64,000 nucleotides of DNA, from NCBI GenBank assembly GCA_023228465.1, contig JALOBC010000002.1, positions 1 to 64,000 of the forward strand, in the 5' to 3' direction. This document shows, in pieces, positions 1 through 64,000 of the stretch. The notes under the pieces were generated by a model. That model did not search any database, was not told the origin of the DNA, and saw nothing but the letters and a program-made list of their open reading frames with translations. Source of the stretch: Dokdonella sp. (GTDB lineage: Bacteria; Pseudomonadota; Gammaproteobacteria; Xanthomonadales; Rhodanobacteraceae). Position 1 is the stretch's first letter. The number at the start of each line of letters is the position of its first letter. The translations under genes and the position numbers were made by a program.

Positions 1-739
1 GGTGCGGCATGGTGAAGGCGGCCAGGGCGCCGAGCAGGATCAGGGGCGGGAAGCCGCTGCTGTCGCGCTGCGGAGCCTCGATCGCGGCCAGCAGGTCCGG
101 CGCGCGCAGCACCAGCGCACCGATGGCCAGCATGGCGGCCAGCTTGAACAGCGATTCGAAGGCCAGCGCCAGGACCAGGCCGCGGTTGTGGGCTGCCGCC
201 GGCGCTCGCCGGGTGCCGAACAGCATGGCGAATGCGGCCATGGCCAGGGCGACATAGAGCGTGCCGTCCTGCCAGGGCGGCAGCGCGAGTTCCGTGCCGC
301 GCCCGACCAGGGCGTGGCTCATGGCGACGGCCTTCAGCTGCAGCGCGATGTAGGGCACGATGCCGATCACGGTGAGGCCGGTGACCAGGGCGGCCAGGCC
401 CGAATGCCGGCCAAGCCGCGCGGCGACCAGGTCGGCCAGCGATCCGGCATTGTGTTCGCGCGCAATTTCGACCAGCCGCACCAGCACGTGGATGGCCACC
501 ACGTACAGCGCGATCACGCCGATGAAGGTTGGCGGCAGCCACCAGCCCGAGCGTTCCGCCTGCGTCACCGTGCCGTAGAAGGTCCACGAGGTGCAGTGCA
601 CGCCCAGGGACAGTGCATAGACGATGCCCCAGTGCCGCGCCAGCGCGTTCGGTCGCCGTTCGCCGTACAAGGCCACGGCGAACAGCACCGCCAGCCACAC
701 GAGGCCGGACAGGGTGACGAGCAGTTCGGGCAGGTTCAT
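1..739 (-). CDS. Sodium:solute symporter-like sensor histidine kinase, N-terminal part (cut by window edge)
   Basis: The gene starts at an ATG at 739 and stays open to base 1, giving about 246 residues with no stop. The visible part is hydrophobic, with at least five membrane segments. It carries the signature of the symporter-like input domain of hybrid kinases such as CbrA: YALSLGVHCTSWTFYGTV near residue 41 and IGIVPYIALQLKAVA near residue 130. In that family the symporter domain precedes PAS, histidine kinase and sometimes receiver domains, which would lie outside the window. It could also be a stand-alone symporter. No clear Shine-Dalgarno sequence precedes the ATG. It lies 78 bases downstream of mgtE on the same strand. 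Confidence 0.72.
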   Translation of the reverse strand, partial: MNLPELLVTLSGLVWLAVLFAVALYGERRPNALARHWGIVYALSLGVHCTSWTFYGTVTQAERSGWWLPPTFIGVIALYVVAIHVLVRLVEIAREHNAGSLADLVAARLGRHSGLAALVTGLTVIGIVPYIALQLKAVAMSHALVGRGTELALPPWQDGTLYVALAMAAFAMLFGTRRAPAAAHNRGLVLALAFESLFKLAAMLAIGALVLRAPDLLAAIEAPQRDSSGFPPLILLGALAAFTMPH

Positions 740-817
740 GGCGTCAAGTATGCCGTGGCGGCACCCGCCGGGCAGTCGCGCGAGTGGCCTGGGTCGCGGC
801 CCGGAAACGACCCCGCC

Positions 818-2242
818 TCAGATGAGGAACAGGGTGGCCAGGCCGAGGAAGATGAAGAAGCCGCCGCTGTCGGTGAGGGCGGTGATCATGACGCTCGAAC
901 CCATGGCCGGATCCCGGCCGAGCTTGAGCAGGGTCATCGGGATCAGCACGCCCATCAGGGCGGCGAGCATCAGGTTCAGCGCCATGGCCGCGGTCATCAC
1001 CACGCCGAGGTTCAGGTTTTCGTAGAGCAGGCCGGCGACGATGCCGATGACCCCGCCCCAGATCAGACCGTTGGCCAGCGCCACGCCCAGTTCCTTGCGC
1101 AGCAGCCGCTTGGCGCCGGCCAGGCTCAGGTGGCCGAGCGCCAGTGCGCGCACGATCATGGTGATCGTCTGGTTGCCGGAATTGCCGCCGATGCCGGCGA
1201 CGATGGGCATCAGGGTGGCAAGGGCGACCAGCTGGTGGATGGAATCCTCGAAGATGCCGATGACGCGCGAAGCGATGAAGGCGGTGACCAGGTTGATCGC
1301 CAGCCAGGCCCAGCGGTTCTTGAGCGAGCTCCATACCGAGGCGAAGATGTCCTCGTCCTCGCGCAGGCCGAAGCGCTCGCGGACCTCCTGATCGCTTTCC
1401 TCGCGGATCACGTCGACCATCGCGTCGATCGTCAGGCGGCCGATCAGGCGCCCCTCGGAGTCCACCACCGGCGCGGTGACCAGGTCATAGCGCTCGAACG
1501 CCTGCGCCACCTCGGCCACGTCGTCCTCGGGACGGAAGGTGTTGGCATCGGCGGCCATCACCTCGCTGACGCGCCGGGCGGGGTCGTTGACCAGCAGCCA
1601 GCGTAGCGGCAGCACACCGGTCAGCACGGTGTCCTCGTTGACCACGAACAGCTTGTCGGTCTGCTCGGGCAGCTCCTTCAGCCGCCGCAGATAGCGCAGC
1701 ACGGTTTCCAGCGTGACGTCCTCGCGCAGGGTCACCATGTCGAAATCCATGATCGCGCCGACCTGGTCGTCCTCCCAGCTCATCGCCGACTGCACGCGTC
1801 CGCGCTGCTCGGCATTGAGCCGGTGCATCAGCTCCTCGAGGACGTCCTCGGGCAGATCCTCGGCCAGCTCGGCCAGTTCGTCGGCATCGAGCCCCTCCGC
1901 CGCGGCCAGCAGTTCCGGGCGGTCCATGTCGGCGAGCAGCGACTCGCGCACCGGATCGGAGACTTCGAGCAGGATGTCGCCATCGTGGTCGGAGCGCACC
2001 AGGTTCCAGACCACCAGGCGCTGTTCGGGCGGCAGCGCTTCGAGGATGTAGGCGATGTCGGCCGGGTGCAGGTCCGCGATCTCGCGCTGTACCGCCGCCA
2101 GCCGCTCGCGCTCGGCCGCGGCCGCCTGCTCGGCCGTCCACACGCCGTCCTCCGGCGACCAGCGGTGTTCCAGCAGCTCGCCGATACGCGCAAGCTGGCT
2201 TTGCAGGTTGCCCGGCAGGATGCGGGCAGCAGCTTCGTTCAT
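818..2242 (-). CDS. mgtE: Magnesium transporter MgtE
   Basis: This 474-residue protein has the normal MgtE architecture. An acidic N-terminal helical domain (about residues 30-140) contains LHPADIAYILEALP. Two CBS domains follow (about 145-275). The C-terminal membrane domain (about 300-474) has the pore signature GIGGNSGNQT near residue 355. MgtE is a Mg2+ channel of the inner membrane, gated by cytoplasmic Mg2+ bound to the N and CBS domains. The length and all domains are complete, so it should be functional. It is transcribed alone on the minus strand. I saw no recognisable Mg2+ riboswitch upstream. Confidence 0.95.
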   Translation of the reverse strand: MNEAAARILPGNLQSQLARIGELLEHRWSPEDGVWTAEQAAAAERERLAAVQREIADLHPADIAYILEALPPEQRLVVWNLVRSDHDGDILLEVSDPVRESLLADMDRPELLAAAEGLDADELAELAEDLPEDVLEELMHRLNAEQRGRVQSAMSWEDDQVGAIMDFDMVTLREDVTLETVLRYLRRLKELPEQTDKLFVVNEDTVLTGVLPLRWLLVNDPARRVSEVMAADANTFRPEDDVAEVAQAFERYDLVTAPVVDSEGRLIGRLTIDAMVDVIREESDQEVRERFGLREDEDIFASVWSSLKNRWAWLAINLVTAFIASRVIGIFEDSIHQLVALATLMPIVAGIGGNSGNQTITMIVRALALGHLSLAGAKRLLRKELGVALANGLIWGGVIGIVAGLLYENLNLGVVMTAAMALNLMLAALMGVLIPMTLLKLGRDPAMGSSVMITALTDSGGFFIFLGLATLFLI

Positions 2243-2385
2243 GGGGACGGCGGATGGTGCGGCGCGGGCGCGCGGGGGGTGAAGGCGAAAACCCGGTATT
2301 GTCGCCTCAAACGGGCGTGGCGGGAATCACCGTGCGCAGGCGCTGCTCGCGCGCCTGTGCCTTGCGCCCGCCCGTGCATGTGCAG

Positions 2386-3033
2386 TCAGGGTGCGGGCGA
2401 CTGGCTGCGTGCCTGCGCGCCCTGTTCGAGGGTCCAGTCCACCAGCTGCGGCAGCACTTCGTTGAGGGCCACCTGCAAGGCGGCAAATGCGCTGGCACTG
2501 TCGCGGCCCTGCAGCGGTGCGACGGCCTGGAAACTGCGCGCGGCCAGCACGCGGTTGCTGGTGAAATCCAGCAGGCGTGCGCGGAATGACACCAGCGCGT
2601 GCGGCGGGCTGTCGGCAAAGTCGGCCTGCAGCGCACGCAGTTCCAGCGACAATGCATAGTCGCCGCGCAGGTTGGTGGCGCTGCCGCCCACGCCGAGGAT
2701 GCGGCCGGATTCCTCGAAGGCCTGCACGATCAGGTCGCGCAGCATGGCGGGTGCAGGATCGCGCCAGCGCGCGTCGGGGAACACCTCGATCACGCCCGGG
2801 GCCGGCACGGCCAGCAGGCGCGCGGTGCTCAGCGCGTCGCTGGCGATGGGCGTCTCCACCACCAGTTGCCAGTCCACCTTCGGGCCGGCGCGGGTGGCGT
2901 CGGCCGCCGTGTAGGCCGGCGCGTAGAGCGTGAAGGCCTGCGGCTTGCCGCCGAGCATGGATGAGCAGCCCCCGCCGGCCAGCACCGGCAGGGCGACGAT
3001 GAGCAGGACGAGGCGACGCGTGAGGGCATTCAT
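2386..3033 (-). CDS. ABC-type transport auxiliary lipoprotein (PqiC/MlaB-operon-associated family)
   Basis: The 215-residue product starts with a lipoprotein signal peptide ending at a lipobox-like AGGGC near residue 23. The body matches the auxiliary lipoproteins that accompany MCE systems: YAPAYTA near the N terminus, VDWQLVVETPIASDALST, then GVIEVFPDARWRDPAPAMLRD. Such lipoproteins sit in the outer or inner membrane facing the periplasm and help the MCE complex move phospholipids. Its ATG overlaps the stop of the MCE gene by 4 bases (ATGA), so the two are translationally coupled. It is the last gene of the four-gene Mla-like operon. Confidence 0.85.
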   Translation of the reverse strand: MNALTRRLVLLIVALPVLAGGGCSSMLGGKPQAFTLYAPAYTAADATRAGPKVDWQLVVETPIASDALSTARLLAVPAPGVIEVFPDARWRDPAPAMLRDLIVQAFEESGRILGVGGSATNLRGDYALSLELRALQADFADSPPHALVSFRARLLDFTSNRVLAARSFQAVAPLQGRDSASAFAALQVALNEVLPQLVDWTLEQGAQARSQSPAP

Positions 3034-3974
3034 CGGGGCTGGAACTCCTTGGGCTGTTCGCGGCCCAGCAGCAGGCTGTTGGAGTCGCCGAGACGGTCAC
3101 TGAGCTGCTTGAGCGAGCGCAGGGTTTCGCGCAGTTCGGCCACCGTCGGGCCGATCTGGCGCAGTCCCTGATTGCTGAAGCTGGAAATGGCGGCGCGGTT
3201 TTCGTCGATCAGCCCGTTGGCGGAGTTGGCCAGGCGCTCGACCGAATCCAGGGCCTGTTCGGTCGATTTCAGCACCGCGCGTGCATCATCGCGCATCAGC
3301 GCATTGGTCGACGTGGCCATCTCGTCGATCGTGGCCAGGGTTCCCTTCAGCTGGTCGGTCGCCTGCGCAAGCTGCTTGAGTGCGTGGCTCATTTCGTTGC
3401 GCTGGCCGGCCAGTGTGCCGGTCAGCTGTTCGACGTTTTCCAGCGTGGCCGACACACGCGAGACGTTCTGCTCGGAAAGCAGATCGTTCATGCGCAGCAG
3501 TATCTCGTTGACGCTGGTGACCACGTCCGAGCCGGAGTCGAGCAGCTTGGACAGCGCCGATTCGACCGAGGGGATGATCGGCACCGGGTTCGCCTCGGTC
3601 GGCACCAGCGGCGGACTGCCTGGCTTGCCGCCGGAAAGCTGGATGAAGGCGAGGCCGGTCACGCCCTGCAGGCCGAGCTTGGCGCGCGTGTCGGTATTGA
3701 CCGGGGTCTTGGCATCCAGGCGTACACGGGCGATGACCTTGCGCGGGTCATCCGGTGCCAGGCGCAGGCCGGTGACCTCGCCGACCTTGATGCCGTTGTA
3801 CTGCACGGTGCCGCCGACCGAGAGCCCGGTCACCGCTTCGTTGAATACGATGTCGTAGGTGTTGAAGGCCCGCTCGGTGCCCGCCTTGGACATCCACAGC
3901 ACGAAACCCAGCGCGACCAGCAGCGCGCCGATCGCGAAGGCGCCGATGAGGACATGATGTGCACGCGTTTCCAT
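3030..3974 (-). CDS. MCE-family (MlaD-like) lipid-transport protein
   Basis: This is a 314-residue inner-membrane-anchored periplasmic protein. One membrane helix (about residues 10-28) is followed by a single MCE domain (about 38-120) with VTGLSVGGTVQYNGIKVGEV and GLQGVTGLAFIQLSGG. A long alpha-helical tail (about 150-300) then carries many Q, L and E residues, expected to form a tube or coiled coil. In known systems MlaD hexamers bind phospholipid and connect to the permease/ATPase. No Shine-Dalgarno sequence precedes the ATG; instead a CCCATTCCC-type repeat lies upstream. The 128-base gap before it is the only sizeable spacer in the operon. Confidence 0.92.
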   Translation of the reverse strand: METRAHHVLIGAFAIGALLVALGFVLWMSKAGTERAFNTYDIVFNEAVTGLSVGGTVQYNGIKVGEVTGLRLAPDDPRKVIARVRLDAKTPVNTDTRAKLGLQGVTGLAFIQLSGGKPGSPPLVPTEANPVPIIPSVESALSKLLDSGSDVVTSVNEILLRMNDLLSEQNVSRVSATLENVEQLTGTLAGQRNEMSHALKQLAQATDQLKGTLATIDEMATSTNALMRDDARAVLKSTEQALDSVERLANSANGLIDENRAAISSFSNQGLRQIGPTVAELRETLRSLKQLSDRLGDSNSLLLGREQPKEFQPR

Positions 3975-3986
3975 GGGTCAGCAGCC

Positions 3987-4009
3987 GGGAATGGGGGATG
4001 GGGAATGGG
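3987..4009. repeat. Short G-rich direct repeats (GGGAATGGG-like)
   Basis: Two GGGAATGGG units flank a related GGGATGGGG stretch in the spacer between the ATPase and MCE genes. Strings of this kind are common in intergenic DNA of Xanthomonadales. It occupies the position where the MCE gene's ribosome-binding site and leader would lie. Confidence 0.5.
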
Positions 4010-4102
4010 CAGGCGCGCGTCGGGCGCCCTGCGCGTGCGCCGGCGCCGCCACGCCGGTGCCGGGCCGCGAGGGTGTGGGCAGCGTGTCAGGCACGCTCGC
4101 GC

Positions 4103-4891
4103 TCATGTTGCCTCCGTGCGCCTGGCGGCCGCCATCGCCGCGCGCCCGCGCGGGCCCTGGAAGTACGCCTGCACCCAGGAATCCTCGTAGCGCTCCACCC
4201 GGGGCAGCGTATCGGCGACCAGCACGCGCTTTTGCGAGAGCACGGCGACACGGTCGCAGATCGTGTACAGCGTGTCGAGGTCATGGGTGATCAGGAACAC
4301 GGTCAGGCCAAGCGCCTCGCGCAGGGTCAGCAGCAACTGGTCGAAGGCGGCGGCGCCGATCGGATCGAGGCCGGCGGTGGGCTCATCGAGAAACAGGATG
4401 TCCGGATCGATCGCGATGGCGCGCGCCAGCGCCGCGCGCTTGACCATGCCACCGGAAAGCTCGGAGGGAAACTTTGCGCCGGCGTCCGTCGGCAGGCCGC
4501 CCAGGGTGATCTTCAGCGCGGCCAGGCGCTGCATCATCGGCGCTGGCAGCCGGTGGTGTTCACGCATCGGCACCATCACGTTCTCGGCCACGGTCAACGA
4601 CGAGAACAGCGCGCCATTCTGGAACAGCACGCCGCAACGGCTCTCGATCTCGGCGCGGCGGGCCTCGCCGATGCGTAGCATGTCTTCGCCGAGCATCCGC
4701 ACCTGGCCGCCGGAAGGGCGCCGCAGGCCGATGATCGAGCGCAGCAGCACCGATTTGCCGCTGCCCGAGCCGCCGACCACGCCGAGAATCTCGCCGCGAT
4801 ACACATCCAGATCCAGGTGCTCGTGCACCACCTGGGCGCCGAACTGGTTCTTGAGGTCGCGCACCTCGATGACCGTTTCGCGCGCCGTCAC
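4103..4891 (-). CDS. ABC transporter ATP-binding protein (MlaF-like)
   Basis: This 262-residue ATPase has a Walker A motif GGSGSGKS at about residues 40-47, a signature LSGGM followed by KRAALARA, Walker B ILFLDEP and a D-loop TAGLDPIG. It powers the MCE/Mla phospholipid transporter with the permease encoded immediately upstream. I chose the GTG start at 4891: it overlaps the permease stop (GTGA), and the next residues TARETVIEVRDL are a usual ATPase N terminus. The same frame stays open upstream inside the permease gene, but that part is antisense-like noise. MlaF-type ATPases carry a conserved C-terminal tail, and the last 30 residues here may play that role. Confidence 0.93.
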   Translation of the reverse strand: MTARETVIEVRDLKNQFGAQVVHEHLDLDVYRGEILGVVGGSGSGKSVLLRSIIGLRRPSGGQVRMLGEDMLRIGEARRAEIESRCGVLFQNGALFSSLTVAENVMVPMREHHRLPAPMMQRLAALKITLGGLPTDAGAKFPSELSGGMVKRAALARAIAIDPDILFLDEPTAGLDPIGAAAFDQLLLTLREALGLTVFLITHDLDTLYTICDRVAVLSQKRVLVADTLPRVERYEDSWVQAYFQGPRGRAAMAAARRTEAT

Positions 4892-6015
4892 AGGCCGATC
4901 TCCATGTAGAAGATCGCCGCCAGGGCGTCCACCAGGATGGTGACGAAGATGGCCTGCACCACACTGGACGTGGTGTGCGTACCGACCGATTCGGCACTGC
5001 CGGTCACCTTGAAGCCTTCCAGGCAGCCGATCGCGCCGATCAGGAAGGCGAACAGCGGCGCCTTGCTCATGCCCACCCAGAAATGCTGGGTGGCGCCGAG
5101 TGCCTGGAAGCGGGTGATGAACATGGTGGCCGAGACATCCAGGCTGAGCACGCACACCATCGCGCCGCCGACGATGCCGGCCAGCATGGCGAGCACGGTC
5201 AGGATCGGCAGGGCGATCAGCAGGGCGAGCACGCGCGGCAGCACCAGCACCACCACCGGATCCAGGCCAAGGGTGCGGATGGCGTCGATTTCCTCGCGCG
5301 CCTTCATCGAGCCGATCTGCGCGGTGAAGGCGCTGCCCGAGCGTCCGGCCACCATGATGGCAGTCAGCAGCACGGCGAACTCGCGCAGGAAGGAATAGCT
5401 GACCAGTTCGACCGTGTAGATGCTGGCACCGAAATCCTTCAGGACGGTGGCCCCGAGGAAGGCCACCACGGCACCGACCAGGAAGTTGAGCAGCACTACG
5501 ATGGGCACCGCGTCCAGCCCGGTCTGTTCGACATGGAACACGAACGAGGTGATCCGCCAGCGCCAGGGCTGGAACAGGGTCCGCGCGATGGTCGCCAGGA
5601 TCAGGCCGATGAAGCCGAGCAGTTGCCACGCATCGCGGCCGATCTGATCCACCGCGGCACCGGTGCGCGCGAGCAGGGCGAGCACCCCGACATCGGGGCG
5701 CGCGGCGGGCGTGCGTTCGCTCTCGGTGGTCGCGTGGCTGACCGCCTTGAACAGGGCAAGCTGGGCCGGGTCGAGACCGTCGATGGCGTCGCTGCCGGCC
5801 AGGTCGAACAGGATCTGCGCGCCGGCGGTGTCCAGCCGCTCGATGCCTGCGGCATCGACCCGGTCCGTCGCGCTGTGCGCCGCGCGCAGCGCTGCGGCCC
5901 GCTGGGCCAGGCCGCGCACGTTGGGCAGGGTCCAGTCGCCGGTCGCAACCAGGGTGCCGGCTGCATCGTCACGCCGAAGGGTGGCAGCGCTGGCGGACGC
6001 GGGGTTTGTGGACAT
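4888..6015 (-). CDS. MlaE-family ABC permease with N-terminal STAS domain
   Basis: The 375-residue protein begins with a soluble STAS-like domain (about residues 10-110; ERLDTAGAQILFDLAG). A MlaE/Ttg2B permease with about five membrane helices follows (about 125-375), including VELVSYSFLREFAVLLTAI and AGRSGSAFTAQIGSMKAREE, which are hallmark sequences. In E. coli the STAS protein MlaB and the permease MlaE are separate, so this is the fused form found in many other bacteria. It is the first gene of the operon permease - ATPase - MCE - lipoprotein, a complete inner-membrane module for phospholipid transport to or from the outer membrane. Substrate direction cannot be read from sequence. Confidence 0.93.
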   Translation of the reverse strand: MSTNPASASAATLRRDDAAGTLVATGDWTLPNVRGLAQRAAALRAAHSATDRVDAAGIERLDTAGAQILFDLAGSDAIDGLDPAQLALFKAVSHATTESERTPAARPDVGVLALLARTGAAVDQIGRDAWQLLGFIGLILATIARTLFQPWRWRITSFVFHVEQTGLDAVPIVVLLNFLVGAVVAFLGATVLKDFGASIYTVELVSYSFLREFAVLLTAIMVAGRSGSAFTAQIGSMKAREEIDAIRTLGLDPVVVLVLPRVLALLIALPILTVLAMLAGIVGGAMVCVLSLDVSATMFITRFQALGATQHFWVGMSKAPLFAFLIGAIGCLEGFKVTGSAESVGTHTTSSVVQAIFVTILVDALAAIFYMEIGL

Positions 6016-6199
6016 GGTGCAAGGCTAGCAGGGGAAGCGGTGCCTGGCACATCCGGCGCACACGAAAATCGTCGTGGCGCGCGGCACGTGAACGCCGCCC
6101 GGGCGCTGCGGATCCTGTCCGTGGTCGGGGCCGCGCGAGGCGGCCGGCAGGGCGCACAAACCTGTACCCGTGGCCAGGCTTTCACGGCATCATTGTGCG

Positions 6200-7444
6200 A
6201 TGCCGCAGAGCCAGCCCCTCGCCCCCATCAGCGTGCGCATCGGCTTCGTCGTCGAACTGGCGCGTCGCCTGCACGAATATGGCACCGCCGCGCCGCGCCT
6301 GGAGGACGTGGTCAACCGCGTCAGCGAACGCCTGGCGCTGGGTTGCAACGTGCTGTCCACCCCGACCTCGATCGTGATGTCGTTCACCGACCCCGCGCGC
6401 GAAGACGAACTGGCCGACCTCACCCAGGTCGTGCGCGTGCCGCCTGGCGAGGTCAACCTCAAGCGCCTGTGCCAGGTGGACGAGATCGGTGACCAGGTGG
6501 TCAGCGGCGCGCTGGACCTTGCCGCCGGGCGCCGGCGGCTGCGCGAATTTGGCAAGCGTGGGCGCAGCGGCGCCTGGCATGCGCTGATGGTGGCGAGCTA
6601 CGGCGTATCGGCCGGCTGCATCGCCGCCATCTTCCATACCGGTCTGGCCGGCGTGCTTGCCTCTGCCCTGATCGGCCTGGTCATCGGTCTCATCAACTAC
6701 GCCGCCATCGGGCGGCCCAACATCGCCGCCGCTTCGGAAGCGCTGTCGGCCCTGGTCGCCACGTTCGGCGCGACTGCGCTGGCGGTGCACCTGACGCCGC
6801 TCTCGGTACGCTCGGTGGTCATCGCCAGCCTGATCGTGCTGATGCCGGGCATGAGCCTGACCACCGCGGTGCGCGAGCTGTCCAGCCAGCACCTGGTTTC
6901 CGGCACGGCGCGCATGATGGGTGCACTGGCCACCTTGCTGAAGCTGGCCTTCGGCACGGTGCTGGCAACCCAGCTGTGCAACCTGGTGGGCTGGGTACCG
7001 AGTGCCGGTCCGGCCGACACCTTGCCGGCCTGGGTGGAGTGGATCGCGGTGCCGGCCGGCGCCTGCGCGTTCGCGGTACTGTTCGGCAGCCCCTTGCGCT
7101 ATCTCGGCGTGGTGGTGGCTTCAGTGACGGGCGGTTTCCTGTGCGCCCAGCTCGGCGGCATGTACGTGTCGCCTGCCTTCGGCGTCTTCGTCGGCGGCCT
7201 GGTCATCGGCGCGGGCGCGAATGTGTTTGCGCGCGTCACGGACCGGCCGGGCGCACTGGTGCGCGAGCCGGGCATCGTGCTGCTGGTGCCGGGCAGTGTG
7301 GGCTTTCGTTCGCTGAGCTTCGTGTTCGAGCGCGACGTGATCCTGGGGCTGGATACCGCCATCACCCTGGTGACCTTGCTGGTCGCGATCGTCGCCGGGC
7401 TGCTGTTCGGCGACCTGCTGGTGCCGCCGCGGCGCAAGCTGTAG
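6200..7444 (+). CDS. Threonine/serine exporter family protein (ThrE-like)
   Basis: This 414-residue membrane protein has the two-part ThrE layout. A cytoplasmic ThrE/DUF1212 domain comes first (about residues 10-110; RRLHEYGTAAPRLEDVVNRV and NVLSTPTSIVMSF). About ten membrane helices follow, with LIVLMPGMSLTTAVRELSSQ in the middle and LLVPGSVGFRSLSF near the end. ThrE of Corynebacterium exports threonine and serine; the substrate here is an inference. A GTG at 6170 would add ten residues, but the ATG at 6200 fits the family better. Neither start has a convincing Shine-Dalgarno sequence. A hairpin at 7472-7500 probably ends the transcript. Confidence 0.88.
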   Translation: MPQSQPLAPISVRIGFVVELARRLHEYGTAAPRLEDVVNRVSERLALGCNVLSTPTSIVMSFTDPAREDELADLTQVVRVPPGEVNLKRLCQVDEIGDQVVSGALDLAAGRRRLREFGKRGRSGAWHALMVASYGVSAGCIAAIFHTGLAGVLASALIGLVIGLINYAAIGRPNIAAASEALSALVATFGATALAVHLTPLSVRSVVIASLIVLMPGMSLTTAVRELSSQHLVSGTARMMGALATLLKLAFGTVLATQLCNLVGWVPSAGPADTLPAWVEWIAVPAGACAFAVLFGSPLRYLGVVVASVTGGFLCAQLGGMYVSPAFGVFVGGLVIGAGANVFARVTDRPGALVREPGIVLLVPGSVGFRSLSFVFERDVILGLDTAITLVTLLVAIVAGLLFGDLLVPPRRKL

Positions 7445-7471
7445 GCGGCCGGGGCGAAGCCGGTCTTGCGC

Positions 7472-7500
7472 CCTGGCCGGGGCATCCGCCGCCGGCCAGG
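7472..7500. terminator. Convergent intrinsic terminator-like hairpin
   Basis: A perfect 9-bp stem (CCTGGCCGG / CCGGCCAGG) with an 11-base loop lies between the stops of the ThrE-like gene and dps. It is followed on the plus strand by ATTTGAG, a weak T stretch. It could serve both converging genes. Confidence 0.6.
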
Positions 7501-7524
7501 ATTTGAGTACCTTCCCGTCTGCGT

Positions 7525-7992
7525 TCAGCGCAGCAGCGAGCGCAGCATCCAGGCGGTCTTCTCGTGCTCCTGCATGCGCTGGGTGGCCAGATCGGCGGTG
7601 GGCTGGTCGTCGGCCTCGTCCGCCGCGCGGAACACCTCGCGTGCCGTGCGTGCGGCGGTTTCGTGGCCGTCCACCAGCTGCTGCACCATCGCCTTCCAGT
7701 CCGGCACACCGGTTTCCTCGGCGATCGAGGTGAGCTTGCCGAACTGGGTGTAGGAACCGGGTGCGTACACGTCCAGCGCGCGCATGCGCTCGGCCAGGAT
7801 GTCCGCGGCGGTCCACATTTCCTGGTACTGCGTCTCGAACATGAGGTGCAGCGTGTTGAACATCGGGCCGGTCACGTTCCAGTGGAAGGCATGGGTCTTG
7901 AGATACAGCGAATAGGTATCCGCCAGCAGCTTCGCCAGGTGCGCAGCGATGCTCTCGCGATCTTGCTTGCTGATGCCGATGTCGATGGCCAT
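7525..7992 (-). CDS. dps: Dps-family DNA-binding ferritin-like protein
   Basis: The 155-residue product is a Dps. It has the ferroxidase signature [20 protein letters not shown] (about residues 35-54) and then Q-x-x-M-W-x-x-x-D-x-x-A-E-R. Dps dodecamers oxidise and store iron using H2O2 and protect DNA in stationary phase or under oxidative stress. The start at 7992 is preceded by GAGGAG seven bases upstream, which decides against the longer open frame. The N terminus is short and carries few lysines, so DNA binding may be weak. It is a single gene convergent with the ThrE-like gene. Confidence 0.93.
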
Positions 7993-8114
7993 GGCACACT
8001 CCTCATGTGGGATGGGAGAGGCTAGCCTTTCGCGGTCGCAAGGGGAAATCGTTCTTGTGCATCGCGGCGATTGGCCGCACCTATGGCCAGTCCTGGAATT
8101 GTCGATGGTTTTCA

Positions 8115-11100
8115 ATGTCTGAACCGCCCCTCCTGCGGCCGCGCCGCGAGCAGGTCATGGTCCGCGACTTTCCCCGCCTGGACGGGCGCTGGCGGCGGCT
8201 GGCGGCCATGCAGAAGGCGCCAGCGGCCGACCGCGAGCGGCTCGCCGAAGCCATTGCCGCCTCGGCCGCGCGGCGTGCCGCGCGCGCATCGCGGATCCCG
8301 GCGATCACGCTGGATGCGTCCCTGCCCATCGCCGCGCGCGCCGATGAGATCGTCGCGCACGTCCGCAAGCACCAGGTGCTGGTGCTGGCCGGCGAAACCG
8401 GCTCGGGCAAGACCACGCAGCTGCCCAAGCTCTGCCTGGCCGCCGGGCGCGGCGCCGGGGGCATGATCGGTTGCACCCAGCCGCGGCGGCTGGCCGCACG
8501 CAGCGTCTCGCGGCGCGTGGCGGCGGAACTCGGCAGCGCGCTGGGCGACCTGGTCGGCTTCCAGGTGCGCTTCAACGACCAGGTGTCCGAGGCCTCGCTG
8601 ATCAAGTTCATGACCGACGGCATCCTGCTGGCCGAAACCCAGTCCGATCGCGGGCTGGAGGCCTATGACACGATCATCCTCGACGAGGCGCACGAGCGCA
8701 GCCTCAACATCGATTTCCTGCTCGGCTATCTCAAGCGCCTGCTGGCACGGCGGCGCGACCTCAAGCTGATCGTCACCTCGGCGACCATCGATACGGCGCG
8801 CTTTGCCGCGCACTTCGGTGGCGCACCGGTCATCGAGGTGGAGGGACGCGCCTTTCCGGTCGAGGTGCGCTGGCGCGCCGACAGCCGCGATGACGATGCG
8901 CGTGCCGAGCCGCGCGGGCGAGCAGGCGCCGGCCAACGCCGCAAGGCCGACGCGGATCCGATTTCCCTGGCCGAGCAGATCGTCGCCACCGCCGACGAGA
9001 TCACCGCGGAGGACCCGCGCGGCGACGTGCTGGTGTTCCTGCCCGGCGAGCGCGAGATCCGCGACGCGCATCTCGCCCTGTCGCGGCGCCGCTACGCGCA
9101 CACCGAGGTGATGGCCCTGTATGCGCGCCTCTCGGCGGCCGAACAGGATCGCGTATTCCATCCCGGTCCGGCGCGGCGCATCGTGCTGGCGACCAATGTG
9201 GCCGAGACCTCGCTGACCGTGCCGCGCATCCGCTACGTCATCGACAGCGGCACGGCACGGGTGAAACGCTACAACCCGCGCAACCAGCTCGAGCGCCTGC
9301 ACGTGGAACCCATTTCGCAGGCCGCCGCCGACCAGCGCAAGGGCCGCTGCGGGCGCGTGGGGCCGGGCATCTGCTACCGGCTGTACAGCGAAGACGACTA
9401 CGCCATGCGGCCGCCCCACAGCGACCCGGAACTGCTGCGTTCCTCGCTGGCCGGCGTCATCCTGCGCATGCTCGCCCTGAAACTTGGTGATCCGGCGGGC
9501 TTCCCGTTTCTCGACGCGCCCTCCGAGCGCGCGGTCACCGACGGCTTCCGGCGCCTGGTGGAACTGGGCGCAATCGACGGCCAGCGGCGCCTGACCCCGA
9601 TCGGCCAGGCCATCGCGCGGCTGCCGATCGACGTCGCGCTCGGCCGCATGCTGGTCGAGGCGGTGGCGCGCGGCGTGCGCCGCGAACTGCTGGTGCTGGT
9701 GTCCTTCCTCAGCATCCAGGATCCGCGCGAGCGCCCGGCCGATGCGCGCGCCGAAGCCGATGCCGCGCACGCAACGTTCAACGATGCGAAATCCGATTTC
9801 CTCGGCATCCTCAGGTTGTGGGAAGCCTATGGCGCGGCGCATGGCGAGTTCACGCAGTCCAGGTTGCGCGACTGGTGCCGGGCGCATTTCCTGTCCTTCC
9901 TGCGCATGCGCGAATGGCGCGAACTGCACCGCCAGCTGCTGCTGGGGCCGGCGCTGCCGGGTCCCGCCGCCCCTGCCGCGCCAGCGCCGGCGAAGGCCGT
10001 GGCTGCCGAGGCCCGCGGCGAGATTCCAGACAACTACGAAGCGATCCACCGTTGCCTGCTGTCGGGCTGGCCGACCCAGGTCGGGCGGCGCGACGAGCGC
10101 GGCCAGTTCCGCGGCACGCGTGAACGCAGGTTCAGCGTGTTTCCCGGATCCGCGCTGGCCAAGGCGCCGCCGCAGTGGCTGCTGGCCGGGCAGATCCTCG
10201 ATCTGGCCAGGGTGTACGGCATGCTCTGCGCGCGCGTGGAGCCGGCCTGGATAGAGCAGCAGGCCGCGCACCTGGTGCGGCGCGCCTGGCATGATCCGCA
10301 CTGGTCGCGCAAGCGCGGCGCGGTGATCGCCTTCGAGCAGGTGACCCTGTTCGGCCTCACCCTGGTCGAGCGCCGCCAGGTCGATTTCGGTGCGCAGGAT
10401 CCGGCGCGCGCGCATGCCATCTTCCTGCACGAAGCGTTGGCGCGTTGCGAGCTGGATGCGCGCTCCGGCTTCGTGCGCGCCAATGCGCGCGTGCTGGCCG
10501 AAGCGCAGGAAATCGAAGCCAAGCGCCGTCGCAGCGGCCTGCTGCAGGACGAGGCGACCCTGGCGGCGTTCTTCGCCGGCAAGCTGCCGGGCGACATCTC
10601 GACCACGGTGGCGCTCGACGCCTGGTACCGGCGGGCGTCGGCGGCGGAACAGGCGGCCCTGCACTGGTCGCTCGGCGATGTGCTGGGCCAGGCGCCCGGC
10701 ATCGGCGCCGCCGATTTCCCGACCCGCCTCGAGGTTGGCGCGCGCAAGTTGCGACTTGCCTATCGTTTCCTGCCCGGCGATGCAGCCGATGGCGTGACCC
10801 TGCACGTGCCGCTGGCCCTGCTCAACACCGTGCCGGCCGCGCGCTGCAGCTGGCTGGTGCCGGGGCTGCTGGCGGAAAAGGTCGGCGAGGCGATCCGCGG
10901 CCTGCCCAAGGCGCTCAGGCGCAACTTCGTGCCCGCGCCGGACTTTGCGCAGGCCTTTGTCCAGGCCGAGGCGCCGCGCGATGCGCCGTTGTGGGAGGTG
11001 CTGGCGCAGTATCTTGCGCGCGTCACCGGGGTGGCCGTCACGGCGGCGGATTTCGCCGCCGTCGAGCTGCCGGCGTACCTGGCGATGAACTTCCGCGTCC

Positions 11101-12092
11101 ATGACGAGCAGGGCAGGACCCTGGTCGAGAGCCGCGACCTGGCCGCGATCCAGGGCGAGTGGACCGAGGCGGCGCGCATCGCCTTCACCAGCCACGCCGA
11201 TGTCGATCTCGCGCGCGAGGACGTCGGCGAATTCGACTTCGGCGACCTTCCCGAGCGCGTGGTTTCCAGCGGCGGCCTGAGTGCCTTCCCCGCGCTGGTC
11301 GATCTGGGTGACAGCGTGGCGCTGCGCGTGTTCGAAAATGCCGCCGAGGCGACGGACGAGCATCGTCGGGGTGTCGAGCGCCTGTTGCGCCGCGCGCTGG
11401 CCGGCAAGATCAGGCAGGCGCGCAAGCAGCTGCCGGTCGATCGCGCCACCGTCTTGCGCAGCGCGACCCTGGAAGGGCTGTTCGTCGTGCCTGCCGATGC
11501 GGGCCGCGGTGAGGGACTGCGCGCCGAGGTGGTGGAGTCGGCGCTGCGCGATTGCCTGGCGGCGGCGGACCTGGAGGTGCGCACGCGCGCGGATTTCGAG
11601 CACCTGCGCGATGCGCTGGGGCGCGCCCTGTTCCCGGCCGCCATCGAGCGCCTGGGCCTGGCCGAGGCGATCCTCGCCGCGCAGGCCGAGCTGCGTCCGC
11701 TGCTCGAACCGCCGCTGATGGGTTTCGCCACGGCCAACTACGCGGACCTGCGCGACCAGCTCGAGGCGCTGCTTGCACCCGGCTTCCTGAGCGACCTGCC
11801 CAAGACACGGCTGCAGCAGTTCCCGCGCTACCTCAAGGCCATGCAACTGCGCGCCGAGCGCCTGCGCCAGGATCCGGCGCGCGACCAGGCACGCATGCTG
11901 GGGTTGCAGGGCTACTGGCGCGACTACCTGAAACTGCGCGCCACGCGCGGTGGCGAGGATGCTTGCCTGGCCGAGCTGCGCTGGGCGATCGAGGAGCTGC
12001 GCGTATCCAGCTTTGCCCAGGAGCTCGGCACGCCCGAGCCGGTTTCGCCCAAGCGCGTCGCGCGCCTGGTCCAGGCCCTGCGCGCGTCCTGA
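8115..12092 (+). CDS. hrpA: ATP-dependent RNA helicase HrpA
   Basis: This very long (1325-residue) DEAH-box helicase has motif I GETGSGKT (about residue 95), motif [15 protein letters not shown], and motif [14 protein letters not shown]. Helicase-associated and OB-fold domains follow, then a C-terminal DUF3418-type region typical of bacterial HrpA. Its length is close to the roughly 1300 residues of E. coli HrpA. HrpA acts in mRNA processing and in rescuing stalled or colliding ribosomes. The start at the ATG of MSEPPLLRP is chosen by family length; MVRDFPRL 14 residues later is an alternative. The opposite strand carries a very long open frame across this gene, which is a GC-rich shadow. Confidence 0.93.
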
Positions 12093-12121
12093 GCCAGGCG
12101 GACCGGCGCCGCGCCGAGCCC

Positions 12122-13156
12122 TCAGCGCAGCGGCGCACCCAGCGCGCCGGCCATGCCCGCCACGGCCTGGATCTGCACGCCTTCGCGGCTGTCATAGTCT
12201 TCGCCGCTGTAGCCCCACCAGTCCCAGCAGCCCTTGGGGTTGAGCGGAACCATGCTGGCGCGCGCCTGCGGGTACAGCACGACCACGCCGTAGGCATCCG
12301 CCCAGCGGTTGTAGCCGGCGTCGCTGACGAAGGCCTTGCCCACGCTGTCGGCATTCTGCTGGCAGCCATGGAAGGCGATGTGCAGGGCGCAGACCTGGCC
12401 TGCGGCGCAGGCCTTGGGAATGTAGGCATAGCCCTCGGCGGCGAGGAAGGCATCCTTGCCGTCGGGCCGGAACGCATCCTGGTCGAAGGTGCGCAGCTCG
12501 CCGCTCGCCGCCTTCGCGGCATGTGGCGGCTTGCCGTACAGGTCGGCAAGGATCTCGCCGGCGGCGTCGAAGCCGCACTTGCCGACATAGGGCGCCGTGG
12601 CGGTGGTGCACGATGCGCCGCTATCGAGCGTGGGAAAGGTGTGCGTGAAGTCGCGCCCCAGGTCTTCCTCGATGCTGGGCTTGTGTCCCGCCTTCGCGCC
12701 GAGCGCGCGATACAGCGCGGCGGTCGCCACGGAAAGCGATGCGGCCACGGTCTGATCCGCACTGCCATGCAGCACCAGCACGCGGTCGCCGGCCAGGCCC
12801 GAAAGGGGCGCGATCCTGCCGGCTGCGGCGGCCTCGGTGGCGTAGCTGGCCAGCGCCTGCACGTCCGGGCCCTTGCCCGAAGCGGGCATCATGCAGCTCG
12901 CGAGCGCGGTCTGCAGGGAGCCCTGTGCGCAGTGATAGGGGCCGCCGGCGATCAGTGCCGCGCCGGCGATGCGGTCGGAATGGGCGAGGTGCAGCTGGTG
13001 CGCCATGTAGGCGCCGGAGGACAGGCCCGAGACGGTGGTGCGCGCGGGATCGAGCTTGAGCGCCGGCAGGGCGGCTTCGGCGGCATGGGCGGTAACAGCC
13101 AGGGACAGGGCCAGGCCAAGGGCCAGGGCGGCGTGCAGTGGAAAGTTGCGAGTCAT
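12122..13156 (-). CDS. Secreted PHB/PHA depolymerase-like alpha/beta hydrolase (type 2, permuted catalytic domain)
   Basis: The 344-residue protein has a signal peptide (about residues 1-26, ending HAAEA). The lipase box GLSSG, with candidate nucleophile Ser46, sits near the N terminus. A VLHGSADQTV segment should carry the catalytic Asp. An oxyanion/His region AFHGCQQNADS lies far downstream. This order, lipase box before HGCQQ, is that of type 2 extracellular polyhydroxyalkanoate depolymerases and reverses type 1. I see no separate C-terminal substrate-binding domain, so it may act on short chains or be an esterase. A polypurine AGGGGA lies upstream of the ATG at 13156. It is convergent with hrpA, leaving only 29 bases. 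Confidence 0.8.
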   Translation of the reverse strand: MTRNFPLHAALALGLALSLAVTAHAAEAALPALKLDPARTTVSGLSSGAYMAHQLHLAHSDRIAGAALIAGGPYHCAQGSLQTALASCMMPASGKGPDVQALASYATEAAAAGRIAPLSGLAGDRVLVLHGSADQTVAASLSVATAALYRALGAKAGHKPSIEEDLGRDFTHTFPTLDSGASCTTATAPYVGKCGFDAAGEILADLYGKPPHAAKAASGELRTFDQDAFRPDGKDAFLAAEGYAYIPKACAAGQVCALHIAFHGCQQNADSVGKAFVSDAGYNRWADAYGVVVLYPQARASMVPLNPKGCWDWWGYSGEDYDSREGVQIQAVAGMAGALGAPLR

Positions 13157-13288
13157 GGGGAATCCCCTGGGCGGCATGCGTGAGTGAGGGGCGGGCCGGG
13201 AACGCCTGCATTGCAGTCGCGTCCGAGCGTACACCCGCCCCGTTGCGGACTCCCAGCTTAGGGGAGGAGAATGGCTGCGTGTGCCTGG

Positions 13289-13315
13289 ATGCCCTCCCCG
13301 CAGCGGGGAGGGCAT
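13289..13315. terminator. 12-bp perfect hairpin downstream of the TonB receptor gene
   Basis: ATGCCCTCCCCG and CGGGGAGGGCAT flank a 3-base loop. The hairpin sits about 70 bases beyond the receptor stop on the minus strand and upstream of the depolymerase gene. There is no T run after it, so it may be a terminator or one copy of a dispersed CCCTCCCCG-type repeat. Confidence 0.55.
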
Positions 13316-13384
13316 GGCCGCGGAAGGCGTTCGCGTGCGGTTCGCGCGCGCCAGACGAACCCCGCCATGGCCTGGCGCCCAGGC

Positions 13385-15670
13385 TCAGAACGAGTAGCGC
13401 GCCGACAGGTAATAGTTGCGCGGCCAGCCGAAGTAGGCGGTCTGGATGTTGCCCACGCTGGAGAACTCCTGGCCGTCGGTCTTGTATACCTTGTCGGTGA
13501 GGTTGCGCACCCCGGCACGCACCTGCCACTTCGCGTCGGACGAATCCCACACGCCGAACAGGCCGACCAGGGTGTAGGCGGGCTGCATCAGGCCGGGGCG
13601 GTTGTCCACGCTGAGCCAGGTGTCGTCGCGGTAGCTCACGTCACCGCCCACGGTCAGCGCGGCCCCACTGTTGAAGCCGATGGTCTGTGCCAGTGCCACG
13701 CGCGCACTCCATTCCGGCGAGAACGGCACGTGGTCGTGGAGATCGGCGAGCAGCGGATTGAGCTGCACGCGCGGATCGATGAACTCCTTGTAGCGCGCCT
13801 TCATGTAGCCGAGCTGCCCGGACAGGCGCGTGCCCTGGCCGAACAGCGCGGCGCCCTCGAACTCGAAGCCGTCGATCTCGAGCTTGGCCGCGTTCAGCAC
13901 CGGGAAGGCGAAGGTCGGCGTCTCCGATTCGGGATTCTGCACCTCGGACACGCGCGCCTGGAAATCGCGGTAGTCGCTGTGGAAGACCGCGAAGTTGCCC
14001 TGCAGGCGGCCATCGGCCGAGCGCGTCTTGAAGCCGGCCTCGTAGGTCCAGACGTACTCCGGATCGAACTTGGCGCTGGCCACTTCCGGTGCGCTGTTGG
14101 CGCGGCCATTGAAGCCGCCCGACTTGAAGCCGCGGTTGGCCGAGATGTACACCATCGACTGGTCGGTGATCTGGTTCTGCAACGCGATGGAGGGCGTCAG
14201 CGCGGTCCAGCCCTGCTTGCCGTCGAAGGCGACCGTTTCGTTGAGCGCCCCGAATGGCGCGCCCCAGAAGGTGCTGGTGGTGCGGTCGTAATCCTTGGTT
14301 TCGCGCGTCCAGCGCAGGCCGCCGGAAAGGCTCCAGCCGGGCGAGAATTCCCAGTTCGCGTGGGCGAACGCCGCGTAGCTCTCGGTCGTCAGGTCATCAT
14401 CGATGGTGCGCAGGAAGTCGATCGGGTTGCCGGCGAGCGCGAACAGATCGTCGGCGTAGGCTTCCTGGTGCGAGGGCACCATTTCGCGCAGCCAGTAGAT
14501 GCCATACACGGCCTGCAGGTTGCTGCCGTTGTCGTACTGGAACTGGAACTCCTGGCTGGCCTGCTTCTGCCTGAAGCCGACGAACACGTCACCCAGCTGG
14601 AATTGCGAAGCGTCGATATCGATGTAGGAATCGCTGTCCAGCCAGCGGTAGGCGCTGATGCTCTTGAACGTCCACGCGTCGGACATGTTCCAGTTCGCGT
14701 GCAGCGCCACGCCCTTGTGCGTGAGTTCCTGGCCGCGATCGGGCGGGAACGAGGTCTGCGAATGGAAATCGTAGGTGCCGGTCGGCGCCGGCAGCAGCAC
14801 CACCGGCCCCAGCACCAGGTCGGTCTGGATCAGCGGCGCGGTGGGCTCGCCCAGGGTGAGGGCGGTGTTCTGGTGCGTGTAATCCAGCGCCAGGGTGGCA
14901 TTGAAGGTCTCGTTCGGCTTGAACTGGAGCTTGGCACGCAGCGCCTTGGTGTCGTCATCGTTGAATTCCTGCCCGGTGACCGGATCGGAAACGTAGCCGT
15001 CGGTGCGGACCACGGCGCCGGCGACGCTCGCCGACCACATGTCGCCGAGGCCGCCGGAAAGATAGAAGCGGCCTTCGGCGCGGCCGTGGTCGCCCACTGT
15101 CGCCTCGACCGAGCCGGTCGGCACCTGGCTCGGTTCCCTGGTCACGATCTTGATCGCGCCGCCGGTGGTGTTCTTGCCGTACAGCGTGCCCTGCGGTCCG
15201 CGCAGCACTTCGACGTGGTTGACGTCGAACAGGCTGATCAGCGCGCCCTGGATGCGCGAGTAGTAGACGTCGTCCACGTACATGCCGACGCCCGGGTCGA
15301 AGGTCTGCAGTGCATCCGGCTGGCCGATGCCGCGGATGAACACGTTGACGGCCGAGGACGAGCCGCGACCCTGCACGATGTTGAGGTTGGGCACCGAACC
15401 CTGCAGGCCGCCGATGTTCTCCGCGCCCATGTCGGCAAGGTCCTCCTCGCTGAAGGCGCTGACCGCGATCGGCACCTTCTCGATGTTCTCCTCGCGTCGA
15501 CGCGCGGTGACCTCGATCGCTTCGAGCTTGCGCACCTCGCCCTGCTCGGCGGGATGGCTGCTGCGATCCGGAGCGCCTTCGTCCTGGGCCGCCTGGTCGG
15601 CCGCTTGGGCGGGCAGGGTCCAGGCGCAGAATGCGCCGGCGATGGCAAGACTCAACAGTGTGCGTTGCAT
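13385..15670 (-). CDS. TonB-dependent outer-membrane receptor
   Basis: The 761-residue protein has a signal peptide (about 1-24, ending PAQA) and a spacer. A TonB-box-like IEVTARRREENIEKVPIAV is followed by a plug domain with VFIRGIGQPDALQTFDPGV and EVLRGPQGTLYGKNTTGGAI. The large beta-barrel ends in YYLSARYSF, with the terminal Phe expected for outer-membrane insertion. These receptors import siderophores, vitamin B12, nickel, sugars or aromatics at the expense of the proton motive force via TonB. The sequence resembles the broad IroN/FecA-like receptors of Xanthomonadales, but the ligand cannot be read. The start at 15670 gives the cleanest signal peptide. It diverges from a GntP-family permease, which hints at a shared small-molecule substrate. 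Confidence 0.9.
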   Translation of the reverse strand: MQRTLLSLAIAGAFCAWTLPAQAADQAAQDEGAPDRSSHPAEQGEVRKLEAIEVTARRREENIEKVPIAVSAFSEEDLADMGAENIGGLQGSVPNLNIVQGRGSSSAVNVFIRGIGQPDALQTFDPGVGMYVDDVYYSRIQGALISLFDVNHVEVLRGPQGTLYGKNTTGGAIKIVTREPSQVPTGSVEATVGDHGRAEGRFYLSGGLGDMWSASVAGAVVRTDGYVSDPVTGQEFNDDDTKALRAKLQFKPNETFNATLALDYTHQNTALTLGEPTAPLIQTDLVLGPVVLLPAPTGTYDFHSQTSFPPDRGQELTHKGVALHANWNMSDAWTFKSISAYRWLDSDSYIDIDASQFQLGDVFVGFRQKQASQEFQFQYDNGSNLQAVYGIYWLREMVPSHQEAYADDLFALAGNPIDFLRTIDDDLTTESYAAFAHANWEFSPGWSLSGGLRWTRETKDYDRTTSTFWGAPFGALNETVAFDGKQGWTALTPSIALQNQITDQSMVYISANRGFKSGGFNGRANSAPEVASAKFDPEYVWTYEAGFKTRSADGRLQGNFAVFHSDYRDFQARVSEVQNPESETPTFAFPVLNAAKLEIDGFEFEGAALFGQGTRLSGQLGYMKARYKEFIDPRVQLNPLLADLHDHVPFSPEWSARVALAQTIGFNSGAALTVGGDVSYRDDTWLSVDNRPGLMQPAYTLVGLFGVWDSSDAKWQVRAGVRNLTDKVYKTDGQEFSSVGNIQTAYFGWPRNYYLSARYSF

Positions 15671-15825
15671 GATTCCCCTCCACGGCATGATCGCCAGTCT
15701 GCGGGCAGGCTAGTGGCTGCGCGCGCACAGGGCACTTGTACCTTCGTACAGTGGGCAAGCGCGGCCCCGGCGGGTTTCATGCGGACTGCGCCGCGCTTGG
15801 CGCGAGCGCCTGGAGGAACCCCGGC

Positions 15826-17223
15826 TTGGCTTTCCTGATCGTCCTCGCGGCGCTGTGCTTCCTGATGCTGGTCGCCTATCGCGGCTACAGCGTCATCCTG
15901 TTCGCGCCGGTGGCGGCGCTGGGTGCCGTGCTGCTGACCGATCCGGCACTGGTCGCGCCGATGTTCACCGGCCTGTTCATGGACCGGATGGTCGGATTCC
16001 TGAAGCTCTACTTCCCGGTCTTCATGCTCGGCGCGGTGTTCGGCAAGCTGATCGAGATCTCCGGCTTCTCGCGCGCCATCGTGGCGGCGACCATCAACCT
16101 GGTCGGGCGCAGCCGGGCGATCCTGTCCATCGTGCTGGTGTGCGCGCTGCTGACCTATGGCGGCGTATCGCTGTTCGTGGTGGTGTTCGCGGTGTATCCG
16201 TTCGCCGCCGAGCTGTTCCGCCAGAGCGACATTCCCAAGCGCCTGATTCCCGGCACCATCGCGCTTGGCGCCTTCACCTTCACCATGGATGCGCTGCCCG
16301 GCACGCCGCAGATCCAGAACGTCATCCCGACCACCTTCTTCCAGACCACCACCTGGGCGGCGCCCTGGCTCGGCATCCTTGGAGGGGTGTTCATCCTGGC
16401 CGTGGGCCTTGCCTACCTGGACTGGCGCCGGCGCGTCGCCGCGCGTGCCGGTGAAGGTTACGGCAGCGGCCACGAGAACGAGCCGGCCCCGTTCAGCGGT
16501 GAGCATCTCGCGCCGGCCTGGCTGGCGATCCTGCCGCTGGTCGTGGTTGGCGTGGCCAATTTCGTACTGACGCGCATGATTCCGCAGTGGTACGGCGCGA
16601 CCTACAGTTTCGATCCCAGCGTGGTCGGCCAGGCCGCACCGGTGGTGCAGGACGTGGCCAAGCTGACCGCCATCTGGGCGGTCGAGGGAGCGCTGCTGCT
16701 CGGCATCGCCTGCGTGCTGGTGAGCGCATGGCGGCCGGTGCTGAAGACCTTTGCCGAAGGCAGCCGCAGCGCAGTCGGCGGCGCCCTGCTGGCCTCGATG
16801 AACACCGCTTCGGAGTACGGCTTCGGCGCCGTCATCGCCGCGCTGCCGGGCTTCCTGGTGGTGGCCGATGCACTGAGCGCGATTCCCGATCCACTGATCA
16901 ACGAGGCGGTTTCGGTGACCGCGCTGGCCGGCATCACCGGTTCGGCCTCGGGCGGCATGAGCATCGCGCTCGCGGCCATGGCCGACACCTTCATGCAGAA
17001 CGCGCAGGCCGCTGGCATCCCGCTGGAAGTCCTGCACCGCGTGGCCGCCATGGCCTCCGGCGGCATGGATACGCTGCCGCACAATGGCGCCGTCATCACC
17101 CTGCTTGCCGTTACCGGCCTCACCCACCGCCAGTCCTACAAGGACATCTTCGCCATTACCCTGATCAAGACCGCGGCGGTGTTCGTGGTGATCGGGCTGT
17201 TCTATGCCACCCGGCTGGTGTGA
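15826..17223 (+). CDS. GntP-family permease (gluconate/organic acid:H+ symporter type)
   Basis: The 465-residue inner-membrane protein has about 12 hydrophobic helices. Family-typical stretches are VMLGAVFGKLIEISGFSRAIV-like sequence near residue 70, ALGAFTFTMDALPGTPQIQN (about 145-165) and GGMDTLPHNGAVITLLAVTG near the end. GntP proteins transport gluconate, other sugar acids or short carboxylates. I chose the TTG start at 15826 because GGAGGA sits eight bases upstream and the protein then begins directly with a membrane helix; the 30 upstream codons look non-coding. It is divergent from the TonB receptor with 155 bases between them. Confidence 0.85.
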   Translation: MAFLIVLAALCFLMLVAYRGYSVILFAPVAALGAVLLTDPALVAPMFTGLFMDRMVGFLKLYFPVFMLGAVFGKLIEISGFSRAIVAATINLVGRSRAILSIVLVCALLTYGGVSLFVVVFAVYPFAAELFRQSDIPKRLIPGTIALGAFTFTMDALPGTPQIQNVIPTTFFQTTTWAAPWLGILGGVFILAVGLAYLDWRRRVAARAGEGYGSGHENEPAPFSGEHLAPAWLAILPLVVVGVANFVLTRMIPQWYGATYSFDPSVVGQAAPVVQDVAKLTAIWAVEGALLLGIACVLVSAWRPVLKTFAEGSRSAVGGALLASMNTASEYGFGAVIAALPGFLVVADALSAIPDPLINEAVSVTALAGITGSASGGMSIALAAMADTFMQNAQAAGIPLEVLHRVAAMASGGMDTLPHNGAVITLLAVTGLTHRQSYKDIFAITLIKTAAVFVVIGLFYATRLV

Positions 17224-17229
17224 GCCGGG

Positions 17230-19290
17230 CTACACAGCTGGCGTGGCGTCGAGTTCGCGCAGCAAGTCGCCAGGCGCGTCGATCGGCGGCAGGCAGGTGG
17301 TGCCGCGGCAGAGCCAGGCGCGGCCGCCCGGTGCCGCGTGCTGGGCGACGAGCAGGTCCGGCAGCGGCGCCGCTGCGGCCGGGATGAAGTAGCTCTCCGT
17401 GCCTGCCTGCCTGGCCCGCGCGAGGGCCGGTGCCCAGCGCGGCGCATCGGCCGCATCCGCGCGCACGACGATGCGTGTGGGCGGCGCCAGGTAGTCGCCG
17501 AGTGCCAGCAGCAGGCTGGCGCAGCCTTCCGGATGTTCGCCGAGCATCGGCCAGGCCGCGCGCAGGCAGCGCTCGGCCGCGTCGAGGAAATGCGAATCAC
17601 CAGTCAGATGACCCAGGCGCAGCAGGGCGCGGGCGGCAATCCCGTTGCCCGAAGGCAGGGCGTCGTCCAGCCACGGCCGGGGGCGTTGCGGCAGGCGTTC
17701 GGCGTCGTGGGCGGTGAAGAAGAAGCCGCCCGATTCATGGTCTTCGAAGCGTTCGAGCAATTGCGCGGCCAGCGCCAGCGCCCAGGTCAGGTCGCGGGTC
17801 TTCCAGCGCAGGCGCAACATCGCCAGCAGGGCGTCGAGGAGGAAGGCGTGGTCGTCGAGGAAGGCCGGCTGCTTCGCCGTGCCGCGGGCATGGCTGGCCA
17901 GCAGGCGCCCGTCGCGCCAGACATGTGCATGCAGGAAATCGAGCGCGCGCTCGGCCGGCTCGACCAGCCGCTCGAGTCCAGGCACGGCCAGCGCCGCGCG
18001 CGCCAGGCCGGCGATGGCCAGCGCGTTCCAGGCGGTCAGGATCTTGTCGTCCAGTGCCGGGGGCACGCGGCGCGCGCGGGCGTCAAGCAGCTTGGCGCGC
18101 GCCGCTTCCCAGCGCTGGTGCGCCGTGGCTGGCGCGATGCCCAGGCTCGCCGCGACTTCGTCGCAACTGGCAACCGGGCGCAGGTGCCATGCCTTGCCCT
18201 CGAAATTGGGTGGTCGATCCAGGCCGAAGCGGCGCTCGAGGATGGCGTACTCGCGCGCATCGAGCAGGTCGCGCACTTCCTCGCGCTGCCAAAGGTAGAA
18301 GCGCCCTTCCGCGCCTTCCGAGTCGGCATCGAGCGAGCTGGCGAAGCCGCCGCCGGGCAGCTCCATCTCGCGTTCCAGCCAGGCAGCCGTGGCCTGCGCG
18401 CCGACCACCAGCTCGCGGTTGCCGAAGCGCGCGCCGGCCTGCGCCAGCAGCGGCAGCAGCAGGGCATTGTCGTAAAGCATCTTCTCGAAGTGCGGGATGT
18501 TCCATTCCGCATCCACCGAATAGCGGAAGAAGCCGCCCCCCAGGTGATCGGCCAGGCCGCGTCCGGCGATGCAACGCAGGCTGTGGCGGGCCAGCGTGAT
18601 CGGTGCGTCGCTGGTGGTGTTGCCGGGCCGATCGCAGGCCAGCAGCAGTTCCAGTTCGCTGGCGTGCGGGAACTTCGGCGCACCGCGATGACCGCCGTTG
18701 GCGGGGTCGTGGCTGGCGGCGATGCGCTGCAGCGCCACCTGCAGCGGCCCGGAGTCCAGCACGTGCGCCGGTGCCGCGCCCGGACCCCGGTCGGCAAGGA
18801 AGGCAGCCAGCGCGGTGTTCTGCCTGCGCAGTTCGTCCGGGTGCGTGTCGTACCACTCCCGCACTCCGCGCAGCACCTCGCCGAACGCGGGCAGGCCGTG
18901 GCGCGGGGACGGCGGAAAGTAGGTGCCGGCATAGAACGGCACCAGGTCGTCGGGGGCGAGGAAAACCGTCAGTGGCCAGCCGCCGCCGCGCCCGGCCAGC
19001 GCCTGGTAGGCATGCTGGTAGACGCGGTCGATGTCGGGACGCTCCTCGCGGTCGACCTTGATGTTGATGTACAGGCTGTTCATCAACGCCGCGATGGTTG
19101 CGTCTGCGAAACTCTCGTGGGCCATCACGTGGCACCAGTGGCAGGCGGCATAGCCGATCGAGAGCAGGATCGGCCGGCCCTCGCTGCGTGCCGCCGCGAG
19201 CGCCTGCGCGCACCAGGGCCACCAGTCGACCGGATTGTCCGCGTGCTGGCGCAGGTAGGGGCTGGTTTCGGCGGCAAGGCGATTGGGCAT
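17230..19290 (-). CDS. Thioredoxin-fold / six-hairpin protein of the YyaL (DUF255) family
   Basis: The 686-residue protein starts with the DUF255 thioredoxin-like domain (about 1-165; [17 protein letters not shown] and the CxxC-type motif ACHWCHVM near residue 50). A long alpha/alpha-toroid region like N-acylglucosamine 2-epimerases follows, with [29 protein letters not shown] and [15 protein letters not shown]. Homologues include Bacillus YyaL and human SPATA20. Their biochemical role is unresolved; redox or sugar-related activities have been proposed. The sequence is full length and intact. It diverges from lgt with 135 bases between the two ATG codons. Confidence 0.9.
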
Positions 19291-19425
19291 GGCGGCAGTG
19301 TAGCCGTCCCGCGTGAATGCCGACCCAGCCGCGGCGATCCCGTATCATCGGCGCCTTGCCCGTTTGCGGCCGGCGCCGTTGCCGCCACGCGCAGGCGCGG
19401 TTCCGGCCACCAGGACGCAAGGCGA

Positions 19426-20283
19426 ATGCCCTACTTCGTCGACATCAACCCGATCGCCTTTTCACTCGGCCCGCTGCAGGTGCACTGGTACGGCATCATG
19501 TACCTGATCGGTTTCGGTGCGGCCTGGTGGCTGGGCCAGCGCAGGCGCGCCGCCGGGCGCCTGCCGGTGAGCGCCGAGCAGTTCTCCGATCTTGCCTTCT
19601 ACGGCATGCTGGGCGTGATCCTGGGCGGGCGCATCGGCTACATGCTGTTCTACGACAGCGCCGAGCTGCTCCGTCACCCGCTCAGCCTGATCCGCGTCTG
19701 GGAAGGCGGCATGTCGTTCCACGGGGGGCTCCTCGGCGTGCTGGTCGCCGGCTGGTGGTGGTCGCGCAGGAATGCCATCCACTTCTTCGATACCATCGAT
19801 TTCGTCGCCCCGCTGGTGCCGATCGGTCTCGGTCTCGGGCGCCTGGGGAATTTCATTGGCGGCGAGCTCTGGGGCCGGCACACGGACCTGCCCTGGGGCA
19901 TGATCTTCCCGCGCGCGCTGGACTATCTGGGCAAGACGCGCGATGAGCTGCGCCAGATGTATCTGGCCGGCCAGCTCGACGGCCAGGCCCGCCACCCCTC
20001 GCAGTTGTACGAGTTTCTGCTCGAAGGCGTGGTGCTGTTCGCGGTGCTGTGGATCTACTCGCGCAAGCCGCGACCGCGCTATGCGGTGTCCGGCCTGTTC
20101 GCGCTGCTCTACGGCGTGTTCCGTTTCGTGGTCGAATTCGTGCGCGAGCCGGATGCGCAGCTGGGCTTTCTGGCCTTCGACTGGCTGACCATGGGCCAGC
20201 TGCTGTCGGTGCCGCTCATACTGGTGGGGACGTTCCTGCTGTGGCTCTCGCGCAGGCAATCCGCGCCTGGGGCCACAGCATGA
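19426..20283 (+). CDS. lgt: Phosphatidylglycerol--prolipoprotein diacylglyceryl transferase
   Basis: The 285-residue integral membrane enzyme carries [11 protein letters not shown] near the N terminus, the Lgt signature [16 protein letters not shown] (about 140-155) and RHPSQLYE with the conserved catalytic-region residues. Lgt adds diacylglycerol to the lipobox Cys of prolipoproteins, the first step of lipoprotein maturation. The start at 19426 has AAGGCG just upstream; the same frame continues upstream, antisense to the YyaL gene, but is not coding. Its stop overlaps the thyA start (ATGA), so lgt-thyA-folA form one transcript. A possible -10 TATCAT lies at 19343-19348 in the divergent spacer. 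Confidence 0.96.
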
Positions 20284-21074
20284 AGCAGTACCTGGATCTG
20301 CTGCGCCACGTCCTCGAGCACGGCACCGTGAAGGCCGATCGCACCGGCACGGGTACGCGCAGCGTGTTCGGCTGGCAGATGCGCTTTCCACTGGCTGCCG
20401 GCTTCCCGCTGGTCACCACCAAGAAGTTGCACCTGAAGTCGATCATCCACGAGCTGATCTGGTTCCTCGCCGGCGATACCAACATCGCCTATCTCAGGCG
20501 GCACGGGGTCAGCATCTGGGACGAATGGGCCGACGCCAACGGCGATCTCGGCCCGGTGTACGGCAAGCAGTGGCGAAGCTGGGCGGCGCCGGACGGGCGC
20601 AGCATCGACCAGATGGCCTGGGTGGTGGAGGAAATCCGGCGCAACCCCGACTCGCGGCGCCTGATCGTCAGTGCCTGGAACGTGGCCGAGCTGGCGCAGA
20701 TGGCGCTGCAGCCCTGCCACACCATGTTCCAGTTCTACGTCGCCGACGGACGCCTGTCCTGCCAGCTCTACCAGCGCTCGGCGGACATCTTCCTCGGCGT
20801 GCCGTTCAATATCGCCAGCTATGCGCTGCTCACCCACATGGTGGCCCAGGTGACCGACCTGGCGCCCGGTGACTTCGTGCATACCCTGGGCGATGCGCAC
20901 CTGTATTCCAACCATGTCGCCCAGGCGCGCGAACAGTTGGCGCGCGAACCGCGGCCGTTGCCGCGGCTGGTGCTGGACCCGGCGGTTCGATCGCTGTTCG
21001 ATTTCCGCTACGCGGACATCCGCATCGAGGGTTACGATCCACACCCCGCGATCCGGGCGCCGGTGGCGGTATGA
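20280..21074 (+). CDS. thyA: Thymidylate synthase
   Basis: The 264-residue protein has exactly the length of E. coli ThyA. It carries [17 protein letters not shown], the catalytic Cys in [11 protein letters not shown] (about residue 146) and [19 protein letters not shown]. It methylates dUMP to dTMP using methylenetetrahydrofolate and leaves dihydrofolate, which the product of the next gene reduces. The ATG overlaps the lgt stop by 4 bases, and its own stop overlaps folA by 4 bases. Confidence 0.97.
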
Positions 21075-21580
21075 GCGCAATCAGCCTGATCGCGGCGCTG
21101 GACCGCCGGCTGGCGATCGGCCGCGACGGCGCGATGCCCTGGCACCTGCCCGACGACCTGCGCCGCTTCAAGGCGCTCACGCTCGGCAAGCCGGTGCTGA
21201 TGGGGCGCAAGACGGCGCTGGCCATTGGCCGCGCCCTGCCGGGTCGCGAGAACCTGGTGCTCACGCGCGGTGACGTGGCGCCGTGGCCGGGGCAGGTGGT
21301 GGTGCACTCGCTGGATGCCGCCCTGGCCCGCGCCGGGGCGGACGAACTGGCGGTCATCGGCGGTGGCGAGGTGTATCGGCTGGCACTGCCGCAGGCCACG
21401 CGCCTGCATCTGACCTGGGTCGATACGCTGGTGGCCGATGCCGATACCTGGTTTCCCCGGCTGGACATGACCCGATGGGTGGAAACCGCGCGCACGCATC
21501 ATCCCGCCGACGCGCGGCACGCGTTTGCCATGGATTTCGTCGATTACGCGCGTCGCGAGTCGCCGGCGAGTGGCGCCTGA
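21071..21580 (+). CDS. folA: Dihydrofolate reductase
   Basis: The 169-residue enzyme has the family sequence: [26 protein letters not shown], where Asp in PDDL is the proton-donor-region acid, then [12 protein letters not shown] and the NADPH-binding [12 protein letters not shown]. It regenerates tetrahydrofolate after thymidylate synthesis, which fits its coupling to thyA through ATGA. The length is normal. A hairpin (21595-21613) follows the stop. Confidence 0.96.
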
Positions 21581-21594
21581 AGCGGATCGCCACG

Positions 21595-21613
21595 CCGGCG
21601 CGGTTCGCGCCGG
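21595..21613. terminator. Convergent terminator-like hairpin between folA and apaH
   Basis: CCGGCGCG and CGCGCCGG form an 8-bp stem around a GTT loop in the 62-base space between the two converging stops. No clear T run follows. Confidence 0.5.
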
Positions 21614-21642
21614 GGTCGTCCACCCGGCACGCGCGCCCAGCC

Positions 21643-22491
21643 TCAATCCCGATGCTTCGGGTGGGCGGGCGGGTGACTGGACTTCACGGTGACGAACTGG
21701 CGTTCCTCGCCGTCCAGGCGCATGGCAGTCAGGACGCCGCCCCACACGCAGCCGGTGTCGATGGCATGGATGCCCAGGCCAATGAAGCGGTCCAGCGCGG
21801 ACCAGTGTCCGCAGACCACGCGCAGGTCGCGCTCCACGCGACCGGGGACGGAAAACCAGGGGTAGAGTCCGGGCCGCTGCGTGCCCGGCGGACCCTTGTC
21901 GGCGAAGCCGATGCGGCCGCGCACGTCGCAATAGCGCATGCGCGTGAACACGTTGATGGCGGCGCGCCAGCGTTCGATGCCGCGCAGCTTGGGCGTCCAC
22001 AGGTCCGGCTTGTTGCCGAACAGCTGCCGCAACAGGCGGTGATGGCTGGTGCTGCGCAGCTTGTCCTCGACTTCGTGCGCAATGCGTTCGGCGTCGGTCG
22101 TGCTCCAGCGCGGGAACAGACCCGCGTGCACCAGCAGGAAGCCGAGCTGGCGATCGACATGCACGAGCTCGCGGCTGCGCAGCCAGTCGAGGAGTTCGTC
22201 GCGATCGGGCGCGAACAGGATCTGGCGCAGTTCCAGGTTGACCCGTTCCTGCTCCTCGCGCCGGCGTTCGGCCACCGCGAGCAGGGACAGGTCGTGGTTG
22301 CCGAGCACCACGATGGCGCGCTCGCCGAATGCCTTGACCCGGCGCAGCACCGCCAGGGACTGGCCGCCGCGGTTCACCAGGTCGCCGCAGAACCACAGCG
22401 TGTCGCGGGCCGGGTTGAACTGGATGGCGTCGATCAACCCGGCCAGTTCGTCGTCGCAGCCCTGCACGTCGCCGATGGCCCAGGTGGCCAT
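21643..22491 (-). CDS. apaH: Symmetrical bis(5'-nucleosyl)-tetraphosphatase (Ap4A hydrolase)
   Basis: The 282-residue phosphoesterase has the metallophosphatase motifs AIGDVQGCDDE (residues 4-14), WFCGDLVNRGGQS, VVLGNHD and LLVHAGLFP, plus VCGHWSALDRF. ApaH hydrolyses Ap4A to two ADP and also removes Np4 caps from RNA. It follows apaG on the same strand after 75 bases, as in most gammaproteobacteria. The usual rsmA upstream of apaG is missing here. Confidence 0.96.
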   Translation of the reverse strand: MATWAIGDVQGCDDELAGLIDAIQFNPARDTLWFCGDLVNRGGQSLAVLRRVKAFGERAIVVLGNHDLSLLAVAERRREEQERVNLELRQILFAPDRDELLDWLRSRELVHVDRQLGFLLVHAGLFPRWSTTDAERIAHEVEDKLRSTSHHRLLRQLFGNKPDLWTPKLRGIERWRAAINVFTRMRYCDVRGRIGFADKGPPGTQRPGLYPWFSVPGRVERDLRVVCGHWSALDRFIGLGIHAIDTGCVWGGVLTAMRLDGEERQFVTVKSSHPPAHPKHRD

Positions 22492-22566
22492 GTCAGCGCG
22501 CCATTCCCGGAGCGCGGCGGGCGTCCGGGCAGGACGGCTCGGGTGGCACTGCGTTCATCGGCAGCA

Positions 22567-22947
22567 TCAATGCAGGGTGCGCGGGATGCTGAGCAGGAAA
22601 ACCGGGACATCTGCCGCAAAACAGGTGCCATCGTCGGCCATCATCTGGTAACTGCCGCGCATCGTGCCCAGCGCTGTTTCCAGCACCGCGCCCGAGGTGT
22701 AGCGATAGTTCTCGCCCGGGCGCATCCACGGCTGTTCGCCGATCACGCCTTCGCCGATCACCTCGCTGACCTTGCCGTTGTCGTCGGTGATGATCCAGTG
22801 GCGCGAAAGCAGGCGCGCGCCCACCGTGCCACGATTGGCGATGGTGATGGTGTATGCAAAGGCGTAGCGGTTGTCGGTCGGTTCGGACTGGTCGCTGAGG
22901 AAATGCGTATCCACCGAAATCGCGATGTCATAGGGCTTCTTGTCCAT
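22567..22947 (-). CDS. apaG: ApaG domain protein
   Basis: The 126-residue protein matches ApaG (125 residues in E. coli). It has a beta-sandwich with [22 protein letters not shown], the glycine-rich [15 protein letters not shown] and [18 protein letters not shown]. ApaG is an FN3-like fold associated with Co2+/Mg2+ phenotypes and with apaH; its molecular role is unsettled. The start at 22947 (MDKKPYDI) fits the family. A longer in-frame extension upstream is not supported. Confidence 0.94.
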
Positions 22948-23127
22948 GGCGTGATTCTCGGGGACGCGGGGCGTGGCGGCAAGCTGCGCCGGCGGTCGGG
23001 GGCGTGAATGGCCGCGAAACCCGGCATCGGCGACGACGCAACTTCCGCGGCCTGCTGCAATCCCAACCCGTGCCGTTGCATTGGGTGAGCGCAATGCCGG
23101 GCGTCAACCGGCTGGGAACCGAGAACC

Positions 23128-23568
23128 ATGAGAAAACTTCCGATCATCATCGCCGCAACCCTGCTCTCCACGGCCACCGGACTGGCGGCTGCCGCGAATG
23201 TCGAGGGTTCGCGTGACATCCAGACCTATCAGAAGGCGGCCGAGGGCGCAGTGAGCAGCATGCCGGCGACCCCGCTGGTGGATTGGCAGGCCCTCGATGC
23301 GCACACCCTGGCGGTGTGGACTGCCAACAACAAGCCCTGGCTGGTCGATGTCAGTCCGGCTTGCCAGGGCCTGATGGAAGCCAGCGCGATCCGCTTCACC
23401 TCGCGCGACAACCGGGTCACCGCGGGCACGGATGAGCTCAAGCTGGGTGATTCCTCATGCAAGGTCGAATCCATCCGGCCGGTGGATTACAAGCAGGTCG
23501 CCCAGCTCCACCATCATCACATGAAGGCGAGCAGGCACATGGCCTCGATCACGAAACCGGTCAAGTAG
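23128..23568 (+). CDS. Small secreted protein, DUF6491-like
   Basis: The 146-residue protein has a signal peptide (about 1-23, ending LAAAAN). Its mature part resembles the DUF6491 proteins common in Xanthomonadales: VDWQALDAHTLAVWTANNKPWLVDVSPAC, then IRFTSRDNRVTAGTDELKLGDSSCKVESIRPVD. Two cysteines about 38 residues apart could form a disulfide. A His run (HHHH) lies near the C terminus. The function is unknown; it is expected in the periplasm. It stands alone and is convergent with yggX. Confidence 0.75.
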   Translation: MRKLPIIIAATLLSTATGLAAAANVEGSRDIQTYQKAAEGAVSSMPATPLVDWQALDAHTLAVWTANNKPWLVDVSPACQGLMEASAIRFTSRDNRVTAGTDELKLGDSSCKVESIRPVDYKQVAQLHHHHMKASRHMASITKPVK

Positions 23569-23577
23569 GAGGAGCGC

Positions 23578-23616
23578 GTCGCCGCCGCATGCCGGCCCTG
23601 CCGGCGCGGCGGCGAC
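23578..23616. terminator. Long convergent hairpin
   Basis: An 11-bp outer stem (GTCGCCGCCGC / GCGGCGGCGAC) stacks on a 6-bp inner stem (GCCGGC / GCCGGC) with a 2-base bulge and a CCT loop. It fills the space between the DUF6491-like gene and yggX and probably blocks transcription from both sides. Confidence 0.6.
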
Positions 23617-23652
23617 GGCTTGCCGGCGTGCCCATGGCGCGGTCGGCGCGCC

Positions 23653-23919
23653 TCATTCCGGGGTGTAGCCGGGTGGCTTGACCGAGCCTTCGCCGAAGAA
23701 ATAATTCTCCATTTCCGTGGCGATGAAGCTGCGTGTGGCGGCGTCCAGCGGGTTCAATCGATGCTCGTTGATCAGCATGGTCTGGTGGGCCAGCCATTGC
23801 TGCCAGGCTTGCCTGGATACGCTTGCATAGATGCGCTTGCCGAGCTCGCCCGGCCAGGGTGCATAGGCCAGTCCTTCGGCTTCGTGGCCGAGCTTGACGC
23901 AAAAGACGGTACGGCTCAT
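23653..23919 (-). CDS. yggX: Probable Fe(2+)-trafficking protein YggX (C-terminal part of the mutY reading frame)
   Basis: The 88 residues are a complete YggX: MSRTVFC with the conserved Cys7, then [35 protein letters not shown] and GYTPE at the C terminus. YggX is linked to iron-sulfur cluster protection and repair under oxidative stress. GGAGG lies nine bases before the ATG at 23919, so free YggX could be made by internal initiation. There is no stop between MutY and this ATG, so ribosomes that translate mutY would produce a MutY-YggX fusion. See the mutY entry. Confidence 0.85.
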
Positions 23920-25026
23920 CGGGGGTTCCTCCAGCGATTCGAGCAGCCGGCGCACCGGCGCGGGCAAGGCAGCGGCGGTCCAGTCCGCAGGCGTGCACCA
24001 GCGCCGCACGGGGTGCTCGGCGATGTGCTCCAGCGGGCGTACGTCGTCGCAGCGGATTGGCGCAACCTGCAGGCGGAAGTGGGTGAAGGCGTGGGTGAAC
24101 CCGGGCAGGCGCGTTGTCGGTCCGGGCGTGACGCCGCAATGATCGCGCAGGTAGGCCGCCAGTGCCGTGTCGTCGGATAGGCGCTGCGGCGTTTCGGGCA
24201 GGCTCCACAGTCGCGCCCACACGCCGACCGGCGGGCGGCGCTCGAGGAGCACGCGTCCGGCGGTATCGCGCAGCATCAGCAGGGTGGTCGCGCGCAGCGG
24301 TACGCTGCGCCGTGGCCTGGGCGTCGGCAGGGTGGCGACGCGGTCCTTGCGCAAGGCCTGACAACCGGCGGCCAGCGGACAGCTCGCGCAACGCGGGTGC
24401 GCGCGCGTGCACACGGTCGCGCCCAGGTCCATGATCGCCTGGGTGTAGTCGGCCACGCGCGTGGTCGGGGTGTGGCTTTCGGCCAGGTGCCACAGCTGGC
24501 GCTCGATGGCGGCCGTGCCTGGCCAGCCCTCCACACCGTGCCAGCGGGCCAGCACGCGGCGCACGTTGCCATCCAGAATGGCCTGGCGCTGGCCATGGGC
24601 AAGGGCCAGGATGGCCGCGGCGGTGGAGCGGCCGATGCCCGGCAGGCTGGCCAGCGCCGCGGCATCGCGCGGCAGCGCTCCGGCGTGCCGGGCCATGCAC
24701 AGGCGGGCTGCGCAATGCAGGTTCCGCGCCCGGCTGTAGTAGCCAAGCCCGGACCACAGCGCCAGCACCTGGTCCTCGCGGGCCGCGGCCAGGCTGGCGA
24801 GGGTGGGCAGGGCGGCCATGAAGCGCTCGAAATAGGGCACGACGGTGCGCACCTGGGTCTGCTGCAGCATCACCTCGCTGACCCACACGCGATAGGCGCT
24901 GCGCGGGTGCTGCCAGGGCAGGTTCCGGCGGCCGTGATGGTCATGCCAGGCGAGCAGGGCGCTCGCGAATCCATCCCGTTGCGTCGCGCCGGAAGCCGCT
25001 TCAGTGCTTGCCGGCGGGCGCATCAT
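23653..25026 (-). CDS. mutY: Adenine DNA glycosylase MutY fused in frame to YggX
   Basis: One open frame of 457 codons encodes MutY (about residues 1-369) and then YggX (370-457). MutY features are [11 protein letters not shown], the helix-hairpin-helix [14 protein letters not shown] with catalytic-region ILDGNVRR, the 4Fe-4S cysteines in [17 protein letters not shown] (C-x6-C-x2-C-x5-C), and a C-terminal Nudix-like 8-oxoG-recognition domain (about 245-365). MutY removes adenine mispaired with 8-oxoguanine. The junction reads [14 protein letters not shown] with no stop codon. Separate MutY proteins are about 350-360 residues, so only the stop is missing. The start (MMRPP) at 25026 overlaps the end of the AsmA-like gene; 25023 and 25032 are alternatives. 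A sequencing error near 23920 must be excluded. Confidence 0.88.
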
Positions 25027-25687
25027 GATCATCCCCGATGTGCAGCTCGACACCCTCCATGCGCAGTTCGCCGATGCGCAGTTCCGCCGCGCTGGCGGTG
25101 CCGGCCAGCGGTGGCAGCAGGACGGCGCTGCCGGGCTGCGCCTGCAGGCGCTGCAGCCAGGCGATGGCATCGCCGCGGCTGGCCAGGGTGAAATCGACGC
25201 CGCGCGCGATCGGCGTGCCATCGCGCAGCACCGTGCCGTCCTCGATGTGCAGGTGGAAGCGCAGGTCGGGGGCGCTGCCTCGCGGCCCGGACTGCGTCGC
25301 CAGCCAGGCATCGAGCGTGTCCAGGTCGAGCACCGGCCGACGCAGCTCCAGGCGCCTGATCTCGAACTGCTCGCTCCACAGAATTCGCCACGGCAGCACC
25401 ACCTCCAACGCATCGGCGCGGACCAGGGGCGCGGACGCACCGGGCTGGCGCAATACCGGTTCGGGCAGGGTGGCGTGCAGTTCCGGCACGAAGCCGTAGC
25501 GGGCGCCGGCGCCGAGGGTGAGTTCGGCAGCGAGATTCTTGCGCACCTGGGCGGCGAGGAAGGCGCCGATGCGCTCCGGGCGGGTGAAATGGCGCAACGT
25601 CGCGGCGGCGGCCAGCGCAAGCAGGGCCACCACCAGCAGCAGCCACCAGCGCCAGCGCCGCGTCCGCCTTGCAGGCGCTTCAGGCAT
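25001..25687 (-). CDS. AsmA-like inner-membrane-anchored protein
   Basis: The 228-residue protein has an Arg-rich N terminus, one membrane helix (about residues 11-31), then a periplasmic domain. [24 protein letters not shown] is reminiscent of AsmA N termini, followed by [23 protein letters not shown]. AsmA-like proteins are bridge-like or fragment proteins linked to outer-membrane lipid homeostasis; this is a short version. It overlaps ftsY upstream by 8 bases and mutY downstream by 26 bases, so it is co-translated in a ftsY - asmA-like - mutY - yggX block. The family assignment is moderate. Confidence 0.7.
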
Positions 25688-26810
25688 GGCCGGCCGGCGC
25701 CGTCGGCAGCAGGCCATCGACGAAGGCGGCGGCATCGAACTCGCGCAGGTCGCCGGCGGTTTCGCCGAGGCCGACAAAGCGGATCGGCAGGCCGAATTCG
25801 CGGGCCAGCGCGAACACCACGCCGCCCTTGGCGGTGCCGTCGAGCTTGGTGACGACCAGGCCGGTGACGCCGACCGCCTCGCGGAACTGGCGCACCTGGT
25901 GAATGGCGTTCTGACCGGTGGTGCCGTCGATCACCAGCAGCACTTCATGAGGTGCTTGCGGATCGAGCTTGCCGAGCACGCGCCGGATCTTGGCCAGCTC
26001 GTCCATCAGGCCCGTCTGCGTATGCAGGCGTCCTGCGGTGTCGGCGATCATCACATCGATGCCGCGCGCGCGTGCCGTCTGCAACGCGTCGAAGATCACG
26101 CTGGCCGCGTCGGCGCCGGAGCCTTGCGCGATCACCGGCACGGCATGGCGCGCGCCCCAGCTCTGCAACTGTTCGACCGCTGCGGCGCGGAAGGTGTCGC
26201 CGGCGGCCAGCAGCACGCCGCGACCTTCGTTGCGCAGGCGCCAGGCCAGCTTGCCGATGGTGGTGGTCTTGCCCACGCCGTTGACGCCGACCATCAGGAT
26301 GACGAAGGGCGTGTGACCGGCCGTGACGAGCGGCTGCTGCACGGGTTCCAGGCGCGCCACCAGCTCGGCACGCAGCGCGGCGAGCAGGGCGCCGGCGTCG
26401 GCGAACTCGCGCCGCGCCACCCGCTTGCGCAGCTTCTCGATCAGTTCGGTGGCGCCCGTGACGCCCATGTCGGCGGTGATCAGGCAGGTTTCCAGCTCGT
26501 CCAGGAAGGCATCGTCGAGCACCGGATTGCGCGTGAACAGGCTCGCCAGTCCGCGGGCGAAGCCATTCCCGGAGAGGCGCTCGCGCCAGGAACGGCGGGC
26601 GGGCACGGATTCGTGATCCGGCAAGGCGTCGGCAGGCGGGCCGGGCGGCGCATGCGGCGCGGCCGGCGGTGTCGTCATGGCCGGCCGGGTCGCCGGGCGC
26701 GCAAGGGGCGGCGGCGTCGCCGCGTCGCCGCGCTGCTCGTCGTGCACGGGCGCTTCCTGCGTGGCCGGCGCCGGTTCGGTAGCCGGCTTCTTCTTCAAGA
26801 ACTTCAGCAT
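25680..26810 (-). CDS. ftsY: Signal recognition particle receptor FtsY
   Basis: The 376-residue protein has a short Pro/Ala-rich acidic A domain (about 1-75) and an NG domain. GTPase motifs are [15 protein letters not shown] (G1), [20 protein letters not shown] (G3) and [10 protein letters not shown] (G4). FtsY docks SRP-ribosome complexes to the membrane for co-translational insertion. The start at 26810 (MLKFLKKK) gives the usual N terminus; the longer frame upstream overlaps the divergent rsmD. It heads the minus-strand block that includes mutY. Confidence 0.95.
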
Positions 26811-26877
26811 TGCGTAACGGATGGGCGAGAATGCGGGCGATGATGCTACCACCCGCCCCGCCCGGATAAGGCGTTGC

Positions 26878-28016
<1,139 letters not shown>

Positions 28017-28022
28017 TGTCCC

Positions 28023-28694
28023 ATGCGCAAGTTTCTGCCCGTTCTCGCCTGTACCGCCGCCTTCGCGCTCGCCGCCTGCAGCCAGGGCGAAGCGCCCGAG
28101 CAGCAGGCGGCCCCCGCGGAAACGCCGGTGGTGATCGCCAAGCCCACGCTCAGCCAGCCGGTACGCCCGGAGAAGCCGGAAATCCTGGTCAAGGCGCAGG
28201 AAGAGGCGGCCAACGCGCCGCCGCTCGCCGAAGGCGAGACGCGCCAGCTCGATCCGGCGGTGGCCGAGGCCAAGTCCGCCTATGACGCGGCGATGGCCAG
28301 CTACGAGGAGCAAAGCCACGCCTTCACCGCGCAGTGGAAGCAGTACCTGGTCAGCGTGGTCACCGCCAACATGGACGGCGTCAAGACCACCCGGCCGTAC
28401 ATGTATTTCATTCCCGGCGGCAACGATCCCGGTGCCGCGCAGGATCGCGCCAACCAGCTCGACAATGTCAAGAACGTGGTCGCGCGCGGCGTGCTGCCGG
28501 GCAACATGATGGCCTTTGGCGGTCCCGATTCGAAGATCACCGCGGACATCATGGTCGAGGCCTTCACCGACGCACAGCCGGGGTCCTTCAAGGACGTGCG
28601 CGTGCTCTATATCGGCGATGCGGCGGATGAGCAGCGGGTCAAGGATGCGGTCGCCCCCTCCGGCGCGGACCTGCGTTTCGTCGAGATGAAGTGA
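28023..28694 (+). CDS. Predicted lipoprotein of unknown function
   Basis: The 223-residue protein has a lipoprotein signal peptide with lipobox LAAC (Cys19). A Pro/Ala/Glu-rich linker (about 20-80) and a compact domain follow (about 85-223; FTAQWKQYLVSVVTANMDGVKTTRPYMYFIPGG and VEAFTDAQPGSFKDVRVLYIGD). I do not recognise a named family. It should be anchored in the outer membrane, since Ser follows the Cys. It lies 6 bases after coaD, and its stop is followed by the gamma-glutamyltransferase gene. Confidence 0.7.
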   Translation: MRKFLPVLACTAAFALAACSQGEAPEQQAAPAETPVVIAKPTLSQPVRPEKPEILVKAQEEAANAPPLAEGETRQLDPAVAEAKSAYDAAMASYEEQSHAFTAQWKQYLVSVVTANMDGVKTTRPYMYFIPGGNDPGAAQDRANQLDNVKNVVARGVLPGNMMAFGGPDSKITADIMVEAFTDAQPGSFKDVRVLYIGDAADEQRVKDAVAPSGADLRFVEMK

Positions 28695-28714
28695 GACCGG
28701 ATCGGGAGACGCAA

Positions 28715-30544
28715 ATGCTGATCGGGCGCGGGAGCGAGCGGCGCGCAAGGCTGACCGGAAGGGTGTCCGACGCCGTCATCGCGGCGCCGGCCGCCAGGCA
28801 GGCGACCCGACATGCTGCCGGGTCAGCGCCGGATGCGTGGCGCGCGCGCGTGAGCCACCCGGGCCGGATCCTTGGCCTGCTTTTCGCGGTCTGTGCCTGC
28901 GTCGGCGCGGCGGCGGCGCAGGCGGATGAGGCCACGGCACAGCGCCCGCGCACCGCCATCGCCAGCGCCCACGCGCTGGCGACGGCTGCCGGTTTCGAAG
29001 TGATCGATGCCGGCGGCAATGCCTTCGATGCCGCGGTCGCCGTCGCGGCCGCACTGTCGGTGGTTGAGCCGCAAAGCTCGGGCATCGGCGGCGGCGGCTT
29101 CTTCCTGCTGCACCGCGCATCCGACGGCCGGAGCGTGATGCTGGATGCGCGCGAAACCGCGCCGGCGGCGGTCGATCCGAAGGACTATCTCGGGCCCGAC
29201 GGCAAGCCCAGTCGCGACCACGCCATCAACGGCCCGTTGTCGGCGGCGATTCCCGGCGAGCCGGCCGCGCTGGCCTGGCTGGCCGAGCACTACGGCCAGT
29301 TGCCGCTGGCCAGGTCGCTGGCCCCGGCCATCCGCCTCGCCCGCGACGGCTTCCAGCCGGATGCCCGCATGCTCGCGCGCATCGGCGCACGGCGCGAGGT
29401 CATCGCGCGCTATCCCGCTTCCGCCGCGCTGTACCTGGTGGACGGCGAGGTGCCCAGGGCCGGCTGGACCTTCAAGTCGGCCGATCTTGCGCGGGTGTTC
29501 GAGCTGCTCGCCCGGCACGGCCACGACGGTTTCTACCGCGGCGAGCTTGCCAACACCCTGGTCGATGGCGTGCGCAAGGCGGGCGGTCGCTGGTCGCTGG
29601 AGGACCTGGCGGCGTATGCGGTGAAGGAGCGCGCGCCCATCGCCTTCGACTACCGCGGCTACCACATCGTCACCGCGTCGCCGCCTTCCTCGGGCGGCAT
29701 CGCGCTGGCCGAGATGCTGAACATCCTTTCCGGCTACCGGCTCGACCAGCTCGACCGCGTGCACCGCGTGCACCTGATCGTCGAGGCCATGCGCCGCGCC
29801 TACCGTGATCGCGCCGAATACCTGGGCGATCCGGACTACGTCCGCATGCCGGTGGCCGAACTCACCAGTCCGCTCTATGCCGCCGGCCTGCGCGCCTCGA
29901 TCCACCCCGACAAGGCGACGCCGAGCGCGCTTCTGCCGCCCTACATGGCACCCTTGGAAAGCACCCACACCACGCACTTTTCCATCATCGACTCGGCCGG
30001 CAACATGGTGTCGGCGACGCAGACGGTGAACCTGCCCTTCGGCAGCGGCTTCGTGGTGCCGGGCACCGGTTTCGTGCTGAACGACGAGATGGACGATTTC
30101 GCCCTGGTCGCCGGCAAGCCCAACGCCTATGGCCTGGTCGGCGGTGAAGCGAATGCGCCCAGGCCCGGCCACCGGCCGCTGTCCTCGATGACGCCGACCC
30201 TGGTCATCGGCAAGGAACGCACCGGCGTCATCGGCACCCCGGGCGGCAGCCGCATCATCACGATGGTGCTCGAAGGGGTGCTCGCCTTCATCGACGGCGA
30301 CACCCCCGAACAGATCGTCGCCAGGCCACGCTTCCATCACCAGTTCCTGCCGGACGTGATCTCCGCCGAGCCGGGAGCGTTCACGCCCGCCGAAGTGAAG
30401 GCGCTGGAGGCGATGGGCCATGTGGTTTCCGAATCCGAACGCCGCTGGGGCTTCATGAACGCGGTGAGCTGGAACCGCAAGACCGGCCAGATGCACGCGG
30501 CTTCCGATCCGCGCGGCACTTCCGGCAGCGGCCGCGTGAAATAG
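28715..30544 (+). CDS. ggt: Gamma-glutamyltransferase (gamma-glutamyltranspeptidase)
   Basis: This Ntn-hydrolase precursor has 609 residues. The self-cleavage and nucleophile region is [15 protein letters not shown] with Thr at about residue 419. PPSSGGIAL and GTPGGSRI are the substrate-binding loops. It cleaves glutathione and other gamma-glutamyl compounds in the periplasm. The ATG at 28715 has GGGAGA upstream, but it leaves about 45 residues before the hydrophobic signal peptide. A GTG at 28850 would give a clean signal peptide ([19 protein letters not shown]) and a family-typical length of about 564. The start is therefore uncertain. Confidence 0.92.
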
Positions 30545-30579
30545 CCATCCCCCCTTCCGAACCCGACCCCCGACGCCCA

Positions 30580-31446
30580 ATGAAACTCTGGTCCATTCTC
30601 GGCAACTCCCAGCGCCTCGATGGCGGTGCCATGTTCGGCAACGTGCCGCGGGCGATGTGGGAAAGGTGGGTCGAGCCGGATGCCGAGAACCGCATCCCGC
30701 TCGCCTGCCGTGCCCTGCTCGCCGAGGACCTGGACGGCAAGACGGTGCTCTTCGAAGCGGGCATCGGTGCCTTCTTCGAGCCGAAGCTGCGCGAGCGCTA
30801 CGGCGTGCTCGAAGCGCATCACGTCCTGCTCGAATCCCTGGCCGCGGCGGGCTTCAGCCATGAGGACATCGACGCGGTGGTGCTCTCGCACCTGCATTTC
30901 GACCATGTCGGCGGCCTGCTGGCGCCGTGGCGGGAAGGCGCGGCGCCCGAGCTGCTGTTCCCGAACGCGACCTTCCTGGTCGGCGAGCAAGGCTGGCAAC
31001 GCGCCGTGAATCCGCATCCGCGCGACCGGGCGTCGTTCATTCCGGAACTGCCCTCCCTGCTGGAGGCCTCGGGACGCCTGGAGCGGGTGCAGGGTACGCG
31101 CTCGCCCACGCTCGGCATGCGCGTGCGGTTTGGCTATTCCAATGGCCACACGCCCGGCCTGATGCTGGCCGAGATCGCCACCGCCGACGGCGGCGGCATC
31201 GTGTTCTGCGCCGATCTCATCCCCGGCCGGCCCTGGGTCCACCTGCCGGTGACCATGGGTTACGATCGTTACCCGGAACTGCTGATCGACGAGAAGCGCG
31301 CCTTTCTCGAAGACAAGCTGGCGCGCAACGTGCGCCTGTATTTCACCCATGATGCGGGCTGTGCGCTGGCCAGCGTGACCCGCGATGCGCGTGGCCGCTT
31401 CGGCACGACCGACGAACGCGCCGAACTCAAGGGAGAAGCCGCCTGA
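30580..31446 (+). CDS. Metallo-beta-lactamase-fold hydrolase
   Basis: The 288-residue enzyme has the metal-binding motif [10 protein letters not shown] (about residues 104-113), further ligands in YSNGHTPG and FCADLIPG, and a late His in FTHDAGC. The N terminus [22 protein letters not shown] is typical of a subgroup of MBL-fold proteins related to lactonases. I infer a hydrolase of esters or lactones, but the substrate is unknown. No signal peptide is visible, so it should be cytoplasmic. Its stop shares one base with the next ATG, indicating co-translation with the TMEM43-like gene. Confidence 0.85.
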
Positions 31447-32090
31447 TGGCACGCCGCACGCGAAGTGGCTGGGGACTGGCGCTGATCGCGCTGGTCGTGA
31501 TCGTCGGCGCCGGCTGGCTGGCCTGGCAGCAGTGGGGCATCCGGCTGCCCGGCAAGCAGGCGCCAGCCGAGGACGCGCTGGTGACCTTGAGCGGCACGCT
31601 GCACGCCGCCGCACCGGCACGCGACACCCAGTTGGGCCTGGAAGCCGATGCGCTGTCGCTGGATCGCAAGGTCGAGATGCGCCAATGGCAGGAAACCTGT
31701 GCCGCCGGCTCCTGCAGCTACGCCCTGGTGTGGTCGGACGTGCCGATCGACTCCAGCCGCTTCCGCGAACCCGAGGGGCATGCCAATCCGCGTCTGCCCT
31801 TCGCCAGCCAGAGATTCATCGCGCGCGACATCCGGCTCGATGGGCATCGCGTCGATCCGGTGCTCGCCGTTGCCGGCGCGGCGAGCGTGCCGTGGCCGGT
31901 CGATGCGCGTCAGCTGCGGCCGAATCTCGTTGCGACCTTCCGCATCCGCGATGGCGTGCTGTTTGCCGCGGTCGACCCGGAGCACCCGGCCGCGGGTGAC
32001 CTGCGCGTCAGCTACAGCATCGTGCCGGCCGGCCAGCGCAGCCTGAGCGGCGTGCTGGAAGGCGACGAACTGCGCCCGGCGCCGCGCTGA
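31446..32090 (+). CDS. TMEM43-like membrane-anchored protein
   Basis: The 214-residue protein has one N-terminal membrane helix (about 9-27). Its periplasmic domain resembles TMEM43/LUMA: LEADALSLDRKVEMRQWQETC, then SSRFREPEGHANPRLPF, and near the end GDLRVSYSIVPAGQRSLSGV. Full TMEM43 proteins have extra membrane helices at the C terminus; here only the first helix and the soluble domain remain. Bacterial roles are unknown. It is coupled to the upstream MBL-fold hydrolase gene and followed by a MAPEG gene. Confidence 0.65.
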   Translation: MARRTRSGWGLALIALVVIVGAGWLAWQQWGIRLPGKQAPAEDALVTLSGTLHAAAPARDTQLGLEADALSLDRKVEMRQWQETCAAGSCSYALVWSDVPIDSSRFREPEGHANPRLPFASQRFIARDIRLDGHRVDPVLAVAGAASVPWPVDARQLRPNLVATFRIRDGVLFAAVDPEHPAAGDLRVSYSIVPAGQRSLSGVLEGDELRPAPR

Positions 32091-32113
32091 ACGTCCACAC
32101 CGAGGAACAACCC

Positions 32114-32509
32114 ATGCATGTCACTGCGATCTACGCTGCGCTGGCAACCCTGCTGGTGCTGGTCCTGGCGGCTCGCGTCTCGCTCGGGCGCTACGGTGCC
32201 AAGGTCAGTCTGGGTGATGGCGGCGACCGCGAACTGACGCGTCGAATCCGCGTGCACGCCAATGCGCTGGAGAACCTGCCGCTGGCGCTCATCCTGCTCC
32301 TTCTGCTTGACCTGGCCCAGTTTCCGGTCGCCTGGTTGCATACTTGCGGCATCGTCCTGATCGTTGCCCGCGTTCTGCACGCAGTCGGCCTTTCGCGTGC
32401 GGACGGCCCCAGTTTCGGCCGCAGTGTGGGCACCGCGCTGACCTGGGGCGTGATGCTGGTGATGGCGATACTGCTGCTGGCCGGAGTGGTGATGCGCAGT
32501 GCCGTATGA
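32114..32509 (+). CDS. MAPEG-family membrane protein
   Basis: The 131-residue protein has four membrane helices and the MAPEG sequence RRIRVHANALENLPLALIL (about residues 43-61), with the ANxxEN-type motif of the family. ARVLHAVGLSRADGPSFGRSVGT follows. MAPEG proteins are eicosanoid and glutathione-metabolising enzymes in eukaryotes; bacterial members are mostly uncharacterised, with some showing glutathione transferase activity. GAGGAA lies six bases before the ATG. Its position a few genes after gamma-glutamyltransferase is suggestive only. Confidence 0.85.
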   Translation: MHVTAIYAALATLLVLVLAARVSLGRYGAKVSLGDGGDRELTRRIRVHANALENLPLALILLLLLDLAQFPVAWLHTCGIVLIVARVLHAVGLSRADGPSFGRSVGTALTWGVMLVMAILLLAGVVMRSAV

Positions 32510-32623
32510 GAGCGCGAACCGAGGGCCATTTGGCGTAGCCACGCGACCGGAGCCCGCCGGCTCGTTAGGGCATCACCGCGGGCCTCTGGCCTGAAACGCC
32601 GCCCGCGCAGCCTTACGGTTCTC

Positions 32624-33172
32624 TCAGCGCTGGCCCTTTCTCAGGAATTCACCCGCCGTTTCCAGCATGTACAGGCCGGCAAAGATCTTCGGGTCGATGG
32701 AAAAGCCGGCGGCCAGCTGATCCAGCAGCCAGCGCGTGGCCTGGGCGCGCGGCACCTCGTGCAGCGTGATTTCCTCGCTCTCGTCGCCCCCGCCCGGGCC
32801 GACCCGTTGCAGGCCGGAAGCCAGCACGAAGGCCATGATCTCGTTGCTCATGCCGGCCGAGGTCGGCCCTTCCATCAGGAACTGCATGTGTGCGGCGCGG
32901 TAGCCGGTTTCCTCGATGAGCTCGCGGTGCGCGGCAGTGATGGCGCTCTCGCCGGCGCTGGCGGCCAGGTCGCCGACCAGCCCGGCCGGCATCTCGATCG
33001 CCTTGCAGCCGATCGCCGGGCGGTACTGCTCGACGAACAGCAGGCGGTCCTGCGGCGTCAGGGCGATGACCATCACCCCGCCGCCGGGGTTGGTGCGTTC
33101 GGCATACTCCCAGCGGCCGCTGCGCTTCAGCCGCAGCCACTTGCCATTGCAAAGCGTTTCCGATTCAGTCAT
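32624..33172 (-). CDS. Nudix hydrolase, ADP-ribose pyrophosphatase type
   Basis: The 182-residue protein has the Nudix core E-x7-RE-L-I-EE-T-G-Y within GESAITAAHRELIEETGY (about residues 74-91). The preceding loop is two residues longer than the canonical GX5E spacing. EQYRPAIGCKAIEMPAGL precedes it, and SEEITLHEVP follows, as in ADP-ribose and nucleoside-diphosphate-sugar pyrophosphatases. It probably hydrolyses ADP-ribose or a similar nucleotide in the cytoplasm. It is divergent from the secreted propeller gene. Confidence 0.87.
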   Translation of the reverse strand: MTESETLCNGKWLRLKRSGRWEYAERTNPGGGVMVIALTPQDRLLFVEQYRPAIGCKAIEMPAGLVGDLAASAGESAITAAHRELIEETGYRAAHMQFLMEGPTSAGMSNEIMAFVLASGLQRVGPGGGDESEEITLHEVPRAQATRWLLDQLAAGFSIDPKIFAGLYMLETAGEFLRKGQR

Positions 33173-33247
33173 TTTGAGCGGCTTTCCCAGAACTTTTTCG
33201 CGTACGGCGGGTCTTGGCAGCTTCGCCGTGCCAGTGAGGCAAACCAG

Positions 33248-34723
33248 ATGAAGATAATGCAAATCGCCTGCGCCTTCGCGCTCGGTGCCTGCGTCGCGAT
33301 GACAGCCGCGGCCCAACAAGGCGGCCGCGCCGGCGCTCCCGACCTCGCCCACCTCAGCCAGCAGCAGATTGCCGCGACCGAGCTGCCCTCCGCGCTCTAC
33401 CGGCTGTCGGCGATGTACGAGAAGGCCGGCGACCTGCAACGCCTGGCCTGGACGCTGGAGCGCCTGAGCCAGTTGCAGCCCAATGTCGGCCAGGTCCGCC
33501 TGGCGCTGGCGCGCACCTACGGGCTCCAGGGCGAAAAGAGCAAGGCCTACGACACGCTGCTGGCGATGCAGAAGCAGGGCTACGGCTATGACCTGGCCGA
33601 CGACCCGGACTTCGCCAAGGTCGCCGACACCAAGGTCTGGGACTACATCCTCGAAGGCCTCGAGGTGAACATGAAGCCCTTCGGTGAGGGCCAGGTCGCC
33701 TTTACCCTGCCGGGCGGCGATCACCTGTTCGACGCGCTGGCCTTCGACCCGGCGCGCAAGCAGCTGCTGGCAGGCAGCGTTCGCGACGGCACCATCCAAC
33801 TGGTGGGCAAGGATGGCAAGCTGGCTCCGTTCATCAGGCCCGATGCCGAGAACGGCCTGTGGAGCGTGTACGCGCTGGCCGTCGATCCGGCCGAGGATGC
33901 GCTCTACGTCGCCAGCAATGCCTCGGTGTACTTCAAGGGCTTCGACAAGCAGGACTTCGGCAAGGCCGGCGTCTTCCGCTTCAAGCTCTCGAGCGGCAAG
34001 TTCGTAGGCAAGTACCTGCTCGAGCCGACCGGCCAGCCACGTACCCTGTCCAGCCTCGCGGTCGGCAAGGGCCGTGTGTTTGCTGCCGACGGTATCGAGA
34101 ACGTCATCTATCGTCTGGATGGCGGCAGCCTCAAGCCGATGGTGCGCAACGCGCATCTCACCAGCGTGCGCGGCATGACCCTGAGCGGCGACGGCAAGAT
34201 CCTCTATTTCGCCGATTACTCCATGGGCGTGCTGGGCGTCGATCTTGCCGCCGGCAAGGGTTTCGACCTGCAATACGATCCCGCCAAGCTGGTGCTGGGC
34301 GGTATCGACGGCCTGTACTGGTATGACGGCACCCTCGTCGCCATCCAGAACGGCATGTCGCCGGAACGCGTGATGCGGATTTCGCTGAGCGCCGATGGCC
34401 GCCGCGTCACCAAGGCCATGCCGCTCGATGTCGCCCGACCGGAGTTCGAACTGCCGACCTACGGTGCGATCGATGGCAACCGCCTCTATTTCATCGCCAA
34501 CAGCCAGCGCAACGAATACGGCACCTACGGCACGCCCAAGGATGGCGCGAAGCTGGAGCCGGTCAAGATCTTCCGCAGCGACCTGCGCTTCGCCTGGGAT
34601 GAGAAGGGCATCGAGATGTCACCGGTTGCCGCGCCGCAGCGCAAGCCCGCAAGCGGATCCAGACCGGGATCGGGCCAGTTTTCCAACGTGCAGGGCGCCG
34701 CGCAGTCCGCCAAGGAGGACTGA
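33248..34723 (+). CDS. Secreted protein with N-terminal TPR-like region and beta-propeller domain
   Basis: The 491-residue protein has a signal peptide (about 1-22). A helical segment (about 35-105) reads like one or two TPR repeats (LYRLSAMYEKAGDLQRLAWTLERL and VRLALARTYGLQGE). The rest is a propeller-like domain with repeats of the SMP-30/NHL type: DALAFDPARKQLLAGSVRDG, VYALAVDPAEDALYVASN, LSSLAVGKGRVFAADG and VRGMTLSGDGKILYFADY. It should be periplasmic or secreted. No catalytic function can be assigned. GAGGCA upstream supports the start at 33248; 33257 is possible. Confidence 0.72.
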   Translation: MKIMQIACAFALGACVAMTAAAQQGGRAGAPDLAHLSQQQIAATELPSALYRLSAMYEKAGDLQRLAWTLERLSQLQPNVGQVRLALARTYGLQGEKSKAYDTLLAMQKQGYGYDLADDPDFAKVADTKVWDYILEGLEVNMKPFGEGQVAFTLPGGDHLFDALAFDPARKQLLAGSVRDGTIQLVGKDGKLAPFIRPDAENGLWSVYALAVDPAEDALYVASNASVYFKGFDKQDFGKAGVFRFKLSSGKFVGKYLLEPTGQPRTLSSLAVGKGRVFAADGIENVIYRLDGGSLKPMVRNAHLTSVRGMTLSGDGKILYFADYSMGVLGVDLAAGKGFDLQYDPAKLVLGGIDGLYWYDGTLVAIQNGMSPERVMRISLSADGRRVTKAMPLDVARPEFELPTYGAIDGNRLYFIANSQRNEYGTYGTPKDGAKLEPVKIFRSDLRFAWDEKGIEMSPVAAPQRKPASGSRPGSGQFSNVQGAAQSAKED

Positions 34724-34818
34724 GCGCCGACCGGGTTCCGACAGGCAAGGGCGCTGGGCCCCGGCCTGCGCCGGCCTGGACGGGCGCGGGAAATCGCGTT
34801 GCTGCTCCGCGCAGCGAC

Positions 34819-35739
34819 TCAGTTGCCTGCCAGTGCGCGCAGGCGGGCGCGGGTCAGCGGGCCGAAGCGCCAGCGCTCGCACAAGGCATCCAGATGTGCG
34901 GGCTCGCGCGCCTGGCGACGGTAGTGATCCGCCGCGGTCGGCACCGGCGCATCCAGCGCGATGCCGGTGAGGCTGCGCGACAGGCGCGCCTGGGCGGCGT
35001 GTTCGCGCAGCTTGCGTGAGACGGACGCCGCGCCGCGCAGGCGCAGGAAGGCGACTTCCTCGCTGCGTTCGAGTACCGCTTCCAGCGTGCCGTAAAGCTG
35101 CAACAGGATGGCGGCGGTCTTGGCGCCGACGCCCGGCACGCCGGGGATGTTGTCGCTGGTGTCGCCGGTAAGGGCGAGGAAATCGGCGACCTGGTGCGGG
35201 CGCACGCCCAGGCGCGCCTTGATGCCGGCACTGTTCCAGCGCTGGTTGCGCGGGGGGTCCCACAGCTCGTCGTTCGCGCCGATGAGCTGGCCGAAATCCT
35301 TGTCCGCCGACACGATCACGCAGCGAAAGCCGCGCTCGCGCAGGGCCGTCAGCACGCTGCCGATGAGGTCGTCGGCTTCGTAGCGGGTATCACCCAGCGT
35401 GGCCAGGCCCAAGGCGTCCGCCACTTCGCGGCAGCCGCCGAACTGGCGCTTGAGGTCGGCCGGCGCCGGCGGGCGGTTGGCCTTGTACTCGGGGTAGAGC
35501 GCATTGCGGAAGCAGCTCGCCAGCGCCTCGTCGAAGGCAACCGCGAGATGCGTCGGTCGCGCACTCTCCAGCAGGTCGAGCAGGAAGCGGGTGAAGCCAT
35601 GCACCGCGTGCGCGGGTTCGCCGTCGGCATCTCGGACATCGGGCGGTTGGCCGAACCAGGCGCGACACACGTACAGGCTGCCGTCGACCAGGTGCACGAC
35701 CGACGCCTGCATCGCATCGTCCGCGGGGTTCATGTCCAT
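34819..35739 (-). CDS. 5'-3' exonuclease (PolA-N/FEN-like)
   Basis: The 306-residue protein has the flap/5' exonuclease metal-ligand motifs: LVDGSLYVCRAWF, AVAFDEALASCFRNALYP followed by EYKANRP, YEADDLIGSVL, VSADKDFGQLI, and the helix-hairpin-helix region TGDTSDNIPGVPGVGAKTA. It corresponds to the N-terminal domain of DNA polymerase I but stands alone, like Xni/ExoIX. It probably processes flaps or RNA primers. It overlaps the nitroreductase gene; a start at 35733 would give an ATGA overlap. Confidence 0.87.
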   Translation of the reverse strand: MDMNPADDAMQASVVHLVDGSLYVCRAWFGQPPDVRDADGEPAHAVHGFTRFLLDLLESARPTHLAVAFDEALASCFRNALYPEYKANRPPAPADLKRQFGGCREVADALGLATLGDTRYEADDLIGSVLTALRERGFRCVIVSADKDFGQLIGANDELWDPPRNQRWNSAGIKARLGVRPHQVADFLALTGDTSDNIPGVPGVGAKTAAILLQLYGTLEAVLERSEEVAFLRLRGAASVSRKLREHAAQARLSRSLTGIALDAPVPTAADHYRRQAREPAHLDALCERWRFGPLTRARLRALAGN

Positions 35740-36293
35740 TCGCTGACCAGGTCGGCCAGGGCCGGGCGCGGTCGTTCCGGCGCAGGTTGCGACACGCTGC
35801 CGATGTGCACGAAGGCGATCACGCGCTCACCTGGCGCGAGGCCGAGCAGCGTGGCGGCCTGTGCATCGTAGGCCGGCCAGCCGGTCAGCCACTGCGCGCC
35901 AAAACCCAGCGCCTGTGCGCCGAGCAGCAGGTTGTAGGCGACGCAGCCGGCCGACAGGAGCTGTTCCTGTGCCGGAATCTTCGGGTGCGCCGCGTCGATG
36001 CGCGCGATGACGGCGATCACCAGCGGCGCGCGGGTGAAGCGGCCGCGATCCTTGTCCAGCATGCTTTCCGGCAGGTCGGCATCCCGGCCGGCGCGCAGGT
36101 GCGCGAGCGCCTCGCCCAGGCGCGCACGCGCCGCGCCGCGCAGCAGCAGCAGGCGATAAGGCACCAGGCGGCCGTGGTCGGGGACGCGGATCGCCGTTTC
36201 CAGCAGTTGCTCCAGTTGGGTCGCGTCCGGCCCAGGTTCGGCCAGCAGGCGCGAAGGTACCGAGCGGCGCTGCCGCAGCTGTTCGAGTGACAT
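35730..36293 (-). CDS. Nitroreductase-family FMN oxidoreductase (YdjA-like)
   Basis: The 187-residue protein has RRSVPSRLLAEPGPDATQLEQLL and AIRVPDHGRLVPYRLLLLRG near the N terminus, like the small nitroreductase YdjA. GCVAYNLLLGAQALGFGAQWLTGWPAY lies in the middle. The family binds FMN as a dimer and reduces nitro compounds or quinones with NAD(P)H. The ATG at 36293 has GAGGAG upstream; TTG at 36296 is one codon earlier. It is coupled to the exonuclease gene by overlap. Confidence 0.85.
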   Translation of the reverse strand: MSLEQLRQRRSVPSRLLAEPGPDATQLEQLLETAIRVPDHGRLVPYRLLLLRGAARARLGEALAHLRAGRDADLPESMLDKDRGRFTRAPLVIAVIARIDAAHPKIPAQEQLLSAGCVAYNLLLGAQALGFGAQWLTGWPAYDAQAATLLGLAPGERVIAFVHIGSVSQPAPERPRPALADLVSEWT

Positions 36294-36399
36294 CAAGTAC
36301 GGCTCCTCTTAGGGGATGCCGGGTTGCCTGGCGGCTCCGGCTCGCCAGCATCCTACCAAGTGAGCTAGCATCGGGGCTTTCGTGGGGCGGGGTCCTTGC

Positions 36400-37524
36400 A
36401 TGGCGACGACGATAGCCGCAGTGCGTGAATCGGTGGCCGGCGAACGCCGCGTGGCGTTGACGCCGGAAGTGGCGAAGAAGCTCAAGGCGCGCGGCGCGAG
36501 CGTGGTGCTGGAAGCCGATGCCGGTGCCAGCGCGTATTTCGCCGACGGTGCCTATGCCGCCTGCGAGGTGCTGGACAGCGCCAGGGCCGCGCTCGCGCGC
36601 GCCGACGTACTGCTCAAGGTGCAGCCGCCGTCGCTGGAGGAAATCGCCGCGCTGAAGGAAGGCGCGGTGGTCATCGGCCACCTGCAGCCGCACCTGGCGC
36701 CCGAGCGCATCCGCGCACTGCGCGACCGGCGCATCACGGCGTTTGCGATGGAGCTCCTGCCGCGCACCACGCGTGCCCAGGCGATGGACGTGCTGTCCTC
36801 CCAGGCGGCCGTTTCCGGTTACAAGGCGGTGCTGATCGCCGCCGATGCCGCGCCCAAGTTCTTCCCCATGCTGACCACCGCCGCCGGCACGATCCGGCCG
36901 AGCAAGGTGCTGATCGTCGGCGCGGGCGTCGCGGGCCTCCAGGCCATCGCCACCGCGCGGCGCCTCGGCGCGCAGGTGGAGGGCTTCGACGTGCGCCCCG
37001 AGACGAAGGAGCAGATCGAATCGCTGGGCGCGAAGTTCCTCGACCTTGGCGTCTCGGCCGCGGGCGCCGGCGGCTACGCGCGCGAGCTCACCGCTGAAGA
37101 ACGCGAGCAGCAGCAGAAGGCGCTGGCCGAACAGCTCAAGGGTTTCGACGTGGTCGTCACCACCGCCGCCGTTCCCGGCCGCCAGGCGCCGCGCATCATC
37201 TCCGCCGCCATGGTCGCCGGCATGAAACCCGGCGCGGTCATCGTCGACATCGCCGCGGAAACCGGCGGCAACGTGGAATCCACCAAAGCGGGCCGCACCG
37301 TGATCAGCCACAACGGCGTCAGCCTCATCGGCCCGGTGAACCTCCCGGCCAGCGCACCGGTGCACGCCAGTGAAATGTACGCCCGCAACCTCTACAACTT
37401 CCTCGAGCTGTCGCTGAAGGACGGCGCGCTCGAATTCGATTGGGATGACGAACTGATCGCGAAGACTTGCCTCACCCACGCCGGCGAGATCCGCCACGAA
37501 CCAACTCGCGTGCTAGCCATATGA
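36400..37524 (+). CDS. pntAA: NAD(P) transhydrogenase subunit alpha, part 1 (NAD(H)-binding domain I)
   Basis: The 374-residue protein is the soluble NAD(H)-binding subunit of proton-translocating transhydrogenase. It carries VRESVAGERRVALTPEVAKKL at the N terminus, the mobile-loop region, and the Rossmann motif VLIVGAGVAGLQAIATARRLGA (about 170-190). It lacks the membrane helices that E. coli PntA carries at its C terminus; these are encoded by a separate gene at 37891. The start at 36400 fits the family; a GTG 18 bases upstream is unlikely. The gap to the membrane part (366 bases) is unusually long and filled with a small unrelated ORF. Confidence 0.94.
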   Translation: MATTIAAVRESVAGERRVALTPEVAKKLKARGASVVLEADAGASAYFADGAYAACEVLDSARAALARADVLLKVQPPSLEEIAALKEGAVVIGHLQPHLAPERIRALRDRRITAFAMELLPRTTRAQAMDVLSSQAAVSGYKAVLIAADAAPKFFPMLTTAAGTIRPSKVLIVGAGVAGLQAIATARRLGAQVEGFDVRPETKEQIESLGAKFLDLGVSAAGAGGYARELTAEEREQQQKALAEQLKGFDVVVTTAAVPGRQAPRIISAAMVAGMKPGAVIVDIAAETGGNVESTKAGRTVISHNGVSLIGPVNLPASAPVHASEMYARNLYNFLELSLKDGALEFDWDDELIAKTCLTHAGEIRHEPTRVLAI

Positions 37525-37555
37525 GCACGCGGCACGCAACCACGGCGACCGCGAC

Positions 37556-37813
37556 ATGAGCGGCCCCACACCAGCCACAGAAGATGGCCTGCGCGCGGCC
37601 GAAGATCCACGTTTTGTTCGCGCGCTGTGGGGGTGCCTCAGCGGATATCCCGCCCCGGACACGACGATTCACCCCATGGACCAGATGTTCCTTCATTCGC
37701 TTGCGGAACATCGGGACATCGGCGCGGCGCTCAGCCAATACTTCAACATCGCACTGGTCGAACTCTCGTCCAAGCTGAGATGGAGGCCTGCGTTGGTTGA
37801 AGGCGGAAAGTAG
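37556..37813 (+). CDS. Small orphan ORF inside the transhydrogenase locus
   Basis: The 85 codons start at an ATG 31 bases after the pntAA stop, without a good Shine-Dalgarno sequence. The translation has a polar N terminus and then MDQMFLHSLAEHRDIGAAL followed by SQYFNIALVEL, which reads like a real helix-rich protein fragment. I could not place it in a family; it faintly recalls the N terminus of some methyltransferases and may be a truncated remnant. The DNA after it (37814-37890) is visibly richer in A+T than its surroundings. It may not be expressed. Confidence 0.35.
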   Translation: MSGPTPATEDGLRAAEDPRFVRALWGCLSGYPAPDTTIHPMDQMFLHSLAEHRDIGAALSQYFNIALVELSSKLRWRPALVEGGK

Positions 37814-37890
37814 ACTCGTATTTTCTCAGTGAAGGCGTCTAGGGCGATTTGTTTGGATTTAAGTTCACTGTCATGTGTTGAGGTGACGAA

Positions 37891-38184
37891 ATGATCGACG
37901 GATTCCTTGCGCTTTACATCTTCATGCTGGCGGCTTTCACGGGTAAGGAAATCATCGGCCGCGTGCCGGTTATCCTGCATACGCCCTTGATGAGCGGTTC
38001 CAACTTCGTGCATGGCATCGTGCTGGTGGGGGCGATGATCGCGCTGGCGCACGCGGAATCGCCACTGGCGATCGGCATCGGCTTTGTCGGCGTGATCCTT
38101 GGCGCCGGCAATGCGGCGGGTGGCTATGTGGTCACCGAGCGCATGCTGGAGATGTTCAAGTCGAGCAAGGATGGGAAGAAGTGA
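37891..38184 (+). CDS. pntAB: NAD(P) transhydrogenase subunit alpha, part 2 (membrane domain)
   Basis: The 97-residue membrane protein has three helices: ALYIFMLAAFTGKEIIGRVP, then LHTPLMSGSNFVHGIVLVGAMIAL, then GIGFVGVILGAGNAAGGYVVTERML. These are the family sequences of the small alpha2 subunit found in three-gene transhydrogenases. It contributes to the proton channel together with PntB. GAGGTGA lies directly upstream of the ATG, a strong ribosome-binding site, so translation does not depend on coupling to upstream genes. Confidence 0.93.
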   Translation: MIDGFLALYIFMLAAFTGKEIIGRVPVILHTPLMSGSNFVHGIVLVGAMIALAHAESPLAIGIGFVGVILGAGNAAGGYVVTERMLEMFKSSKDGKK

Positions 38185-38210
38185 TGTGGGAGCGGCTTCA
38201 GCCGCGATGC
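38185..38210. repeat. Palindromic intergenic repeat 1 (GGAGCGGCTTCAGCCGCGATG type)
   Basis: The core GCGGCT-TC-AGCCGC (38192-38205) lies in the pntAB-pntB spacer. TGGGAGCGGCTTCAGCCGCGA-type sequences are widespread REP-like elements in Pseudomonas and Xanthomonadales intergenic regions. Confidence 0.65.
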
Positions 38211-38231
38211 TTCCCGCATTGCCTGCCGTGG

Positions 38232-38266
38232 TAGGGCGGATCAAGGCGCGAAGCGCCGGATCCGCC
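38232..38266. repeat. Palindromic intergenic repeat 2 (TAGGGCGGATC...GATCCGCC type)
   Basis: GGCGGATC (38235-38242) pairs with GATCCGCC (38259-38266), and GGCGC (38245-38249) pairs with GCGCC (38253-38257). The result is a long imperfect hairpin. Related TAGGGCGGAT...ATCCGCC elements are common in gammaproteobacterial intergenic DNA. Confidence 0.6.
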
Positions 38267-38322
38267 GCTGGGGCGGCTTGATCCGGTCTACGGGATTTTG
38301 CCGGGCGGCTTCCGAAATCAAG

Positions 38323-38349
38323 ATGGATTCCGGCCTGCGCCGGAATGAC
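38323..38349. repeat. Palindromic intergenic repeat 3 (GATTCCGGC-CTGC-GCCGGAATGACG type)
   Basis: ATTCCGGC (38327-38334) and GCCGGAAT (38339-38346) flank a CTGC loop, followed by GACGA. This is a form of the very common GATTCCCGC...GCGGGAATGACG dispersed repeat. It ends about 50 bases before the pntB start. Confidence 0.65.
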
Positions 38350-38395
38350 GACAGCAAGACCTGCGGGGCCTGCAGGCCACATGCAAGGAAATCCG

Positions 38396-39802
38396 ATGGA
38401 AATGCACACCGCGCTCGAATACCTCGCCAAGGCCAGTTATCTGTTGGCGGCGATCCTGTTCATCCTCGGCATCAAGCGCATGGCCTCGCCGGTGACGGCG
38501 CGGCGCGGCATCGTGCAGGCGGGCTGGGGCATGGTGATCGCGACGCTCGCCACCTTCGCCATCACGCGCGGCCACAACATCGGCTGGATCGTCGGCGGCA
38601 TCGCCATCGGCGTGATCCCGACCTGGCTGTGGGGCAGGAAGGTTGCCATGACCGACATGCCGCAGATGGTGGCGCTGTTCAATGGCATGGGCGGTGGTTC
38701 GGCGGCGGCCATCGGCGCCGGGGAACTCCTGAAGTTCGGCCAGGCGGGAGAAGTCGCGCCGCCGGTGACAATCCTGGTGATGGCGGTGGTCGGCGCGCTG
38801 ATCGGTTCGGTGTCGATGACCGGTTCGCTGATCGCCTGGGCCAAGCTTGACGGGCGCATGGACCGGCGCTTCATCTTCGCGGGTCAGAAGCTGATCAACC
38901 TGCTGGTGTTCGCGGCGGCGATCCTCGCCGGCCTCGCGCTCATCTTCTGGGACCTGCATCCGGCCACGGTGATCGTGTTCTTCGTGCTCGCGCTCGCCTT
39001 CGGCGTGCTGATGACGCTGCCCATCGGCGGCGCCGACATGCCGGTGGTGATCTCGCTCTACAACGCGCTGACCGGGCTTGCCGTCGCCTTCGAAGGCTAC
39101 GCCATGGGCATCGAGGCACTGATCGTCGCCGGCATGGTGGTCGGCGCGGCCGGCACCTTCCTGACCCAGCTCATGGCCAAGGCCATGAACCGGCCGATCT
39201 CCAATGTCTTGTTCTCCAACTTCGGCGGCGGCGGTGCCGGCGAGACCATCGAAGGCGCGCAAAAGCCCATCGACGCGGCGGACGCGGCCTCGCTCCTGTA
39301 CATGGCCGAGAAGGTCATCATCGTGCCGGGTTACGGCATGGCGGTGGCGCAGGCGCAGCACAAGATCTGGGAGCTTTCGCAGGCGCTGATGAAGACCGGC
39401 AAGGAAGTGAAGTTCGCCATCCATCCGGTGGCCGGGCGCATGCCGGGGCACATGAACGTGCTGCTCGCCGAAGCGGGCGTGCCCTACGACCTGATCGCCG
39501 ACATGGACGACATCAATCCGGAGTTCAAGACCTGCGATGTCGCCATCGTCATCGGCGCCAACGACGTGGTGAACCCGGCGGCCAAGACCGACAAGTCCTC
39601 GCCCATCTTCGGCATGCCGATCCTCGACGTGGTCGATGCGCGGCAGGTGATCGTCATCAAGCGCGGCAAGGGCACGGGCTTCGCCGGCATCGAGAACGCC
39701 CTGTTCTACCAGGACAACACGCGCATGCTCTATGCCGATGGCAAGGAAGCCGCCAACAGCCTGATCACCGAGCTCAAGATGATCGAGGGCGGTGGGCATT
39801 AG
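38396..39802 (+). CDS. pntB: NAD(P) transhydrogenase subunit beta
   Basis: The 468-residue protein has about eight membrane helices (about residues 8-260; GWIVGGIAIGVIPTWLWG and MTDMPQMVALFNGMGGGSAA). The NADP(H)-binding domain III (about 290-468) has VPGYGMAVAQAQHK, GRMPGHMNVLLAEAGVPY and VIGANDVVNPAAK. With PntAA and PntAB it couples hydride transfer between NADH and NADP+ to proton movement. AAGGAA lies seven bases before the ATG at 38396. Three stacked palindromic repeats separate it from pntAB. Confidence 0.96.
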   Translation: MEMHTALEYLAKASYLLAAILFILGIKRMASPVTARRGIVQAGWGMVIATLATFAITRGHNIGWIVGGIAIGVIPTWLWGRKVAMTDMPQMVALFNGMGGGSAAAIGAGELLKFGQAGEVAPPVTILVMAVVGALIGSVSMTGSLIAWAKLDGRMDRRFIFAGQKLINLLVFAAAILAGLALIFWDLHPATVIVFFVLALAFGVLMTLPIGGADMPVVISLYNALTGLAVAFEGYAMGIEALIVAGMVVGAAGTFLTQLMAKAMNRPISNVLFSNFGGGGAGETIEGAQKPIDAADAASLLYMAEKVIIVPGYGMAVAQAQHKIWELSQALMKTGKEVKFAIHPVAGRMPGHMNVLLAEAGVPYDLIADMDDINPEFKTCDVAIVIGANDVVNPAAKTDKSSPIFGMPILDVVDARQVIVIKRGKGTGFAGIENALFYQDNTRMLYADGKEAANSLITELKMIEGGGH

Positions 39803-40134
39803 AGGGATTCGGCGTCGTTCGCGTTCCCACCCCCGCGCAGGTCCGGGCCCGGCAGCGTTGCTGCGGTGCGGCGCGTGACGCCTCGGCCCGCTGCCGTTCG
39901 CCGGCGCGAGATCGGGAGCGGCGCATGCGATCAGGCATTGCGCCAGCCGTTGCCGCGCAACCTCACACTCCTTTGCCCCGGCGCAGGTCGGACGGCTCCG
40001 CGATACGAAGCATCGATGGCAGGTGTTCCAAGCCGACGTTAAGGAAAGTCCGCGCATGATAGGAAACGTGATCCGGTACGCAGATCGTGTGCGAACGGTC
40101 GCGATCGCGCACTTCCAAGCAGAGCGGAGGCAGC
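39803..40134. other. Non-coding spacer between pntB and zwf
   Basis: I see no gene in these 332 bases: the only short open stretches are low-complexity and lack ribosome-binding sites. The region should contain the pntB transcript end and the promoter of the zwf operon. The part from about 40020 (GTTAAGG, GCATGATAGGAAAC) is less GC-rich, which would suit a promoter. I could not identify convincing -35/-10 elements or a riboswitch. Confidence 0.5.
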
Positions 40135-41532
40135 ATGTCGGCAGCGAGTTCCGATGCATTCGTGTTCTTTGGCGCCAGCGGAGATCTCGCCTACAAGAAG
40201 GTGTTTCCGGCGCTGCAGGCGATGATCCAGCGCGACGGCATAGACATGCCGATCATCGGCGTGGCGCGCTCGGGTTGGACTCTGGAGCAGTTTCGCGAAC
40301 ACGCGCATGAAAGCCTGAAGGCCCATGGCGGCGTCGACGAGCAGGCGTTCGCGAAGCTGTCCAGCCTGCTGGCCTACGTCGATGGCGACTACAACGACGA
40401 TTCCACCTATGTCCGTCTGAAGAAGGCGCTGGGCAACGCCAAGCATCCGCTGCACTACCTGGCCATCCCGCCGAGCATGTTCGGCCGCGTGGTCAAGGGG
40501 CTGGATGCGGCGCAATGCGCCAAGGGTGCCCGCGTCGTGGTGGAAAAGCCCTTCGGCCGCGATCTTGCCTCGGCGCAGGCACTCAACCGCACGCTGCACC
40601 AGGTGTTTCCCGAAAGCTCGATCTTCCGCATCGACCACTACCTCGGCAAGGAGGCGGTGCAGAACATCCTGTATTTCCGTTTCGCCAACAGCTTCCTCGA
40701 GCCGGTGTGGAGCCGCAACTGCGTGGACAACGTGCAGATCACCATGGCCGAATCCTTCGGCGTGCAGGGGCGTGGCAAGTTCTACGAGGAAGTGGGCGCG
40801 ATCCGCGACGTGGTGCAGAACCACCTGCTGCAGGTGATGACCCTGCTGGCCATGGACGCGCCCCCCGACTCCAGCGCCGAGGCCTTGCGGGCGGAGAAGC
40901 TGCGCCTGCTGCGCGCGGTGCGCCCGCTCGATCCGGCCGAGGTGGTGCTCGGCCAGTTCGCCGGCTATCGCGCCGAGAAGGGCGTGTCGCCGCAGTCGGA
41001 CGTTGAAACCTTCGCCGCGCTCCGCCTGCACATCGAGAACTGGCGCTGGGCCGGCGTCCCCTTCTACATCCGCGCCGGCAAGAAGCTGCCGGTAACGACC
41101 ACCGAGGTGGTCATCGACTTCAAGCGCCCGCCGGCGGTGACCTTCGACCGCGCCCTCAGCACCGGCGCCAACTACCTGCGCTTCCGCATCAGCCCGGAGG
41201 AGACCATTGCCATCGGCGCGCGCGTCAAGAAGCCAGGCCCGGAGATGCGCGGCCAGCCGGTGGAACTGATCGTCCGCAACAGCGCGCCGGGCGACGAGCA
41301 GCGTCCCTACGAGCGCCTGCTGGGCGCCGCGCTGACGGGCGACAACTCATTGTTCACCGACGATGCCACCGTGGAGGCCGCGTGGGCCGTGGTCGATCCC
41401 GTGCTCGATCACGACGGCGAACTGGTGCGCGAGTACGATCCCGGCACCTGGGGTCCCGACGCCGCTGCGCGCGTGGTGGTCGGCGGCGAGCACTGGCACG
41501 ATCCGCGGAAGGAGGCGGTCGCGCCATGTTGA
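40135..41532 (+). CDS. zwf: Glucose-6-phosphate 1-dehydrogenase
   Basis: The 465-residue enzyme has the coenzyme fingerprint [17 protein letters not shown] (about residues 10-26), the catalytic [13 protein letters not shown] and the Rossmann/beta+alpha two-domain length. It oxidises glucose-6-P to 6-phosphogluconolactone and yields NAD(P)H. The start has GGAGG five bases upstream. It is the first gene of an eight-gene block; its end overlaps the HAD hydrolase gene by 7 bases. No 6-phosphogluconolactonase or 6-phosphogluconate dehydrogenase gene follows, unlike common zwf-pgl or zwf-gnd arrangements. Confidence 0.96.
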
Positions 41533-42206
41533 CGGATACGGCATCCCGCCCCGACCTGGTGATCCTGCTCGACGTCGACAATACCTTGCTCGACAACGAC
41601 CGCTTCCGCGCCGACCTGGATGATTGGCTCACGCGTTGCCTCGGCGCCGACCAGTGCCGGCGTTACGCAGATATCTACGATGAACGCCGCGACCGCCTGG
41701 GCTATGCCGATTACCTCGGAACCATCCAGGGCATGCGCAAGGGGCTGGAACACCACCCGGCACTGCCGGAGCTGTCGCGCTTCGTGCTCGACTATCCCTT
41801 CGCCGACCTGTTCTACCCCGGCACCCCCAGGCTGCTGGCCGAGCTCGGTGCGCCCTGCGTATTGGTCTCCGATGGCGACATCGTGTTCCAGCCGCACAAG
41901 ATCCGCCGGTCGGGCCTCTGGGACGCCGTCGATGGGCGCGTGATGGTCTGCCTGCACAAGCAGGACGCGGTGGACGACATCCGGCAGCGTCACCCGGCAC
42001 GGCATTACGTGATGGTCGATGACAAGGTGAAACTCCTGGCCGACATGAAACGCGCCATGGGCGAGCGCCTCAGCACCGTGTTCGTGCGCCAGGGTCACTA
42101 CGCCGCCGCGGCCGACCCTCACATCCAGCCCCCGCCGGACCACACCATCGAGCATATCGCCGAGCTTGCCGGCCTCGATCTTCCCCACACTGTTGCGGCC
42201 GCCTGA
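41526..42206 (+). CDS. HAD-superfamily hydrolase in the sugar-phosphate operon
   Basis: The 226-residue protein has HAD motif [13 protein letters not shown] (about residues 13-24), a motif II-like LVSDGD, Lys in the HKIRRSG region and motif [17 protein letters not shown] helical cap lies between motifs I and II. These enzymes usually hydrolyse phosphomonoesters. Overlap with zwf and the downstream position of tal imply a sugar-phosphate or metabolite-repair substrate, but this is inference. It is not homologous to known 6-phosphogluconolactonases. Confidence 0.8.
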
Positions 42207-42226
42207 GCGCGCCGCGAGGAGTCCAC

Positions 42227-43306
42227 ATGAAACCCACGAAGCGACTGCACGAACTCGGCCAGAGCCTCTGGCTCGACAACATCACCCGCGACATGCTCGA
42301 TGACGGCACGCTCGAGCGCTACATCGAGGACTACTCGATCACCGGGCTCACCTCCAACCCGTCGATCTTCGACAAGGCGATCAGCGCGGGCCACGCATAC
42401 GACAAGGGCATGCGCGAGAAATTTGCCCAGGGCAAGCATGGCGAGAAGCTCTTCATCGAGCTCGCGCTGGAGGACCTGCGCCGCGCGGCGGATCTCTTCC
42501 GCCCCGTCCACGAAGCGACGAAGGGCGTCGATGGCTGGGTGTCGATGGAGGTCTCGCCGCTCCTCGCCAACGACACCGATGGCAGCATCAAGGCGGCCGC
42601 GGCCATCCACCAGCAGGCGGATCGTCCGAATCTCTTCGTGAAGATTCCCGGCACGCCCGAAGGGCTGCCCGCCATCGAGCAGTCGATCCACAACGGCGTG
42701 CCGATCAATGTCACGCTGCTGTTCTCCGCGGACCAGTGCATGGCGGCGACCGAGGCCTGCCTGCGCGGGCTCGAGCGTCGCCAGGTCGAGGGCAAGAGCC
42801 TCGACATCGCCTCGGTGGTATCGGTCTTCATCAGCCGCTGGGACACCGCGGTAGCCGGTCGCGCCCCCGAGGGCCTGCGCGATCGGCTCGGCATTGCCGT
42901 CGCCCAGCGCACCTGGCGCGAGTGGTGCACCCTCACCGGCTCCGAGCGCTGGAAGCGGCTCCAGGCGGCTGGCGCGTTGATGCCGCGGCTCCTGTGGGCC
43001 AGCACCAGCACCAAGGACCCGGATGCACCCGACACGCTGTACGTCGAGGCGCTGGCCGCGCCCGGCACGATCGACACCATTCCCGACAAGACCCTCAAGG
43101 CCTTCGCCGACCACGGTGACATCCTGGAAACGATGGATCCGCAGGGCGCCGATTCGGAGGCGGTGCTGAAGGCATTCGAGGATGCCGGCATCGACATCGC
43201 CGCGCTGGCGCTGAAGCTTCAGCGCGACGGCGCAGCAGCTTTCGTCAAGTCCTGGAACGATCTCCTCGGCCGTATCGAGGAGAAGGGCAAGGCGCTGGCC
43301 GCCTGA
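42227..43306 (+). CDS. tal: Transaldolase
   Basis: The 359-residue protein is the long transaldolase form seen in actinobacteria and cyanobacteria. It has [44 protein letters not shown] and the Schiff-base Lys in [11 protein letters not shown] (about residue 262). It transfers a dihydroxyacetone unit between sedoheptulose-7-P/GAP and erythrose-4-P/fructose-6-P. GAGGAG precedes the ATG after a 20-base gap from the HAD gene. In E. coli tal is the shorter 317-residue type, so this gene may have a different origin. Confidence 0.94.
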
Positions 43307-43316
43307 GGACACCGAC

Positions 43317-44972
43317 ATGACCACTGCCATCGAGCCGCTGACCACCCTGCCTGAGTGGCAGGCGCTGGAGAACCACGCCACCGCGCTCCGCGCGCGCCAC
43401 CTGCGCGACCTGTTCGCCGCGGATCCCACGCGCGGTGAGCGGCTGGTCGCCGAGGGCGCGGGCCTGTACTTCGACTATTCCAAGCAGCGGGTGGACGAGG
43501 AGACCCTGCGCCTGCTCCTCGACCTTGCGCGCGCCCGCGGCGTGGCAGACCGGCGCGACGCCATGTTCCGCGGCGAGCACATCAACAGCACAGAGGATCG
43601 CGCGGTGCTGCACGTGGCGCTGCGCGCGCCGCGCGGTACGCGGATCATGGACGATGGCAAGGATGTGGTGCCGGAGGTCCATGAGGTGCTCGACCGCATG
43701 GCGGCCTTCGCCGAGGGGGTGCGGAGCGGCGCATGGAAGGGGCACGGCGGCAAGCCGATCCGGAACGTCATCAGCATCGGCATCGGCGGCTCGGATCTCG
43801 GCCCCGTGATGGCCTACGAAGCGCTCAAGGCCTACAGCCGCCGCGACATGGTGTTCCGCTTCGTCTCCAACGTCGATGGCACCGATTTCACAGAGGCGAC
43901 CCGTGACCTGGATGCCGGCGAAACCCTCTTCATCATCTGCTCCAAGACCTTCACCACGCTGGAAACGCTCACCAACGCGCACGCGGCACGCAGCTGGTGT
44001 CTGGAGCAGCTGGGCAAGGGTGCGGAGGAGTCCGGAGCCATCGCCAAGCACTTCGTCGCGGTGTCGACGAACGAAGAGGGCGTGCGCAAGTTCGGCATCG
44101 ACACGGAGCGCATGTTCGGCTTCTGGGACTGGGTCGGCGGGCGCTATTCGATGGATTCGGCGATCGGCCTTTCCACGATGCTCGCGATCGGCCCGGACCA
44201 CTTCCGGGAAATGCTGGCGGGCTTCCACGCCATGGACGAGCACTTCCGCACCACGCCCTTCGAGCGGAGCCTGCCCACGCTGATGGGCCTGATTGCCATC
44301 TGGAACAACAACTTCCTCGGCGCGGCGACGGTCGCCGTGCTGCCCTATGCCGAGTACATGAAGCGCTTTCCCGCCTATCTTCAGCAGCTCACCATGGAGA
44401 GCAACGGCAAGCACGTCACGCTCCAGGGAGCGCAGGTCGATTTCGAGACCGGCCCGATCTTCTGGGGCGAACCCGGCACCAACGGCCAGCATTCCTTCTA
44501 CCAGCTGATCCACCAGGGCACGCGCCTGGTGCCCTGCGATTTCATCGGCTTCTGCCAGGCGCTCAACCCGCTCGGCGACCAGCACGACCTCCTGATGGCG
44601 AACTTCTTCGCCCAGACCGAGGCGCTGGCCTTCGGCAAGACGCGGCAAGAGGTGCTGGCCGAAGGCACGCCCGAGGCGCTGGCACCGCACCGGGTCTGCG
44701 AAGGCAACCGGCCGACCACCACCATCCTCGCCGAGCGCCTGGACCCCCGCACGCTGGGCACGCTGGTGGCGCTCTACGAGCACAGCGTGTTCGTGCAGGG
44801 TGCGATCTGGAACATCGATTCCTTCGACCAGTGGGGCGTTGAACTCGGCAAGCAGCTTGCGACGCGGACGGCGAAGGAGCTGGCGAGCGACGAAGAGCCC
44901 AGGCTCGCGCACGACAGCTCGACCAATGCCCTGATCCGCCGCTACCGCGCGCGAAGGAACCCCTCCCCATGA
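43317..44972 (+). CDS. pgi: Glucose-6-phosphate isomerase
   Basis: The 551-residue enzyme has both PGI signatures, [14 protein letters not shown] (about residue 273) and [13 protein letters not shown] (about 503), plus [19 protein letters not shown]. It interconverts glucose-6-P and fructose-6-P, the junction between the Zwf and phosphoketolase/transaldolase branches encoded here. It lies 10 bases after tal and overlaps pgm by 4 bases (ATGA). Confidence 0.96.
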
Positions 44973-46666
44973 GCGAACACATCGATCCCCGGGCCGGCCA
45001 GCCGGCGCAGCCTTCCGACCTGGTGGATGTCGGCAAGCTGGTCGACGCCTACTACCAGACGCGGCCGGATCCCTCGGTGCCCGCGCAACGTGTCGCCTTC
45101 GGCACCTCCGGGCATCGTGGCTCGTCCTTCGACGGCAGCTTCAACGAAAACCACATCCTCGCCATCAGCCAGGCCGTGGCGGAGTACCGGCGCACGCAGG
45201 GCATCGATGGGCCGCTGTTCATCGGCATCGACACACACGCGCTGTCGCCACTGGCCTTCGAATCCGCGCTGGAGGTGCTGGCCGCCAACGACGTGGAGCT
45301 GCGGATCGCCAGGGGCGGCGAGTTCACGCCGACCCCGGCCATCTCGCACGCCATCCTGGTGTACAACCGGGGTCGCTCGGACGGATTGGCCGACGGCATC
45401 GTCGTGACGCCTTCGCACAATCCGCCCGACAATGGCGGCTTCAAATACAACCCGCCCAACGGCGGCCCGGCAGAAACCGAGGTCACCGGCTGGATCCAGC
45501 GGCGCGCGAACGAACTCCTCGAGGGCAAGCTCAAGGAAGTGCGGCGCGTTTCCATGGGCAAGGCGCAGCATCGCGACAGCACCCGCGAGCACGATTTCCT
45601 CGGTGCATATGTCGCCGATCTGGGCAGTATCATCCGCTTCGATCCGATTCGCGGCTCAGGATTGCGCCTGGGTGTGGATCCACTGGGCGGTGCAGGCGTG
45701 CACTACTGGCCGCGCGTCGCGGAACACTACGACATCGAACTCGATATCGTGAACCGCGAAGTCGATCCGCAGTTCGGCTTCATGACGCTGGATTGGGACG
45801 GCAAGATCCGCATGGATCCGTCCTCGCCGTATGCCATGCAGCGCCTGATCGGCCTCAAGGACCGCTACGACGTCGCCTTTGCCTGCGACACCGACCACGA
45901 CCGCCACGGGATCGTGGCGCCGAACGTGGGTCTGGTGCCACCCAACCATTACCTGAGCGTCGCGATCGACTACCTCTATCGCAATCGCCCGGACTGGGCC
46001 GCCAGCGCCGCCGTAGGCAAGACCGTGGTGACCACGGCGATGATCGATCGCATTGCCGCGCGCCTCGGACGGCCACTGATCGAAGTGCCGGTGGGCTTCA
46101 AGTGGTTCGCCGAAGGTTTGTTCGATGGATCACTCGGTTTCGGCTGCGAGGAAAGCGCCGGCGCATCCTTCCTGCGCCAGGACGGATCGGTCTGGACGAC
46201 CGACAAGGACGGTATTGTCGCCGCACTGCTGGCCGCCGAAATGGCCGCGCGCAGCGAAGGCGCCGGCGCCGGCATCCTGTATTCCTACCTCTGCAACGAT
46301 TTTGGTGAAATCTTCGCCGATCGCCTGCAGGCGCCGGCGACCCCGGAGCAGAAGCAGCGCCTGGCCAGGCTTTCCCCGGATGCGGTCGATGTGACCACCA
46401 TTGCCGGTGACAAGGTCACCCGCGTGCTCGACAAGGCGCCAGGCAACGACGCGCCGATCGGCGGCATCAAGGTCACCACCGATGGGGGCTGGTTCGCGGC
46501 GCGCCCCTCGGGCACCGAGGACATCTACAAGATCTACGCCGAGAGCTTCCGCGACGAGGCGCACCTCAAGGCCCTGCTCGCCGAGGCGCAGGACATCGTC
46601 GACCGGACCATCGCCCCCACGGCCCCGTCGGCGCCCCAGCATGGTGGTGGCGGAGAGGATTCCTGA
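44969..46666 (+). CDS. pgm: Phosphoglucomutase (alpha-D-glucose-1,6-bisphosphate-dependent)
   Basis: The 565-residue enzyme has the N-terminal [17 protein letters not shown], active-site serine loop [20 protein letters not shown] (about residue 145), metal loop CDTDHDRHG and the sugar-binding [12 protein letters not shown]. It interconverts glucose-1-P and glucose-6-P, so the operon can take up carbon released from glycogen or supply UDP-glucose synthesis. It is coupled to pgi by ATGA overlap; xfp follows after one base. Confidence 0.95.
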
Positions 46667-46667
46667 C

Positions 46668-49061
46668 ATGCGCCAACCTACCGCCGATCTTCTGGCCCGC
46701 ATGGACGCGTGGTGGCGCGCGGCCAACTACCTGTCGGTCGGGCAGATCTACCTCAAGGCCAACCCGCTGCTGGACGAGCCGCTCAGCCTCGCGCACATCA
46801 AGCCGCGCCTGCTCGGCCACTGGGGCACCACGCCCGGTCTCAACTTCCTCTACGTGCATCTCAATCGCCTGATCAGCGCGCATGACCTGGACATGATCTA
46901 CATCACCGGGCCTGGCCACGGCGGCCCGGCGCTCTATGCCAGCACCTGGCTGGAAGGCTCCTACAGCGAGCTGTGGCCGGAGGTGACGCAGGACCGCGCC
47001 GGCATGGAGCGCCTGTTCCGGCAGTTCTCCTGGCCCTACGGCATGCCCAGCCATGCCGCGCCGCAGACACCGGGCTCGATCAACGAGGGCGGTGAACTCG
47101 GCTACTCGCTGCTGCATGCCTACGGCGCCGTCTTCGACAATCCGGATCTGATTGCCGCCTGCGTGATCGGCGATGGCGAGGCGGAAACCGGCGCGTTGGC
47201 GGCGAGCTGGCATTCCAACAAGTTCCTCGATCCGGTAAGCGATGGCGCAGTGCTGCCGATCCTGCATCTCAACGGCTGGAAGATCGCCAACCCGACGCTC
47301 CTCGCGCGCATTCCGCGCTCCGAGCTGATCGAGCTGATGCGTGGCTACGGTTACGAGCCCTATTTCGTCGCCGGCGATGAACCCATGCAGGTGCACCGGG
47401 AGCTCGCCGCCACGCTGGATGCCATGCTCGCGGCGATCCGCTCGATCCAGGCGGCGGCGCGCAAGCCCGGAGCGGGCAAGCCACCCGAGCGCCCGCGCTG
47501 GCCGATGCTGGTGTTCCAGACCCCCAAGGGCTGGACCGGGCCGGAGGTGGTCGATGGCAAGCAGGTGGAAGGCACGTGGCGCTCGCACCAGGTTCCCCTG
47601 TCCGAGCTCTTCTCCCGGCCCGATCACCTGGTGCAACTGGAAGCCTGGCTCAGGAGCTACCGCCCGCACGAGCTGTTCGACGCGGACGGCCGACCAAAGC
47701 CCGAGATCACCGCCCTCGCCCCCGCCGGCGCGCGGCGCATGGGCGCCAATCCGCATGCCAACGGCGGCCTGCTGCTGCAGGCGCTGGAACTCCCCGGTTT
47801 CCGTGACTGCGCGGTCGCCATCGATGCACCGGGCAGCGTCAAGGCCGAATCCACGCGCGTGCTCGGGACCTGGCTCGCGCGCGTCATGCGCGCCAACCTC
47901 GAGCGGCGCAACTTCCGCCTGTTCGGCCCCGACGAGACGGCCTCCAACCGCCTGGATGCCGTGTACGAGGTGACCGGAAAAGCCTGGATGGCCGCGACCG
48001 AACCCGTGGACGAAGACCTCGATGCCGACGGGCGCGTGATGGAGGTCCTCAGCGAGCAGCTCTGCCAGGGCTGGCTGGAAGGCTACCTGCTCACCGGCCG
48101 GCATGGCCTGTTCTCCTGCTACGAGGCCTTCATCCACATCGTCGATTCGATGTTCAACCAGCACGCCAAGTGGCTCAAGGTGTGCCGGGAGATTCCGTGG
48201 CGCGCGCCGATCGCCTCGCTCAACTATCTCCTGACCTCCCACGTCTGGCGCCAGGACCACAACGGCTTCTCGCACCAGGACCCGGGCTTCATCGACCTCG
48301 TCGCCAACAAGAAGTCGGACATCGTGCGCATCTACCTCGCGCCCGATGCGAATTGCCTGCTATCGGTGGCCGACCACTGCCTGCGCAGCCGCGACTACGT
48401 CAACCTCGTCATTGCCGGCAAGCAGCCGACCTGGCAGTGGCTGGACATCGGCGCCGCGGTGCGGCATTGCACGGTCGGCGCCGGCACCTGGGAGTGGGCC
48501 GGCAACGACGGCGGCGCCGCGCCCGACGTGGTGATGGCCTGCTGCGGCGACGTGCCGACCCTGGAAACCCTCGCCGCCGTGACCGTGCTGCGCGAATGGG
48601 CGCCGCAACTGCGCATCCGCGTCGTCAATGTCGTCGATCTCATGGCCCTGCAGACCCACGACGAGCACCCGCATGGACTGCTTGATGACACTTTCGATGC
48701 CATGTTCACCACCGACCGGCCGGTGATCTTCGCCTTCCATGGCTATCCCGGCCTCATCCACCGCCTCACCTACCGCCGCCGCAACCACGACAACTTCCAC
48801 GTCCACGGCTACCGCGAGGAAGGCACCACCACCACGCCCTTCGACATGGTGGTGCTGAACGGCATCGACCGCTACACGCTGGCGCTTGCCGCGATCCGTC
48901 GCACCGCGCGCGCCGAAGCCGAGGTCGAGGCGGCCATGCAGCGCCACGCGTCCGTCATTGCCCGCCACCGCGAGTGGGTCACCGCACACGGCGAGGACCT
49001 GCCCGAGGTGCGCGACTGGCGCTGGAGCCCCCGGCCGTCGAACGGACCGCGGACGCACTGA
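46668..49061 (+). CDS. xfp: Phosphoketolase (xylulose-5-P/fructose-6-P type)
   Basis: The 797-residue thiamine-diphosphate enzyme has [42 protein letters not shown], the ThDP/Mg2+ motif IGDGEAETG (about residue 170) and [21 protein letters not shown]. It cleaves xylulose-5-P, and usually fructose-6-P, with phosphate to acetyl phosphate plus GAP or erythrose-4-P. The length and motifs are complete. GGAGAGG lies nine bases before the ATG. Phosphoketolase beside tal, tkt and pgi gives most of the rearrangement enzymes of the bifid shunt. Confidence 0.95.
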
Positions 49062-49075
49062 ATCGAGGAGTTCCC

Positions 49076-51136
<2,061 letters not shown>

Positions 51137-51137
51137 C

Positions 51138-51350
51138 ATGAGCGAAAGATTCAAGGTTGGCGACCACGTCCGCTGGAACTCCGAGGCGGGCCACGTCTCC
51201 GGCAGGATCATCAAGGTCCACACCAGCGACTTCGACTACAAGGGCCACACCCACCGCGCCAGCAAGGACGATCCGCAGTACGAGATCAAGAGCGACAAGA
51301 CCGACCACGTCGCCGCGCACAAGGGCTCGGCGCTGCACAGGATCGACTAG
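51138..51350 (+). CDS. DUF2945 / HVA1 TUDOR-like small protein
   Basis: The 70-residue basic protein has the DUF2945 sequence: FKVGDHVRWNSEAGHVSGRI near the N terminus, HTSDFDYKGHTHRASKDDPQ in the middle, and YEIKSDKTDHVAAHKGSALHR at the end. The fold is a small TUDOR-like barrel; function is unknown in bacteria. It begins one base after the tkt stop, so it belongs to the sugar-phosphate operon's transcript. It is followed by a strong terminator hairpin. Confidence 0.85.
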   Translation: MSERFKVGDHVRWNSEAGHVSGRIIKVHTSDFDYKGHTHRASKDDPQYEIKSDKTDHVAAHKGSALHRID

Positions 51351-51377
51351 CCCGCGCTGGCGCGGCGACGGCTGCGC

Positions 51378-51411
51378 TCCGGGGCACCCTCGAAGCCGAG
51401 GGTGCCCCGGA
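51378..51411. terminator. 15-bp terminator hairpin closing the sugar-phosphate operon
   Basis: TCCGGGGCACCCTCG pairs perfectly with CGAGGGTGCCCCGGA around an AAGC loop. It sits between the DUF2945 stop and the convergent stop of the copper ATPase gene and should stop transcription from either side. It is the strongest hairpin I saw in the window. Confidence 0.75.
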
Positions 51412-51417
51412 TGCCGT

Positions 51418-53784
51418 TCACTCGTGAACGCCCCCGTGTGATTGCCGCTTGCGGCCGAGGCGCAAGGCATTGGCGACCACCGACACCGAGCTCAGGCTCA
51501 TCGCCAGCGCGGCGATCATCGGGCTCAGCAGCAGGCCGGTCAGGGGGTAGAGCACGCCGGCCGCAATCGGCACGCCCATGGCGTTGTAGACGAACGCGAA
51601 CCCCAGGTTCTGCTTCATGTTGGCCACGGTTTCGGTGGAGAGCGAGCGCGCCCGCATGATGCCGCGCAGGTCGCCCTTGACCAGCGTGACCTGCGCGCTG
51701 GACATGGCCACGTCGGTGCCTGTGCCCATCGCGATGCCGACATCGGCGCCGGCCAGCGCGGGCGCATCGTTGATACCGTCGCCGGCCATCGCCACGCGGT
51801 GCCCCTCGGCCTGCAGCTTTTGCACCAGCTCGATCTTGTCCTGCGGGCGGACCTCGCCGTGCACCTCGTCGATACCCAACTGGACGGCCACCGCCTCGGC
51901 CGTGGTGACGCCATCGCCGGTGGCCATCACGATCTTCAGGCCGGCCTTGTGCAGCGCCTCGATGGCATCGGCGGTGGTCGCCTTGATCGGGTCGGACACC
52001 GCAAGCAGGCCGGCCAGCACCCCGTCGACGGCCAGGTACATGACGCTGGCCCCGTCCCGGCGCAGTTCCTCGGCCGGCGTGGCAAGCACGGCGGCGTCCA
52101 CCCCGACCTCGTGCATCAAGGCGGTGTTGCCGATCGCCAGCGTCGCGCCGCCGACCTTGCCGCGCACGCCGATGCCGGTGGATGACTCGAACTCCTCCGG
52201 CGTTTCCAGCGCCAGCTCGCGGCGCCGCGCCTCGGCGACGATGGCATCGGCCAGCGGGTGTTCGCTGCCCTGGTCGAGGCTGGCCGCCAGGCGCAGGACT
52301 TCCTCTTCGGTAAAGCCTTCGGCCGCCAGGGTCGTGTGGTATGCCGGACGTCCCTCGGTCAGGGTGCCGGTCTTGTCCACGATCAGGACATCGATCTTGC
52401 GCAGGTTCTCGATCGCTTCGGCGTCGCGGAACAAGACGCCTTCCCCGGCGGCGCGGCCGGTTGCCACCATGATCGACATGGGCGTGGCCAGGCCCAGCGC
52501 GCAGGGACAGGCGATGATCAGCACGGAAATGGAGTTCAGCACGGCGAAGGTCCACGACGGGTCCGGACCGAACAGCCCCCACACGAAGAAGGTCGCCACG
52601 GCAATCACCAGCACCGCCAGCACGAACCAGAAGGAAACCTTGTCGGCCATGCGCTGCATCGGTGCGCGCGAGCGCTGTGCCTGCGCGACCAGTTGCACGA
52701 TCTGCGAGAGCACGGTGGCCGCGCCGACCTTTTCCGCGCGGATCACCAGGCTGCCGCTACCGTTGAGCGTCGCGCCGATCACGCCGGAACCGACAGTCTT
52801 CTCGACGGGAATCGGTTCCCCGGTCAGCATCGATTCGTCGACGTTGGAACGCCCCTCGATGACCTCGCCATCCACCGGCACCTTCTCGCCCGGGCGCACC
52901 CGCAGGCGATCGCCCACATGCACGTGGCTGAGCTCGACATCCTCCTCGCTGCCATCCTCGCGCAGGCGGCGCGCGGTCTTGGGCGCGAGTCCCAGCAGGG
53001 CCTTGAGGGCGGTGGATGTCTTTGATCGGGCGCGCAGCTCAAGCATCTGGCCGAGCAGGGTCAGCGAGACGATCATCGCGGCGGCCTCGAAATAGACCCC
53101 CACGCGGCCATGCTGATGGAAGGATTCCGGGAACAGGCCCGGTGCGATGGTGGCGACGGTGCTGTAGCCGAACGCCGCGCCGACGCCGATGCCGATCAGC
53201 GTCCACATGTTGGGACTGCGGTTGCGGATCGACTGCACGCAGCGGACGAAGAACGGCCAGGCGGCCCACAACACCACCGGGATGGTCAATACCAGCTCGA
53301 TCCAGGTGCGGGCCTCCACCGGCAACCAGGCAAGGTAGTGGCCAAACATGGCCAGTACGAACACCACCAAAGTCGCCGGCAAGGTCCACCAGAAGCGCCG
53401 GCTGAAGTCGACCAGCTCCGGGTTTTCCTCATCGTCGAGCCCGGGCATTTCCGGTTCCAGCCCCATCCCGCAGATCGGGCAGGTGCCGGGGCCTTCCTGG
53501 CGGATTTCCGGGTGCATGGGGCAGGTATAGATCGTTCCTGCCGGTGCCTGCGCGTGCTCGTCCTCGGCTTGTGGGTTCAGGTAGCGCTCGGGATCGGCAA
53601 CGAAGCGCTCCTTGCAGCGTGCCGAGCAGAAGTGGTGGGTCACCCCTTCATGCTCGGCGTGGTGCACGCTGCGTGCCGGGTCGACCTGCATGCCGCAAAC
53701 CGGATCGAGCACCGCGGTGCCGTTCGCCCCCTCGGCGTGGTTGTCGCCATGGGTGGATTTCGCGTCGTGCTGATGGGTATTCAT
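51418..53784 (-). CDS. Copper-translocating P1B-type ATPase with YHS and heavy-metal-binding domains
   Basis: The 788-residue pump starts with a His-rich segment, a YHS domain ([11 protein letters not shown], about 26-36, to about 70) and a heavy-metal-binding domain ([20 protein letters not shown], about 85-105) in place of classic CxxC domains. Membrane helices follow, with [10 protein letters not shown], the transport motif [28 protein letters not shown] and [17 protein letters not shown] and the N-terminal domains indicate Cu+ (or Ag+) export. GGAGG lies before the ATG. It is the last gene of the minus-strand copper arm. Confidence 0.93.
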
Positions 53785-53829
53785 GCTTCCTCCGGTAACA
53801 GCGACAGTGGCTGGACGTCGAGCAACCTG

Positions 53830-54387
53830 TCAATCCCCGTGGCGGGCGAATTCGGATGGCGTGCCGTCGCGACCGACCAGTTCGACGACGTAAGGCTGCG
53901 TGCGCCCATCGGGCATTTCCATGCCCGGTGAACCGGCCGGCATGCCCGGCACGACCAGACCCCTGGCGTCGGGCTTTTCGGCCAGCAGGCGCTTGATGTC
54001 CGCCGCCGGCACGTGGCCCTCGACGAAATAGCCACCCACTTCGGCGGTATGGCATGAGCCCTTGCCAAATGGAACGCCGACGCGGCCCTTCACCGGATCG
54101 AGATCATCGACATCGCGCGCCTCGACACTGAAGCCCGCGGCGCGCATGTGCTCGATCCACCCGTTGCAACATCCACAACTGGCGTTCTTGTGCACCAGCA
54201 TGACCGGAAGCGGTGCGGCCTGGTCCAGCGTGCCCGGCGTTGCGGCAGCCACCGTGGCGGACGGCGGGTTCGGTGGTGCGTCGGCGGCGCGGGTGCATGC
54301 GCCGAGGGCCGTGAAGGAAGCAACGACGATTGCTGCGAACAGGATGTTTCTTGCATTCATGATTGAGATTCTCGTTGGGGTTCTCAT
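53830..54387 (-). CDS. DUF411 metal-binding lipoprotein-like protein
   Basis: The 185-residue protein has a lipoprotein-type signal ending LGAC. The DUF411 core follows: LVHKNASCGCCNGWIEHMRAAGF with a CxCC motif, VPFGKGSCHTAEVGGYFVEGH and GMPAGSPGMEMPDG. DUF411 proteins occur with copper resistance genes and probably bind copper in the periplasm. The ATG at 54387 overlaps the upstream gene's stop (ATGA); an ATG at 54360 (MNARNILF) is an alternative and gives a shorter, classic signal. The Met-rich C-terminal motif may add ligands. Confidence 0.85.
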   Translation of the reverse strand: MRTPTRISIMNARNILFAAIVVASFTALGACTRAADAPPNPPSATVAAATPGTLDQAAPLPVMLVHKNASCGCCNGWIEHMRAAGFSVEARDVDDLDPVKGRVGVPFGKGSCHTAEVGGYFVEGHVPAADIKRLLAEKPDARGLVVPGMPAGSPGMEMPDGRTQPYVVELVGRDGTPSEFARHGD

Positions 54388-54938
54388 GGGGATTTCTTCG
54401 CTCGTGACGACCAATGGATATGGACGATGCGCCAGTCCGGCGCGTGCCGGGTCAGCACCATGGTTTCGGCGCTCAGCAGCGTGATGGGTTTACCGTCCTT
54501 GCGGGTATGGATTTCACTTTCGCTGGCCACCCAGGCCATGGCGCCATTCACCTGCGCGGTACGCCGTGTCAGGCTGACGTGCGCCGTGCCGAGGAACCGC
54601 GCATCGTCCCTGGCGTGGTGGTCAAGATATTCCGCGCGGCTGTGTTCGGCCCCGCCGGTCTCGAGAATGATCACGGCCGGATCGAGCAGTGCCGCCACCT
54701 GTTGCATGTTCCCCGACGACAGCGCCGTGCCGAACGCATTCACCACGTCCACCGCCGGCTGGGCTGCGGGCGGCACGACCGATGCCGTGGTATCGCCGGT
54801 GGACGCGACGTGATGTTGCGCCTTCGTTGATCGTTGCTCGGCGGGCTGGCCGATGGCGGGACTGGCCAATGCCAGCGAAAGTACGCCGGTCAGGGCCGCT
54901 GTCGACAATTGCATGGGGGTTATCCTCATTCGGTGCAT
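54384..54938 (-). CDS. Secreted NTF2-like (SnoaL/SgcJ-type) protein
   Basis: The 184-residue protein has a signal peptide (about 1-30, ending SPAIGQ), a linker and an NTF2-like domain (about 60-180). AVDVVNAFGTALSSGNMQQVAALLDPAVIILETG is the classic start of that fold, and SAETMVLTRHAPDWRIVHIHWSSR its end. The fold is shared by many small enzymes and binding proteins. In copper islands such genes are common, but the role is not established. AAGGAC lies eight bases before the ATG at 54938. Its stop overlaps the DUF411 start. Confidence 0.8.
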   Translation of the reverse strand: MHRMRITPMQLSTAALTGVLSLALASPAIGQPAEQRSTKAQHHVASTGDTTASVVPPAAQPAVDVVNAFGTALSSGNMQQVAALLDPAVIILETGGAEHSRAEYLDHHARDDARFLGTAHVSLTRRTAQVNGAMAWVASESEIHTRKDGKPITLLSAETMVLTRHAPDWRIVHIHWSSRAKKSP

Positions 54939-54960
54939 GATGGTGTCCTTGTTCGTCGCG

Positions 54961-54982
54961 ACTTGCGCGATGTCGCGCAAGT
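54961..54982. promoter_or_regulatory. 22-bp near-perfect palindrome between copB and the NTF2-like gene
   Basis: ACTTGCGCG (54961-54969) and CGCGCAAGT (54974-54982) are perfect 9-bp inverted repeats around ATGT. It lies in the 112-base spacer. It could be a partial terminator after copB, an RNA processing hairpin or an operator; no T run follows. The role is an inference. Confidence 0.45.
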
Positions 54983-55050
54983 GCCCGCGTGCTTGATCTG
55001 GGCGCGAACCATCCCTGTGTCGCAGCGGCAGGGTGATTTCCGGCATCTTG

Positions 55051-56022
55051 CTAGAACCACGTGCGCAGGCCCACGACGATGCGTGTAGCGCTGCCGTCCT
55101 CGCCCGCGGCGCGCCGCAAGTTGGCGGTGCCGCCAAACGCGCGCTCGCGCACGATGCCGATGTACGGCGCGAACTGGCGGGTGAACTCGTAACGCAGGCG
55201 CAGGCCCGCTTCGAGCGTGCTTAGACCCGTGCCGATGCTGCGCGGCGCATCCTCGCGACCATACAGGTTGGCTTCGAGCAGCGGCTGCAGGATCAGGCGA
55301 TTGGTCAGCAGGGTCGTGTACTCGATCTCCACGCGTGCGGCGGTCCGCCCCCTTTCCCCGACATACGCGGTGGCGGCGACCTCGAACTTGTAGGGTGCCA
55401 GTCCCTGTACCCCGAACGCGGCCCAGGATCGCGCCGGGCCGCGGCCGAAGTCCTGGCGCAGGCCGGCCAAGAGGTCCCACCAAGGTGCGATCGAGTGCCC
55501 GTACAGCACTTCAAGGTCGGCGTTTTCGGTGACGCCGTCGACGCGCTCGCCCTCCGAGCGCAACCACAGCCGATCGAGGTCGGTGCCAATCCAGGCTTTG
55601 CCTTCCCAGCCGAAACCGGTGCCAGGCTTGGCGTCCCATGCCTCCAGGCGATTGAATTGCGCGAAGTGATGGATCGCGTTGTCGGCCATGGCGTGGGCGC
55701 TCACCGGCGGGAATGCCGCGGCGCGGTCGGCCGCCGTGATGGGCGGAATCGGCTCGCGCGGCTGCTCCGGCGCTGCGGTGTGCTCGTGCGACATGCCCGA
55801 ATGGTCCGCATGCGAATGGTTCGGCTGCGCGTGGTCCGTCGTCGCGTGATCCATCGTTGAGTGGTCCACCGTCGTGTGATCCATCGTCGCGTGGTCCGTC
55901 GTCGTGTGGTCCATCGTCGCGTGGTCCATCGCCGCGTGGTCCTGCGCCCGCGCCAGCGGACCTTGGGCCAGCAGCAGGCCAAGGGCAAATGCCGCGAGCA
56001 GGTTGGCCGGTGCGCGCCTCAT
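55051..56022 (-). CDS. copB: Copper resistance protein B (outer-membrane)
   Basis: The 323-residue protein has a signal peptide (about 1-27). A His/Met/Asp-rich repeat region of ten five-residue units (DHxxM-like, about residues 28-77) comes next, then the CopB domain: NAIHHFAQFNRLEAWDAKPGTGFGW, ENADLEVLYGHSIAPWWDLLAGLRQDFG and a terminal VVGLRTWF with the final Phe of outer-membrane barrels. CopB binds or sequesters copper at the outer membrane. It overlaps the copA stop by ATGA. The repeat is far more regular than in the usual family N terminus. Confidence 0.92.
   Translation of the reverse strand: MRRAPANLLAAFALGLLLAQGPLARAQDHAAMDHATMDHTTTDHATMDHTTVDHSTMDHATTDHAQPNHSHADHSGMSHEHTAAPEQPREPIPPITAADRAAAFPPVSAHAMADNAIHHFAQFNRLEAWDAKPGTGFGWEGKAWIGTDLDRLWLRSEGERVDGVTENADLEVLYGHSIAPWWDLLAGLRQDFGRGPARSWAAFGVQGLAPYKFEVAATAYVGERGRTAARVEIEYTTLLTNRLILQPLLEANLYGREDAPRSIGTGLSTLEAGLRLRYEFTRQFAPYIGIVRERAFGGTANLRRAAGEDGSATRIVVGLRTWF
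55792..55941 (-). repeat. Tandem 15-bp repeat encoding DHxxM pentads in CopB
   Basis: Ten 15-bp units in tandem (on the plus strand, forms of GTGGTCCATCGTCGC) encode the pentads DHAAM, DHATM, DHTTT, DHATM, DHTTV, DHSTM, DHATT, DHAQP, NHSHA and DHSGM. Neighbouring units are nearly identical in DNA, which points to recent slippage expansion. Each unit provides a His and often a Met as copper ligands. Confidence 0.85.
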
Positions 56023-57773
56023 GCGTCGACCCTCACTTCGCGCATCATTCCCGCTTCCATGTGATAGAGCAGGTGGCAGTGGTAGGCCCAGCGGCCCAGC
56101 GCATCGGCGCGCACGCGATAGCTGCGTTTGGTGCCCGGCGGGATGTCGACGGTGTGCTTGCGCAGGTGGAAGTCGCCGTGCTCGTCTTCCAGGTCGCTCC
56201 ACAGGCCGTGCAGGTGGATCGGGTGGCCCATCATCGTGTCGTTGACCAGCACGATGCGCATGCGCTCGCCGTAGTTGAGCCGCAGGGGCGTGGCATCCGA
56301 AAACTTGATGCCGTCGAAGGACCAGGCGAACTTTTCCATGTGCCCGGTCAGGTGCAGCTCGACCTCGCGGCCGGGCTCGCGCCCGTCCGGATCCTCGAAC
56401 AGGCTCTTCATCGCGGCATAGGTCAGCACCGTGCGGCCGTTGTCGCGCAGACCCATGCCCGGGTCGGCCAGTTTCGGGCTGAGCGACATCGCCTGCATGT
56501 CCACCAGCGGATTGCCGGTTTCGCTGGCCGGGTGCTGCTGCATGCCGTGCGCGCCGTGGCCGCTGGCAGCGTCCGTCCCCGGCATGGCGTGGCCATCATG
56601 ACCCATGTTGCCGTGGTCCATGCCGCCGTGGCCCATGTCGTCCATGGTCAGCAGCGGACGCGGGTCCAGCGGCGGAACCGGTGGTTGCAGCCCCTCGCGC
56701 ACGGCGAGCGTGCCGCGCGCGTAGCCGGTGCGGCCCATGTCCTGGGCGAAGATTGCAAACGCGTCGGCACCGGCCGGCTCGACCAGCACGTCGAACGTCT
56801 CCGCCACCGCAATGCGGAACTCGTCGACGCTGACCGGGTGGATGTATTGCCCGTCGGCGGCGACCACGGTCATCTTCAGGCCCGGGATGCGCACGTCGAA
56901 ATAGGTCATCGCCGAGCCATTGATGAAGCGCAGCAACACCTTTTCGCCGGGTTTGAACAAGCCCGTCCAGTTGCCGTCCGGCGCGGTGCCGTTCATCAGG
57001 AAGGTGTAGGTGTGGCCGTTGATGTCGGAAATGTCGGACGGCGTCATGCGCATCTCGCCCCACATCCTGCGGTCGTGCAGGGTGGCCGCGAGGCCGTCCT
57101 CGCGCACGTCGCGCACGAAGTCGCCGACGGTGCGCAGGTAGTAGTTGTCGTAGCTTGAATCCTTTTTCATGCGCCGGAACAGGTCGGCAGGATCGAGGTC
57201 GGTCCAGTCCGACAGCAGCACCACGTGCTCGCGATCGTAGTGATAGGGCGGCGGATCGCGCGGCTCGACGATGATCGGGCCGTACAGGCCGGCCTGCTCC
57301 TGGAACATCGAATGGCTGTGGTACCAGTAGGTGCCCGACTGGCGCAGCTGGAACCGGTAGGTCCAGGTTTCGCCCGGCGCGATGCCGTCGAAGCTGAGGC
57401 CCGGCACACCGTCCATGTTGGCCGGCAGCAGGATGCCGTGCCAATGGATCGAGGTACTCGCTGTGGGCAGGCGGTTGGCGACGCGCAAGGTCACCGTGTC
57501 GCCCTCGCGCCAGCGCAGCAGCGGCGCCGGCAGTGCGCCGTTCACCGTGATGGCCGGGCGGGCGCGGCCGGTGACGTTCACCATCGACTGGCCGATGGAG
57601 AGGTCGAAGTCGGTGCCGGTCAAGCCGTGCATGGCACGGGGACGGCCGCTGGCGGCAAGCCCCGGCAGGCGCCACAGGCCGAGGGCGGAGGCGAGTCCGC
57701 CGGCCGCCAGGCCGGTGACGAAGCGACGTCGGGAAAGCGCGTCCGGACGGGAGCCGGGACGGTCGATTGGCAT
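56019..57773 (-). CDS. copA: Copper resistance multicopper oxidase CopA
   Basis: The 584-residue protein has a twin-arginine signal (SRRRFVTGLAAGGLASALG, about 14-32). Multicopper oxidase sites are SIHWHGILLPANMDGVPG, GTYWYHSHSMFQEQAGL, HPIHLHGLWSDLE and AYHCHLLYHMEAGMM. A Met/His-rich insert (about 385-420; GHGGMDHGNMGHDGHAMPG) matches the copper-binding region of CopA. It is exported folded by Tat and oxidises Cu(I) in the periplasm. The start at 57773 has GAGCTT upstream. It lies between copL and copB. Confidence 0.95.
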   Translation of the reverse strand: MPIDRPGSRPDALSRRRFVTGLAAGGLASALGLWRLPGLAASGRPRAMHGLTGTDFDLSIGQSMVNVTGRARPAITVNGALPAPLLRWREGDTVTLRVANRLPTASTSIHWHGILLPANMDGVPGLSFDGIAPGETWTYRFQLRQSGTYWYHSHSMFQEQAGLYGPIIVEPRDPPPYHYDREHVVLLSDWTDLDPADLFRRMKKDSSYDNYYLRTVGDFVRDVREDGLAATLHDRRMWGEMRMTPSDISDINGHTYTFLMNGTAPDGNWTGLFKPGEKVLLRFINGSAMTYFDVRIPGLKMTVVAADGQYIHPVSVDEFRIAVAETFDVLVEPAGADAFAIFAQDMGRTGYARGTLAVREGLQPPVPPLDPRPLLTMDDMGHGGMDHGNMGHDGHAMPGTDAASGHGAHGMQQHPASETGNPLVDMQAMSLSPKLADPGMGLRDNGRTVLTYAAMKSLFEDPDGREPGREVELHLTGHMEKFAWSFDGIKFSDATPLRLNYGERMRIVLVNDTMMGHPIHLHGLWSDLEDEHGDFHLRKHTVDIPPGTKRSYRVRADALGRWAYHCHLLYHMEAGMMREVRVDA

Positions 57774-57909
57774 GGGAAAGCTCCGCAATTCGAGAGAGTC
57801 GGCGCCGGCCATCGCTGGCCGAACGCAGTGCCGGCAAGACCACGCCGCCCCTTGGCGGGGCGAGGGCGTCAGTCAGCCGGAGGCGGCACCGCGAAACGGT
57901 GCGCGAAAC

Positions 57910-58320
57910 TCAAACGATGGGAGGTCGATGCCGGGTAGGCAGCGCGGGTGCCGGGGCTTCGGCCGCGGCGGAAGGGAGATGCGTGGCCTGCAGGTCGATC
58001 TCGAAGCCAGGCATTGCGGTCGCGAGCGCGGCCGGTACGGCACCCGCAGCGCAGGCGAGGGCGCACGTCAGTTTGCTGCAGTGCGTGTTGTCGCCGCAGC
58101 AATCCGCCGGTGTGCCGTCATGCTCCGTCGGCAACGAGATTGCGCCCGTACCTGCCGCGGAGGCGGCCTCCATGCAATTCGCATGGGCGGTCGCAGCGCC
58201 GCTCGGCGCGGCCGGCGCCTGCTGCATGGGCATCCCGGCGCCGGCCACCGCGAACCCGGCTCCATTGAGCACGAGGGCGAGGCAAAGCAGGGCGCGCAGC
58301 AGCAGACCAGGGACGGACAT
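57910..58320 (-). CDS. copL: CopL-like cysteine-rich copper-responsive protein
   Basis: The 136-residue protein has a signal peptide (about 1-23) and cysteine clusters ANCMEAA, DCCGDNTHCSKLTC and ALAC, then a Pro/Ala-rich tail. Its place directly upstream of copAB matches the copLAB operon of Xanthomonas, where CopL is needed for copper-induced expression. Sequence similarity between CopL proteins is low, so the call rests on order, size and the Cys pattern. The 136-base gap to copA contains a small hairpin (57846-57862). Confidence 0.72.
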   Translation of the reverse strand: MSVPGLLLRALLCLALVLNGAGFAVAGAGMPMQQAPAAPSGAATAHANCMEAASAAGTGAISLPTEHDGTPADCCGDNTHCSKLTCALACAAGAVPAALATAMPGFEIDLQATHLPSAAAEAPAPALPTRHRPPIV

Positions 58321-58492
58321 GTGCAGAAGTTTACCATGCACGGGCGGCGGCCAGAGCGTCTTGCTATGGTGTCCCAGGCGGCACATCGTCAATCATGCCG
58401 CACGCGCCGCCCGCTGATCGACACCGCGCTGGTCACGGGAATTGCGCATTCATGCCATCGTGGACCCTGGAGTCCGCCCAACGGGAGAAGTC

Positions 58493-59218
58493 ATGAACGT
58501 CCTTCGCGCCCTCCTGATTCTCGTCGTCCTGGTGCTGGTCGGCACCGCGATCTTCATCTGGTCGGGTGTCTACAACATTGCGGCCGATGACCACCACACG
58601 CCGGTCGTGGCCAAGGCGCTGGAGGTGCTGCGGGAGCGTTCCGTGGCAAGGCACGCGCAGGGCATCGCGGTTCCGGATCTCGATTCGCCGGCGATGATCG
58701 CCGAGGGCGCCGAACACTATGCGGCCATGTGCACCGGCTGCCATCTCGCGCCCGGCGTGGATCGTTCGGAAATCCGCCCGGGCCTGTACCCGCGCCCGCC
58801 CAACCTGCGCGAACACGGCGTGGATGATCCTGCGCAGGCGTTCTGGGTGATCAAGCACGGCATCAAGATGAGCGGCATGCCGGCATGGGGCACGACCCAC
58901 GATGACGCCGCGATCTGGAACATCGTCGCGTTCGTGCGCCGCTTGCCGAACATGCCGGTCGACGAATACCAGCGGCTGGTCGGTTCGACGATGAGTGGAG
59001 ACGGCCATGCGCACGACCACGACAGCGCCACACCACCCGTCCACGACGAAGGCGAGGCCGGACATCACGACGCCGAAGGGGACGCCGGGCACGACCATGC
59101 GGGCGAGGCCGATCACCGTCACGACGAGGATGCCAAGCCCGATCACGACGGGCCCGACGCCCCCACGGGCGATCGCCCCTCCGCCGAACCCGAACCATCG
59201 GCTGCGACGGATGGATGA
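58493..59218 (+). CDS. Membrane-anchored cytochrome c with His/Asp-rich tail
   Basis: The 241-residue protein has an N-terminal membrane helix (about 4-23) and one c-type haem site CTGCH (residues 80-84). A probable axial Met lies in IKMSGMPAWG, and the cytochrome domain ends near residue 160. The last 75 residues are almost only His, Asp, Glu, Ala, Gly and Pro (HAHDHDSATPP, AGHDHAGEADHRHDEDAKPDHD), a likely metal-binding tail. Such cytochromes are found in copper islands of proteobacteria and may pass electrons during Cu(I) oxidation. GGGAGAAG lies upstream of the ATG. It diverges from copL. Confidence 0.85.
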   Translation: MNVLRALLILVVLVLVGTAIFIWSGVYNIAADDHHTPVVAKALEVLRERSVARHAQGIAVPDLDSPAMIAEGAEHYAAMCTGCHLAPGVDRSEIRPGLYPRPPNLREHGVDDPAQAFWVIKHGIKMSGMPAWGTTHDDAAIWNIVAFVRRLPNMPVDEYQRLVGSTMSGDGHAHDHDSATPPVHDEGEAGHHDAEGDAGHDHAGEADHRHDEDAKPDHDGPDAPTGDRPSAEPEPSAATDG

Positions 59219-59298
59219 AATGCCAGGCCCTACGCCCGCGCAGCCTGTCTGCTGGCGCGGCCAGGTGACGAAATGGGAGCTCCCTTACCACCCAGGGT

Positions 59299-59339
59299 TT
59301 CTCCGGCACCCGGGAAAGTTTGCAACCTTCCGGAGAAGG
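59299..59339. promoter_or_regulatory. Nested inverted repeats upstream of the efflux genes
   Basis: TTCTCCGG (59299-59306) pairs with CCGGAGAA (59330-59337). The second arm also sits in a short dyad CCTTC-CGGA-GAAGG (59326-59339). The dyad resembles, only loosely, the ACCTTCC...GGAAGGT operators of CueR-type MerR regulators. It lies in a 263-base spacer (59219-59481) in which I see no convincing gene. A regulatory role is a guess. Confidence 0.3.
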
Positions 59340-59481
59340 CGGTGTCCCAGTGCGCAAGCCTGGGCACCATGATCGACGCGAGATCGGCGCAATGAAGGTC
59401 CAGGTGGCCGATATCGAAAACCGCGACGCCAACCGGTAACATCACCCGCATGCACTCCAGTCGCCCGACGGCTCACCCCGC

Positions 59482-59877
59482 GTGAAGCCGACCCGCCGCC
59501 AGCGAACACGCATCTGCGTGCTGCTTGTCGTCAGCCTGCTGTTCCAGCAACTGACATTGGCGGCCTTCGCCTGCATGCCCATGCCGGCGGCGCACGATCA
59601 CGCTATGGCGAGCCACGCGACGATGGGCGAAGCCTGCGCGGAGGCCGGCATGGGCCAGGCGCCCCATGCGGCGCCCTTGTGCGAGAAGTGCTGCTCGCCC
59701 GACCGGATGCTGGCCGCCGCGCAGGTCGCCCTGCAGGTGCCCGCGCTCGGTTTGCCGCCTGTCGCGTTCGCCCTGCTGGCGCCGCCACCGGCGGGCAGTC
59801 CAACGCCTGCCACGGATGTCGCGATCGCACGCTCGGACCAACCGCCGCGCCTGCGATATTGCCGTCTGCTGATCTAG
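59482..59877 (+). CDS. Small secreted Cys/His/Met-containing protein upstream of the Cus system
   Basis: The 131-residue protein needs a GTG start at 59482 to include its signal peptide (about 1-29; RICVLLVVSLLFQQLTLAAFA). The mature part has FACMPMPAAHDHAMASHATMG, LCEKCCSPD, a Pro/Ala-rich stretch and a C terminus PPRLRYCRLLI. The CMPM, HDHAM and CEKCC groups could bind copper. I do not recognise a named family; it resembles CopL-like small proteins in layout. It precedes the TolC-like gene by 78 bases. Confidence 0.6.
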   Translation: MKPTRRQRTRICVLLVVSLLFQQLTLAAFACMPMPAAHDHAMASHATMGEACAEAGMGQAPHAAPLCEKCCSPDRMLAAAQVALQVPALGLPPVAFALLAPPPAGSPTPATDVAIARSDQPPRLRYCRLLI

Positions 59878-59955
59878 AACTCCGCACCGCACCCGTCAAC
59901 GCTGGTCCGCCGCAAGGCGGCGCAGCTCGCGTGTCCCCGTGTGTCCGGAGTTCCC

Positions 59956-61302
59956 ATGTACGTTTTCCTGCTTTCCGCGCCGATCATCGACCGGCGTGTG
60001 CGACCTGTCCACCGAAGGGCGGCTGCGCTTGCGGTCGCCCTTGCCTGCCTGCTGACCGGCGTCTCCGCGCTGGCCGCGGGCGGCTCGGGCCTGAGCTTCG
60101 ACGAAGCCGTCCATGGCGCCGCCGAACGTGCACCGCTGGTGATCGCGCGGCACGCGGCGGGCGTCGCCGCCGTCGAGGAAGTGGCGCGTGCCGATGCGCT
60201 GCCCGATCCGCGGCTCGGTTTCGGCATCCAGAGCCTTCCCGTCGGAGGTCCCCATGCCTGGTCGCTGACCGAGGACGGCATGACCATGCGCCAGGTCGGC
60301 ATCACCCAGGATCTGCCCTCGCGCGCCAAGCGCCAGGCGCGCCGCGAATCGGCCGAGGCGCGGGTGGCCGAGGCCGAGGCCGAAAGCATCGCAACGGTGC
60401 TGGATGTGCAGCGCGCCGCCGCCAGGGCGTGGATTGATCTGTGGGCCGCCAGCCGCGAACGCGAGCTGCTCGAGGCGTTGCGCGAAGAATCCGCACTTTC
60501 GCTCGCTGCCACGCGGGCGCGGCTGTCCGGCGGCGGCGGCTCGGCGAGCGATGTGCTCGCCGTGCGCGCAAGCGACCTTGAACTCGCCAACCGGCTCGAC
60601 GCGGCCGCGGCGCGCATCGAACAGGCACGCGCCAGGCTCGCACGCTGGCTCGGCGAGAGCATTCCGCCCCGCGTTGCCGAGCCACCGGATTTCGCCACGC
60701 CGCCGGCAGAGGAGGCAGTGCTGGTCGAGCGCCTCGACCAGCAGGGGCCCTTGCTGGCCTGGGCTGCGCGCGAAGCCGCTGCCGAAGCCGCCGTGGAACT
60801 GGCGCGGGCCGAGAAGAACCCGGACTGGAGCATCGGCGGGGGTTTCGCCAAGCGCGGGGCGGGTGACTCCAACGTGATCTGGATGGAAGTCAGCGTCGCG
60901 CTGCCGCTCTTCCCGGGCAACCGGCAGGATCGCGGCATCAGTGCCCGGGCGGCGGATCTCGAGGCGCTGCGCGCGCGCCGCGACGACGCCCGGCGCCAGC
61001 AGGTCGAAGCGATCCGCAGCGGTTTCGCCACGTGGGCCGGCTACGGCCGCCAGGTTGCGCGCTATCGCGACGCGCTGTTGCCGCTGGCGGGCGACCGCAC
61101 GCGCACGGCGCTGGCCGCCTACTCCGGCGGCGCCTCGCTGCAGGGCTGGCTCGACGCACGCCGCGACGCGATCGACACGCGCATCGACTATGCCGCGGCG
61201 CTGGCCGCCTGGGGCGAGGCCTGGGCCGGACTGGCTTTCCTGCTGCCCGATCCCGCACTGCGTCCCTCGCCCGCCCCGCTTGCCATGGAGCTGTCCCGAT
61301 GA
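59956..61302 (+). CDS. TolC-family outer-membrane channel (CusC/CzcC-like)
   Basis: The 448-residue protein has a signal peptide (about 1-36). Two long helical repeats follow, with LPDPRLGFGIQSLP, GITQDLPSRAKRQARRESAEAR, ARAEKNPDWSIGGGFAKRG and VSVALPLFPGNRQDRGI. This is the pattern of the heavy-metal subset of TolC proteins, including PLFPGNRQ. It forms the outer-membrane exit of the efflux pump. CGGAG lies before the ATG at 59956. Its stop overlaps the adaptor gene (ATGA). Confidence 0.88.
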   Translation: MYVFLLSAPIIDRRVRPVHRRAAALAVALACLLTGVSALAAGGSGLSFDEAVHGAAERAPLVIARHAAGVAAVEEVARADALPDPRLGFGIQSLPVGGPHAWSLTEDGMTMRQVGITQDLPSRAKRQARRESAEARVAEAEAESIATVLDVQRAAARAWIDLWAASRERELLEALREESALSLAATRARLSGGGGSASDVLAVRASDLELANRLDAAAARIEQARARLARWLGESIPPRVAEPPDFATPPAEEAVLVERLDQQGPLLAWAAREAAAEAAVELARAEKNPDWSIGGGFAKRGAGDSNVIWMEVSVALPLFPGNRQDRGISARAADLEALRARRDDARRQQVEAIRSGFATWAGYGRQVARYRDALLPLAGDRTRTALAAYSGGASLQGWLDARRDAIDTRIDYAAALAAWGEAWAGLAFLLPDPALRPSPAPLAMELSR

Positions 61303-62744
61303 TCCGCCTGAACAGTATTGCCGTCCGCATCGCGGCCGGCGTGGTCGCCGCGGCGCTCATCGCCGCCTTCGCCTACTGGCTCGGCTCGCGCCAGGCCGGC
61401 CCCGGCACTGGCCCCGGCAACGCCGAGGGCAAGCCGGAGATCCTCTACTGGTACGACCCGATGGTGCCCGATACGCATTTCGACAAGCCGGGCAAGTCGC
61501 CGTTCATGGACATGCAACTGGTACCCAAATACGCCGCCGGCGCCGGCGCGGACGATGCGGACATCGTCCGCGTGCCGGCGGCGACCCTGCAGAACGTGGG
61601 CGTGCGCACCGCGCGCGTCGAGCCGGGGCACCTGTCTGCGGAGATCACCGTTCCCGGCAGCATCGCCTGGGACCTGCGCCTTGCACACACCGTCAGCGCG
61701 CGCACCGATGGCGTGATCGCGCGGCTGCTGGTGCGCGCGCCCTATGAACCGGTGCAGGCGGGGCAGCCGCTGGCCGAGGTGCTGGCACCGGAATGGAGCG
61801 CGGCGGCGCAGGAATATCTTGCCCTCGGCCGCGCCGAATCGGCCGACGCCCGCGCCTTGCGCGCGGCGGCGCGCAACCGCCTGCTCGTGCTGGGCATGGA
61901 CGAGGCGCAGATCCGCAGCCTCGGCAGCGGCAACCCGCGCCTGCTCCTGCGCGCGCCGGTCGATGGCGTGGTCGGCACGCTGGACGTGCGCGAGGGCCAG
62001 CGTGTCCAGGCCGGCATGCCGCTGCTGACGATCACCGGCCTGGACAGCGTCTGGCTGGAGGCGGCAATCCCGCAGGCACAGGCCGAGGGAATCGGGCCGG
62101 GCACGCCGGCGAAGGTCAGCGTCAGCGCGCTTCCCGGCGAGACATTCGAAGGCCATGTCGAAGCGCTGTTGCCGGACATCGATGCCGCGACGCGCACCCA
62201 GCGGGCGCGCGTGGTGCTCGACAATCCGGCGCACCGCCTGGCGCCGGGCATGTATGCGGAGGTGACGTTTTCCGGAGCCGCCGGCCCGGCACATCCGCTG
62301 CTGCCGGACGAAGCGCTGATCACCACCGGCGCCGACGCGCGCGTGATCGTCGCCGAAGGCGAGGGGCGGTTCCGGCCGGTGCGCGTGACGACCGGCCGCT
62401 CCGCGGGCGGCAGGACGGAAATCCTGCACGGCCTGCACGGCGGCGAACGCGTGGTCGTCTCGGGCCAGTTCATGATCGATTCGGAGGCAAGCCTCAGCGG
62501 CGCGCTGGAGCGCCTGTCGCCGCCCACCGATGCGGCGCATGCGGAGTCCCACGATCAGCACATGCACATGCCTGCCGATACGCCGGCCGAGGGCAAGGGC
62601 CACTCGAACGCGGATGCCCCGGCCACGCACGCCGATCACGTCCACGAGCCGGCGCCGCCGGCGCACGACGGTGCCCATCCCCCACCGGCGCATGCTCCCG
62701 AGGAGACGTCCGGCCACGATCATCCGCAGGGATCCGGGCCATGA
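61299..62744 (+). CDS. Efflux RND periplasmic adaptor with heavy-metal-binding domain (CusB-like)
   Basis: The 481-residue protein has one membrane anchor (about 9-29) and a heavy-metal-binding domain ([20 protein letters not shown], about 47-67, then [11 protein letters not shown]). Membrane-fusion domains follow, with [42 protein letters not shown] and [21 protein letters not shown] His-rich tail (about 415-481; [27 protein letters not shown]) ends the protein. The Met and metal-binding domains point to Cu+/Ag+. It overlaps the genes on both sides by ATGA, so tolC-like, cusB and cusA are co-translated. Confidence 0.92.
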
Positions 62745-64000
62745 TCGCGCGCCTCATCCACTGGTCGATCGGCAACCGCTTCCTGGTCCTGCTCGGCGCC
62801 GTGCTGCTGGCGATCGGCGGCGTCCTCTCGCTGGCACGCACGCCGCTGGATGCCTTGCCGGATCTGTCCGACACCCAGGTGATCCTGCGCACCAGCTGGC
62901 CGGGGCAGTCGCCGCAGATCGTCGAGGACCAGGTCACCTATCCGCTGGCGACCACGATGATGTCGGTGCCCGGCGCGACCACGGTGCGCGCCTTCTCGTT
63001 CTTCGGCGATTCGTTCGTGTACGTGCTGTTCGAGGACGGCACCGATCCGTACTGGGCGCGCTCGCGGGTGCTCGAATATCTCAGCCAGGTGCGCGACAGG
63101 CTGCCCGAGGGGGTGAGTCCCGCGCTGGGTCCGGACGCCACCGGCGTCGGCTGGATCTACGAGTATGCGCTGGTCGACCGCAGCGGCCGTCACGACCTTG
63201 GCGAACTGCGTGCGCTGCAGGACTGGTTCCTGCGCTACCGGCTGAAGACCGTGCCCGATGTCGCCGAAGTCGCCAGTATCGGCGGCATGGTGCGCGCCTG
63301 GCAGGTGATCGTCGATCCGCAGGCGCTGGCCGCGCGCGGCCTGACCGTGCAGCAGGTGGAGGCCGCGATCCGCGATGCCAACGGTGCCAGCGGCGGCTCC
63401 GTCATCGAGCAGGGCGAGGCGGAACTGATGGTGCGCAGCGTCGGCTACCTCACCTCGCTGGAAGACTTCGAGTCGGTGCCGGTCAGGACTGGCGCCGATG
63501 GCGTGCCGGTCCTGCTGCGCGACGTGGCCGAGATCCGACGCGGCCCGACGCTGCGGCGCGGCATCGCCGAACTCGATGGCGAGGGCGAGGTGGCCGGCGG
63601 CGTGATCGTCCTGCGCTCGGGCAAGAATGCGCTGACCGCGATCGATGCGGTCAAGGCGCGCCTTGCCGAGCTGGAAAAAAGCCTGCCCGAAGGGGTGGAG
63701 ATCGTTTCCACCTACGACCGCTCGCAACTGATCAGGGCGGCGGTCAGCAACCTGTCGTACAAGTTGCTGGAGGAGTTCCTGGTCGTCGCGCTGGTGTGCC
63801 TGCTGTTCCTGTGGCACCTGCGCTCCTCGCTGGTTGCCGTGATCACCTTGCCGCTGGGCGTGCTGGCTGCCTTCATCGTCATGCACTGGCAAGGCGTCAG
63901 CGCCAACCTGATGTCGCTGGGCGGCATCGCGATTGCCATCGGCGCGATGGTCGACGCGTCGATCGTCATGATCGAGAACACCCACAAGCACATCGAAGCC
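62741..64000 (+). CDS. Heavy-metal efflux RND transporter, CusA-like (cut by window edge)
   Basis: The first 420 codons are present and open to the end of the window; full proteins have about 1040 residues. Visible sequences are the first helix ([19 protein letters not shown]), [40 protein letters not shown] and the transmembrane-4 proton relay region [20 protein letters not shown] followed by ENTHKH. The DLSDTQVI sequence is typical of CusA/SilA rather than zinc-cobalt CzcA, so copper or silver export to outside the cell is expected. It overlaps cusB by ATGA. Confidence 0.93.

Follow-up and report, generated by a model that had tools for sequence, protein, structure and literature searches.

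MutY is an A/G-specific adenine glycosylase that excises adenine paired with 8-oxoG, and in E. coli MutY and YggX are separate proteins. In the 64,000-nucleotide stretch of Dokdonella sp. DNA analysed here (the window), one coding frame runs through both, which raises the question of whether a single MutY-YggX protein is encoded and, if so, whether it is an evolved device or an accident of gene arrangement. The two genes are known as neighbours: mutY and yggX of E. coli lie in one operon (Gifford and Wallace 1999, as cited in the excerpt of PMC11078426 available to us), and the same excerpt links YggX to protection against oxidative stress.

Reading of the minus strand revealed a frame from 25026 to 23653 whose first stop is the terminal TGA at 23655-23653. 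The codons at the junction are CTC GAA TCG CTG GAG GAA CCC CCG ATG AGC CGT ACC GTC TTT TGC. Pfam matches follow the order HhH-GPD (residues 49-182), NUDIX_4 (249-363) and Iron_traffic (370-456), all complete and far above their cut-offs, and a small HHH match is barely above its own. The initial annotation had described one uninterrupted frame with both domains intact and with the 4Fe-4S cysteines of MutY and Cys7 of YggX in place, and all of this is confirmed. The stop-to-stop frame at the locus is longer, 763 residues, because the genome is GC-rich; the MutY start itself lies near 25026. None of the 42 matched solved sequences spans both domains, and separate MutY and YggX chains match each part. 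Of two marks looked for in a fixed fusion family, the first, a single stop-free frame over both domains, is present here. The features are collected in Table 1.

Table 1. Features of the mutY-yggX locus (positions in the window).
Feature	Position	Strand	Basis
Fused mutY-yggX coding frame, 457 aa	23656..25026	-	Frame reading and Pfam
MutY part, residues 1-369 (HhH-GPD, 4Fe-4S cysteines, NUDIX_4)	23920..25026	-	Pfam, NCBIfam and motif reading
YggX part, residues 370-457 (88 aa; Met start, Cys at YggX position 7)	23656..23919	-	Pfam, NCBIfam and solved chains
yggX ATG inside the frame, a likely second site of translation start	23917..23919	-	Sequence and comparison
Shine-Dalgarno-like GGAGG, 8 nt upstream of the yggX ATG	23928..23932	-	Sequence and comparison with congeners
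Run of five C at the junction, spacing one base longer than in congeners	23921..23925	-	Sequence and comparison with congeners

The MutY part matches PF00730 with 79.5 bits (cut-off 26.2) and PF14815 with 72.8 bits (cut-off 35). Among the NCBIfam models, TIGR01084 scores 340 bits, above its cut-off of 286.5, and NF008132 scores 374.8 bits, below its cut-off of 427. The 4Fe-4S motif C-x6-C-x2-C-x5-C is found at residues 206-222 of the fused protein, and the stretches SE..LQQ (from residue 50) and LDGNV (from residue 151), conserved in MutY, are present. Solved chains of the E. coli type of MutY match residues 17-239. By its domains and motifs, this part is a putative A/G-specific adenine glycosylase.

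The YggX part matches PF04362 with 130.5 bits (cut-off 27) over profile positions 1-87 of 88, and NF003817 with 126.3 bits (cut-off 74). The solved chains 1yhd and 2mzy match residues 371-457 and 370-456, respectively. Cys7, reportedly called essential in the title of one published study, lies in MSRTVFC at residues 370-376. A whole-genome search found no yggX other than the fused copy. In the AlphaFold2 model of the fused protein (mean pLDDT 91, pTM 0.77), a MutY helix at residues 356-366 is followed by a short linker between 366 and 373 and by a YggX strand from 373. Both domains are modelled with high confidence, and the pTM of 0.77 leaves their predicted relative position unfixed.

Several neighbouring loci were also read. 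A weak AsmA-like ORF (25001-25777, minus strand; 27 bits, under the Pfam cut-off) lies upstream, and some 26 nt of it are shared with the beginning of mutY. Further on, an SRP54-type GTPase ORF (25680-27014, minus strand), FtsY-like by its domains, overlaps at the 5' ends with a Cons_hypoth95 (RsmD-like) ORF (26821-27468, plus strand), so one of the two starts is probably placed too far upstream. On the plus strand, the ORFs at 42227-43306 and 43317-44972 encode a putative transaldolase and a putative glucose-6-phosphate isomerase by reading alone, and a stretch at about 46677-49058 matches a phosphoketolase ORF of another genome, G036.

Comparison with the 15 other genomes of the genus revealed how the two genes are usually arranged. 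The mutY and yggX genes overlap by 4 nt as ATGA in 12 of the 15, overlap by 25 nt in two and are separated by a 9-nt gap in one. The second mark of a fixed fusion family, conservation of the fusion in related species, is thus missing: none of these 15 genomes is fused, and the idea of a fusion conserved across the genus was rejected. A stop between the domains in closely related strains had been named beforehand as the observation that would speak against the fusion, and at the level of the genus such a separation is what we found, the closest genome being only about 68% identical to the window in MutY. In all six congeners that carry a GGAGG, its distance to the yggX ATG is 7 nt; in the window, with its run of five C, it is 8 nt. 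The shared frame can thus be accounted for by a one-base difference in length. The GGAGG also supports the suggestion in the initial annotation that the internal ATG could yield free YggX, giving two products from one frame. A promoter scan gave a single site, located on the opposite strand, and turned up no terminator.

Based on the layout in the genus, we propose that the locus probably represents a recent, near-neutral fusion of a coupled gene pair, giving both MutY-YggX and free YggX from the internal start. The arrangement of the genes is observed, and it suggests tight coupling of mutY and yggX within an operon. In the congeners with the ATGA overlap, the start codon of yggX coincides with the end of mutY, and a ribosome ending mutY could restart on yggX; the excerpt of PMC10666635 at hand describes short overlaps as a requirement of termination-reinitiation in other gene pairs. 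In the lineage of the window, a one-base length change in the short C-run, presumably in the direction leading to the fused state, would have brought mutY into the frame of yggX and removed the mutY stop. The predicted products would be a 457-residue MutY-YggX with a linker of about six residues, plus free YggX, initiated at the internal ATG, which has a GGAGG of its own. Such a change is probably close to neutral, since extra residues at the C-terminal tail of MutY are probably tolerated and the start codon of YggX is retained.

The alternative with the strongest claim is a sequencing or assembly error, in which the true length of the C-run differs and the genes overlap as in the congeners. 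A one-base difference inside a homopolymer is a classic site of error, the species is represented by a single genome, and the fused state occurs once in the family among the matches listed for 233 genomes. In addition, the authors of GeneTack anticipate that singleton frame changes of one class will be sequencing errors (PMC3711429, main text as far as accessible). The quality of the assembly argues against this explanation. When 967 kb of the window's assembly was compared with 1.15 Mb of three congeners, none of the 218 non-redundant, strongly matching reference frames was frameshifted, although frameshifts near gene ends would escape this test. In roughly 193.5 kb of compared sequence from the window's genome, runs of at least five C or G number 115, and, as the comparison found no frameshift, none of them is known to be in error.

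Six of the 218 frames gave a second piece in a different frame, and these and the other candidates raised were dismissed as follows. For L297:3543-6695, L294, L201, L199 and L304, the main matched stretch contains the Pfam domains, apart from at most one residue. The candidate L297:43-1107 (minus strand) has no Pfam match and runs antisense to putative transaldolase and glucose-6-phosphate isomerase genes, and was judged a shadow. Three candidates among 175 frames in a reverse comparison were likewise shadows, with the Pfam domains in the main piece and one domain ending three residues past it. Another reverse comparison gave four candidates among 78 frames, namely the fusion itself and three in which one piece falls in a frame that looks non-coding; the 11 and 10 internal stops seen in this comparison arise in frames read from stop to stop. 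The fusion did not reappear in the 175-frame comparison, probably as the G036 stretches end at base 60000, inside yggX. Errors therefore appear to be uncommon in this assembly, and we consider an error at the junction unlikely.

The other question is whether the fused state is shared by relatives. In the family, the window's genome alone has a stop-free match over both domains among the matches listed for the 233 genomes; these extended down to an E-value of about 6e-127, and the full-length ones listed scored 2.4e-154 or better. Long open frames around yggX are frequent in the family and mostly are not fusions, and large open-frame lengths were rejected as a sign of fusion, most being GC-rich frames over separate or overlapping genes. 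An even sample of the class comprised 369 genomes, of which 366 gave a match; among the matches listed, those spanning both domains without a stop came from the window's genome, G431 and G297, the best scores being listed first so that a very divergent fusion could escape. The G297 locus (L168), from a one-contig genome of 88% completeness, has several N in its doubtful stop-free frame and was set aside as a clean fusion. In three other families, three of 39 genomes around G431 are fused, in three genera, as are one of 47 around Ectothiorhodospira magna and, among the matches listed, at least two of 121 around Methylocucumis oryzae. The samples of the family, the class and the G431 set overlap, so these counts are not additive. 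The full-span counts would also overlook any fusion whose linker is long enough to break the match in two.

Reading of the junctions as frames gave a similar picture. From 219 loci shorter than 6000 bases, with 11 left without a decision and duplicates merged, 170 distinct junctions were obtained, of which eight are fused (one with N), 21 have a 4-nt overlap, 21 another overlap, 119 a gap of 0-150 nt and one another layout. This set was partly chosen by high match score, so that eight in 170 is no rate, and genes cut by contig ends fall outside the judgement. In a scan of named genomes, two of the 80 retained as best out of 573 are fused, again no rate, since the selection favours in-phase pairs. 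Of nine relatives of E. magna whose loci were read (L312-L320), seven have a mutY that extends 35 nt into yggX in a different frame, and in two a 12-nt gap separates the genes. In the Methylocucumis family, the MutY match at G762:C1:3628053-3629074 falls into two pieces, by frameshift or error. Fixation could be checked in three genera, those of the window, G431 and G617, G623 being the single genome of its genus. Unfused genomes of the same genus are found beside G431 (G624, G300, G625) and beside G617 (G612, G613, G618, G619), and the fusion is not fixed in any of the three.

The fused cases also differ in how they were joined. In L163 and L182 a stop codon became a sense codon, in L181 the stop was displaced through small length changes, and the E. 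magna locus L040 has five bases more than L314-L316. The internal yggX ATG is retained in all seven clean fused cases. The window, L163, L182 and L322 have a strong purine-rich stretch before it; that of L181 (AACGGGAA), L040 and L321 (only GAGAGAG) is weaker. A tree built from joined MutY and YggX alignments, with the seven clean fused tips, places the window with the unfused L104 (support 0.993), L163 of G431 with L177 (0.999), L321 with L329 (0.985) and L322 with L323 (0.889), and L040 as sister to L314-L316 (0.999). L181 and L182 fall near each other in one small, weakly resolved group with the unfused L184 and L185 (L182 with 0.65, L181 beside L185 with 0.177); here one gain with later losses, instead of separate gains, is possible. 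Judged from alignments and junctions, the fused genomes are scattered among unfused ones, and the fusions appear to have arisen via different small changes.

These results bear on the idea of a selected bifunctional protein, in which YggX tethered to MutY would protect or re-supply the 4Fe-4S cluster under oxidative stress. Both domains are intact, the operon neighbours have linked biology (PMC11078426, in the excerpt available), the fusion recurs in several lineages, and the predicted structure joins two confidently modelled domains by a short linker. However, the fusion is absent from congeners wherever this can be checked, the fused cases are scattered in the tree, their junctions and linkers differ with the internal ATG kept in every case, and MutY and YggX are separate in most relatives read. 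We therefore regard this explanation as quite improbable for the window, and the earlier proposal of a covalent cluster guardian that evolved as such finds no support in a fusion that is absent from the 15 congeners and reached elsewhere by different small changes. What the scattered distribution speaks against is a conserved device; a local benefit is compatible with it. There is a slim chance that tethering is useful and that the repeated gammaproteobacterial fusions reflect selection for an iron or thiol guard at the MutY cluster, in which case the internal start would continue to supply free YggX. Slippage of the ribosome or the polymerase on the run of C, yielding a mixture of fused and terminated MutY, would fit the junction codons CCC CCG and the stop that the neighbouring frame offers at ATGA, but the five-C run is short, the congeners have no slippery site in common and nothing specific points to slippage, making it highly improbable.

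The proposed near-neutral fusion of a coupled pair also suits the wider survey. The same kind of join seems to have arisen several times in Gammaproteobacteria, and such joins resemble accidents of a close gene arrangement more than they do a conserved machine. For the window's genome alone the biology is modest, the fusion being rare, not fixed and explicable by one base. Taken together, MutY-YggX fusions that arose naturally, and apparently independently, in several lineages can be set beside unfused relatives, which makes the idea of YggX as a guard of iron-sulfur proteins testable on a defined client. The fusions also illustrate how an overlapping gene pair may become a fused protein through a very small change.

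No published description of a MutY-YggX fusion was found in the open-licence literature. The main text of the GeneTack paper, as far as accessible (PMC3711429), does not name mutY or yggX, and the one passage on fusion in the excerpt of PMC11078426 concerns the NUDIX domain. Among known systems, the E. coli mutY-yggX operon shares with the window the gene order and the two proteins, which are separate in E. coli and lie in a single frame here. The Thiotrichaceae MutY with a partly overlapping YggX gene (PMC11078426, same excerpt) resembles the overlap in 14 of the 15 congeners; unlike the window, that pair is described there as neighbouring genes and not as one protein. The unidirectional pairs with a -4 nt overlap and termination-reinitiation (PMC10666635, in the part at hand) have the ATGA layout seen in 12 of the 15 congeners, whereas the window lacks this stop, and only internal initiation could give free YggX. 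As in fusions of neighbouring genes in general, separate genes would here have become one protein.
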